Assembly: GCA_029260215.1 (NCBI GenBank)
Contig: JAJDDQ010000077.1
Coordinates: forward strand, 1-45,516
Reading direction: 5' to 3'
Origin: Phycisphaerae bacterium
GTDB lineage: Bacteria > Planctomycetota > Phycisphaerae > UBA1845
Length of the DNA: 45,516 bases
A model generated the notes under the pieces. That model was not told the origin of the DNA. It ran no database searches and was given only the letters and a program-made list of their open reading frames with translations. Numbering within the stretch: the stretch's first letter is position 1; every line of letters starts with the position of its first letter. The translations under genes were made by a program, and so were the position numbers. Shown one piece after another: positions 1 through 45,516 of the stretch.

Positions 1-116
1 GTACGGGCATGAAGTGGGATCACGCCAACGCCGCCGGCATGATGAACCTCGTCGCCCTCCAGGAAAGCGGCCAATGGGATCAGTATTGGACCACCCGGAA
101 ACGACAAGCGGCGTAG
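1..116 (+). CDS. Transposase-like protein, C-terminal fragment (cut by window edge)
   Basis: Reading from base 3 the plus strand encodes about 37 residues and stops at TAG 114-116. The tail has Gly-Met-Lys-Trp-Asp-His, then MMNLVALQESGQWDQYW, then a basic end. This resembles the C-termini of ISKra4-like transposases, which end in a Gly-Met-x-Trp motif, a leucine-rich helix and a Trp-rich tail; that likeness is from memory of the family. The rest of the element lies outside the window. It sits antisense to the open 3' end of the kinase gene, so an insertion sequence may have landed at the kinase's distal end. I could not define the element's terminal repeat. Confidence 0.5.
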   Translation, partial: TGMKWDHANAAGMMNLVALQESGQWDQYWTTRKRQAA

Positions 117-1911
117 TGCCAAAAAAACTAGCCAGACCCGACTTGACCGACTCGGAAACCGTAAATCGGAAGGGTGGAATCGGAATCCTGCACTCCGCCA
201 ACACGATTGGGGCCTGGTCACGATCCGTCGCACTTGCATCGTACGGCCTTGTGTAGCAGTTGCTGATGTGGCTCGTGCGCTCGATGAACCGCACGATAAT
301 CTCTCCGCTCAGCAGGTGCGATCCAACCGTATTTTCCGGAGCCTGCCCGCGCAAATTCCAGCCCGAACTGACTCCTCCGCCATGTTCCGCGTACATTTCT
401 TGTGCCGTTTTCACACCTTCCGTTACGGCTGTATTGTCGAGCAACGGCTCTACGGAGATCGCGAAAGCGATGTCGGGCAGCCAGAATCCGCGTCGCGTCC
501 CGACCTTGAGCGAAAGTGCAGGGCCGACCTCGGGATTGGTCAATTTTCGGCCTCGGACTTCGATCGTGGTCAGGAAACGCGCGATCTGTTCGACCTCGAA
601 CTTGCTGAGTTCGCCCGCGCGCAGGCGTTGCGCGTAGTCGGCGAACAGTTCTTCGGCCGCAGCCTTCTCTTCATCCACCAGCATTACACCATTGGCAATC
701 AGACTGATGAGCCGCCCAAGCCGTTCGCGATCCTCGATTTTCTCGGAGCGCTCGATCAGCAATTTTTCGTTGGCTACGAATCTCGCCGTCCGTTCGGCGG
801 CAGTCCAATACGTCATGATCACGCCGAACATGATTGCCGCAGCCACGACGGTGAGAAAACCGGCTGCGACACGGTGATGGCGCAAGCTCTTGCGGGCGAC
901 GTACCACAGGCTGTCGCGTTTGGCTTCGATCGGTTTTCCCGCCAAGTATCGACCGACGTCAGCCGCCAATTCGGCTGCCGTCTGGTACCGTCGGGCGCGA
1001 TCCTTTGCGATGCACTTTAGAACGATTGTCTCTACTTCGTCGTTCACGCCTCGGCGGATCAATCGTGGGCGTATCGGTTCCGCATTGATGATGCGGTCGA
1101 GCACGTCGCGTGTGCTGCCGATCACCGTGTAGGGGAACTTCCCGGTGAGCATTTGATAGAGCACAACGCCCAGTGAATACACGTCTGATCGGACGTCCAC
1201 ATCGCCCGGCACGCCTTGGGCCTGCTCCGGCGAAGCCCACGGCAGCGAGCCGATAAATTGCCCGGTTTGCGTCAGAACGGATTGTGTTTCATCGTTTGAT
1301 TCGACTTTGGCCAAGCCGAAATCCAGGACATACGGCTCGCCGTTATCGTCGACACGAATGTTTCCCGGTTTGAGGTCGCGGTGAATGATTCCGCGCAGAT
1401 GGGCGGCGGCGACCGCATCGCAAATCTTGCGAAACAAACAGAGCGTTTCCTCGATGCTGCACACGCGACTCGTAACGTAAACATCGAGCGGCTGGCCTTC
1501 GACGTAGTCCATCACGAAGTACTCGCTGCCCGACGTCTGGCCCGTATCGTGGATCGCGACGATGTTCGGATGTCTGAGTTGAGCAAGAATGCGCACTTCA
1601 CGCGCGAAACGTCCGCGTTCCAGTTTGTCCGCGAAGGGGCCTTCCCTGGGAATCTTGATCGCGACAAGTCGTTCCGTCGTTTCCTGGATGGCCTGATAGA
1701 CAACACCCTGCCCGCCGCGGTGGATTTCACGAAGAATTCGGTAGCCGGAAAGTGAATTCAGACGCACTTCGCGCGCACATGATTCGTCGGCGCTGGTGGA
1801 AGCAAGCATCATACGACTCGATACGCCGGGAGGGATGACCGCCGCCTCCCGCCGGGCGACCTTGATAAGTTGCAGATCAATGTTTGAATCGTTGCGGAAT
1901 TTGTTTCTCAT
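1..1911 (-). CDS. Transmembrane serine/threonine protein kinase (3' end beyond or disrupted at window edge)
   Basis: The frame opens at ATG 1911 and has no stop before base 1 (637 codons), so it is truncated by the window. The kinase domain is clear: Gly-rich loop at residues 64-71, VAIK with catalytic Lys86, HRDLKPGN at 177-184, DFG at 197-199 and a SPEQAQG segment in the activation region. A single hydrophobic segment near residues 348-366 leads to a non-kinase region of unknown fold, so the protein is probably a membrane receptor kinase with an extracytoplasmic sensor. The gene follows an ECF-type sigma factor by 75 bp on the same strand, a pairing known from planctomycetes, where kinase and sigma factor are thought to signal together. 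The last 40 or so codons lie opposite a transposase-like 3' end and look less protein-like, so the natural C-terminus may have been replaced. Confidence 0.9.
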   Translation of the reverse strand, partial: MRNKFRNDSNIDLQLIKVARREAAVIPPGVSSRMMLASTSADESCAREVRLNSLSGYRILREIHRGGQGVVYQAIQETTERLVAIKIPREGPFADKLERGRFAREVRILAQLRHPNIVAIHDTGQTSGSEYFVMDYVEGQPLDVYVTSRVCSIEETLCLFRKICDAVAAAHLRGIIHRDLKPGNIRVDDNGEPYVLDFGLAKVESNDETQSVLTQTGQFIGSLPWASPEQAQGVPGDVDVRSDVYSLGVVLYQMLTGKFPYTVIGSTRDVLDRIINAEPIRPRLIRRGVNDEVETIVLKCIAKDRARRYQTAAELAADVGRYLAGKPIEAKRDSLWYVARKSLRHHRVAAGFLTVVAAAIMFGVIMTYWTAAERTARFVANEKLLIERSEKIEDRERLGRLISLIANGVMLVDEEKAAAEELFADYAQRLRAGELSKFEVEQIARFLTTIEVRGRKLTNPEVGPALSLKVGTRRGFWLPDIAFAISVEPLLDNTAVTEGVKTAQEMYAEHGGGVSSGWNLRGQAPENTVGSHLLSGEIIVRFIERTSHISNCYTRPYDASATDRDQAPIVLAECRIPIPPFRFTVSESVKSGLASFFGTTPLVVSGWSNTDPIGRFPGGRRGSSCRRRWRDPTSCPY

Positions 1912-1986
1912 CGCATTTGCTCCGTCACACTGTTGACCCAGGTCCATACCCGCTTGGCGACAAAAACCCGCGAATGTCACGCACGA

Positions 1987-2598
1987 TTACGAAAAAAAAT
2001 TCGATGTGTTGCCCAATGCTTCGCGAAGCTGCTCCTGGGCGCGGGCGATGAGCATGTAGATTGCCCCGCGAGACTTATTGAGCTTGTCGGCTATGTCGGG
2101 AACATCCAACGCCCCATAATAATGTAACCGGATGACGTTCTGATACGACTCCGGCAGGCGACGGACCGCCTGGTCAAGCAGCACGTTCGATTCCCTGCCG
2201 GACGCCTGCCTGCTGCCACCGGCGGAGGTCATCCCGATTTGTTCGAGAAGCATGCTGACCGATTCTTCCGGCTTCGACGGGGCCACCCGCCTGTGCGGAC
2301 TGGGCCGCTTGGCCCGTTCGAGTTCCCGGATCGCATCGCGCAAGTTGTTCTCTGCGATGCGACCCACCCAAGCGGTGAATCGATCGAAGTCGCGTGCGCG
2401 CAGCTCTTTGACGCGCAGAAACACCTCCAAATAGGATACCTGCATCACATCGTCTGCATCGACCGAAGAACGAAATGCCCGGCTTATCTTTAGCCGGGTA
2501 CGCACAGCCGGCCCGCATTTCGCGAGCAACGCGGTCAGTGCGTTGTTGTCACCCTCCACCGCCTGGCGAACCATGAAGTCGTAATTATCAGCCATCAT
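1987..2598 (-). CDS. ECF-type RNA polymerase sigma factor (sigma-70 family)
   Basis: About 203 residues with the two-domain layout of extracytoplasmic-function sigma factors. Region 2 contains DADDVMQVSYLEVFLR and an aromatic/basic stretch with FTAWVGRIAENNLRD. Region 4 near the C-terminus contains LPESYQNVIRLHYYGAL and a helix-turn-helix ending in SRGAIYMLIARAQEQL. Such factors bind core RNA polymerase and direct it to stress or signalling promoters. The start is uncertain: ATG 2598 begins Met-Met-Ala-Asp-Asn, a GTG lies at 2604 and an ATG at 2646; a GGAGG is present at 2619-2623 but is poorly spaced for all of them. The kinase gene follows 75 bp downstream, so co-transcription and kinase-controlled activity are likely. 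Confidence 0.9.
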   Translation of the reverse strand: MMADNYDFMVRQAVEGDNNALTALLAKCGPAVRTRLKISRAFRSSVDADDVMQVSYLEVFLRVKELRARDFDRFTAWVGRIAENNLRDAIRELERAKRPSPHRRVAPSKPEESVSMLLEQIGMTSAGGSRQASGRESNVLLDQAVRRLPESYQNVIRLHYYGALDVPDIADKLNKSRGAIYMLIARAQEQLREALGNTSNFFS

Positions 2599-2688
2599 CC
2601 ACACAGTAACTCTCAAAACCTCCGTTCGCCAACAATTGATTGACATTCAGAAAATCGATGCGGCTCCCCACGGTTCGGCGGCGGCGAA

Positions 2689-2717
2689 TTGTGATCGGCT
2701 CGTGCGGCTGCTACATT
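2689..2717 (+). promoter_or_regulatory. Sigma-70-like promoter of the ABC-F gene, leaderless geometry
   Basis: TTGTGA at 2689-2694 and TACATT at 2712-2717 are separated by exactly 17 nt; each matches four of six consensus bases. The -10 box ends 7 nt before the ATG at 2725 and there is no Shine-Dalgarno sequence. Transcription would start at or next to the A of ATG, giving a leaderless mRNA. Predicted from sequence only. Confidence 0.45.
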
Positions 2718-2724
2718 AGCCCGC

Positions 2725-4635
2725 ATGGCAGCCATCCGTGTGGAACAAGTGACCAAGCAGTTCGGCCCGCAGATCGTCCTGGCCGGCGTGACGCTCGAGC
2801 TGAATCCGGGCGAAATCGTGGGGCTGGTGGGGGCCAACGGATGCGGAAAAACGACGCTTTTGCGGCTGCTGGCCGACCAGTTCCCGCCGGATACGGGCAA
2901 TATCGTCCGCATGCGGAGCCTCGACATAGGGTACCTTTCGCAAGAGCCGGACATCAAACCGAAGCGGACGCTGCACGAGGAAGTCGGCAGCGCTTTCGAA
3001 GACCTGCTCACCCTCGAAACGAGCATCCATGACCTGTCCGATCGCATCGCAGCCGCACCGCACGGTTCGGAGCAGGACGATTTGATGGGCAAGCTGGATC
3101 GGCTGCACGCTCGGTTCGAGGTCGAAGGCGGCTACACCTTTACGCAGCGCATGAACGAGATTCTCGGCGGGCTGGGCTTCACCGAGGCCGACCACGACCT
3201 GTCGGTTTCCGTGCTCTCCGGCGGGCAGAAGTGTCGGGCAGCGCTGGCGAAGCTGCTGCTCAAGGACAGCACGTATCTCCTGCTCGATGAGCCGACGAAT
3301 CATCTGGATATCGACGCGGTACGCTGGCTTGAGAAATTCGTGATAAGTCATTCCGGCGGTGCCGTCGTCGTGTCGCATGATCGCTACCTGCTCGACCGGG
3401 TGGCTGACCGCATCGTCGAGATGGACCATGGCCGCACGTCCAGCTTTCCCGGCAACTACAGCAACTACGCGAAGACGCGGGAGATGCGCCTGCTCACACG
3501 TCAACGCCGGTTCGAGGAAGATCAATCTTTCATCGAAAAGGAGCGGGCGTTCATCGCCAAACATCTGGCTGGGCAGCGCACGAAAGAGGCCCAAGGGCGT
3601 CGCACGCGTTTGGAACGCAGGCTGGCTGCCGGTGAATTCGAGACCGAACGGGCCACCGAATCGAAACCGGTTCCATTCAAGTTCGACCACGTGAAAGTGT
3701 CCGAGTCAGCCATTTTGCGTGTGGACGAGTTGGCTAAGGGGTTCGGAGAGAAGCAGCTTTTTGACAACGTGTCGTTTCAGATCCGCGCCGCTGAGCGTTT
3801 CGCGATCACCGGGTCTAACGGTGTGGGCAAATCGACCCTGCTCAAGATCATCGTGGGCGAGTTGGAGGCTGACGCGGGCAGCGTCGAGTTCGGGCCTAAG
3901 ATGACGATCGGCTACTATGCACAGGATTCGGTTGAACTGGTCAGCGACATGACCGTGCTCGAAACCGTTCACGAGACTTGCCCCGAGCTGACCGAGCAGA
4001 AAGTGCGTTCGTACGCTGGGCGATTCAGATTCACCGGCGACGACGTATTCAAACCGATCAGCAAGCTGTCCGGTGGTGAGCAATCCCGCGTGCGGCTGCT
4101 CAAGCTCATCCTCAGCGCCCCCAACGTGCTCGTTCTGGACGAGCCGACCAACCACCTCGACATCGCCTCGCGCGAAGCCCTTGAAGAGTCGCTGAGCGTG
4201 TTTCCGGGGACGATTCTCGCGGTCAGCCACGATCGGTACTTTCTCGATCGCATGGCGGACCGCATTTTGGTCCTTCGCCCCGAATCCGGCATCGTTTACA
4301 ACGGCAACTATTCCTACTACCTCGAACAGGTTGAGCGTAAGCAGGCGATCGAACAGGCTGACAAGAAAAAGCGCAATCCCAAGTCGGCGGCAAAGAAAAG
4401 CAAGCCGGGGAAGAAGTCCTCGCACACGTCGGAATTCGACAGTATGTCCGTCGGAGACATCGAAGCCTACATTATCGAACGCGAGGAGCGGGTGGCTGAG
4501 CTGAACGAGCGCTTCGCCTCGCCCGAGGTTTACCGCGACCCGGACAAACTGGCAGACCTGCGGGCGCAGGTCAATTCGATCAAGGCTGAGCTGACTGTGG
4601 CGGAGGAATGCTGGCAGGAACGGACGGAGGAATGA
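2725..4635 (+). CDS. ABC-F family ATPase (translation factor / ribosome protection type)
   Basis: 636 residues with two ABC ATPase domains and no membrane domain, the ABC-F layout. The first has Walker A GANGCGKT at residues 36-43, signature LSGGQ near 163 and Walker B LLLDEPTNHLD. The second has GSNGVGKST near 362, LSGGEQSRVRL and VLVLDEPTNHLD. A charged linker joins them (the P-site tRNA interaction motif region), and a Lys-rich stretch leads to a C-terminal coiled coil as in Uup/YdiF-type members. ABC-F proteins act on stalled or antibiotic-bound ribosomes; Uup types have also been linked to DNA and ribosome quality control. The subgroup cannot be settled by eye. The gene is divergent from the sigma-factor gene and has its own promoter. 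Confidence 0.95.
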   Translation: MAAIRVEQVTKQFGPQIVLAGVTLELNPGEIVGLVGANGCGKTTLLRLLADQFPPDTGNIVRMRSLDIGYLSQEPDIKPKRTLHEEVGSAFEDLLTLETSIHDLSDRIAAAPHGSEQDDLMGKLDRLHARFEVEGGYTFTQRMNEILGGLGFTEADHDLSVSVLSGGQKCRAALAKLLLKDSTYLLLDEPTNHLDIDAVRWLEKFVISHSGGAVVVSHDRYLLDRVADRIVEMDHGRTSSFPGNYSNYAKTREMRLLTRQRRFEEDQSFIEKERAFIAKHLAGQRTKEAQGRRTRLERRLAAGEFETERATESKPVPFKFDHVKVSESAILRVDELAKGFGEKQLFDNVSFQIRAAERFAITGSNGVGKSTLLKIIVGELEADAGSVEFGPKMTIGYYAQDSVELVSDMTVLETVHETCPELTEQKVRSYAGRFRFTGDDVFKPISKLSGGEQSRVRLLKLILSAPNVLVLDEPTNHLDIASREALEESLSVFPGTILAVSHDRYFLDRMADRILVLRPESGIVYNGNYSYYLEQVERKQAIEQADKKKRNPKSAAKKSKPGKKSSHTSEFDSMSVGDIEAYIIEREERVAELNERFASPEVYRDPDKLADLRAQVNSIKAELTVAEECWQERTEE

Positions 4636-4735
4636 CGCCAAAACGAAATGCAACGGGAAGCTTATTATTTGATGAAGCGAATAAACCGCTTCCATGCGTC
4701 CGCGAACAATTGAGCGTCACAAGGGAACCAATATC

Positions 4736-5914
4736 GTGACGGAAGCACTTTGGCTTGTTGTGGGTGTCGTGGTCGGCGCTGTGGCTGGTGGCGGGGTGGC
4801 GATGGTGGTGGCCCGGCGATCAGCCGAGCGCAGCCGTTCGAAGGTCGAGTCGGCAGTCGAGCAGCTCAAGACCACGTTCGCCGCATTGTCGCACGAAGCC
4901 CTGTCGAAGAATACGGACGAGTTTCTCAAGCTGGCCAAGACGCGACTCGAACAGCAGAGCGGGCTTGGCGCGGAGCAGCTTGAGACCAAAAAGAAGCTCA
5001 TCGACGCGACGCTCGTGGACATGAACCAGCGGCTCAAGGAATTGCGCGATCAAACGCATTCCAGCGACAAAGAGCGCCGCGAAAGCGTTGGATCCATCAA
5101 GACTGAGTTGGTCAAAACGGCAGAGGCCACCGGAAAACTGTACGAAACAACGAGCCACCTGCGCGAAGCGCTGGCCAGCGCCAAACGCCGCGGGCAATGG
5201 GGCGAACGGATGGCGGAGGATGTGCTCCGGTTGGCTGGCTTTGTCGAGAATGTGAACTATCACAAACAGACTCGAACCGACGGCGGAAAGATTCCCGATT
5301 TCACGTTTCTTCTGCCGCGCGGGTTGAAGCTCAACGCCGACGTGAAATTCCCTCTGGACAACTACCTTCGGGCCATCGACACAGACGACGCGGGTCAGCA
5401 AAGACAGTTTCAAGCCGCCTTCATGCGCGACGTGCGCAACCATCTCAAGTCCGTCACGACGCGCGAGTACATCGACCCCGAGGGCGGCACGGTTGAATGC
5501 GTGCTGGTATTCATTCCCAACGAGCAGGTCTACGGCTATCTGCACGAAATCGACCGCAACCTGATCGACGACAGCGTCAAACAGCGCATCGTCCTTTGCT
5601 CGCCGCTCACGCTTTACGCGGTACTGTCTGTCATTCGCCAAGCTGTCGACAACTTCCGTCTGGAATTGGCATCACGCGACATTCTCGCGCTTCTGGGCGG
5701 GTTTCAAAAGGAATGGGGTCGGTTCTGCGAGACGGTGGACAAGATGGGCCGTGCCATCGCACAAGCCGGCAAGCAGTTCGATGATCTCACCGGCGTTCGC
5801 ACGCGGCAACTCGAGCGCCAACTCGACCGCATCGAAGCCCTGCGTCAATCGTCCGGCCTGGAGGAATCGCCACCGGACGGCGACGACCTCCGCGACTCGC
5901 TACGCACAGATTGA
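4736..5914 (+). CDS. rmuC: DNA recombination protein RmuC
   Basis: 392 residues. An N-terminal membrane segment (ALWLVVGVVVGAVAGGGVAM) is followed by a long coiled coil and the RmuC core: RRGQWGERMAEDVLRLAGF, VNYHKQ, then a PDFTFLLP and NADVKFPLDNY nuclease-like region. RmuC limits inversions and rearrangements at short inverted repeats; it has a restriction-endonuclease-like fold, with activity inferred rather than proven. The GTG at 4736 is preferred because AAGGGA at 4721-4726 is well placed and the membrane segment then starts at once; an in-frame ATG at 4694 lacks a ribosome site. The next gene converges only 7 bp after the stop. Confidence 0.92.
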   Translation: MTEALWLVVGVVVGAVAGGGVAMVVARRSAERSRSKVESAVEQLKTTFAALSHEALSKNTDEFLKLAKTRLEQQSGLGAEQLETKKKLIDATLVDMNQRLKELRDQTHSSDKERRESVGSIKTELVKTAEATGKLYETTSHLREALASAKRRGQWGERMAEDVLRLAGFVENVNYHKQTRTDGGKIPDFTFLLPRGLKLNADVKFPLDNYLRAIDTDDAGQQRQFQAAFMRDVRNHLKSVTTREYIDPEGGTVECVLVFIPNEQVYGYLHEIDRNLIDDSVKQRIVLCSPLTLYAVLSVIRQAVDNFRLELASRDILALLGGFQKEWGRFCETVDKMGRAIAQAGKQFDDLTGVRTRQLERQLDRIEALRQSSGLEESPPDGDDLRDSLRTD

Positions 5915-5930
5915 GTTCGCGCTAGCGAAC
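5915..5930. other. Palindrome between convergent genes
   Basis: GTTCGC-GCTA-GCGAAC is a perfect 6-bp stem with a 4-nt loop lying directly after the rmuC stop and covering the last codons of the convergent lipoprotein gene. It lacks a T-tract, so a terminator role is only a guess. Confidence 0.3.
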
Positions 5931-6362
5931 GTTGTGATTGAGTATGTCGTCGCCTTCGCCGCCGTCATCCTTGCCGTTGGGGCCCGCACTCCATACGTCG
6001 AACAAATTCTTATCGTCGGCGAATGGCTTGCTGGGGTAGCGGTACTTCAACTCATTGCCCCACATGTCCGTGTAGCTCTCCGGTCCGTCGAGGTACGGGC
6101 CTTTCCACAGTCCCGGGTCCAGCCCCTTGGGCCTTTTGATGAGTGCGGCGAGGCCTTCCGCTTTTGACGGAAGGCGTCCGGAGTTCATCTTGAATGCGTT
6201 GATGGCGCGCACCACCGTGCCGTCGCGAAAGATCATCGCGCGAACCGACTGAGTTTCCTCGCCCCACTTTTCCTCGGGCGAAGGCCCCTCTTCATCTCCG
6301 CAACCGGAAATGCACCAGGCGGCAGCCAACATCAACGAAACGGACAGGCATCGGGTCAACAT
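5922..6362 (-). CDS. Lipoprotein with GspG-like (type II secretion major pseudopilin) C-terminal domain
   Basis: 146 residues from ATG 6362. The N-terminus is a lipoprotein signal: basic start, hydrophobic core, then lipobox Ile-Ser-Gly-Cys with the lipidated Cys at residue 21. The mature part contains the GspG globular-domain hallmarks: LPSKAEGLAALIKRPKG, WKGPYLDG, DMWGNELKYRYP and a C-terminal calcium-loop-like SAGPNGKDDGGEGDDI. True GspG proteins have a prepilin peptidase site (Gly-Phe-Thr-Leu-Ile-Glu) and long hydrophobic helix, both absent here. The protein is thus probably anchored by lipid rather than polymerised. No other secretion genes are nearby. Function unknown. The ORF extends upstream to 6437, but that extension would bury the signal peptide. 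Confidence 0.75.
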   Translation of the reverse strand: MLTRCLSVSLMLAAAWCISGCGDEEGPSPEEKWGEETQSVRAMIFRDGTVVRAINAFKMNSGRLPSKAEGLAALIKRPKGLDPGLWKGPYLDGPESYTDMWGNELKYRYPSKPFADDKNLFDVWSAGPNGKDDGGEGDDILNHNVR

Positions 6363-6575
6363 GGCGTCTCTCACTTTTACGCACATCGTTATGAATCTAT
6401 CAAACCACCGGCGACGCCGAACCATTGTCCGACGCATCGTCTCACGCAGCCAAGCCGATGAAAACTCGCCTCACCCGATCTAACACGAAAACCACCAACC
6501 TGACAAGTCGCGACACCTTCCACGACCAGCCGCAGGGGCACCCCAAAACGGGTGGCAATTCGTAGTGCGGGGTGA

Positions 6576-6606
6576 CACGGGCTACCGGCGCAGTCGGTAG
6601 CCCGTG
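6576..6606. repeat. Perfect 12-bp hairpin, REP-like
   Basis: CACGGGCTACCG and CGGTAGCCCGTG flank a 7-nt loop. It lies in the 314-bp stretch between the lipoprotein gene and mutS, 14 bp before a second hairpin, with no gene in between. It may end mutS transcription or be a mobile REP-type repeat. No T-tract follows on either strand. Confidence 0.7.
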
Positions 6607-6620
6607 GGAGTTGCGGAACG

Positions 6621-6647
6621 CCACGGCCTGGCTGCGCCAGACCGTGG
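6621..6647. repeat. Hairpin repeat with GGCTGCGCCA-type core
   Basis: CCACGG-C-CTGGC, loop TGC, GCCAG-A-CCGTGG: a 12-bp arm with one mismatch. The reverse complement of its core (TCTGGCGCAGCCAG) reappears at 18404-18417 in a similar hairpin, so it belongs to a dispersed family rather than being a one-off terminator. Confidence 0.7.
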
Positions 6648-6676
6648 CACCCAGAATGGGATGCACCCTCCAGCCG

Positions 6677-9325
6677 CTATGGACCGTCGACGGCTTGCCG
6701 AAGCTCGTTCAGCAGTTGCAGCGCTTCGAGCGGGGTCATGCGGTCGGGATCGATCGATCGGAGGCGCTCGACTACCGGGTGCGACGTCTCGGCAAACAGA
6801 GACAGTTGGGCTGATTGGGCCGGTGGCGCGGAAACAGCTTTGGGCCGACGGTGCTCGAAGCCGCCCTGCAATTGTTCGAGAATCGCATTCGCACGCTGGA
6901 CGACCGGGACCGGCACGCCAGCCATCCGCGCCACGTGCAGGCCGTAGCTCTGATTGCTCCCGCCGGGCACGATCTTGTGCAGAAAAATAATGCGCTCGGA
7001 CTCTTCCTTCGCATCAGGCCACTCGCGTACCGAAACATTGTAGTTGGCGACGATGTTGAACTCGTCCGCCAAGTCGATCAACTCGTGGTAGTGCGTCGCC
7101 ACAAAGGTGCGACACTTTTGTTGCGAAGCGAGGTGCTCGGTGATCGCCCAGGCCAGTGACAGTCCGTCAAACGTGCTTGTGCCGCGACCGATCTCGTCGA
7201 GAATGACCAGAGATCGTTCGGTGGCATTGTTGAGGATGTTGGCAGCCTCGGTCATCTCGACCATGAACGTGCTCTTGTCGCGCGTGATTTCGTCGGAAGC
7301 ACCGATGCGCGCAAAAACACGGTCCACGGCGCCAAGCGTCATCTCCCCCGCCGGCACATACGAGCCGGTCTGTGCGAGCAACGTCAGCAGCGCAATCTGC
7401 CGCATGAACGTGCTTTTGCCCGACATGTTCGGGCCTGTGATGATCCACACGCGCGAGCCGTCGTCCAAACGAGCATCGTTCGGCACGAAACCGTCCGCAA
7501 TGGTTTGCTCCAATACAGGGTGACGACCGTCCACGATGGTCATTTCCGTCCCGCCGGTCACCGTGGGCCTGGTGTAGCGACGCTCGACCGCCAGCTCCGC
7601 GAAACCTGCCACGCTGTCGATCTGCGCAAGCGCACGCCCCACCCGTTGCAACACGGGGATTTGCCGGCTCACCTCATCGCGCAGTTGTTCAAACAATCGT
7701 GTTTCTAGCTCGTTGGCTTTTTCCTCAGCCGTCAGCACTTTCGTTTCGTAAACCTTCAGCTCGTCCGTGATGTAGCGTTCAGCCGCTTTGATAGTTTGCT
7801 TGCGAACATAGTTCGACGGCACGCGTTCGCGGTGAATGTTGGATATCTCGATGTAGAACCCGAATACGCGATTGTAGGCAACCTTCAGCGTCGAGATGCC
7901 GGTCGCTTCGATCTGCTTGCGCTGATACTCCGCCAGCCAGGATTGGCCGTTCTTGCGAATGTGACGCAGTTCATCAAGCTCGGCGTTGTACCCATCGGCA
8001 ATGATGCCGCCTTCGCGAATGGTGATCGGAACATCGTCGCGTAAAGCTTGGCCCAGAAGATCATGCAGCGCATCCAGGCCTTCCAGTTCCGACCGCCACG
8101 TTCGCAGCAACGGTGGATCGAGCGGTTCCAGCGCGTCGCGCATCGACGGCAGCATCGCCAGCGTCTGCCCCAGACCCACAAGATCACGCGGGCCGGCCCG
8201 ACACAGCGCCACGCGCCCCGTGATGCGTTCGACATCCGCACATGTGCGCAACGCGCGACGCACTCTCGTACGCGCCGGCTCCGATTCGATCAGCGCCGCC
8301 ACCGCATCCAGCCGCGCGGTGATAGCCTCCACATCGACCAGCGGATTGCAAAGCCAATTGCGCAAACAGCGCGCACCCATCGGATGCACCGTGCGGTCCA
8401 CCGCGTGCAGCAGGCTTCCCGATCGATCCCCGCCGCGCAACGTACGCTCGATCTCCAGTGATCGCCACGTATTCTGATCGATCAGCAGCGTGTCCGCGCG
8501 ATGATGCGGCTCCAGACGGGTAATGTGCGCGAGCGTCGTGCGCTGCGTCTCTCTCAAGTAGCCGACAATCGCACCAGCCGCCCGAACGGACGCGGTCGCA
8601 TCTTCGATGCCGAACCCTTCTAGCGTCGCAACGCCGAAATGCTGCAACAGTCGATCGACGGCGCGATTCTCGGTGAATTCGTGCCCGCCGCGCGTGCCGA
8701 CACTCGTCCCGCAAAGCTTTTGCAACTCCTGCGCAATCGCACCGGACGGCGACTCACGTTCATCGTCTACCAGAATCTCAGCCGGGCGAATGCGGACCAG
8801 CTCGTCCAGCAGCCCCGCACCGATTTCCTCGTAAACCCGAAAACGCCCCGACGCCAATTCCACGGTCGCCAACCCGAATCGCGCCGGCCCGCCGACGATG
8901 GATGCCAGTATGTTGTCACTGCGTTCGTCGAGCAGGGCATCGTCGGTAAGCGTGCCCGGCGTGACGATACGTACGATCTCGCGCTTGACCACACCCTTGG
9001 CCGACTTCGGATTCTCGACCTGTTCCGAGATCGCCACCTTGAAACCGGCAGCCACCAGCTTGTTGAGATAGGAGTCCAGCGCGTGATAGGGGATGCCCGC
9101 CAGCGGGATCGGATTCTCGCCCTTGCTCCGCGCGGTAAGCGTGATGCCCAGAACGCGGGAGGCGGTCTTCGCGTCGTCGTAAAATGTCTCGTAAAAATCC
9201 CCCATCCGAAACAGGAGAATGGCGTCGGGGGCTTGACGCTTCTGCTCGACGTATTGCTGCATAGCCGGCGTGAGTTTGTCGGCCCGCGACGGCTTCGGAT
9301 TGCATTGCGGTGTCCTGGCGACCAT
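6677..9325 (-). CDS. mutS: DNA mismatch repair protein MutS
   Basis: 882 residues from ATG 9325 (a TTG at 9364 would add 13). The N-terminal mismatch-binding domain has the Phe-x-Glu wedge in [10 protein letters not shown], followed by connector, lever and clamp regions. The ATPase domain carries Walker [10 protein letters not shown] with its Lys at about residue 637, Walker [17 protein letters not shown] and a THYHEL switch motif. The C-terminal tail is short and helical. MutS recognises base mismatches and small loops and recruits MutL; mutL is not in the window. The length is normal for bacterial MutS. Start choice rests on the first ATG; only a weak GAAGTGG ribosome site precedes it. It is transcribed divergently from the RND efflux genes. 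Confidence 0.97.
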
Positions 9326-9613
9326 TGCGTCCACTTCAAAAAGCCATCGATTCCCAGCCGTCAATCAGCCTCAGCGGTTTTACACGCCGCCCGACCCCGC
9401 CGCAACAAACGCCCAGGCCTCCGCAATTACGATTCCGGTGCAGCCTGTGGCGCCCCCGGGTTTTCGATCAGGCCTTCGGCAATATCGGGCCTTGAGACGG
9501 GCCGGGTCGCTTCGCAAATTGCCTGACAATCGTGTACCATCGCACCGCCGCGACGGTATTTCGGCGGACGCAGGCCGTCGGGCGGAGAAGGAACGTACGA
9601 TCGGGGAGCATTA

Positions 9614-10747
9614 GTGCTGAAATCAACAACCTATTTTGGGGCAGCGGTCCTGTGGCTGGCGTCTGTCGCGCACGCTCAGCCGCCGACGGCCAACGTGGTC
9701 GTGACCAAGGCGGAAATAAAGCGCCTGCCGAACACCATGACGCTAGTGGGAACGGTCGAGCCGTTGACGCGCAGCGTGGTCGGTTCGGAAATCGCGGGCA
9801 TTGTGCGCGAGATGCCGGTGCGCCAAGGCGACGCCGTCGAGCGCGGTGCGCCCATCATGAAGCTGAACGACGACACGCTGCGTTTCGACTTGGCCCAGGC
9901 GGAAGCGGATCTTGAAGCTTCCAAGGCCCGGCGAACCCAGGTGGAATTCGAGATCGAGCGCATTCAACGACTGTACGACGTCAAGCAAGCCGGCGAAAAA
10001 GAAGTCTACGACACGCAGGCGGTATTCGACATCGCCGGGTTTGAAGTTGCTCGGCAAAAAGCGCGCGTCGAGCAGATTCGCACGGATTTGGAAAAGACCG
10101 TCGTCCGCGCCCCTTTTACCGGCTTCGTCGTGGATCGCCGGGCGGAGGTCGGCGAATGGATGGACCGAGGCGGCGACGTCGTCGAGATGATCGACCTGTC
10201 CAGCGTCCTGGTGCGCATCAACGTACCGGAGTTCGCGATCCCGTTCGTTAAGATAAACAGTGCGTGCGATGTTCGCATCGACGCACTCAATCGGCGTTTC
10301 GAGGGCAAAGCCTGGCACGTGATTCGCCAGGCAGACGTTCAAGCGCGGACGTTTCCCGTCGAGATCATCATCGACAATCGCGAAGGATTTCTTTCGGGAG
10401 GCATGTTCGCCCGAGCGACCATCATCTCCGGACCAGAAGCGGAATCGCCGGCAGTCCCCAAAGACGCCATCATCGAAATCAGCGGCGTGACGTATGTCGG
10501 CACGATCATACGAGGCAAGCATGGAACGATGGGCATACTCGTCGCGGTGACGACCGGCGCGGATATGGAAGATTGGATCGCCATCACCTCCGGAAACATT
10601 AAACCGGGTGCGGAGGTCATCGTGCGCGGCAACGAGTTCGGCGTGTACCCCGGGTTCCCCAGCCCGGTAAACATCGTCGATGAATTCGGCAGACCTGTCG
10701 AAAGACCCTCCGGCGACGCAGCCAAAACGCACAGCCACGGAATGTAA
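9614..10747 (+). CDS. RND efflux system periplasmic adaptor (membrane fusion protein)
   Basis: 377 residues beginning at GTG 9614, 5 nt after a GGGGAG ribosome site. A Sec signal peptide ends near Ala-His-Ala-Gln at residues 19-22. The lipoyl/beta-barrel layout of HlyD/AcrA-type adaptors follows: SEIAGIVREMPVRQGDAVERG, a helical hairpin rich in Glu/Arg/Ala, then TVVRAPFTGFVVDRRAEVGEW. Adaptors link the inner-membrane pump to the outer-membrane channel. The permease gene starts 5 bp downstream, so the two form an operon. No TolC-like channel gene is present here. The substrate cannot be predicted. Confidence 0.93.
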   Translation: MLKSTTYFGAAVLWLASVAHAQPPTANVVVTKAEIKRLPNTMTLVGTVEPLTRSVVGSEIAGIVREMPVRQGDAVERGAPIMKLNDDTLRFDLAQAEADLEASKARRTQVEFEIERIQRLYDVKQAGEKEVYDTQAVFDIAGFEVARQKARVEQIRTDLEKTVVRAPFTGFVVDRRAEVGEWMDRGGDVVEMIDLSSVLVRINVPEFAIPFVKINSACDVRIDALNRRFEGKAWHVIRQADVQARTFPVEIIIDNREGFLSGGMFARATIISGPEAESPAVPKDAIIEISGVTYVGTIIRGKHGTMGILVAVTTGADMEDWIAITSGNIKPGAEVIVRGNEFGVYPGFPSPVNIVDEFGRPVERPSGDAAKTHSHGM

Positions 10748-10752
10748 GATTC

Positions 10753-13700
10753 ATGGACCCGATTCGGTTCGCTATTGAAAACCCCATCAAGGTCGCGGTC
10801 GCGGGCATCCTGCTCTGCCTGTTCGGCCTGCTGAGCATCTTCGAGATTCCCAAGCAGCTCATCCCGGACGTCGACCCGCCCATCGTCACGATTTCCACCT
10901 TCTGGCCCGGTGCCAGCCCGCAGGAAGTCGCAAGCGAAATCATCCAGCGGCAGGAGGAAAAGCTCAAGAACGTCTCCGGCCTGCGCACGATGACGTCCAG
11001 CTCCACCGCGAATTCCGGAAAAATCACGCTCGAATTCGACGTCGGCGTGGACAAGGACATCGCTCTGCGCAACACGTCGGAAAAACTGCGGCAGGTCAGC
11101 GGCTACCCCGAGGAGGTCAACGAGCCGACCATCAGCGCCACCGACGACGACAACTCGCGGACCATCGCCTGGCTCATGTTGCGCGGCAACGACGATATCG
11201 ACGTGTCGCTGCTCAAAACCTTCGTCGAGGAAAAGGTCAAACCGATCCTCGACCGGGCAGACGGCATCGCGTCCACCGACGTCTACGGCGGTCGCGAACG
11301 CGAAATGCAGGTCCGCGTCGATGCCTACCGGATGGCGGCCCGCGGCATCACGTTTCGGGAGCTTGAAGACGCCCTGCGCAAACAGAATGTAAACATCTCC
11401 GCCGGCACGATCACGCAGGGCAAACGCGACTACACCTACCGCACCGTCGGCGAGTTCACCAACGTCGGGGAAATCGAAGGGACCGTCGTAGCCTACCGGG
11501 ACGGCGGACCCGTGCATGTCCGCGATGTCGCAACAGTGGTGGACGGATTCAAGAAGCAGTTCGCATTCGTACGCAGCAAGGGCGACTTCGTGATCGCCAT
11601 ACCAGCCCGGCGCGAAATCGGGGCCAACGTCATCACAGCTATGGCGAATCTCAAGACTCAGATCGAGAAGGTCAACACCGAGATTCTCCCCGCGTTGCAT
11701 GCCGATCTCCGAATCGAGCAGGTCTACGACGAAACCATCTACATCGAATCCGCCATCGACCTCGTGGTGGACAACATCCTCGTCGGCGGGTTGCTCGCCG
11801 TCGTTGTGCTGCTCGTCTTCCTGCGCAGCGGGTCAGCCACCGCCATCATCGCCCTCACCATACCGCTGTCGGTGATGGGCACGTTCCTGGTCATCACCAT
11901 GTTGGGCAGAACGCTGAACGTCGTGCTGCTCGCTGGCTTGGCCTTCGCGGTGGGCATGGTTGTAGACAACGCCATCGTGGTGCTGGAAAACATTTTCCGG
12001 CATCGTCAGATGGGCAAGGATCGCGCCAAAGCAGCCCTCGAAGGCGCACGCGAAGTCTGGGGGGCGGTGTTGGCCAGCACCCTCACCACCGTCGCGGTGT
12101 TCCTGCCCGTCATCTTCATCAAGGAAGAAGCCGGGCAACTCTTCGGCGACATCGCGGTGGCCATCAGTTCCGCCGTGACGCTTTCGCTCATCGTTTCCGT
12201 CATGGCGATACCGCCGCTGGCAGCCAAATTCCTCGGTGGATCGTCCAAATTCGGAAGTCGAGACCACACTTGGTTCCTGGCTCGCTGGATGTCCGGCATC
12301 GTGGCTTGGATCAACCGAAGCAAACTCGCAAGGCTGGCGGTTGTGGTTGTCTTCATCGGTGCGTCCGTGGCGGGCAGCTGGGCGTTGATGCCGGAAACAG
12401 ACTACCTGCCCGCAGGCAACCGCAATCTCGTCTTCGGGATTCTCGTCTCGCCGCCCGGCTACTCCCTCGACGAGTTCAAACGCATGGCCAACATCGTCGA
12501 GGAAGGCGATCCGGACGATCCGTGGGACGGCTTGCGTGTCGCGTGGGAGGCGGAGGTCGGCTCGGAGGAAGCGGGACACCTTCCGGAAGTCGAAATCCCA
12601 ATCGGCATCGGCGGAGAACGGAGCGTGACGGTCAGGCCGCCCCCGATCAACAACTTCTTCTTCGTGTCGTTCGGCGGCGGAAGCATCATGGGTGCCACCA
12701 GCAAGATCGAGGGAAACGTCACACCCATCGTGCAGGCGCTCAACAACGCCGGACGACGCATCCCCGGCGTGTTTGCGTTCTTCAGTCAAAGCTCCTTGTT
12801 TGGCAGGGGATTCAGCGGCGGTGCATCGGTCGAGCTGCAAATTCGCGGCGACGATCGGGAAAAAGTCGTCGCCGCCACAAAAGCGATTCGCCGCCAACTG
12901 AGGAATTCGGGCATGGGGCACGCGCGCTCGACGCCCTCCAACTTCGACATGGGCCGCCCCGAGATCCGCATCATCCCCGACCGCGCCAAAGCGGCGGACC
13001 TCGGCCTGAACGTCCGCGACATCGGCTTCATCGTTGAATCCTGCATCAACGGTGCGTTCGTCGGCGAGTACAAGGACAAGAACCAGCGCATCGATCTCGT
13101 GATCATCGTCGAAGGCACGCAGCAAGCCGCCAAAAACGAGATCGCCCAGATCCCGATCCGCACCCCGACGGGGAGCATCGTTCCGCTGGCATCCGCCGTC
13201 GAAATCGTCGAAACGACAGCGCCGCAGGAAATCGTACGTGTCGAAGAGATGGAGGCGGTCACGCTCAAAGTCACACCGCCGGTCGGCACCCCTCTTCAAA
13301 CAACCATGAGCAAAGTTCGCGATGATATCGTCGCGCCGCTGCGCGCGTCGGGGGCGATCGATCAATCCATCATCATCGCGATGGCCGGCAACGCCGACAA
13401 ACTGACCCAGACGCAACGCGCACTCGTCGGAGACTTTCGCGACACCGTCGTAAGCCCGCACCTGTTCGGCTGGTCGGTGGGGCGATCGATGCTCGCACTC
13501 ATCGGCGGCGGCTTGTTGCTCGTGTTCGCAGCCGGCGCGGTGGGCGGCATTCGCGTGTTCGGTTACTCGGCGGGGATGATCGTGGCGTCGCTGGCCGTCG
13601 GGTTCCTGGCGGCCAACCCCGACTTCACCTTGATGCTGATCCAGTCACGCGTGGTTCTGGCTGTACTCATCACGTACCTGTTGATGTCAGCGTTGTTCGA

Positions 13701-14262
13701 ATCGTTTCTCTATCCGTTCGTCATCATGCTGAGCGTGCCGCTGGCCGCCGTCGGCGGGTTCGCCGCGCTGTACATCGTGCATGAAAACAGCATCAGGGAC
13801 TTCACCACACCGATTCAACAACTTGACGTGCTAACCATGCTCGGATTCGTCATCCTGCTCGGCGTTGTCGTGAACAACGCCATCCTTGTCGTGCATCAAG
13901 CATTGACCAACATTCGCAAACACGGCATGTCCGCCAACGAAGCCGTCGCGGAAAGCGTGCGTTCGCGCACCAGGCCCATCTTCATGAGCGCGTTGACCAG
14001 CGTCTGCGGCATGCTGCCGCTCGTGCTGATGAAGGGCGCAGGCAGCGAACTGTACCGAGGGATCGGCGGCGTGGTGGTTGGCGGCCTGCTGATCTCAACG
14101 ATTTTCACGCTCCTCGTCGTACCCGCGATGTTCTCACTCGTGTTGGAATTCCGGCAGAGATTCGCCGCAGCCGCTTCCGTGTCGACCACCGAATCCTACT
14201 CCGGCACCGCGGCTGCACCGCGCGCTCAGATTCAACGCGGACCGGGACGCAACTCCCCCTGA
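10753..14262 (+). CDS. RND efflux pump inner-membrane permease (AcrB/HAE family)
   Basis: 1169 residues, longer than the usual 1030-1050. It starts with the typical first membrane helix and periplasmic entry (PKQLIPDVDPPIVTIST, then WPGASPQEV). The proton-relay helix reads AVGMVVDNAIVVLENI: the first Asp is kept and the second is Asn, as in many non-AcrB members. A second six-helix bundle ends the protein. The extra length includes a charged, Gly/Pro-rich insertion in the second periplasmic loop at about residues 575-640 (around bases 12480-12670). It is driven by proton motive force and works with the adaptor 5 bp upstream. An APC permease gene follows 41 bp downstream and may share the transcript. 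Confidence 0.94.
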   Translation: MDPIRFAIENPIKVAVAGILLCLFGLLSIFEIPKQLIPDVDPPIVTISTFWPGASPQEVASEIIQRQEEKLKNVSGLRTMTSSSTANSGKITLEFDVGVDKDIALRNTSEKLRQVSGYPEEVNEPTISATDDDNSRTIAWLMLRGNDDIDVSLLKTFVEEKVKPILDRADGIASTDVYGGREREMQVRVDAYRMAARGITFRELEDALRKQNVNISAGTITQGKRDYTYRTVGEFTNVGEIEGTVVAYRDGGPVHVRDVATVVDGFKKQFAFVRSKGDFVIAIPARREIGANVITAMANLKTQIEKVNTEILPALHADLRIEQVYDETIYIESAIDLVVDNILVGGLLAVVVLLVFLRSGSATAIIALTIPLSVMGTFLVITMLGRTLNVVLLAGLAFAVGMVVDNAIVVLENIFRHRQMGKDRAKAALEGAREVWGAVLASTLTTVAVFLPVIFIKEEAGQLFGDIAVAISSAVTLSLIVSVMAIPPLAAKFLGGSSKFGSRDHTWFLARWMSGIVAWINRSKLARLAVVVVFIGASVAGSWALMPETDYLPAGNRNLVFGILVSPPGYSLDEFKRMANIVEEGDPDDPWDGLRVAWEAEVGSEEAGHLPEVEIPIGIGGERSVTVRPPPINNFFFVSFGGGSIMGATSKIEGNVTPIVQALNNAGRRIPGVFAFFSQSSLFGRGFSGGASVELQIRGDDREKVVAATKAIRRQLRNSGMGHARSTPSNFDMGRPEIRIIPDRAKAADLGLNVRDIGFIVESCINGAFVGEYKDKNQRIDLVIIVEGTQQAAKNEIAQIPIRTPTGSIVPLASAVEIVETTAPQEIVRVEEMEAVTLKVTPPVGTPLQTTMSKVRDDIVAPLRASGAIDQSIIIAMAGNADKLTQTQRALVGDFRDTVVSPHLFGWSVGRSMLALIGGGLLLVFAAGAVGGIRVFGYSAGMIVASLAVGFLAANPDFTLMLIQSRVVLAVLITYLLMSALFESFLYPFVIMLSVPLAAVGGFAALYIVHENSIRDFTTPIQQLDVLTMLGFVILLGVVVNNAILVVHQALTNIRKHGMSANEAVAESVRSRTRPIFMSALTSVCGMLPLVLMKGAGSELYRGIGGVVVGGLLISTIFTLLVVPAMFSLVLEFRQRFAAAASVSTTESYSGTAAAPRAQIQRGPGRNSP

Positions 14263-14303
14263 CCGGAAGTTCACCACACCATGCCCGAGACGACCGACAC
14301 CCC

Positions 14304-15662
14304 GTGACGATTCAGGCGACCAAACCCTTGCGTCGTATCCTCGGCGCACCGACGGCCCTCTTCATCGGCATGGGCGTCGCCATCGGGTCGGGAATTTTTC
14401 GCACGCCCGGCAGCGTCGCGGAAAACCTGCACACCCCCGGACTCATTCTGCTGGCATGGGTGTTCGGCGGAATGTTCGTGCTGATGTCCGGCATGGTTAC
14501 GGCAGAATTAGCCACACGCTTTCCACAGGCGGGCGGGGAATATGTCTTCCTGCGCGAAGCCTACGGACGATTCGTCGCGTTCTTTTTCGGATGGGCCTAC
14601 ACCATATTCATCATCGGCGGCGGAGCGGCTTCGATCGCAGCCGCCTTCGGTGACTTCGGTTGCGAACTTTTCGCAATCAACGCGGCGCGGTGGTCCGGAC
14701 CGTTGGCTGCGGGCGCGATCGTCGCGGTTACCACAATTAACGCCCTCGGCCTGCGCACCGGAGCAGCCGCTCAAAACGTACTCACAGGCCTAAAGATCGC
14801 TGCGCTGGCGACCGTCATCGTCATCGGCTTAGCGCGCGGCACGCAGCCGATCAACATCATGACCGCGACGGAAACCGCGAGCCGTGCGAACGAGGGCGGC
14901 TTTTCCCTCGGCGGCACGGTTGGGGTTTTCGCGATGCTGACAGCCGTCGTCCCGATCCTCTGGGCCTACGACGGCACGACCGACTCGGTCAAGATGGCCG
15001 AGGAAATCAAAGACGTCCGCCGCGCCCTGCCGCGCGCCCTGATCGGGTCCGCCCTCGCATTAACCACGCTCTACGTGCTTTTCAACGTCGCCCTGATGCG
15101 CATCCTCCCACCCGATGAAATGGTCGGCCTCGATTCCGTACCCGGCGAAGCGATGCGACGCATCTTCGGAAAAACCGGCGGCCAAGCCATGAACCTGGTG
15201 GCCATGCTCGTCTGCCTCGGCTCGCTCAGCTCGACCACGCTGGCCACCATCCGCGTCACCTTCGCCCTCGCCCGAGACGGATTGGCTTTTCGCTCGCTCG
15301 CAAAAATGTCCGACAGCCAAGCCCCCATACCCGCGCTGATCGTCGTCAGCGGGTTCTCACTGATTCTGGTGCTCACACACCGTTTCACCGACGTGTTGAA
15401 GGTCTACTTTCTCGCCAGCGCAGTCCTCTTCGGACTCTCCTACGCCAGCCTCATCGTGCTCCGCCTGCGTGAAAAGGAATTCCCCAAAGACGTGTTCCGC
15501 TGCCCAGCCGGCATGCTGCTGGCCGCCATTTTGATCGTCATCCAGCTCGCCTTCGCCGCCAACATATTCTACGAGGATCAAAAACGAGCCGCCTACACCC
15601 TGGGCCTGCTCGCAGCAATCGCCTTGTTCTACCTTGTCTGGAAGCGAACCGCCGCACGGTGA
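14304..15662 (+). CDS. APC-superfamily amino acid permease
   Basis: 452 residues with about 12 hydrophobic helices. The first has the APC signature IGMGVAIGSGIFRTPG, the unwound substrate-binding helix; later segments include ELATRFPQAGGEYVFLREAYG and WAYDGTTDSVKMAEEIKD, typical of the amino acid/polyamine/organocation family (LAT/serine-threonine exchanger-like branch). It probably imports or exchanges amino acids; the substrate is unknown. The start is GTG 14304; a short overlapping ATG frame just upstream ends at it. It is on the same strand as the RND pair and converges with the response-regulator gene 42 bp later. Confidence 0.9.
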   Translation: MTIQATKPLRRILGAPTALFIGMGVAIGSGIFRTPGSVAENLHTPGLILLAWVFGGMFVLMSGMVTAELATRFPQAGGEYVFLREAYGRFVAFFFGWAYTIFIIGGGAASIAAAFGDFGCELFAINAARWSGPLAAGAIVAVTTINALGLRTGAAAQNVLTGLKIAALATVIVIGLARGTQPINIMTATETASRANEGGFSLGGTVGVFAMLTAVVPILWAYDGTTDSVKMAEEIKDVRRALPRALIGSALALTTLYVLFNVALMRILPPDEMVGLDSVPGEAMRRIFGKTGGQAMNLVAMLVCLGSLSSTTLATIRVTFALARDGLAFRSLAKMSDSQAPIPALIVVSGFSLILVLTHRFTDVLKVYFLASAVLFGLSYASLIVLRLREKEFPKDVFRCPAGMLLAAILIVIQLAFAANIFYEDQKRAAYTLGLLAAIALFYLVWKRTAAR

Positions 15663-15704
15663 AGCAGCTACGTTGTTGAAGATTCTGAACTCTGCCGTTT
15701 CGAA

Positions 15705-17135
15705 TCAGTCCGCCACACCAGCCGAAACCGCGCGCCCGACTGTTTTTCCCTCGGCTGGCCGATCCAAACCGTACCGCCGCATCTTCTTGTAGAGCGTCGT
15801 GCGATTGATATCGAGTTCCGCAGCCGTCTCCTGCCGGCACCAGTTGTGACGACTCAACGCCGCCACAATCGCCCGCTTCTCCGGGTCAGCCAACGCGTCC
15901 TTCAGTGTCATCGGCACGGCATCGCCGTCATGCTCAGCCACCCGATTGGCAACCTCAACAACTTTCGGCGGCAGGTCATTCACGGCAATCGTCCGCTCAC
16001 GACACAGCACAACCGCCCGCTCGACCGCGTTTTCCAGCTCACGCACATTGCCAGGCCAACCATAACGCTGCAAAGATTGCATCGCCTCATCGCTGAACCC
16101 GTCAAACGTCTTCCCAGCCTGAGCGGCGTATCGCGCAAGAAAGCAGTCCGCCAGCAACGGAATATCGCCGATACGCTCGGACAGGTTCGGCAGCGAAATG
16201 GTTACGACGTTCACACGGTAATACAAATCCTGCCGAAATCGCCCCGCCTCCACTTCCTTTTCGAGATCGACGTTGGTGGCCATGATGACACGCACGTCCA
16301 CCTTCAACGTCTTATTACTGCCCACAGGCTCGAATTCACGCTCCTGAAGCACCCGCAGTAGCTTCACCTGCAATCCCGGAGACGCCGTCGCAATCTCATC
16401 CAAGAACAAAGTCCCCTCATGAGCCGCCGCAAACTTGCCCTTCTTGTCCGAAACCGCACCAGTAAACGCACCACGCGCATGCCCGAACAACTCGCTCTCC
16501 AGCAGCGATTCAGGAATCGCGCCACAACTGATTTCGATGAACGGCTTGTCGCGACGATCACTCCGATGGTGAACCGCCCGCGCAATCTTGGACTTGCCCG
16601 TCCCCGATTCACCGTCAATCAGCACGTTCACCGTCGAAGCCGACACCGCTTCAATCAAATCGAACACGCGCAGCATCTTGTAGTCATGGCCCACTATGCT
16701 ATCCAGCCCGAAGCGCTCATCGAGCTGGCTGCGCAGCGTCACACACTCGCGCAGCAACGCCCTCTGTTGCATCGCCCGTTGCACAACCAGGCGAATTTCG
16801 TCGTCGATGATCGGTTTGGTAAGATAGTCGTACGCCCCCATCTTGATCGCTTCCACCGCGCTCTCGATCGTGCCGTACCCGGTAATAATAATGACGTTGA
16901 TGTCCGCCGACCGCGCCTTCACCGCCCGCAGCAACTCGAACCCGTCGGTGTCGGGCATGTTCATGTCCGTAATGACCAAGTCGAGTTTCCCGCGATTGAC
17001 GGACTTGATCGTCGCGTCAAAAGTGCTCACCGTCTCGACGTCGTAACCCTCTTCGCGAAGCAGCGCCGCGAGCGAGTCGAGAACGATGGGGTCGTCATCG
17101 ATAATAAGAATCGATCCCTGATGTTCCGGCACCAT
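15705..17135 (-). CDS. NtrC-family sigma-54-dependent response regulator
   Basis: 476 residues in three domains. The receiver holds the acidic pocket DDD and phosphoacceptor Asp57 (VITDMNMPDTDG). The AAA+ domain has Walker A GESGTGKSK, the sigma-54 contact loop GAFTGA and Walker B GTLFLDEI. A Fis-type helix-turn-helix ends the protein (DINRTTLYKKMRRYGL). Such proteins activate sigma-54 promoters when phosphorylated. GGAGG lies 3 nt before ATG 17135. The cognate kinase gene is 14 bp upstream, so this is a classic operon pair. Target genes are not evident; I saw no obvious -24/-12 element next to it. Confidence 0.95.
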   Translation of the reverse strand: MVPEHQGSILIIDDDPIVLDSLAALLREEGYDVETVSTFDATIKSVNRGKLDLVITDMNMPDTDGFELLRAVKARSADINVIIITGYGTIESAVEAIKMGAYDYLTKPIIDDEIRLVVQRAMQQRALLRECVTLRSQLDERFGLDSIVGHDYKMLRVFDLIEAVSASTVNVLIDGESGTGKSKIARAVHHRSDRRDKPFIEISCGAIPESLLESELFGHARGAFTGAVSDKKGKFAAAHEGTLFLDEIATASPGLQVKLLRVLQEREFEPVGSNKTLKVDVRVIMATNVDLEKEVEAGRFRQDLYYRVNVVTISLPNLSERIGDIPLLADCFLARYAAQAGKTFDGFSDEAMQSLQRYGWPGNVRELENAVERAVVLCRERTIAVNDLPPKVVEVANRVAEHDGDAVPMTLKDALADPEKRAIVAALSRHNWCRQETAAELDINRTTLYKKMRRYGLDRPAEGKTVGRAVSAGVAD

Positions 17136-17149
17136 AATCCTCCGAATCT

Positions 17150-17893
17150 CTACCCGGGCGACGTGCCCGTGGGAATCTGAATCGTGAAGACGGCTCCGCC
17201 TCCCTCACGCTTGCCGGCTGTGATGGTTCCACCAATCTGTTCCACGTAATCCCTGCAAATCGCCAACCCCAGCCCCGTGCCGCCCTCGTCCTGCTTCGTC
17301 GTGAAAAACGGCTCGAAAACCTGCGACGGATCGTCCGGCAGACCGCTGCCCGTGTCCTCGATACGCACCACCGCACGATGACCCACGATGCCCGTGTCCA
17401 CCGTCAGCATCCCGCCCTCAGACATAGCCTCAATCGCATTTTTGATGATATTCGCGCAAATCTGACCGAACTTCGCCGACCGAACCTTGGGCATCGCCTC
17501 GCCGCGATACGTAGCCGTCATGACCACGCCCGCGTCCGCCGCCTGAGCCTCGAACGAACGAATCGTCGCCTCAACCGCGTCGTTGATTTCACCCATAGCC
17601 GGGTCACCCGCACCGGCCCGCGCGTACCCCAACACCTCGCGCACGATACTCGTCATGCGCATCAGCCCGGTTCGCGAACGATTCAGATACTCCCCAGCCT
17701 CCTCGTTGCGATTCTCGTGCAGCGCGCGCAATGCAAGATTCACATAGCGCAAGACACCATCCAGCGGATTGTTCAATTCATGTGCGACGCGGGCAGCCAA
17801 GTCATCCTGCACCGAGGGCGCAGCCGAATCGAATGCCGGATTCGCAGAAGTGTTCGCGGTCCCCGCGCCAATACCTTCGTTTCGCCCACCCAA
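17150..17893 (-). CDS. Soluble histidine kinase of the NtrB type (no input domain)
   Basis: About 247 residues. The H-box AARVAHELNNPLDGVLRY places the phosphorylated His at about residue 38. The ATPase part has N-box NIIKNAIEAM, G1 EDTGSGLPDD, F-box VFEPFFTTK and G2 GGTGLGLAI. There is no membrane segment and hardly any N-terminal sensor, so it must take its signal from a partner. Start choice: TTG 17893 has GGAG six bases upstream; a TTG at 17905 has no ribosome site and there is no ATG before the H-box. It phosphorylates the response regulator encoded 14 bp downstream. Confidence 0.9.
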   Translation of the reverse strand: MGGRNEGIGAGTANTSANPAFDSAAPSVQDDLAARVAHELNNPLDGVLRYVNLALRALHENRNEEAGEYLNRSRTGLMRMTSIVREVLGYARAGAGDPAMGEINDAVEATIRSFEAQAADAGVVMTATYRGEAMPKVRSAKFGQICANIIKNAIEAMSEGGMLTVDTGIVGHRAVVRIEDTGSGLPDDPSQVFEPFFTTKQDEGGTGLGLAICRDYVEQIGGTITAGKREGGGAVFTIQIPTGTSPG

Positions 17894-18220
17894 GGCGCAC
17901 TCCAAACGGCGATACTGCGGACCACAGAAATGCCGGTCTCTGACAACGTGCGATCCTACCCAAGTATCGGTCCGCCAACGCGCCGGTCAAGCAAAATGAT
18001 GCAGCCAATCAACATCATTCTTCAACACAATCGCCCCTCGGCCCGCCACACGAAGCCAGCCCCAACAATCGCAACTCCGATAACACGAAACGCGCAGCGC
18101 AGACCATGTCCCCCAGAAGCGTCATATCAATACTGATAACATCGATCACAAGACCGATAACATGCGCACGGAAAATGCCACACCGTGGCACTAGGCTCCA
18201 TGACACTTCGCATGTTGGGA

Positions 18221-18368
18221 ACAGACGAACAGAGCCGCGACCCTGAATGCGACCGAGAAGGGAGCATGAAGGGAGCGGTGGACCGTGATAGTCGCGCATT
18301 ACGCCAGCCCCATCTCCCCAACAGCGGTTCAGATTACGCTTCGACTCATCTGTAACGCAGCACTAATT
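18221..18368 (-). repeat. Dispersed intergenic repeat, copy 1
   Basis: On the minus strand this begins with CCGCTCCCTTCATGCTCCC and continues to GGTCGCATTCAGGGTCGCGG, then CTCTGTTCGTCTGTT. Related copies are at 20271, 34476, 37137 and 37323. Similarity to copy 2 extends about 80 bp beyond the core (shared GTGGACC, CGCATTACGCC/CCATTACGCC, AACGCAGCACTA/AACACGGCACTA), so these two are longer members. Confidence 0.75.
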
Positions 18369-18398
18369 CCAACATGTCTCAAGTGCCGAGTCGGGTGG

Positions 18399-18423
18399 CA
18401 CGTTCTGGCGCAGCCAGACTGTG
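18399..18423. repeat. Hairpin repeat related to the one at 6621
   Basis: CTGGC-GCA-GCCAG core with outer CACGTT/ACTGTG pairing (one mismatch, one wobble). The 14-base core TCTGGCGCAGCCAG matches the reverse complement of the hairpin near mutS. Confidence 0.6.
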
Positions 18424-18500
18424 AGAATGCGCAGCAGCCCCAGCCTTCCGGATACACGCCGGCAGACCGCTCCACCAATCGCATGAAGCGCACCAACGCA

Positions 18501-20111
18501 CTAACCCAACAGGCTCGCCCCGGTCATAGCCTGCGGTTGCGCAACCCCCATCATGTCCAGAAGTGTCGGAGCAATGTCCGCCAAACTGCCTTCAGAGCGA
18601 AGCCTGCGTCCCCGGAACGCTTCACCCACCACAATCAGCTCAACATCATACGTCGTGTGCGACGTGTGAGGCCGACCGGTCGAAGGATCAATCATCTGCT
18701 CGCAGTTGCCGTGGTCGGCTGTCACAATCGCCGAACCCCCCGCCCGCTGCGTTGCCCGTAAAATTTCACCAACACACCCATCCACCGTCTCAACAGCCCG
18801 GATCGCCGCCTGAAGATTCCCCGTGTGCCCGACCATGTCACCGTTGGCCAGGTTGACCACAACAACATCGTAGGCCCCGGAACCGATACGCGCGACGACC
18901 TCCTTCGTGACCGCCGGTGCGGACATCTCCGGCTTGAGATCGTAAGTCGGAACATCTCGCGGCGAAGGGATAATCGAGCGATCCTCCCCCGGAAATGGTT
19001 CCTCCCGGTAATCGTTGAAGAAAAACGTGACGTGCGGAAATTTCTCGGTCTCCGCGCAGCGAAATTGCGTCAAGCCCAAGTCCGACAGATGCTGCCCGAG
19101 GATGCTTTGCATTTTTTCCGGCTTGGGAATCAGCACATGAACCGGCAAACCGCGTTCGTAGGCGGTCATCGTGGCGAAACGAACATCCAGCCGCCCGCCC
19201 CGTTCAAAACCCTGACGCGCGCCGTCGGCATCCTGAAACGGAAACGCGTCAAGCGTGAAGGCCTTGACCAGCTCGCGCGGGCGATCGCCCCGAAAATTGA
19301 AAAACAACACGCTGTCGCCGTCGCCGATCACGACCGGCTTCTCCCCCTCCTCCGCCACGACTATCGGCGTGATGAATTCGTCACCGTGTCGCGTGGTGTC
19401 CGTCGGTGCGTCGTAGTATTTCTGAAACGCCTCCACCGACGACGTCACGCGCGTACCAACCCCCTCGGTGTACAGACGATACGCCTGCTCCACACGATCC
19501 CAGCGGTTGTCGCGATCCATCGCGTAAAATCTGCCGATCACGCTCGCCACACGCCCGACGCCGATCTCGCCCATCCGCGTTTCGATCTGCCTGACGAAAT
19601 CAATTCCGGCATTCGGCGGAGAATCGCGACCATCCGCAATAGCGTGCAGAAAAACCCGCTCGGGATCAAACCCGAAACGCTTCGACGCCTCCAGAACGGC
19701 ATACAGGTGATCGAGCGTGCTGTGAACACCGGCACTGCTGCACAAACCCATAATATGCACGTTTCCCCGACGATCCGCCGCTCGCTCAAACACTTCGCGC
19801 AACGCACGGTTCTCGAAAAACGCGCCCGTCTCGATGGCGTTCGTAATGCGCATGAGTTCCTGCATCACAACGCGACCCGCCCCGATGTTCTGATGCCCCA
19901 CTTCGCTGTTGCCCATGATCCCGTCCGGCAGCCCCACCGCACGCCCGCTCGTGCGAATCTGCACATGCGGAAAGTCAGCCATAAGCCGATCATCCACCGG
20001 TGTCCGCGCCAGCTTGATCGCGTTGGCGTGGTCCCATTCCGGGTGCGGATTCGCCCCCCATCCATCACGAACAATCAGAACACGAGGTTGCTTAACGTTT
20101 GATTTGCTCAT
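18501..20111 (-). CDS. gpmI: 2,3-bisphosphoglycerate-independent phosphoglycerate mutase
   Basis: 536 residues from ATG 20111. It interconverts 3- and 2-phosphoglycerate in glycolysis using two metal ions. Visible sites: metal-binding Asp16 in RDGWG (usually LDGWG), catalytic Ser69 in MGNSEVGHQNIGAGR, the HAIADGRDSPP substrate loop, the NLANGDMVGHTG segment and VTADHGNCEQM near the C-terminus. Slightly longer than the usual 510-515. A longer in-frame start at 20153 lacks support; MSKSN at 20111 fits the family N-terminus. It is the last gene of a minus-strand series rny-ymdB-gpmI, separated from ymdB by a repeat-filled 275-bp gap. Confidence 0.96.
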   Translation of the reverse strand: MSKSNVKQPRVLIVRDGWGANPHPEWDHANAIKLARTPVDDRLMADFPHVQIRTSGRAVGLPDGIMGNSEVGHQNIGAGRVVMQELMRITNAIETGAFFENRALREVFERAADRRGNVHIMGLCSSAGVHSTLDHLYAVLEASKRFGFDPERVFLHAIADGRDSPPNAGIDFVRQIETRMGEIGVGRVASVIGRFYAMDRDNRWDRVEQAYRLYTEGVGTRVTSSVEAFQKYYDAPTDTTRHGDEFITPIVVAEEGEKPVVIGDGDSVLFFNFRGDRPRELVKAFTLDAFPFQDADGARQGFERGGRLDVRFATMTAYERGLPVHVLIPKPEKMQSILGQHLSDLGLTQFRCAETEKFPHVTFFFNDYREEPFPGEDRSIIPSPRDVPTYDLKPEMSAPAVTKEVVARIGSGAYDVVVVNLANGDMVGHTGNLQAAIRAVETVDGCVGEILRATQRAGGSAIVTADHGNCEQMIDPSTGRPHTSHTTYDVELIVVGEAFRGRRLRSEGSLADIAPTLLDMMGVAQPQAMTGASLLG

Positions 20112-20270
20112 CGCTTGCCCACATGCTGCACGCCCCCCAGCAGTGCAACGCAAGAGTCACGCCCCGCGCCCGGTTAGCCGTGTCGCGTGCGACACGTCCC
20201 CGCGAATTTCAGTTCGCACGAACTCCCAAACCGTCACAAGCGCTTGGTCAACCACCGTTCGGCGCGAGAA

Positions 20271-20386
20271 GACAAACAGAGCCGCGCCCGTAAGGAAGCG
20301 GTGGACCAGGACAATCGCCCATTACGCCCATTTCCCCACGCACGGTCGCGATTCGAATTACCCATCAATTCACGTGCAACACGGCA
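20271..20386 (-). repeat. Dispersed intergenic repeat, copy 2
   Basis: The minus-strand core reads CCACCGCTTCCTTACGGGCG then CGGCTCTGTTTGTC. It lacks the internal CCTTGGTCGCATTCA block present in copies 1, 3 and 5. Outer sequence matches copy 1. It fills much of the gap between ymdB and gpmI. Confidence 0.7.
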
Positions 20387-21187
20387 CTACAAACGATCCT
20401 CACCCAGATGCGAAACGCGCTCCACGGACTTAGCCCTGCCCGTTTCCGAATCAACCACAACCAGCAGACCGTTGAGTCGATTATCATGCTCAGCCACATC
20501 AAACGGCGTGGGCACCGAAGTCGTCATCGCCGAAAGCACTTTCTTCCGATCACGGCCCAGCACCGAATCGTGCGGACCGGTCATGCCGAGGTCCGAGATG
20601 AAAGCCGAACCCTCGGGCAGAATACATTCGTCAGCCGTCTGCACATGCGTATGCGTGCCGAAAACAACACTCACGCGCCCGTCGAGATGCCAACCCATCG
20701 CGATCTTTTCCGAAGTCGCCTCCGCGTGAATCTCAGCCACAATAATGTGAACGTCGCTGGGGATGCTCGCCAGCACGCGGTCCGCCGCCCGAAACGGGCA
20801 GTCCACCGACAAACGCATGAACAAGCTGCCCAGCACCGTGAACACCGCCACACGCACGCCGCGCTCCGTTTCATGAATCGCGAACTGCCGACCCGGCGCG
20901 TTGGGTGCAAGGTTGGCCGGGCGAATAATGTTGTCAGACGTTTCGAGCGTCTTGATGATTTCCTTGCGGCGATAAACGTGATCGCCCAGCGTCATGAGTT
21001 GCACACCAGCCGACACGAACTTGTCGTACAACACCGGTGTCAAGCCGGAACCCGCCGCCGCGTTCTCCACGTTGACGATGTTGCAATCCACGCCCCGGTC
21101 AGCCGATATCTTCGGCAGGGCTTTTGTAACGATGTGTCGGCCGGGCGAACCGACGACGTCGCCGACGCACAGAAGTGTCGTATCCAT
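20387..21187 (-). CDS. ymdB: YmdB-like metallophosphoesterase (TIGR00282 family)
   Basis: 266 residues, the family's usual length. YmdB is a 2',3'-cAMP-type phosphodiesterase that tunes gene expression and biofilm behaviour in Bacillus and is encoded next to RNase Y in many genomes. Here the RNase Y gene is 29 bp upstream on the same strand. Di-metal ligands seen: Asp10 (VGDVVGSPGR), Glu41 and Asn42 (NVENAA), His in AEIHAEATSEK, and both His of FGTHTHVQTAD. The Asn of the usual Gly-Asn-His motif is Asp69 here (LGDHVYRRKE). An AAGG ribosome site precedes ATG 21187. Confidence 0.93.
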   Translation of the reverse strand: MDTTLLCVGDVVGSPGRHIVTKALPKISADRGVDCNIVNVENAAAGSGLTPVLYDKFVSAGVQLMTLGDHVYRRKEIIKTLETSDNIIRPANLAPNAPGRQFAIHETERGVRVAVFTVLGSLFMRLSVDCPFRAADRVLASIPSDVHIIVAEIHAEATSEKIAMGWHLDGRVSVVFGTHTHVQTADECILPEGSAFISDLGMTGPHDSVLGRDRKKVLSAMTTSVPTPFDVAEHDNRLNGLLVVVDSETGRAKSVERVSHLGEDRL

Positions 21188-21216
21188 TTCGCGCCTTTTG
21201 GTGATAACTGACCGCG

Positions 21217-22788
21217 TCAGCGTGCGAATTCGACCGCCCGCATCTCTCGAACGACCGTGACCTTCACCTCACCAGGATAGGTCATGTCCTCTTCCACCTG
21301 CTTCGCAACGTCGTAGGCAATCTTAGCCGCCTCCGCGTCGTTGGCCCTGCCCGCATCCACAATCACACGCAGCTCCCGACCTGCCTGAATCGCATAGGCC
21401 TGATCCACGCCCGAGTGCTGCGTCGCGATCGACTCCAACTGTTCGAGACGCTGCACGTAACGTTCGAGCGACTCCCGACGACCACCCGGACGCGCCGCAC
21501 TGATCGCGTCAGCCGACATCACAATCGGCGTATAAGGCGAAGTAGACTCAATGTCGCCGTGGTGACCCGCCACCGCGTTCAACACTTCCGCACGCTCGTT
21601 CAGACGCTTGCAGATATCCGCACCGATCTGCGGATGCCCACCTTCCACCTCGTGATCGACAGCCTTGCCGATGTCGTGCAGCAAACCGCACCGCCGGGCA
21701 AGCCGGCCATCGAACCCCAATTCATCAGCGATAATCTGGCAAAGATACGCAACCTCAATACTGTGCTGCAACACATTCTGACCATAGCTCGTGCGGTAAT
21801 GCAGACGGCCCAGGAGATCGATCAGCTTGCGGTGCAAGCCTGGAACGTTGGCCTCCAGAGACGCCTGCTTGCCCGTCTCCATGATCGTCTTGTCCACTTC
21901 CTTTTTGGTCTGCTCGAAGACTTCTTCGATACGACCCGGATGAATGCGCCCGTCCTGAATGAGCTTGTTAAGCGTCAAACGCGCCACTTCGCGCCGCACC
22001 GGATCGAACGAACTCACCACCACCACGCCCGGCGTATCGTCTACAATCACATCCACGCCGGTGGCTTTTTCGAACGCGCGAATGTTCCGCCCCTCGCGTC
22101 CGATCACCCTGCCCTTCATATCGTCCGAAGGGATGGTCACCGTCGAAACAGTGCCCTCGCATGTGTTGTCCGCCGCGTAACGCTGGATGGCCGTCAGAGT
22201 AATCTCGCGCGCCTTTTGCTGCGCCTCTTCGCGCGCCTCGCCGAGAACCTTGCTGATAAGCTGTCCCGATTCGCGCGTCAGCTCTGTCTCCAACGCAGAC
22301 AGCAACTCGGTCTTAGCCTCGCTCTTGCTGAGACCTGCCACGCGCACCAGTTCCTCTTCGCGTCTTTCGAGCAGTTCCCGGCTTTTTTTATCACGCTCGT
22401 TGAGCCGGGCAGCCTCAGCCGCAAGCTTCTCATCCTGTTTTTCAATGTGCTTCTGCTTGTGCGTGAGCGTGTCGAGCTTCTGATCGAGGTTGTCCTCGCG
22501 CTTGGTCAGCCGCTTTTCAATTTCCTTGAACTCCGCCCGCGTCGTGGCCGTCTCTTTCTCAAAGTCCGTCATCATCACATCGCGGGCTTTTCGCGCATCA
22601 AGTTCAGCCGATTTGGTCATCTTCTCGCTTGAAAGGCGACCCTGCTCGATGATCGAATTCGCCTCGCGCTTGGCCGACTTGATCATCGAGTTCCCGGTGA
22701 ACCAGTTGGTCGCGTAGACGAAGGCACCACCAACGCCGATTCCGATCAGCGTCGGCGCATTTTCTTCGACTGTCTGCATGAAGCTCAT
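21217..22788 (-). CDS. rny: Ribonuclease Y
   Basis: 523 residues from ATG 22788 (an ORF start at 22851 adds 21 non-homologous residues). It begins with a membrane-like segment ([16 protein letters not shown]), then about 180 residues of Glu/Lys-rich coiled coil. The KH RNA-binding domain has [20 protein letters not shown], and the HD domain has HSIEVAYL and [17 protein letters not shown]. RNase Y is the membrane-bound endonuclease starting mRNA decay in bacteria lacking RNase E. Length and order of domains match Bacillus RNase Y. Its partner gene ymdB follows 29 bp downstream. Confidence 0.97.
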
Positions 22789-22997
22789 GAGAATACTGGG
22801 AGCGTCTGGCACGTCTGAATTCCGATCGAAAGCGCGCGGCACCACAGGCAACTCGCGCGCGGTTATTCTTGTAGTTGTGTGCAGCGCAACGGAGAATTGA
22901 ATACCGAACGCGGTAAGGCGTGCCCGAACGGGGCGGCTTCACTCGGAATGGGCGATTCTGGGCGGAGAATCAGTCTCGTCTCAGCCAAACCGGCGCG

Positions 22998-23391
22998 TTA
23001 CCGCCTCCGGTGCTTCATTTCATCGCTGGCCGTCAACCAAGACTGAAAATCTTCGAAGCGCGTTGCCAAGTGTCTTTCTCGCCGCCTCGTATCGTTCCAG
23101 CCGGGGATCCTGGTTTGCGTCGCTTGATCGTGGACGCGAACGATGAATAGGTCGAAACCAGAACCTAACCGCTTGTCGGGATACTGCCTCACCGCCGCCA
23201 CCAGTCCGGCGGTCGGCGTCAGATGCTCCTCGTACGCTGCCGGAGCCGATGAACAAATACACCGCCCCGACGCTAAACTCTTCCAGTACCACTATATAGC
23301 TGCCGAAAATGTTGTCAACAAACCACTCCGCCTGAACCTGTAAATACAGCTTCACTTTATCTTGCGGTGACAATTCGTTACGTTGAAACAC
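22998..23391 (-). pseudogene. Small protein gene broken by an apparent +1 frameshift
   Basis: Two overlapping minus-strand frames each look protein-like over half their length. The first runs from GTG 23391 with KLYLQVQAEWFVDNIFGSY and LEEFSVGAVYLFIGSGS. The second, shifted by one base, continues YEEHLTPTAGLVAAVRQYP, DKRLGSGFDLFIVRVHDQA and RHLATRFEDFQSWL to TAA at 22998. Dropping one base near 23237-23241 (between Gly-Ser-Gly-Ser and Tyr-Glu-Glu) would join them into a protein of about 130 residues. I do not recognise the family. A sequencing or assembly error is as likely as a real pseudogene. The remainder of the 700-bp gap between rny and the DsbD-like gene shows nothing clear. Confidence 0.5.
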
Positions 23392-23492
23392 AACGGCTGG
23401 ACAACTTTTCAGGTTACACTAGCGTACCTATTGAGGGTCGTCGGGATGTCGAATCCCAACCGTGGTCAACGCATTCTGGAGTTGCTTGCCTG

Positions 23493-25979
23493 ATGAGTTT
23501 TCGGAGTCGTCTCGTTCGATGGACGCTGGCAATGGTCGGCGTCTGGACAGGTCTGCTGGGCGCACAAACCGCCGTGGCAGCCAACAAAGCCCGTGTGGAG
23601 CTTCTGCCGTCCGTTTCCGCCGTCGCACCAGGCCAGTCATTCGACGTCGGGATGAAATTCTCGCTCGACGAAGGATGGCACATCTACTGGAAAAATCCCG
23701 GTGATTCCGGAGCAGCCCCCAAAGCCAAATGGAACCTGCCCGATGGGGTCGAAGCTAGCCCGCTCCAGTTCCCCCTGCCCAAGCGAAAGCTGCAATCGGG
23801 AATCATTACCACGTTCGTCCTGTCGCACGAACCCGTACTGATTACCCAAATATCCACTCCGGATAGCATCTCCGGCTCCAAAATCACGCTCAAAGCCGAC
23901 GTCCAATGGCTGGTTTGCAGCAAAAGCCAATGCCTCATGGAGAAGCAATCCGCGAAGGTTTCGATCCCCGTCGTAGCCAACGCCTCCGAGGTCAAGCAGG
24001 CAAACGAGCGGGTTTTCGCGACGGCGCGCAAGAAATTCCCCGTCGCTGCCGGGAAGGCCAAGTACGTCCGAATAACCCCTTCGCTGTCCAAGGGGTCGTT
24101 TTCGCCCGGCTCGACGTTTGAAGTACAGCTTGAAGTCAATATCAAGCCCAGCTTCCATATTCAATCCGACAAGCCGCTGATCGCCGGTCTGGTGGCGACC
24201 GACGTATTCATGAACCTCTACGAAACCGTTTTCTTCGACCCGCCCCTCTACCCAGAGGCCGAGGTCCGCAACATGCCGGGCGTTGGGAAACTCAGCGAGT
24301 TCGGCGGCAAGATCGCCATCCGCATTCCGGGCGAAACCGACACCGAGATGACCGGCGCGTCCGTGAACGTCGGCGGACTGTTCGTTTACCAAGCCTGCAA
24401 CGAAAAAGGCACCTGCTACGCTCCGGAGGGCGTCGAATGGGGTTTCAACGTACCCATCGCCGGAGCAGCCGCCGACAACGTACCGGCTGAGAAGCTGGCG
24501 GCGATCGGCGACGGCGACGAAACCGCCCCGCCCACAGCCGTGGCTGCGACGAAACCGATCGAAGATGAGCCGGTCGCACCGGTTGAGAAAACAGGCGAAG
24601 AATCCTTGGCCAAGCAGGCCGCAGTGGAAAACGAGCATGCAACCTCCACCTCCACCGCCGACGCGGAGGCGGGTGGATTGGAGGCGTATCTCACACAGTT
24701 TGGGACGATAGGCCTGCTTTTCGGGTGTTTTATCTATGGTTTGGTTGTCAACGCGACTCCCTGCGTGCTGCCGCTGCTGTCGATCAAGGTTATGGGATTT
24801 GTTCAGCAGGCCCACCAATCGCGCAGGCACACCCTGATGCTGGGGCTGTCTTTCGGGGCGGGCGTGATGATTTTCTGGGTGGTCCTGGGACTGTTGGCCA
24901 GCCGAGGAACAAACATTCTCCAGTTCCCGGCGGCGGTCATCGCCCTGGGCGCCGTCGTTACAGCGCTTTCCTTGAGCATGTTGGGCGTTTACACGCTGCA
25001 GGCTCCGCAGGCTGCCTCCAAGCTGGATCAGAGCATGGCCCAGGAGGGGTTAGGCTCGTCGTTTGGCAAAGGCGCGCTCGCGCCGGTGCTCGGCTTCGCG
25101 TGCACGGGGCCGATGTTGGCTGGTGCGTTCGCCTGGGCCACGCAGCAGCCGCCGCACATCGCGATTCTCGCATTTTTGATGGCCGGTCTCGGCATGGCAT
25201 TGCCCTACATGGTTCTGGGCGCTTTTCCGAATTGGCTTAGCTTCGTCCCCAAGCCGGGCAACTGGATGATTACCTTCGAGCGTATCATGGGGTTCATGCT
25301 GTTGGCTATGGTGATCTGGCTCATTCACCCGCTGATCACGCTGCTGGGGCCGGCGGGTCTGGAATGGACGCTCGTGTTTTACGTCGCGATCGGGATGGGC
25401 TGCTGGATCCTGGGCAAGATCAGTCCCATGATGGAATCGCCCGTCCGGCTTCGCTATCGCGGAACGGCTGCGATGATCGTGCTTGCATCGGGGCTTACCA
25501 TTTACGGGTACGCACTGGAACCGGACGCCGGCGGGATGCACGTTTTGCCGACGTACGTTGCGGGTCCAGCCGAGATTTCCTCCGAGGAATGGGCCGAGCA
25601 CGTACCGTGGCGAAAATGGTCGCCCGAAGCCGTTCGTGAGGCGGTGCTGGCTGGCAACCCGGTTTTCGTGGACTTTACGGCTGCCTACTGCACGGTTTGC
25701 AAGGTCAACAAGAAGCGGGCCACCAACACGCTCGAGGTACGCGCGAAGATGGAAAGCATGGGCGTCGTTCCGCTCCAGGGCGATTTTTCAACCGGTGACG
25801 ATCTCGTCTTCGAAGAGCTGCAAAAGCACAAGCGCGGGGGCGTGCCGCTGAATCTGATATTCGCAGCCGGCAAGCCGGACCATCCGATTGTCCTCAAGCC
25901 TAACCTGACACGCGACTATCTTCTGGAGAAACTCGACGAAGCCAACCAGACCACGCTGGCCGCCGCCGACCGCGGTTAG
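23493..25979 (+). CDS. dsbD: DsbD-family thiol:disulfide interchange protein
   Basis: 828 residues from ATG 23493; the frame extends to 23367 but the signal peptide starts at Met-Ser-Phe-Arg. Three parts are seen. An exported N-terminal DsbD-alpha-like region of about 350 residues contains GWHIYWKNPGDSG. A DsbD/CcdA membrane domain follows with key cysteines in NATPCVLPLLSIKVMG and FACTGPMLAG. The C-terminal thioredoxin-like domain carries CTVC at about residues 733-736 (DFTAAYCTVCKVNKKRA). The protein moves electrons from cytoplasmic thioredoxin across the membrane to reduce periplasmic proteins. The N-terminal part is larger than in E. coli DsbD, as in the ScsB-like branch. No partner gene is adjacent. 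Confidence 0.93.
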   Translation: MSFRSRLVRWTLAMVGVWTGLLGAQTAVAANKARVELLPSVSAVAPGQSFDVGMKFSLDEGWHIYWKNPGDSGAAPKAKWNLPDGVEASPLQFPLPKRKLQSGIITTFVLSHEPVLITQISTPDSISGSKITLKADVQWLVCSKSQCLMEKQSAKVSIPVVANASEVKQANERVFATARKKFPVAAGKAKYVRITPSLSKGSFSPGSTFEVQLEVNIKPSFHIQSDKPLIAGLVATDVFMNLYETVFFDPPLYPEAEVRNMPGVGKLSEFGGKIAIRIPGETDTEMTGASVNVGGLFVYQACNEKGTCYAPEGVEWGFNVPIAGAAADNVPAEKLAAIGDGDETAPPTAVAATKPIEDEPVAPVEKTGEESLAKQAAVENEHATSTSTADAEAGGLEAYLTQFGTIGLLFGCFIYGLVVNATPCVLPLLSIKVMGFVQQAHQSRRHTLMLGLSFGAGVMIFWVVLGLLASRGTNILQFPAAVIALGAVVTALSLSMLGVYTLQAPQAASKLDQSMAQEGLGSSFGKGALAPVLGFACTGPMLAGAFAWATQQPPHIAILAFLMAGLGMALPYMVLGAFPNWLSFVPKPGNWMITFERIMGFMLLAMVIWLIHPLITLLGPAGLEWTLVFYVAIGMGCWILGKISPMMESPVRLRYRGTAAMIVLASGLTIYGYALEPDAGGMHVLPTYVAGPAEISSEEWAEHVPWRKWSPEAVREAVLAGNPVFVDFTAAYCTVCKVNKKRATNTLEVRAKMESMGVVPLQGDFSTGDDLVFEELQKHKRGGVPLNLIFAAGKPDHPIVLKPNLTRDYLLEKLDEANQTTLAAADRG

Positions 25980-26055
25980 TGCTTCGACAAGCCTGACTGA
26001 CGAGTCGGACGGCATGGCTGGGTGTGACGCCGCTGTGATTACGCTGCGGGCGCAA

Positions 26056-26142
26056 CATGCTCGCCTTCGAGGCGGGCATGCCACCCGTCGTCGATGCCAC
26101 CCGTCGGTACCACCCGTCACGAACGAAAGCTGATTTTGGGTT
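26056..26142. repeat. Hairpin plus three direct CCACCCGTC repeats
   Basis: CATGC-T-CGCC and GGCG-G-GCATG form a 10-bp stem (one T-G wobble) with loop TTCGA at 26056-26080. The word CCACCCGTC then occurs at 26081, 26098 and 26111. It lies in the 238-bp gap before the porin gene, which otherwise shows nothing. Probably a REP-type intergenic repeat. Confidence 0.55.
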
Positions 26143-26217
26143 CGAAATTTCGCGCCTTGCATTAGGACACCTTCCTCCCGACAATGCCCGCCTCCAAACC
26201 GAAAACGGAGTCTGCCA

Positions 26218-27666
26218 GTGGCCTTTACGAAACGCCTGAGTGTCAGCCTTCTAGCCTTGTGGGCGGTTGCGCTGCCTGTTTCCGCTCAGCAGGAAGCCCC
26301 AGAGGTCGATCGAACCCGTGAACTGGAGGAATTGATCCTCCGCCTCAACGACCGTATCGACAAGCTCGAAAAACGGCTTGATGCGTACGAGTCGAGCGAC
26401 GCAGCGCCCCCTGCGCCCGCGCCCGTGGAAATCAGGCGGCGCGTCGAGAAGCTGGAGCAAAGTGTGGAGGAATTTGGATCGCGCGCTCCGCCACCGGACG
26501 GTTCCAGCGAGACCGTGCGATGGTTCAGCGACGACTTGAACCTGCGCGCTTTCTGGAATGACGGTTTGAGTTTCGAGACGATCGACGAATCGTTCTCGAT
26601 GAAAGTCGGCGGGCGCATTCACATCGACACAGCTTTCATCAACGAAAGCAGCGGGCTTGAACGCAACATCGGGCAAAACATCGAGGACAATTCCGAGTTT
26701 CGCCGCGCACGCCTCGTTGTCTCCGGGACAACCCCCGACGCATTCGAATTCAAAGCCGAGTACGATTTCGCCGGCGGAGACGCCGATCTGAAGGACGTTT
26801 ACGTCGGGCACACCAACGTCCCGATTGTCGGCGGCATTCGCATCGGACACTTTCGGGAACCGTTCGGCCTCGAAGAACTGACGAGCAGCAACGATACCAC
26901 GTTTCTGGAGCGAAGCCTGGCGGAGACTTTTACGCAGAGTCGTAACGTGGGCGTCATGTTGCACAATCGCGTTTTGGACGGCCGGATGACATGGGCGGCC
27001 GGCATCTTTCGTGCGTCGGACGACTTCGGCAGAGGTGAGACGGGCAGAGCGTTCAACGGGACCGCACGCCTGACCGGGCTGCCCTGGTACGAGGACGACG
27101 GGCGCAAGCTCCTGCATTTGGGCGTCAGTTTCACGCACAAGAATTTTGCCGACGACACGCTCCGCTACAGCGAACGGCCTGAGTCACACCTGACGGCTAC
27201 GTTCCTCGACACCGGCGACTTCCCCGCGGACTACGCCGACGTCGTTTATGCGGAGGCAGCCTGGGTACACAACGCGTTCTCGCTGCAGAGCGAATTCGTG
27301 CAATCGTTCGTCAAGAGCCGTCCAATGAGCGACCCGAGGTTCTGGGCCGCTTACGTTCAAGCCAGCTACTTTCTCACCGGCGAGCACAGGCCTTACAAAA
27401 AGTCCAAGGGTGCGTTCACCAAGCTGAGACCGAAGCGGAATTTCGACAGAGACGGCGGCTGGGGCGCTTGGGAATTGGCTGCACGCTACTCGTATTTGGA
27501 CCTCAGCGACGGGGAAATCGACGGGGGCAAGCTGCGGGATTTCACGCTTGGGCTGAACTGGTATTTGAATCCGAACTTCCGCATTATTTGGAACTACGGA
27601 TACGCCGATGCGGCTGATAGGGGCAGTGCGAACATATTCCAGTGGCGATTCTCATTCGTGTTCTGA
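26218..27666 (+). CDS. Porin of the phosphate-selective OprO/OprP family
   Basis: 482 residues from GTG 26218, with ACGGAG seven bases upstream. A signal peptide ends near Val-Ser-Ala-Gln (residues 21-24), a short coiled coil follows (residues 30-60), then a beta-rich barrel. Family marks include MKVGGRIHIDTAF, RIGHFREPFGLEEL and the late GEHRPYKKSKGAF segment, ending in Phe as outer-membrane proteins do (WRFSFVF). OprO/P porins let phosphate or polyphosphate cross the outer membrane; in planctomycetes the substrate is unproven. It converges with the SulP gene. Confidence 0.92.
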   Translation: MAFTKRLSVSLLALWAVALPVSAQQEAPEVDRTRELEELILRLNDRIDKLEKRLDAYESSDAAPPAPAPVEIRRRVEKLEQSVEEFGSRAPPPDGSSETVRWFSDDLNLRAFWNDGLSFETIDESFSMKVGGRIHIDTAFINESSGLERNIGQNIEDNSEFRRARLVVSGTTPDAFEFKAEYDFAGGDADLKDVYVGHTNVPIVGGIRIGHFREPFGLEELTSSNDTTFLERSLAETFTQSRNVGVMLHNRVLDGRMTWAAGIFRASDDFGRGETGRAFNGTARLTGLPWYEDDGRKLLHLGVSFTHKNFADDTLRYSERPESHLTATFLDTGDFPADYADVVYAEAAWVHNAFSLQSEFVQSFVKSRPMSDPRFWAAYVQASYFLTGEHRPYKKSKGAFTKLRPKRNFDRDGGWGAWELAARYSYLDLSDGEIDGGKLRDFTLGLNWYLNPNFRIIWNYGYADAADRGSANIFQWRFSFVF

Positions 27667-27689
27667 GCCGCGAAATCCGACCGCGCCGA

Positions 27690-27711
27690 CCGAACGCTCC
27701 GCGAGCGTCGG
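27690..27711. other. Hairpin between convergent porin and SulP genes
   Basis: CCG-A-ACGCTC, loop CGC, GAGCGT-CGG: nine pairs with one bulged A in the 89-bp convergent gap. No T-run follows. It could help end transcription from both sides. Confidence 0.3.
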
Positions 27712-27755
27712 CCCGGCGCTTCAGAGTCGAACATTGAGGAAGCATGTCGGCAGCC

Positions 27756-29366
27756 TCATCTGGCTTCCACCATTTCGGGCTGCGACTTGGTGCCCGGTCG
27801 GTCCGACGCCGGCTCGGTGATTCCTGCTCCGTTCTGCAATTGGGGCGTTTCGTGGAATTTGGCGGTCAGAGATTCCCAGTCAATTACAAGCCGGCCACCG
27901 GCATTGACGTGCTGTTTTTCCCAGCTCATCAGCAGATCCAGACAGGCGTGATCGATATAGGCCAGATTCTCGAAATGGACGTGAAACTCGCTGTCGGCGG
28001 GCACACTTTCCAATGCCGTGGCAAGACGCGGCAGACGAAGGAAGGTCGCAGCCCCATCGAGATACATCGTTGCGCGAGCAGCGGCCTGATCGAGCTCGAC
28101 CCGCACGTTTAACCGCGAGAACACGTAAATGAGCTTCGCGGCGGACAGCGCGATCCCCGCCAAGACGCCGCTGAGAAGATCGAACGTGACGATCGTGCCC
28201 AAAGTCACAGCGTAGATCGCGACCTCTCCCTTGCCATAATTGAGGAGATCCTTGACCGCCTTGATGTTGACCAGCTTGTAGCCGACGAACACGAGAACCG
28301 CCGCCAACGCGGATGTCGGCACCATAACCAATACGCTCGGCAGCATCGCCACGAAAATAAGCAGCCAGACGCCGTGCAGAACTGCGGAGTATCGCGACTT
28401 CGCACCCGCCTGCACGTTGGCGCTGCTGCGTACAATGACGCCCGTCATCGGCAACGCCCCGAGCAGGCCGCAAATGATGTTGCCCACGCCCTGCGAGCGC
28501 AGTTCCTTGTCGTAGTTGGTTCGCGGCCCGCCTCCGGTTTGCAGCTTGTCCACAGCCGTCGCACACAGCAGGGTCTCCGCGCTGGCCACGATAGCCACCG
28601 TCACCGCGCTGATCAAAATCGGGAAACCAAACAAGGCCTTGAAGTCGGCCATGGTCGGTAATGTGACAGATTCCCACAAGCGGTCCGATACGTCGATAAA
28701 ATGAATCGGCAAACCCAGCACGCAAGCCAGCCCGGAAGCGATCACAATCGCCACCAGCGGCGCGGGGATGAACTTTATTTTTTGCGGTACCAGCGGCTTC
28801 CAGAACACGAGTGTCACGAGTGTCAGGACACCGATCATCGCCGCCCAATGATGGGTGGTGCCTTCGCCGGGCACGAGACCTTTCCAGACGGCCCGCGGAA
28901 TGGTCAGCAGGTTCATCAACCCGCCACGTCCGGGTACATCGTCCACCATCATGTGGAATTGGCTCGCGAAAATCAGGACGCCGATGCCCGCAAGCATGCC
29001 GTGGATCACAGCCGGTGCCACCGCGCGGAATACCTGCCCCAGCTTCAACACACCGGCCACCAACTGGATTATGCCGGCTAGGAATACCGTCATGCCCAAG
29101 CCGACCATGCCGTGCTCGCGGATGATCTCCGCCACGATCACAATCAGACCGGCGGCTGGGCCGCTGACCTGGAGCGGGCAGCCAGCCAACAGGCCGACCA
29201 CGATTCCGCCGACGATTCCGGTGATGACACCCGTCATCACCGGGGCGCCGCAGGCCACCGCGATGCCCATGCACAGGGGCAGGGCTACGAGAAACACCAC
29301 TCCGGACGCCAGGAAATCCCGCTTCCAGTTTTCTTTCGCCATCACGTTGTTCGATTCTTGCTGCAT
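27756..29366 (-). CDS. SulP-family anion permease with STAS domain (likely bicarbonate transporter)
   Basis: 536 residues with about 12-14 membrane helices and a C-terminal STAS domain (about residues 420-520, with the segment FENLAYIDHACLDLLMSWEK). N-terminal helices contain the SulP signature PLCMGIAVACGAPVMTGVIT and GLLAGCPLQVSGPAAGL. GAGGG lies six bases before ATG 29366. SulP proteins carry sulfate, bicarbonate or other anions. A beta-carbonic anhydrase gene lies 86 bp upstream on the same strand, an arrangement seen for BicA-like bicarbonate transporters, so bicarbonate or CO2 handling is the best guess. Confidence 0.93.
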   Translation of the reverse strand: MQQESNNVMAKENWKRDFLASGVVFLVALPLCMGIAVACGAPVMTGVITGIVGGIVVGLLAGCPLQVSGPAAGLIVIVAEIIREHGMVGLGMTVFLAGIIQLVAGVLKLGQVFRAVAPAVIHGMLAGIGVLIFASQFHMMVDDVPGRGGLMNLLTIPRAVWKGLVPGEGTTHHWAAMIGVLTLVTLVFWKPLVPQKIKFIPAPLVAIVIASGLACVLGLPIHFIDVSDRLWESVTLPTMADFKALFGFPILISAVTVAIVASAETLLCATAVDKLQTGGGPRTNYDKELRSQGVGNIICGLLGALPMTGVIVRSSANVQAGAKSRYSAVLHGVWLLIFVAMLPSVLVMVPTSALAAVLVFVGYKLVNIKAVKDLLNYGKGEVAIYAVTLGTIVTFDLLSGVLAGIALSAAKLIYVFSRLNVRVELDQAAARATMYLDGAATFLRLPRLATALESVPADSEFHVHFENLAYIDHACLDLLMSWEKQHVNAGGRLVIDWESLTAKFHETPQLQNGAGITEPASDRPGTKSQPEMVEAR

Positions 29367-29452
29367 GTTTCACCCTCGTTGTCTACGAATGTGCATTCTA
29401 CGCTGCACTCTGCCATCGATTACGAATTGCCGCTTGATCGTTTGAGAGGCAA

Positions 29453-30073
29453 TCAGTCAAAAGCGAGGGCAAGAGATACGAATCGCTCTTCGTTCGGCTG
29501 ATGAACGCGAATTTCGCCCGTTCCGATCAGGTAGACCAATCCGTTCACACTCAAATCGCCGGATGCGATGCGCTCCTTCACGAACGGATAGCCACGCAAG
29601 TGATCGAGCTGAACAACGACGTTGTGCTCCGCCAATGGCAACAGAGGATCATCGATGTCGGAAGCGGTTTTCGTTCCGTCGCGCACTGTGCGGCCAGCTT
29701 GATCCAGCCAGCTGGCTACATGATCCAGTCCCCTGAGCATTTCAGGATTCGCCATGCCGGCCACCGCACCACAATGACTGTGCCCACAGACCACGATGTC
29801 GGCCACGCCAAGGACACACACAGCGAACTCAAGGCTCGCAGCCTCGCTACTGGGCGCATCACTAAACGCTGGCACCATGTTGCCCGCGTTGCGATGCACG
29901 AAAATCTCCCCGGGGGCGCTCTGCGTAATCAATGACGGGTCGATCCGCGAATCAGCGCACGTGATGAACATTGTGTGCGGCTTCTGACCACCAGCCAGTT
30001 CCTCAAAAAACGAACGCATGGGCGGATGAACAGTATCCTGAAATCGACGAACGCCTTTCAATAAGCGTTTCAT
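29453..30073 (-). CDS. Beta-class carbonic anhydrase
   Basis: 206 residues from ATG 30073, preceded by GAGGGA at a six-base spacing; a longer frame to 30178 adds an unlikely extension. It interconverts CO2 and bicarbonate with one zinc. Zinc ligands and catalytic dyad are clear: Cys39-x-Asp41-Ser-Arg43 in FITCADSRIDP, and His98 with Cys101 in VVCGHSHCGAV. The FVHRNAGNMVP segment is also typical. It forms an operon with the SulP permease 86 bp downstream, so it likely supplies or consumes the transported bicarbonate. Confidence 0.96.
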   Translation of the reverse strand: MKRLLKGVRRFQDTVHPPMRSFFEELAGGQKPHTMFITCADSRIDPSLITQSAPGEIFVHRNAGNMVPAFSDAPSSEAASLEFAVCVLGVADIVVCGHSHCGAVAGMANPEMLRGLDHVASWLDQAGRTVRDGTKTASDIDDPLLPLAEHNVVVQLDHLRGYPFVKERIASGDLSVNGLVYLIGTGEIRVHQPNEERFVSLALAFD

Positions 30074-30222
30074 AATGGTTCCCTCTAATTTGAACGGTGC
30101 GCTTAATCTGTGCATGCCGTCGCAGCAAGTTAAGCGCTGCGAACCGACTGGAATGGAACGAAATTGCCGAGCGCGCAATCCGCACGCTGGTGAAACAGGA
30201 TGTTCAAGAGATAAGGGGGCGG

Positions 30223-30594
30223 CTAAGTGAGAAGTGGTCCACCAAAGCCGTTACGATTGCATCGATCAGAGGAATTGCATGAGCCAAGCGAAGGATCGAA
30301 GACCGCCTTCGCATGGACGTTCGATTGGAGACCATTCGGAGTGGATTCGCAGTGGAACGCGGTACGGCGAACGCTGAAGCGGTGCGTCGTGCGCTGACGC
30401 ACCCGCACGGTTTTTGCATCAGCTTCGCAGTTTATCCGTTCGGATTCACATGTCTCGTTTTCACAGTTCGGGGTGCACGGCTCGACAACGATTGCCACAG
30501 CAGTACCCAAGGACACCATCACGCAAACCGCGAGCCGCACAAGTGCGACGCGCGGCAGGAAGCCAGCAGCGAGATGTCTTACTGCGTCTTTCAT
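30223..30594 (-). CDS. Hypothetical Cys-rich exported or membrane-anchored small protein
   Basis: 123 residues from ATG 30594. A basic N-terminus (about 20 residues) leads into one hydrophobic segment (LAVCVMVSLGTAVAIVV), then a Cys cluster PCTPNCENETCESERINC with spacings C-x3-C-x4-C-x6-C, then a polar tail with three more Cys. No family is recognised. The frame is open upstream to 30819, but that part looks non-coding. A TATATT on the minus strand at 30695-30700 lies about 100 bp upstream inside the dyad ATATAG-AG-CTATAT (30696-30709) and could be its promoter. An overlapping plus-strand frame at 30313-30840 is less protein-like. Could still be spurious. Confidence 0.4.
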   Translation of the reverse strand: MKDAVRHLAAGFLPRVALVRLAVCVMVSLGTAVAIVVEPCTPNCENETCESERINCEADAKTVRVRQRTTHRFSVRRTAFHCESTPNGLQSNVHAKAVFDPSLGSCNSSDRCNRNGFGGPLLT

Positions 30595-30836
30595 CGTGAG
30601 TTCCGGGCTACCAACTGCCAACGTGCCAAGACCGAGCCTCGGATTGTACGTTTGCCGTTTCCAAAGGTCAATCTGCCAAGCCTGCACGTCGACCAATATA
30701 GAGCTATATCGGACGAAAAACCTCGAATGTCTCCCCGTTTCGCGCTGAAACAGGGATTCCGGTTTGCGCTGGGCTTGTACTATGTTGTCGTGGAAGAACG
30801 CGGACGTTGCCCCAACCACATTTTCGCCAGCGAACG

Positions 30837-32477
30837 CTAACCAACGTCTCTCAGCGGCAGAACAGGAGTGTAGTCATAAAACGCGCATGCCTGGGCATAT
30901 AATTGTTTGATTTCGTCGTTTCCGGGGAACAGCGAGACCGCTTTGCCGAGTTCGTCGAGCACGTCCTCTCGCTTCAAGCGAACGTCCTGTTTGAATTCGC
31001 CGTCGGCTCCGACGAAAATTGTACGCATCCACTCGACTTTTCGGACCATCTTCAACTGGTCGCACGGGACGGCGGACAACTGCAATTCGCCGGCACCGTA
31101 GGTAAAGTCTTCGAAATCCACCTCAGCCTCGTCGATCAAACCGTCGGCTACGACCTCGTTGTAAAAGACCGTGCCGGGTAGCGGCGTGACGATCGCGAAG
31201 TTCGTGACGGCCAATTTGAGGCTTCGCGCGTATTCCACGGTGGCCATCACTTCGTCCAGCGTCTCGCCGGGGAACCCGATCATGAAGAAGCCGCGCACCT
31301 CGATGCCCAACTCCTTCGCTTTGGCGACGATGGGCGGAGCCAGCTTGATGTAGTTCGGTTTGCGCACGCTTCGCAGGCGCACGCTGTTGGCGCTTTCGAC
31401 CGCAATGGTGAAGCTGACGCAGCCGCTGGCCTTCATTTTCTCAAGCAGGTGGGGGCTTAGAAAGTTGACGCCCAGCCCGTTGGGGCCTTCCCACGTGATG
31501 TTCATGCCGCGCTCGATGATCCCGTCGCAAATGACTTCCGCACGGGCCATGTCGGCTGTGAAGTTGTCATCCTGAAACGCGAAGTGCTCTATGCCGTATT
31601 CGTCGATCAGGTGCTGCATTTCTTCCAGCACATTCTCCGCGCTGCGCGTGCGGTAGCTTTTGCCCCACGTCACATTTTTCGCGCAATACGTACACTGGAA
31701 CGGACAGCCGCGCGACGTGGTCATCTGTGCGGTACGCTTGCGTCGCTCGCCGTCAAGCCGAATGCCCTGTGGCTCGCAAATGTCGATGTACGCGCTGATA
31801 TCTACAAGATGACGGGCTGGATGCGGCACGACGTCGAGATCCTCAATCCAACTCACTCTGGGCTGGTAGGCCATCTCGCCGTCGCGGCGATAGCAGATCG
31901 CACCCACGGAATCAAACGGCTCGCGATCGTTGAGCGCGTCGAACAATCCGGTCACGACATTTTCACCCTCGCCGTTGACGCAATAGTCGACGGACGGGTT
32001 CTGTATTATTTGTTTGTAGAACGCGGAAACGTGAGGCCCGCCGCAAACGACGACCATTTCCGGGTCCACGCTCTTGGCGATCTCGGCGATCATCAGCATG
32101 CGTTTTTCCAGCGTGCTGAAGAGGCAGGAGATTCCGACGGCGTCCGGTTTGAACGCCTCCATGCGTTCGCGAATCTGCTCCGGCGTCAAACCGTAAACGA
32201 TGCGCTCCTTACCGATGTCGATCTGCGTGTGGTAGCCTTCGCTCGCACAATCCACGATCTCGACTTCGTAGCCAGCTTTCTCAAGAATGGCTGCGATGTA
32301 ACCCAGCCCAAGCGGAAACAAGGCCGTCTGCCGCGACTGGAACTTCGGAAAGACCATCGGCGGAAAGAAAAGCTGGATACGCTTGACCGGGCGAACCTTG
32401 CTGTCGGGAAGTTTCCCGACGCACGAGCCAAGCAACTGTGGCGGGCCTGCACCCGCTATTGGAAGCATAATCCCCAT
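30837..32477 (-). CDS. B12-binding domain radical SAM protein
   Basis: 546 residues from ATG 32477, which has GGAGGGAC eight bases upstream. The N-terminal cobalamin-binding region has QTALFPLGLGYIAAILEKAG and VVVCGGPHVSAF. The radical SAM core has Cys258-x3-Cys262-x2-Cys265 in TTSRGCPFQCTYCAKN, which holds a 4Fe-4S cluster, and FQDDNFTAD and EVRGFFMIGFPGET later. The layout matches BchE-like enzymes, a broad group acting on lipids, cofactors and natural products. The classic cobalamin Asp-x-His-x-x-Gly motif is not obvious, as is common in this group. Neighbours give no pathway clue. A longer start at 32561 is not supported. Confidence 0.9.
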   Translation of the reverse strand: MGIMLPIAGAGPPQLLGSCVGKLPDSKVRPVKRIQLFFPPMVFPKFQSRQTALFPLGLGYIAAILEKAGYEVEIVDCASEGYHTQIDIGKERIVYGLTPEQIRERMEAFKPDAVGISCLFSTLEKRMLMIAEIAKSVDPEMVVVCGGPHVSAFYKQIIQNPSVDYCVNGEGENVVTGLFDALNDREPFDSVGAICYRRDGEMAYQPRVSWIEDLDVVPHPARHLVDISAYIDICEPQGIRLDGERRKRTAQMTTSRGCPFQCTYCAKNVTWGKSYRTRSAENVLEEMQHLIDEYGIEHFAFQDDNFTADMARAEVICDGIIERGMNITWEGPNGLGVNFLSPHLLEKMKASGCVSFTIAVESANSVRLRSVRKPNYIKLAPPIVAKAKELGIEVRGFFMIGFPGETLDEVMATVEYARSLKLAVTNFAIVTPLPGTVFYNEVVADGLIDEAEVDFEDFTYGAGELQLSAVPCDQLKMVRKVEWMRTIFVGADGEFKQDVRLKREDVLDELGKAVSLFPGNDEIKQLYAQACAFYDYTPVLPLRDVG

Positions 32478-32840
32478 CGTTCGTCCCTCCTGATCGGGCA
32501 ATCCAGCCCGCCGCCTTTGTTTGCGCGCAACATCTTCTACGAACCAAGCATCACAAGCCATGAGCCAGCGCCGGGGTGGTCGGGCGAAAGCTCACGTAAT
32601 GGGCGGACTATGACCGGAGACCCTTCCCCAAGAACCCTGTAACAGCGCTCTGTTCTCACAAGCGGGAAATGGTCTGGTCCGTCAAGAAGCCATCAACCCC
32701 TTCTCGACATGCCCCTACATCCTATCTTCTCAAATATGGTTTTACAAATGCACTTTTACAGGCATGTCGCCCCCCGCAAATTCCGCCGCCCTTACCGGAC
32801 CCGCAAATCCGGCTCCGTTCACTCGATTTCGGGGTTATTG

Positions 32841-32862
32841 AACCAAAATTCGCGTTTTGGTT
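32841..32862. promoter_or_regulatory. Perfect inverted repeat (possible operator)
   Basis: AACCAAAA and TTTTGGTT with a 6-nt spacer TTCGCG, 67 bp upstream of the candidate extended -10 box. It is AT-rich in a GC-rich genome and is followed by GAAAAAAG. It may be a repressor or activator site, or a plain hairpin. Confidence 0.3.
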
Positions 32863-32928
32863 GAAAAAAGCGGATCGAAGCCAGCCCCGCCCGATTTTGT
32901 CAAGAAACTGGCCAAACCGAAGACGATT

Positions 32929-32937
32929 TGCTATATT
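32929..32937 (+). promoter_or_regulatory. Extended -10 promoter candidate
   Basis: TGC-TATATT matches the extended -10 pattern TGn-TATAAT with five of six core bases. No good -35 box is found at 17 nt, which fits extended -10 promoters. It would give a leader of about 170 nt to the gene at 33115. Confidence 0.35.
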
Positions 32938-33114
32938 TGGGAATCGGCGTTTATCCGGCGCCCAACTCCCGCAGGCCCGCCGCTCCAGGGCCTCTCGGGG
33001 AGCAAAGGAGAGCCAGACTCTTCCGGATCTTCGTGGTTCACGAAATTCTACTCGGGTCGCATGGCTCGCGGGGCGGGCGGGTTGTGTTGACGCAGCCGAG
33101 AAGGAATTTTAGAA

Positions 33115-34458
33115 ATGACCACGCAACGAACATTTAAGGACGGCGTGCGCTCGCGCATGCGGAAAACGGGCGAAAGCTACACGACCGCTCGGTCGCATCT
33201 CCTGCAAAAATCAAACAATCGGCCCAAACTGACAGCCCAGTACCCAGGCCTGCTGCCCGGCTACACATCGTTCGGCGGTGTGCAGGGTGACACAGCCGTA
33301 TTGCGCAACGTGTTCACGTTTTCGGGCGTGACCAACCCCGCGACGGGCAAGCCCTACACCGAGGCCATGATCAACGGCCTGTGCGGGGGGATCGGGTTCA
33401 TGTACGCATTATTCGAGTACAAAGGCCACGCACCGATGCTCACCCTGGTGATGCGAAGCAAATCCATGCCCACGAGGTTCGTCGCCGACGTTTTCGGCCG
33501 GGTAGGTGTCGAGACCAAAGAGAGCGTGACCGGCAGCGCCCGCGTTGCGCGAAAAGCTTTGGACGACGCCCTTGCAGCGGGCAAGCCGGCTATCTGCCTC
33601 GTCGATTCTGCGGGCCTGCCCTACTACGGCCTGTCACCGGAGTCGATGGGCATGGGGCCTCAATATCTGGCTGTCGTCGGGATTGATGACGATTGTGCAT
33701 GGCTCGACGATCGTGCCGTGTGTCCCACGCGCGTCACTCTGGATCAGTTGGCCAAGGCACGCGGCGGATACCGTGCGGGCAAGCAGCAGTTGGTAACGAT
33801 TGAATCTGTGGACTCCAATCATGACCTTGAAGCGTCGATTCGCAAGGCCATTGGTGACACTATTGCGGCACTGGAGGACGGACAGGTTGGTGTTCCCGAC
33901 TCGTTTAAGGTTAATTGCGGATTTTCCGGCATGGAAAAATGGCAGAACCTGCTCACCGACTCGAAAGACAAGAAGAGTTGGCCAAGGGTCTTCGCCGAAA
34001 GCGAAAATGCGTTCGTGGGGCTTCGTCGTACGTACGCGTGCATTCAATATGAATACACAGCCCCAGCGGCAGGCAGGGCTTTTTACGCCGATTTCCTGGA
34101 CGAGGTCGGTGCGACAACAAGAATCACGGGACTGCCTGCTGCTGCCAAGCTCTGTCGCCAATCAGCGATCGCATGGACAAATCTCGCGCGGGAAATCGCC
34201 AATTGCGACGACCCGGCGATTCGTCGGGCCTGCGCGATAACCGACGAGCGGTCCGAACTCATCGATCAGCACGGCGGTGAGGCTGCGGACGCGATGGCGG
34301 TGCTCTCGTCAGAGCTTGCGTCGCTCGGTGATGAATGTGCGCTGACCGCCGACGAGGCCATTCCACTCTTCGCAAAGCTTTCGGAAAGAGTCGAAGAAAT
34401 TCTTGATCTTGAGCGCGAAGCTGTGGATCGACTTCGCGTCGCCGTCAACTTGGCCTAG
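33115..34458 (+). CDS. BtrH-like N-terminal domain protein (DUF4872-type C-terminus)
   Basis: 447 residues; AAGGA lies nine bases before ATG 33115. A short basic motif opens the protein (RSRMRKTGESYTTARSHLL). A papain/C39-like fold follows, with the putative nucleophile Cys90 in NGLCGGIGFMYALF and the later core GPQYLAVVGIDDDCAWLDD. The C-terminal half is helical, as in DUF4872. BtrH-type proteins include acyltransferases such as butirosin BtrH, which moves an acyl group from a carrier protein to an amine. The His normally found just before the hydrophobic beta strand in these folds is Gln/Tyr here, so catalysis is uncertain. No carrier protein or biosynthetic genes are near. Confidence 0.7.
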   Translation: MTTQRTFKDGVRSRMRKTGESYTTARSHLLQKSNNRPKLTAQYPGLLPGYTSFGGVQGDTAVLRNVFTFSGVTNPATGKPYTEAMINGLCGGIGFMYALFEYKGHAPMLTLVMRSKSMPTRFVADVFGRVGVETKESVTGSARVARKALDDALAAGKPAICLVDSAGLPYYGLSPESMGMGPQYLAVVGIDDDCAWLDDRAVCPTRVTLDQLAKARGGYRAGKQQLVTIESVDSNHDLEASIRKAIGDTIAALEDGQVGVPDSFKVNCGFSGMEKWQNLLTDSKDKKSWPRVFAESENAFVGLRRTYACIQYEYTAPAAGRAFYADFLDEVGATTRITGLPAAAKLCRQSAIAWTNLAREIANCDDPAIRRACAITDERSELIDQHGGEAADAMAVLSSELASLGDECALTADEAIPLFAKLSERVEEILDLEREAVDRLRVAVNLA

Positions 34459-34475
34459 TGCGCTGACACACCTGG

Positions 34476-34568
34476 TCTTGCGGGTTCTCGCCAACCGCTC
34501 CCTTCGTGCTTCCGCCTTGGTCGCACTCAGGGTCGCGGCTCTGAAAGAGCGAACGAAACCCGCAAGAA
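34476..34568 (+). repeat. Dispersed intergenic repeat, copy 3, with perfect terminal inverted repeats
   Basis: 93 bp bounded by TCTTGCGGGTT (34476-34486) and AACCCGCAAGA (34558-34568), a perfect 11-bp inverted pair that extends imperfectly to about 20 bp. The core has CCTTGGTCGCACTCAGGGTC followed by GCGGCTCTGAAAGAGCGAAC. MITE-like in form: short, no gene, terminal inverted repeats. The rest of the 252-bp gap holds nothing else clear. Confidence 0.8.
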
Positions 34569-34710
34569 TAGGGTTGACCGTGTACTAGGCCATCAACGCT
34601 AATTTTTCGGAACTGATGATTTTCGCGCTCCCGGGCTTGTGTCATCGCCACGCGCGGTGCCCCCGGTTGCACAAAGAACAAAAAAACATTCATAAAAGGA
34701 GGCCTGCGCT

Positions 34711-35265
34711 ATGAACGCGGCCGCTTCAAATACCAAAGGAAGAAGGATGCTTATGTGGATACTGATAGTCGCCGGAGGGCTCGCTGGTTTGTTCGGCGTG
34801 TCGATGGCGATCGGGATGTTGTTGCCCTCCGAATACTCATTCACGATCGAGCGACACTTCAACGCCGACGTTGACCGTGTTTGGCAGGTACTGCACAACC
34901 ACGAGACGTATCCGTATTCAACGACACAGTGTCGGTCGGTGGAAGTTCTCGCGACCGGCGAGGACAACGAACGGTGGGCGGAGGACATGGGTTCGTCAAC
35001 GATCACCTATGAGCGCGTTGAACACACGTCGCCCAAACGACTCGTTATTCGAGCACACGACAGCGTTGTACCGCTGTCGTTCGAATGTGAGATAACACTT
35101 ACAACAACCCCGGATGGCACGACCGTCCGCATGCAGACTCAGGGACGAATTGACCGGGGAACATTTCACGTCCCGTTTTTCCGCCTCATTATCCATTGCG
35201 GAGGTGCGAAAGCGGGCATGTCCAAGTATCTCGAATCGATTGCCCAAGGACTCGGGACGCCATAA
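34711..35265 (+). CDS. Membrane-anchored SRPBCC (START-like) domain protein
   Basis: 184 residues with a strong AAAGGAGG seven bases upstream of ATG 34711. A single N-terminal membrane helix (WILIVAGGLAGLFGVSMAIG) is followed by an SRPBCC fold: FTIERHFNADVDRVWQVLHN near residues 44-63 and a beta-rich segment ending with a long C-terminal helix (GGAKAGMSKYLESIAQG). These domains bind hydrophobic ligands in a deep pocket; the cargo is unknown. A clear intrinsic terminator follows, so this is probably a single-gene unit. Confidence 0.8.
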   Translation: MNAAASNTKGRRMLMWILIVAGGLAGLFGVSMAIGMLLPSEYSFTIERHFNADVDRVWQVLHNHETYPYSTTQCRSVEVLATGEDNERWAEDMGSSTITYERVEHTSPKRLVIRAHDSVVPLSFECEITLTTTPDGTTVRMQTQGRIDRGTFHVPFFRLIIHCGGAKAGMSKYLESIAQGLGTP

Positions 35266-35293
35266 CCCGTTCGTCCGTCTGAAATAACCCAAT

Positions 35294-35340
35294 GCCGCGC
35301 CCCATTCGTTCCGGCGAATGGGGCGCGGCTGCTCTTTTTC
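35294..35340 (+). terminator. Rho-independent terminator
   Basis: Perfect 15-bp stem (35294-35308 with 35315-35329), loop TTCCGG, followed by TGCTCTTTTTC. It sits 28 bp after the SRPBCC gene. It is the clearest intrinsic terminator in the window. Confidence 0.9.
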
Positions 35341-35435
35341 GCAAGAAGCCTGAGTTGCGTGCTAACGGGTCACCTTGTCACAGAGGCTTGAGCACATTGC
35401 GTTTCATCAGCCCGAGGCGCAATCGAGATTCTCGG

Positions 35436-35441
35436 TATAAT
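35436..35441 (+). promoter_or_regulatory. Consensus TATAAT -10 box close to the start codon
   Basis: A perfect TATAAT ends 10 nt before ATG 35452. No Shine-Dalgarno sequence precedes the ATG and no good -35 box is seen. Predicts a leader of only a few nucleotides. Confidence 0.45.
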
Positions 35442-35451
35442 CCCTCGCACG

Positions 35452-37101
35452 ATGTGTGCTGTAGAATCCACAAAAGACGAACTCGACTCCCCGCGACCGA
35501 CGCCGCCCTACGTCATCATATTGGCCACAGCTTTGATGTGTTTGCCGATCCTGGCGGTTTGTCAGTTTGCGAATGTCGCGCGGGTGGATGATATCGACGC
35601 GACGCTTTTCGCGTATTACGGCAAACGCATGCTCGCGGGGCAGAGGCTTTACGTTGACCTTTGGGACAACAAGCCGCCGGGCATATTCTGGATCGACGCG
35701 ATAAGCCTGTTCATTTCGGGCGGGAAATTCTGGGGCATCGCGTTGGTGACGACGTCGGCCGTTGCGGGCACCGTCGTGCTGTTCTTCCTCACGGCTCGGA
35801 GACTGTTCGGCCTGCCGACCGCAGCGATCGGGACGGTGATGGCGTCGCTGTACGTCAACTTCTACCACTACCATGTGGGGGCGAATCGCCCGAGCACGTT
35901 CTATGTGTTCTGCGAAATCGCTGTCCTTTATTGTTATTGCAGGGCGTTCGACGGCTGGAACAGTTCGCACAGGGCGGACGGTGTACAGCCGTTATTCGGC
36001 GAGCGTTATTCAGCGCGGGCGTCCTGGCTTTTCGCTGCCGGTGTGATGGCTGCCTGCGCGATCGGATTTCGACAGACGTCGATTTCGGTGGCAGCCGCCA
36101 TCGTCGTGCATCAGGCCTACCTTGTCGCGACGAGAGTGCAGCGCCCGGCGGCGATGCTGCGCGTTGCGGGGCTTTGTACGGCGGGCGGGGTCGCGACTGC
36201 TTTGGTCGTGGTGGTGGTATTGGCTGCTACGAGCGATCTGAAATTGGCGTGGCATGGTGCCGTCGCGTCCAACCTGGGATACGTCACGCACTCGAAGCAA
36301 TCCAACCTGTTCCCCCGGGAAATATTCCAACTTCGGGATCATGTGCGCTGGCTTGGCCTGCCTGTGATTCTCGCGGTCGCCTCCGTGATTTACCGTATCG
36401 GTTGGCGCGTTTACATGGGCAAGTCGGACGCGGTGAATCGTCGCCTCGGCGGGCCGCCCAATGTGTTCGCGCTTCTGGTCGCGTGGTTTCCGATCGCGTT
36501 TTACCTGGCGTTGATCGGGCCTCATCGCGCGCACCATTATTACGGTATCGCACTGGCACCCCTGGTTATGCTGGCTACGCACGGGGTGTGGCTTCTGATG
36601 CGCAAGGATGAGCGTGTGCGCGTGCCGCGTTATTCCGTGGTGCTCGCGGTGTTGTGGTTTGTTTACATGGCTGTCCCAGCCGGCTCGGAGCAGTTTCGCA
36701 ACGCGATGCGTGCCAAGTTCGAGCGTTTCGACGATCGCTCCGTGGACCGTTGGGCTGACACGACGGCGGCCATTTTGGAACATACGTCGCCCACGGACCA
36801 GGTTCACGCGATGCGTTATCTGCCGGCGGTCTTCTGGCGAACCAACAGGCCGCAGGCCCAACGATACTTGCTCAACACGATCATCGACCAGTGGCACGAA
36901 GCGTCGCAGCCGTACGTTGATGAGGTCATCATGAGTTTGAAAACCGACCCGCCCGCAGCCATCATCGCGAGCAAGAGCGATTTGCGCAACATGGAGAATC
37001 CCAAGATGCCAATTACCTACCGCGACCTGGCTGACTGGCTTCGGGAGAACTACGAGCCGGTCGAGCCGGAGTCATCCGGCGTTTGGTTGCTGAAGGAGTA
37101 G
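35452..37101 (+). CDS. GT39-like membrane glycosyltransferase (PMT/ArnT superfamily)
   Basis: 549 residues with about 10-12 membrane helices and a soluble C-terminal part. The first periplasmic loop carries the acidic motif VARVDDIDATLFAYYGKRM (Asp46, Asp47, Asp49) and DLWDNKPPGIFW, both hallmarks of dolichyl-phosphate-mannose-type transferases. These use lipid-phosphate sugars to glycosylate lipids or proteins outside the membrane. The acceptor here is unknown. No second sugar gene is adjacent. ATG 35452 is probably the start of a nearly leaderless message. Confidence 0.85.
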   Translation: MCAVESTKDELDSPRPTPPYVIILATALMCLPILAVCQFANVARVDDIDATLFAYYGKRMLAGQRLYVDLWDNKPPGIFWIDAISLFISGGKFWGIALVTTSAVAGTVVLFFLTARRLFGLPTAAIGTVMASLYVNFYHYHVGANRPSTFYVFCEIAVLYCYCRAFDGWNSSHRADGVQPLFGERYSARASWLFAAGVMAACAIGFRQTSISVAAAIVVHQAYLVATRVQRPAAMLRVAGLCTAGGVATALVVVVVLAATSDLKLAWHGAVASNLGYVTHSKQSNLFPREIFQLRDHVRWLGLPVILAVASVIYRIGWRVYMGKSDAVNRRLGGPPNVFALLVAWFPIAFYLALIGPHRAHHYYGIALAPLVMLATHGVWLLMRKDERVRVPRYSVVLAVLWFVYMAVPAGSEQFRNAMRAKFERFDDRSVDRWADTTAAILEHTSPTDQVHAMRYLPAVFWRTNRPQAQRYLLNTIIDQWHEASQPYVDEVIMSLKTDPPAAIIASKSDLRNMENPKMPITYRDLADWLRENYEPVEPESSGVWLLKE

Positions 37102-37136
37102 TCGGTGCAGTCCTTGTGCATCTTCACTCCCGGTAG

Positions 37137-37218
37137 CGCGGGTTCACGCATCCGCTCACTCTCGCCCCCCGCTCCCTTACGGTCGCGGCTCTGAAAGAGC
37201 GAGCGGAACCAGCAATTT
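37137..37218 (+). repeat. Dispersed intergenic repeat, copy 4
   Basis: Core CCGCTCCCTTACGGTCGCGG then CTCTGAAAGAGCGAGCGG. It lacks the internal block of copies 1, 3 and 5 but keeps the AAAGAGCGA right arm of copy 3. Ends (GCGGGTTC / GGAACCAGC) are imperfect inverted repeats. With copy 5 it fills most of the 342-bp gap 37102-37443, which holds no gene. Confidence 0.7.
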
Positions 37219-37322
37219 TTGTCGTGTCGGACCGCAAGCACAGTTCGTGCGCATCAACTTTCCGAAGCGAAATCCTTGGCCCTGCCGACACTGTCACGGC
37301 CCCGACTCTCTATTCCTGGTGG

Positions 37323-37400
37323 TGCGGGTTCTCCCCGCCCCCTTCATGCTCCCGCCTTGGTCGCATTCAGGGTCGCGGCTCTGTTCGTCTGTTTCCGTTG
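37323..37400 (+). repeat. Dispersed intergenic repeat, copy 5
   Basis: Contains GCGGGTTCTCCCCGCCCCCT, then CCTTGGTCGCATTCAGGGTC and GCGGCTCTGTTCGTCTGTT. The block CGCATTCAGGGTCGCGGCTC is identical to copy 1. Two copies (4 and 5) lie in tandem about 105 bp apart. Confidence 0.75.
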
Positions 37401-37443
37401 AACGGTGCTTGGCGGAGTAACAATCGCGCTGTCCCCGGTCTCT

Positions 37444-38361
37444 TCAGCGACTCAATTCCAGCAGAGGGCCTCGGGCGATCTCTTTGACGCGCCACATGCC
37501 GTCGGTTCGCTTCACGGTGTAGGCGATGTTCAGGCGATCCGGCTCCAGACGGATGAGAAATCGCCCAGGCGCACTCGTGTCGAGAATCTTCGACCAGATA
37601 GCCTGTTTGCGACGATGCTTGGTCCAGTTGCGCAGGACTGCGGGGTGATCGATTTCCTTGGACCAGGCGACTTGGCCTTTGAAATCCAGAACGGCGAACC
37701 CCGAGCACGGCGGCTGAGTCGTACAGGCGAGAAAGCGCGCGACAACGAGCGGCGATCCGGCGATCTGTGAAACTTCAAAGAGTCGCCCGCACGTTTCGGA
37801 CGTGCCCAGCAACTCTCGAGGGCGCGAACGCTGCACACGCCGGCCGGTCGTTATGTCGTAGGTCAACCACTCTTCGCCCTGATCGTCCGCAATTCGAAAA
37901 AGAACGCGGCCGCCGGATTCATCCACCAGCACGCCCCTGTCGGACGGCGTCGGCAGTGCAGGTTCGAACGGCGGCGGCGACTGTTGTATGCGTTCGTTGA
38001 TGATCGGCTTGCCGTCCGGGCCAAGGAAAACAAGCGTTATATGCCCGGTCTCGTAAACCCCTTTGCTGTATGCGAACCCGCCGACGTGTCCCTTGTCCGT
38101 CACGACGATCCTACGCAACGCGAAATCGCGAGCACCGGACCACAACTCATCGTCGCCGCGCATGAGCTTGTAATGGGCGCCGCCCTTGCCGACATCGTCG
38201 GTGGGGCTGAACTCGAGAATGCACGCCCGCGACGGCGACGCAAACTTGCCCGCCGTCAGCGGTTCGATCACCTGGGCTGACACGCCAGCCGTCACCACCG
38301 CGTATGCCAATCCAACCGCTGCCGCTGCAATGTTTTTCCGTAACAGGTCAGCCGTGCGCAA
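37444..38361 (-). CDS. Hypothetical exported protein
   Basis: About 305 residues from TTG 38361. A signal peptide is visible: basic start, then IAAAAVGLAYAVVTAGVSA with cleavage before Gln-Val. The mature part is beta-rich with repeated hydrophobic strands such as RRIVVTDKGHVGGFAYSKGVYE, possibly a propeller, but no family is recognised. The reading frame stays open upstream to 38646, but that extension translates through a palindromic repeat, so it is probably not coding. Start remains uncertain. purM begins the next gene pair on the same strand, with its stop at 38656. Confidence 0.7.
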   Translation of the reverse strand: MRTADLLRKNIAAAAVGLAYAVVTAGVSAQVIEPLTAGKFASPSRACILEFSPTDDVGKGGAHYKLMRGDDELWSGARDFALRRIVVTDKGHVGGFAYSKGVYETGHITLVFLGPDGKPIINERIQQSPPPFEPALPTPSDRGVLVDESGGRVLFRIADDQGEEWLTYDITTGRRVQRSRPRELLGTSETCGRLFEVSQIAGSPLVVARFLACTTQPPCSGFAVLDFKGQVAWSKEIDHPAVLRNWTKHRRKQAIWSKILDTSAPGRFLIRLEPDRLNIAYTVKRTDGMWRVKEIARGPLLELSR

Positions 38362-38423
38362 TATCAGATGACAAAAAACACCTAGAGGACGGGATTTTTT
38401 CGCACAAACGCAATGATCGCCTT

Positions 38424-38530
38424 CTTTCTCCCCTCCTTGCGAAGGAGGGGCCGGGGGAGGTTCTTCTTGCGAGACGAAGCGTTGCTCTGGTTCAAACCCC
38501 CCTGTATCCCCCCTTCGTAAGGGGGGAAAA
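38424..38530. repeat. MITE-like element with hairpins at both ends
   Basis: Left end has CCCCTCCTT-GCG-AAGGAGGGG (38430-38450); right end has CCCCCCTT-CGT-AAGGGGGG (38508-38526). The outer sequences CTTTCTCCCC and GGGGGGAAAAG are imperfect inverted repeats. About 105 bp, no gene. Similar C-rich palindromes are known as dispersed repeats in many bacteria. It sits upstream of the hypothetical exported protein and has extended its open frame. Confidence 0.7.
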
Positions 38531-38655
38531 GATTGTTCCCTGTCGTAAGGAGAGGACAAAAGATCTGCATGCATTGCACATGGCTGACCTGCAATGTTTT
38601 TCATCGTTCTGGTACTCGCTTTCCGATCCATTTCATTTCCCCGCACGTTCCCAGT

Positions 38656-39708
38656 TTACCGTAGTTTGACCTTGCCGTTGCCTTTGCACGCGTCGCCGAT
38701 CACAACCGGTGACTCGCCTGCGTCGGCCAATCGCTTCATCACGCCGTTCGCGTACCTCGGTCGAACAGCCATGACGAACCCGATTCCCATGTTGAACACC
38801 TTGTTCATCTCCCCACGTGTCACGCCGTGGTTTTGAAGGAACCCGAAAATCGGCGGTGCTTTCCATGAACCGCGCTCGATTACGGCGTCGCATTTCGCGT
38901 TCAGCATGCGTGCGACGTTTTCCTTCAACCCGCCGCCGGTTATGTGGGCCATGGCGGTGACCACGCGCGAACGATAACCGTTGACGACCGCGAGCACGCT
39001 TTGCACGTAAATTCGCGTCGGTTTGAGTGCCGCCTCAGCCAGCGTCTCGCCCAGTTCGTCATATCGCTTTTTCAATGACAGACCGTTAGCACTTATAACC
39101 TTTCGCACCAGCGAAAACCCGTTCGCATGCACGCCGCTGGAAGGCAGGCCGATCAGTATATCACCCACCGACGTGCCGGAACCGTCCAGCGCTCGCCCGC
39201 TATCGACCAAGCCTACCGAAAAACCAGCCAGGTCGAAATCGCCCGCGCGGTACAGATCGGGCATCTCCGCCGTCTCCCCGCCGAGCAGAGCGCACCCCGC
39301 CTGCCTGCACCCGTCGGCTACACCTTCGATCAACTGAAGCAGTGCGTCCGCATCGAGCCTGTTGACGGCCAGGTAGTCCAGGAAAAACAGCGGCTTCGCC
39401 CCGCAGGTTATCAGGTCGTTGACATTCATCGCGACCAGATCGATGCCCAGCCCGTGAAGTCGGCCCGTTTCGATGCCCAGAAGAACCTTCGTGCCAACAC
39501 CATCCGCACACCCAACCAACACGGGCTGCTTCATCGCGCGATGACCGTTGACGCGGTCGAGCCGAAACAGCCCGGCAAATCCGCCCGCTTGGCCTATGAC
39601 CTCCGGTCCGTGCGTCGATTTCATGGCAGACTGAATGCGCTCGACCCACCGCGTATTCGCGTCGATATCGACGCCGCTGTCTTTGTAGGAGAGTTTGACG
39701 TTGCCCAT
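38656..39708 (-). CDS. purM: Phosphoribosylformylglycinamidine cyclo-ligase
   Basis: 350 residues from ATG 39708, the family's normal size. It closes the imidazole ring in purine synthesis, making AIR from FGAM with ATP. Family motifs: YKDSGVDIDANTRWVERIQ at the start, VGCADGVGTKVLLG, MNVNDLITCGAKPLFFLDYL, GGETAEMPDLYRAGDFDLAGF and HITGGGLKENVARML. An extended frame to 39813 is open but not family-like. purF lies 40 bp upstream on the same strand, so they form an operon. The ribosome site is weak. Confidence 0.97.
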   Translation of the reverse strand: MGNVKLSYKDSGVDIDANTRWVERIQSAMKSTHGPEVIGQAGGFAGLFRLDRVNGHRAMKQPVLVGCADGVGTKVLLGIETGRLHGLGIDLVAMNVNDLITCGAKPLFFLDYLAVNRLDADALLQLIEGVADGCRQAGCALLGGETAEMPDLYRAGDFDLAGFSVGLVDSGRALDGSGTSVGDILIGLPSSGVHANGFSLVRKVISANGLSLKKRYDELGETLAEAALKPTRIYVQSVLAVVNGYRSRVVTAMAHITGGGLKENVARMLNAKCDAVIERGSWKAPPIFGFLQNHGVTRGEMNKVFNMGIGFVMAVRPRYANGVMKRLADAGESPVVIGDACKGNGKVKLR

Positions 39709-39748
39709 CAAAAAAGCCCGCACACACATCGACGGTCGTTGGCGACCG

Positions 39749-41185
39749 TCAGGTGAACATTCGCAGTTGCCGCCGCTCGAGCGCGAATTTGTCGAACGGC
39801 TCGCGCACCTCAACGGCGTAATCGCCCGTAAAACAGGCTGTGCAGTATTGATCGCGGGGCATCTTCACGCAACCGAGCATGCCGTCCACGGAAAGATAAT
39901 GAAGCGAATCAACCTCCAGAAACTTCGCGATTTCCTCAAGGCTGCGATTGGTGGCCACCAACTTCGATTCATCCGGAAAGTCGATGCCGAAATAGCAACC
40001 GTGGCGGATCGGCGGGCTGGCGACGCGCAGGTGAATCTCCGTCGCGCCCGCCTCGCGCAGGGCACCGATTTTCCCGCGTGTCGTCGTGCCGCGCACCACG
40101 GAATCCTCGACAACGATCAGTCGTTTGCCACGCACCACGTCGCGAATAACGCGCAATTTGAATTTCACGGCTTCGGCTCGCGACGCGGCGTCGGGCATGA
40201 TGAACGAGCGCCCCGCGTAATGACTCGTGGTGAACCCGCGACCCAGCGGCTGCCCGCTTTCGTGACTGTAGCCGATCGCGGCGCAGCGGGCACAGTTGGG
40301 AATCGGCACGACGAGGTCAGCCTCGACAGGCGCTTCACGCGCCAGCGCCCGGCCCATCCGCTCGCGAACCAGATGCACGTTTTCGCCGAAAATGTTGCTC
40401 GACGGATCGGCGAAGTAAATCTGCTCGAAGATGCAGGCAGCCCCGCGCCCGTTCCCTTCGCCGCCGAACCGCTTGGAGTCCATCCCGTCCCTGGTGATCG
40501 TGAGGATTTCGCCTCGTTCGATATCCCGCACGTACGTCGCATCGACGATATCCAACGCACACGTCTCGCTCGCAACGACCATGGCTCCGTTACCCATTCT
40601 GCCCAGACAGAGCGGGCGGAAACCCAGCGGGTCGCGCACCGCGATCATCCGATCCGGGAACAGCAACAGCAGTGAGTACGCACCCTGCAAATGATTCAAC
40701 ACGTGGACGAGCGGGTTCGACTTGGCTTGATGCGACGGCTTGGCCAGCAACTGAATGATGACCTCCGTATCGCTCGACGTTTGAAAAATGTGCCCGTGGT
40801 CTTCGTACTGACGGCGCAGCAGGGCGGCGTTGATCAGGTTGCCGTTGTGCGCGATCGCGACCTGCCCGCCCGCGTAGCTGAACATCAGAGGCTGCGCGTT
40901 TTCGGAGCAGGTTCCGCCCGTCGTTGAGTAACGCACGTGTCCGATACCGACCGGGTTCGCCAGCGATTCGATCGCAGCCCTGTTTAGAACATCGTTCACC
41001 AGCCCCAGCCCGGTGACGCGCTTGATCGTTGTGCCGTCCGTCGTGCATGCGCCGGCTGACTCCTGACCGCGATGCTGCTGTGCGAACAGACCCATCTGTG
41101 TCAAAACGGCGGCATTCTGATGGCCGAAAATGCCGAAGAGTCCGCAACTGTGCTTAGCCTCGCGTTGGGTGGGGTCGGGCTGCAT
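39749..41185 (-). CDS. purF: Amidophosphoribosyltransferase
   Basis: 478 residues from ATG 41185 (another ATG at 41239). It makes phosphoribosylamine from PRPP and glutamine, the first committed purine step. The N-terminal nucleophile is Cys14 in KHSCGLFGIFGH, exposed after removal of a 13-residue propeptide, as in Bacillus-type enzymes. The PRPP loop is VVEDSVVRGTTTR. Cysteines matching the 4Fe-4S sites of the Bacillus enzyme are present in ASETCALD, HGCYFGIDFP and QYCTACFTGDY. The usual ProAspSerGly-x-ProAlaAla segment reads PNCARCAAIGYS, adding a CxxC. Upstream of purM by 40 bp. Confidence 0.97.
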   Translation of the reverse strand: MQPDPTQREAKHSCGLFGIFGHQNAAVLTQMGLFAQQHRGQESAGACTTDGTTIKRVTGLGLVNDVLNRAAIESLANPVGIGHVRYSTTGGTCSENAQPLMFSYAGGQVAIAHNGNLINAALLRRQYEDHGHIFQTSSDTEVIIQLLAKPSHQAKSNPLVHVLNHLQGAYSLLLLFPDRMIAVRDPLGFRPLCLGRMGNGAMVVASETCALDIVDATYVRDIERGEILTITRDGMDSKRFGGEGNGRGAACIFEQIYFADPSSNIFGENVHLVRERMGRALAREAPVEADLVVPIPNCARCAAIGYSHESGQPLGRGFTTSHYAGRSFIMPDAASRAEAVKFKLRVIRDVVRGKRLIVVEDSVVRGTTTRGKIGALREAGATEIHLRVASPPIRHGCYFGIDFPDESKLVATNRSLEEIAKFLEVDSLHYLSVDGMLGCVKMPRDQYCTACFTGDYAVEVREPFDKFALERRQLRMFT

Positions 41186-41318
41186 GAATTGGGGCGTCCG
41201 GAGTGCGGCACCGAGAAATGCAACGATGTCTCGGCGCATTCATTCGCAAAACGGGAGGGTAGTCATCCGGTCGGTCATCGTCAATGATCGGCGCGGCCGG
41301 ATCATGCGTGACAAATAA

Positions 41319-42638
41319 TCACGGACGTGGCGTTCGATTCGCACGGACGCGGACAGGCGACCGCGACAGCACCCTCGGCTCAGCCACCACGCACACCATT
41401 GCGATGCACAACGCGATGACCGGTGCGGTTAAGGTCGCGTATCGTCCGGCCACAAACAACTGCGCGACTTCACACAACAAAGCCGCCGTCGGAACAGCAG
41501 CCAGCACGAACAGCTTACGCATTTTCAAACTCCAACCCTGGGTAATCATCCAAATCGCGACGGCCAAGAGACCGTAAGCACTGGCGGTCTCAATCATGTA
41601 CGCCGCCGCCGCCCCGAAAGGCCTGTGAAACTCCGCCCAGAACGGGAACATCTCCGACGACCAGCTCAACACAGGCCGACGAAACTCGAACGGCGACAGA
41701 CCGGACGCCAGCAACAACGTGACCTGACCAACAATGAACAAGCCCACCGCCACGCGCCCCCAAGGCCGACGAACAACCATCGGCAACACGACAATCAACG
41801 TCACGCCGACGACACCACCGACCACGCCCGCAAACGCATCACGCACATCCATCGTGTGCGACTGACTGAAAACCTGAAGAATCTCTATCGCAATTGCCAG
41901 AATAGCCACATGCGCGATTCCACCAAGCACGGCCGCACGCACCGGCACCCGCCGCTCCGGACCGCTCAGAAAGCACAACCCGCCGAGCAAGGCAAACTGT
42001 CCCACGATCGCAACCCAGCCAACCCAGTCGCCGGCAGTCAGCCCATACGTGCCAAACGTCAACCGCGATCCACGCAGCGAATTCTGAAGGGCTTCGCCCG
42101 TCATGACGAAATCGAACGGCAGAAGATGATACGCAATCAGGCCCACCGACAGCAGCTTCACCGCCATCGAGAAGGGCCTATCCCTCAGTGCGCAGGCGAG
42201 ACGACCGCGAAGCGACCTCATTTGAATCAACGCGACAGTCGCCAACGCACCCAGCACGCCACCGAGCACGTTCATACCCACATCGACCCAGGATGCCACA
42301 CGCGCGGACATCGTCGTCTGTGCCCATTCCAGCGACGTGCTCAGAGTCAAAGCCGCCAAACCCGCACCGACAACACCCAACGTCAAACGAGTTCGCCGAC
42401 CGATGCCGAATGCGATCAGCCCCCCCAGCGGTGCGTAGACCACGATGTTGGCGATCAGATCGCTGAGCGGCGAACCCGACACGGCGAAATCCGCCAACCC
42501 AAATATTCGGTCAGGCCCCGCGAGACTCAGATCGAACCGGAACGGAACAAGCGTGCCCGTACAGATTCCCAAGACGCCCAGCACCAGGCAGAGTCGCAAA
42601 ACGTTAGCTCGATGATGTCTTCCTGAGAACGGTGACAT
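41319..42638 (-). CDS. Membrane protein with three VanZ-like modules
   Basis: 439 residues from ATG 42638, with GGAGGGGG seven bases upstream. About 12 helices arranged as three repeats. Each has a Leu-x-Pro-Phe-[RDE]-Phe entry motif (residues 30-35, 172-177, 314-319) and a Glu-x-x-Gln (104-107, 252-255, 390-393); modules 1 and 2 also have Asp-containing ends (SWVDVGMNVLGG, VRDAFAGVVGG), while module 3 lacks the Asp. VanZ domains were first seen in teicoplanin resistance and are also widespread in envelope proteins. Function here unknown. Confidence 0.75.
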   Translation of the reverse strand: MSPFSGRHHRANVLRLCLVLGVLGICTGTLVPFRFDLSLAGPDRIFGLADFAVSGSPLSDLIANIVVYAPLGGLIAFGIGRRTRLTLGVVGAGLAALTLSTSLEWAQTTMSARVASWVDVGMNVLGGVLGALATVALIQMRSLRGRLACALRDRPFSMAVKLLSVGLIAYHLLPFDFVMTGEALQNSLRGSRLTFGTYGLTAGDWVGWVAIVGQFALLGGLCFLSGPERRVPVRAAVLGGIAHVAILAIAIEILQVFSQSHTMDVRDAFAGVVGGVVGVTLIVVLPMVVRRPWGRVAVGLFIVGQVTLLLASGLSPFEFRRPVLSWSSEMFPFWAEFHRPFGAAAAYMIETASAYGLLAVAIWMITQGWSLKMRKLFVLAAVPTAALLCEVAQLFVAGRYATLTAPVIALCIAMVCVVAEPRVLSRSPVRVRANRTPRP

Positions 42639-42826
42639 TGGATTCCCCCTCCACGCGATCATAGGCACGGGCAATCCACGAGCCAAACTCGATTCCACCT
42701 CAACTTAGTCCGCATACACCGGCACAACGCGCTGGCACCGCTTTTTTTCGGACGCGCCAAAGCACACAGCCAACCGTGAGGCCCACAAACAACACGACGT
42801 TGAAAAATGTGAACACGCCACGCACG

Positions 42827-42855
42827 TGGTCAATCCGCGTGAGGGTCCGTATAAT
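42827..42855 (+). promoter_or_regulatory. Promoter of the zinc-ribbon gene, leaderless geometry
   Basis: TGGTCA (42827-42832) and perfect TATAAT (42850-42855) with a 17-nt spacer. Only six bases lie between the -10 box and ATG 42862, the spacing at which transcription starts at the A of ATG. No Shine-Dalgarno sequence. Confidence 0.6.
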
Positions 42856-42861
42856 AACAGC

Positions 42862-43542
42862 ATGGACTGCTCCAATTGCGCAGCACCCCTGCCCGCCAAG
42901 TCAAATCTGTGTGCCTTCTGCGGGACGCTCAACGATACCGACCTCCGCGCCATCGAGGTGCGCGGAGACGTCGGCCCCACAACCGAGCGCGTCTGCCCGC
43001 GATGCAACGAACAGCTTCACTCGATCACACTGAACGTGGGTACCCCCCTGGTCGTCGAACGCTGCACGAAATGTCTGGGGATCTTTTTCGACCCCGGCGA
43101 ACTGGAAACGCTTATCGAAGCCGGCGTCTCCCACGTCATGCACATCGATTTCAACAGGATGGCTACCCTGTCCGAGGAGGAGGGACCAGCCGACATCCCG
43201 CTGGTGACCTATGTCAAATGTCCGCAGTGCCAAAAGACCATGAACCGCGAAGCCTACGGCGCACGTTCCGGCGTGATCGTCGACGTTTGCAGAGCCGACG
43301 GCGTCTGGCTCGACGGAAGCGAACTTGGTCGCATCCTCAAATGGGTCAAAGCCGGCGGACAAATCTACGCGGACAAGCGCCTGCACGAACGCAAACGCAG
43401 CGAAGAACGAAAAAAGAAGAATCTAGCCAAGCAGGCAAAAATGGAATCCACCTCCGGCGGCCTCTATGTCGGCGACGTTCATCGGCCTAGCGGCGACCTG
43501 CTCTGGGACATCCTGAGCGCCGTAGCGCGACTGATTCGATAA
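42862..43542 (+). CDS. Zinc-ribbon protein with two zf-TFIIB-like domains
   Basis: 226 residues. An N-terminal zinc ribbon has Cys3, Cys6, Cys17 and Cys20. The first zf-TFIIB domain has Cys45, Cys48, Cys68 and Cys71 with CTKCLGIFFDPGELE; the second has Cys120, Cys123 and Cys143 but Asp146 where the fourth Cys is expected (VCRADGVWLDGSEL). A Lys/Arg-rich stretch follows near residues 174-194. These domains bind zinc; their role in bacteria is poorly known. Start is ATG 42862: the frame opens upstream at 42826, inside the promoter, and the zinc site begins at residue 3. Confidence 0.85.
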   Translation: MDCSNCAAPLPAKSNLCAFCGTLNDTDLRAIEVRGDVGPTTERVCPRCNEQLHSITLNVGTPLVVERCTKCLGIFFDPGELETLIEAGVSHVMHIDFNRMATLSEEEGPADIPLVTYVKCPQCQKTMNREAYGARSGVIVDVCRADGVWLDGSELGRILKWVKAGGQIYADKRLHERKRSEERKKKNLAKQAKMESTSGGLYVGDVHRPSGDLLWDILSAVARLIR

Positions 43543-43651
43543 AACAGTTTCCGGTTTGCGCGTTTCCACCGAATTCGCCCGTTCCCGGCAACGAGAATCA
43601 CCTTCGAAAACATCATCGTACAACGCAGAACCTAAGCCCGTCGCCCTTGCG

Positions 43652-45010
43652 CTATTCACCAATTGCGACGATGTGGCTTTTCGTGCGGAAGAAAATGTTG
43701 CCTTCGGAGATGGCTGGCGTGGCCATGCAGATTTCGTTCATGCTGTTCTGGGCGAGTCGTTCGAATTCGACTCCGACCTTGAGAACATGCACATCTCCCT
43801 CTTCGCTCGTGAAGTAGATTTTACCGTCGCCCGCGACCGGTGACGCTGTGAATCCAACGCCGCTGTCGAGGCGATGTTTGTAGAAGTGTTTTCCGGTCCG
43901 TGCGTTTGTACATGACATCACTCCATTGTTGCGGCACCCGTATAGGAAATTTCCGTAAACGAGTGGGGTTTGCATGTAATTTCGTACGTCGGTCAAGACG
44001 TAGGCGATATGTTTATTGGCGGTTTCGTCCGGACCAAGTGTGATATCTCCCTTAGCTGTCGCTTTGATGGCATAAATTGGAGACTGTGCGCCATGAGCGT
44101 TGGCAATAAAAAACATCCCTTGACCGAAGATGGGCGTTGGCACGGGAACGTCTCCGCCGCCCTGCATCTTCCAAAGCTCTTTTCCGGTATCGAGATCGTA
44201 TCCGCCGATGTGCTTGTACCCATTCGTGACAATCTGAGCCGGTCCCGGACCGGTGTAGATTCCCGGTGTGTGCCAGCCAGGATAGAGGGGACGATTCGTC
44301 TTCCAGATTTCCGAGCCGTCTGTGACGTCGTAGGCGGCGACAAAGGAAACGTTTCTGGCTGAGCATACGACGTAGAGTCGCCCGTCATGAATGACGGGTG
44401 AACTCGCGAATCCCCACTCCAGCCCGCGTGCGTCTGCAGGGCCTGCGTCGAAACGACCGAGATCCTTCTTCCACAGCAACTTGCCATCCATGTCGAAGCA
44501 GTACAGGCCTTGCGATCCAAAGAACGCAACGACATGTTTACCGTCGGTCGCGGGTGAGCAATTCGCGTGCGAAGCCTTCACATGCCGCTTGATCTTGGGA
44601 ACGCCGGTGTAGGCTGTTCGTTCCCAGATTATTTTGCCGGTTTTCTTGTTCAGGCAGTAAACATTGTACTGGTGATCAACGTTCTCAGGATGGTCGGGAC
44701 TTTCGCCGTAAAGACCAACCTTCAAGTAAGGGTCTCCCGCGGAGCTGATGGCGGACGTCACGAATATGCACTCACCCCAAACGACGGGGGAGGAATGTCC
44801 CAGCCCGGGAATGGGCGTCCTCCATCTCACGTTCTTGCCGGTCTCCACGCTCCATTCGGTTGGAAGCACATACCCGTTGGCGACGCCGCTGGCGAATGGG
44901 CCCCGAAACGAAGGCCAATTGACGCTGGGCACCTCGTCAGCACACGCGACCACTGCAGTGCTCGCGGCAAGCATGAGGTGGATTCCGAATTTCCAAGAGC
45001 GAGGCTCCAT
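43652..45010 (-). CDS. Exported PQQ-like beta-propeller repeat protein
   Basis: 452 residues from ATG 45010, with AGGGAGA eight bases upstream. A signal peptide (HLMLAASTAVVACA) precedes NWPSFRGPFASG, a hallmark opening of planctomycete PQQ-repeat proteins. Several blades follow with the Trp-containing motif, for example LNKKTGKIIWERTAY, FDMDGKLLWKKDL, TDGSEIWKTNRP and LDTGKELWKMQGG. Such propellers either bind PQQ as dehydrogenases or act as scaffolds like BamB; no catalytic residues are clear, so the latter or an unknown role is possible. It converges with the zinc-ribbon gene. Confidence 0.9.
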   Translation of the reverse strand: MEPRSWKFGIHLMLAASTAVVACADEVPSVNWPSFRGPFASGVANGYVLPTEWSVETGKNVRWRTPIPGLGHSSPVVWGECIFVTSAISSAGDPYLKVGLYGESPDHPENVDHQYNVYCLNKKTGKIIWERTAYTGVPKIKRHVKASHANCSPATDGKHVVAFFGSQGLYCFDMDGKLLWKKDLGRFDAGPADARGLEWGFASSPVIHDGRLYVVCSARNVSFVAAYDVTDGSEIWKTNRPLYPGWHTPGIYTGPGPAQIVTNGYKHIGGYDLDTGKELWKMQGGGDVPVPTPIFGQGMFFIANAHGAQSPIYAIKATAKGDITLGPDETANKHIAYVLTDVRNYMQTPLVYGNFLYGCRNNGVMSCTNARTGKHFYKHRLDSGVGFTASPVAGDGKIYFTSEEGDVHVLKVGVEFERLAQNSMNEICMATPAISEGNIFFRTKSHIVAIGE

Positions 45011-45165
45011 CTGTAGATTCTCCCTGGGCCTTCGTGCGAGTGTTCGAATGTACTGGTTCAACGTGAGCTGGACAATCCGTCTTTTGCGTTGAGCAGCCCG
45101 AAGAGTGCGGCCATTTTTTGTGGCGTGGCTTGGTCGGTCCCGTAAGGGCCGGTGCGTGTGAGCGT

Positions 45166-45239
45166 GGCTTGCCGATTGGCGGACACTACGATGTCAGAGG
45201 GCGTTCTATGTGGCAGCAGCGTCCGCTAAACGGCAAGCC
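45166..45239. repeat. 74-bp imperfect palindrome
   Basis: The 21-nt arms 45166-45186 and 45219-45239 pair through GGCTTGCCG/CGGCAAGCC and GCGGAC/GTCCGC with a small internal loop; the 32-nt centre is unpaired. It could be a short mobile repeat or a long hairpin. Confidence 0.65.
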
Positions 45240-45357
45240 GCTGTCGGCTCGTATTCCGTAGTGGGGCTTGGGTGCTTTTCCGGGAGGTTTCACCTGCCGC
45301 ACCAACCCGATGCCAAGGAAGTCTCAAGAGACAAATCCTCCGATGCCACCATGTAAG

Positions 45358-45385
45358 GCCACACCCTTCGCGCACAGGGTGTGGC
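45358..45385. repeat. 9-bp hairpin, REP-like or weak terminator
   Basis: GCCACACCC and GGGTGTGGC around a 10-nt loop, followed by TATTTCCTTC. T-run is poor, so a terminator role is doubtful. Confidence 0.4.
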
Positions 45386-45497
45386 TATTTCCTTCGGCGC
45401 TGTGGAATAATTCGCGCCTCACTTTACTTGCGCAGGGCGCGGGGGGCTGTCAGAATTCCGGGCGTGTTACGATCTTTTATTCAATCGGGAGATAGTC

Positions 45498-45516
45498 ATG
45501 GACAGGGAAGTTTTGC
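45498..45516 (+). CDS. Start of an unidentified gene (cut by window edge)
   Basis: ATG 45498 follows CGGGAGA by six bases; the first codons read Met-Asp-Arg-Glu-Val-Leu. Too short to identify. Confidence 0.5.

Follow-up and report, generated by a model that had tools for sequence, protein, structure and literature searches.

The gene and its surroundings

The window, that is, the whole stretch of DNA that we have analyzed, comprises 45,516 nucleotides of contig JAJDDQ010000077.1, from a Phycisphaerae bacterium. The host genome searched contains 4.97 Mb in 88 contigs. On the minus strand of the window, from 42638 to 41319, we find a gene coding for a 439 amino acid protein with three VanZ modules, which we will call triple VanZ. 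The gene starts with an ATG at 42638, its stop codon ends at 41319, and a GGAGG is present at 42652-42648, nine bases ahead of the ATG. The features of the locus are collected in Table 1.

Table 1. Features of the triple VanZ locus, with residues in the protein and positions in the window
Feature	Residues	Position	Strand	Remarks
Triple VanZ gene		41319..42638	-	ATG start; Pfam VanZ 63.2 bits, three stretches
Ribosome-binding-site-like GGAGGGGG		42645..42652	-	Read from sequence
Module 1	13-142	42213..42602	-	Complete predicted site
LVPFRF, entry motif of module 1	30-35	42534..42551	-	
EWAQ, module 1	104-107	42318..42329	-	E and Q in 34/34 family A members
D119xxxN123, helix 4 of module 1		42270..42284	-	D in 34/34, N in 32/34
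Module 2	157-291	41766..42170	-	ExxQ kept, helix 2 Asn missing
LLPFDF, entry motif of module 2	172-177	42108..42125	-	
EILQ, module 2	252-255	41874..41885	-	Both kept in 32/34
Module 3	295-424	41367..41756	-	Most diverged
LSPFEF, entry motif of module 3	314-319	41682..41699	-	
EVAQ, module 3	390-393	41460..41471	-	Both kept in 12/34
Eroded acidic end of module 3, T402-A405		41424..41435	-	
purF-like gene, glutamine amidotransferase domain		39749..41239	-	Nearest gene downstream of triple VanZ, same strand
purM-like open frame, AIR synthase domains		38656..39813	-	After the purF-like gene

As described below, triple VanZ proteins belong to two families, A and B, and the gene in the window is a member of family A. 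A purF gene lies downstream on the same strand in 8 of 21 family A loci and is the immediate neighbour in six of them (the window, L043, L044, L046, L050 and L061), while a zinc-type dehydrogenase gene is found upstream in 10 of the 21. These neighbours, purM included, are uninformative on lipids. The adjacency of purF was considered as a functional clue to family A and rejected, as it does not imply that the protein takes part in purine synthesis. Elsewhere in the window, positions 38380-38640 contain a dispersed repeat of about 200 bases, with at least 40 matches in the same genome (40 scored among 100 candidates). The short junk frames which span this repeat are similar to each other.

The three modules and their conservation

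An earlier note, made from the sequence alone, had described three modules in this protein, each with an LxPF[RDE]F entry motif and an ExxQ motif. This description is borne out, since motifs, Pfam stretches and family profiles concur. The entry motif occurs exactly three times (LVPFRF at residue 30, LLPFDF at 172 and LSPFEF at 314), with spacings of 142 and 142 residues. ExxQ is found in register at 104, 252 and 390; a fourth ExxQ, at 182, falls outside the register of the repeat. When the protein is shuffled 200,000 times, a triple LxPF[RDE]F never appears and three or more ExxQ appear 140 times. The Pfam VanZ model (PF04892) gives 63.2 bits, with a cut-off of 30.1, and three stretches at E values up to 1, and the NCBIfam vanZ_1 model scores 38.4, with a cut-off of 20. 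Taken module by module in the own genome, the VanZ match has E values of 6.0e-8 for module 1 and 5.3e-6 for module 2, and a weak 0.054 for module 3.

Modules 1 and 2 can be related to each other as single sequences: their Smith-Waterman score is 71, and the best of 1000 shuffles reaches 61. The two pairs which include module 3 score 29 and 34, values which shuffles reached 555 and 202 times in 1000, so a family profile is needed to detect the kinship of this module. With profiles of 30 homologue rows, hhalign aligns all pairs in register, with E values of 1.8e-13 (modules 1 and 2), 9.5e-8 (1 and 3) and 9.3e-10 (2 and 3). The best E value is 0.041 in 40 column shuffles per module pair, 0.036 for reversed profiles of different modules and 0.0048 for any reversal, namely that of module 1 against its own reverse. 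These controls fall short of the true pairs by at least five orders of magnitude. Reversed and shuffled profiles thus exclude a chance likeness of membrane helices, and the existence of homologues with the same frame excludes an artefact of frame or annotation. A comparison of nine modules, taken from three proteins, leaves three residues without variation: the entry-motif P, and E and Q in ExxQ.

The modules are not equally conserved. We have counted conservation separately in 34 family A members and 17 family B members, leaving out L075. In family A, mean pairwise identity is 0.32, 0.292 and 0.22 for modules 1, 2 and 3, and the columns conserved at 90% or more are 15, 9 and 3. Ten residues of module 1 are identical in all 34 members (P32, D60, N64, Y68, G72, E104, Q107, R113, D119 and G126), and N123 in 32. 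In module 2, P174 is found in 34, E252 and Q255 together in 32, and PFD nearly always; the D264 position is D or E in 30 of the 34 members, and D267 is kept in 20. Module 3 has both E and Q in only 12, with Asp at 402 in 32 and at 405 in 6. The ExxQ motif, a feature of helix 3 of VanZ-1, is nevertheless present in all three modules of the protein in the window (34, 32 and 12 of the 34 members of family A, in the order of the modules). N64, in helix 2 of module 1, is matched by N in none of 34 members in module 2 and in 2 of 34 in module 3, therefore the helix 2 Asn of VanZ-1 is found in module 1 only. As for the DxDDxxxN motif of helix 4, module 1 contains D119 and N123, with Ser and Val replacing the first two acidic residues; the Asp three residues before the helix 4 Asp is replaced by Ser in 33 of the 34 family A members. 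Module 2 has D264 and D267, without the N, and module 3 of the protein in the window has none of the motif.

The earlier note also stated that the third module has lost its acidic end, which is correct for this protein: the positions of S116 and D119 in module 1 are occupied by T402 and A405 in module 3. It is an atypical member of its family in this respect, having lost the Asp at 402. Its motifs are not a mark of the family either. Of the 34 family A members, only the protein in the window has LxPF[RDE]F three times in exact form, and no other member has the module 3 motif in that form. The motif pair is thus present three times in this protein but does not characterize family A, whose module 3 has ExxQ in the minority noted above.

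Family B shows another pattern. P25, D52, N56, E97, Q100, R106, D112 and N116 of module 1 are found in 17 of 17 members. In modules 1 and 3, none of the 17 lacks E, Q, R or Asp; the helix 2 Asn of module 3 is changed to Lys in 16, and it is module 2 that has lost ExxQ.

The family-mean hydropathy of family A reveals twelve hydrophobic segments. With loop bounds drawn by us from the protein in the window, K and R amount to 746 of 4124 residues on the presumed inside and to 271 of 4155 on the outside, and the bias has this direction in each of the 34 family A members. This higher density on the presumed cytoplasmic side indicates that both ends of the chain and the loops between helices 2 and 3 are cytoplasmic, and that the three predicted sites face the periplasm. 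A model of module 1 (residues 10-142), built with a 9-row alignment from the window sequence and two related loci, has four long helices and a short extra one (pLDDT 76.6, pTM 0.71). The four-helix core expected of a lipocone is present in this model, and in modules 2 and 3 as judged by hydropathy only. A full-length single-sequence model has a mean pLDDT of 43.4 and a pTM of 0.32, so we have not used it. A fold search with the module 1 model gave 103 matches at E <= 10, none of them at E <= 0.001, and no lipocone among the matches listed; a sequence search of the triple VanZ against solved structures gave no match. PsaL, the subunit which joins photosystem I into trimers, leads the structural matches listed for the module 1 model. 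We have rejected a kinship with PsaL as too weak: the best Foldseek E value is 0.31, and VIA-align gives a Z of 9.8 over 96 residues at 3.4 A, below the mark of about 13 for helical bundles.

Distribution, age and genomic context

A comparison with the own genome and others of the same family and order, 60 in all, detected matches to the triple VanZ in 50, and 31, including the own genome, have a single match covering at least 350 of the 439 residues. All 38 homologous proteins examined (loci L042-L079) present three module-sized matches at E < 0.1. In a tree of 52 triple proteins, family A contains 34, among them the one in the window, which groups within the family (starred sets of 4, 6 and 7 rows). 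Family B forms a clade of 17 rows (100/99), and L075 lies beside it on a long branch. The host genome contains one protein of each family. In this planctomycete order, triple VanZ proteins thus fall into two families of paralogues, and they are also present elsewhere in the phylum.

Our genome surveys cover Planctomycetota. In a phylum sample, 29 of 119 genomes match the family A profile at E <= 1e-6. Ten loci were fetched from these matches, a choice biased towards triples: six contain triples (L084, L085, L086, L088, L089 and L090), L087 and L091 have a single module, and L092 and L093 have two detected modules and a gap. When this module-sized gap is tested as a third module, hmmsearch gives E values of 0.03-2 and hhalign a best value of 0.057 over 5 columns; these two have not been counted as triples. 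The triple of L086, 425 residues long, can be seen to have PF-like, ExxQ and Asp residues in each of its modules. A less biased sample, based on Pfam and including 59 genomes, contains 19 VanZ frames of at least 380 codons. Three modules are detected in four of them (two from the own genome), one module in eleven, and two modules with a gap in one, while three have no module better than 1e-3 by the module profiles. No clear two-module or four-module VanZ was met among the multi-module proteins examined. A tblastn search of plasmids with the L086 triple detected no triple, only short single-VanZ matches in two records (26% and 18% coverage), and a related-locus search with P0001 as query found nothing. 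The family search for other tandem VanZ proteins, proposed in the earlier note, has been productive: all 38 homologues examined are triple and others occur elsewhere in the phylum. A single module is indeed the usual form of VanZ, as the note stated, but the protein in the window is less unusual than it implied, because the family is widespread.

We have built a quick tree of modules, with 133 columns kept, from 23 triples, which contribute 69 modules, and 12 single VanZ. It requires nine changes of the position label, where shuffles require 43.9. Among the triples from the order, all 17 second modules fall into one group (SH-aLRT 92), and the 17 third modules likewise (93). First modules are on the side of single VanZ: all 23 belong to a set of 36 rows, along with 11 singles, a second module and a third module. 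Since modules cluster by position, a single old triplication is likely for families A and B. With 133 columns, unstarred support values and long branches meeting, it is only possible that the triples in the rest of the phylum derive from the same event. The tandem duplication suggested in the earlier note, here a triplication, is well backed by the profiles, the three-module homologues and the grouping of modules by position.

Judging from these sequences, the triple VanZ is an old and common design among the relatives of the protein in the window, with an apparently intact first copy and others partly worn. It shows how a lipid-acting module may have turned into a 12-helix membrane protein in Planctomycetota.

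The surroundings of family B are different. A gene for an undecaprenyl-type sugar transferase (Bac_transf, scanned in a representative) is found divergently upstream in 11 of 18 family B loci, and other loci have Wzy_C ligase, glycosyltransferase and asparagine-synthase genes nearby. The family B protein of the own genome (L009:4258-5754, contig C60, 498 aa), with ExxQ in modules 1 and 3 and lost in module 2, lies near glycosyltransferase and Wzy_C ligase genes. Immediately upstream of the B gene, 11 of 18 loci (L064:9542-10831 and its kin) contain a lipoprotein-like gene of about 260 aa, with LxxC near its start and no match in Pfam or NCBIfam. It is possibly a partner of the family B triple VanZ. 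A different unmatched gene takes its place in five other family B loci.

Other VanZ architectures have also been detected. L097:711-2849, in a genome of the same class, is a 712-residue frame which joins a single VanZ to MurJ, the lipid II flippase. L088:5288-9538 codes for a 1416-residue protein whose three VanZ modules are flanked by long N- and C-terminal parts without a Pfam match. In L085:4162-8400 the triple VanZ is followed by a very long, acidic and repetitive tail, and the portion of this frame before the modules is probably non-coding. The own genome also contains a VanZ fused to a laminin-G-like domain (L010:4261-5820, contig C74, 519 aa), an architecture which L087 and L094 resemble by eye.

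Possible function and comparison with known systems

To our knowledge, no reaction has been assigned to VanZ in the decades since it became known, and we have found no report on the biochemistry of any triple VanZ in the literature searched. PMC6182600 and PMC8744867 describe a single VanZ with five helices and a mechanism yet to be established. PMC12419801 assigns VanZ to the Lipocone superfamily, in which the active members cleave lipid head groups or exchange them, and polyprenyl-linked saccharides are proposed as VanZ substrates. Our preferred reading, to which we give an even chance, is that the triple VanZ is a fused 12-helix lipocone of VanZ-1 type, in which module 1 acts on the head groups of lipid carriers on the periplasmic side and modules 2 and 3 are structural or regulatory. 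Module 1 would bind the head group of a lipid in the outer leaflet, most likely a sugar intermediate linked to polyprenyl phosphate, and would cleave or exchange it, in the way that the main text of PMC12419801 proposes for VanZ. Modules 2 and 3 may hold the assembly together, shape the entry of the substrate or regulate it, and the chain might conceivably fold as a three-fold ring. The complete site of module 1, its outward orientation, the link of family B to Bac_transf and to the lipoprotein-like gene, and the VanZ-MurJ fusion fit the Lipocone proposal. Several observations speak against our reading: the neighbours of family A give no hint of lipids, no lipocone was listed by the fold search with the module 1 model, Ser replaces the Asp three residues before the helix 4 Asp in module 1, and the protein in the window departs from its family at D402.

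The twelve hydrophobic segments, together with the common orientation of the three modules, would also suit a transporter which flips or scrambles polyprenyl phosphate, its conserved polar residues binding the lipid rather than cutting it; such a site is as suitable for binding as for catalysis, and the VanZ-MurJ fusion is a pairing with a flippase. Nevertheless, we consider transport rather unlikely, given that the usual VanZ is a single module of four or five helices, which does not require a transport role, that all sites are on one side, and that in the fusion it is MurJ which suggests itself as the flippase. It is very unlikely that the protein is a sensor of membrane lipids which signals without chemistry of its own. 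The main text of PMC12419801 reports VanZ domains fused to signalling domains, and family A is isolated in its genomic position, but the site of module 1 is invariant and the 439-residue protein contains no signalling domain.

A further suggestion is that only module 1 matters and that modules 2 and 3 are passive remnants of the triplication, left as membrane anchors. The drop in identity and in conserved columns from module 1 to module 3 of family A, as well as the missing D402 of the protein in the window, agree with decay of this kind. We think it improbable all the same: module 2 keeps its E and Q together, and its PFD, in nearly all of family A, the Asp at 402 of module 3 is present in all but two of its members, module 3 of family B keeps a second set of E, Q, R and Asp throughout, and no remnant of either family with one or two modules is found among the 38 proteins of loci L042-L079. 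The division of labour put forward as possible in the earlier note has to be seen in the same light. It fits the graded conservation, but this is a pattern of constraint which does not demonstrate roles, and a very similar outcome would be expected for module 3 of family A if spare copies simply decayed.

A bolder idea, which we find unlikely, is that the working VanZ unit is a trimer. The triple chain would then be a fused trimer with a shared central lipid pocket and one catalytic module, the others having specialized differently in families A and B. If this is true, trimer symmetry would have left a genomic trace in the recurrence of exactly three modules, given that no clear case of two or four was met in the multi-module proteins examined, and if three is the functional number, it becomes a testable statement on how single VanZ proteins assemble. 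Families A and B, whose worn copies are different, provide a built-in mutational comparison between residues kept for the structure of the fold and residues kept for the site.

As regards known systems, a label of glycopeptide resistance has been rejected: the NCBIfam vanZ-A match is weak (22.5 bits, with a cut-off of 250), and no resistance genes lie beside the triple VanZ within the window. The chemistry proposed in the main text of PMC12419801 is founded on characterized superfamily enzymes, the phosphatidylserine synthases PTDSS1/2 and TelC; they are different families, and no match in fold or sequence to the protein in the window was obtained. That main text does not mention "tandem", "triplicat-" or "planctomycet-". 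In the papers covered by our literature search no triple VanZ is described, although one may be included in a supplementary table or a subscription journal.

VanZ-1 (PF04892, vanZ_1) resembles module 1 in the helix 2 Asn, the ExxQ of helix 3 and the DxxxN of helix 4. It differs in that the chain in the window has three modules, and the upper part of DxDDxxxN is not kept in module 1. Two kinds of duplicated lipocones are described in the main text of PMC12419801. The cpCone duplicates are a circularly permuted clade with two copies, unlike our protein, but they belong to the same superfamily and also combine one active and one inactive copy, the second. The duplicated VanZ-1 of betaproteobacteria has two copies instead of three and is part of a four-gene operon with ferredoxin, lipase and transpeptidase, which is not seen at our locus. 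Like the triple VanZ, it is a tandem with a first copy taken to be active and a later one that is worn, the C-terminal one being inactive.
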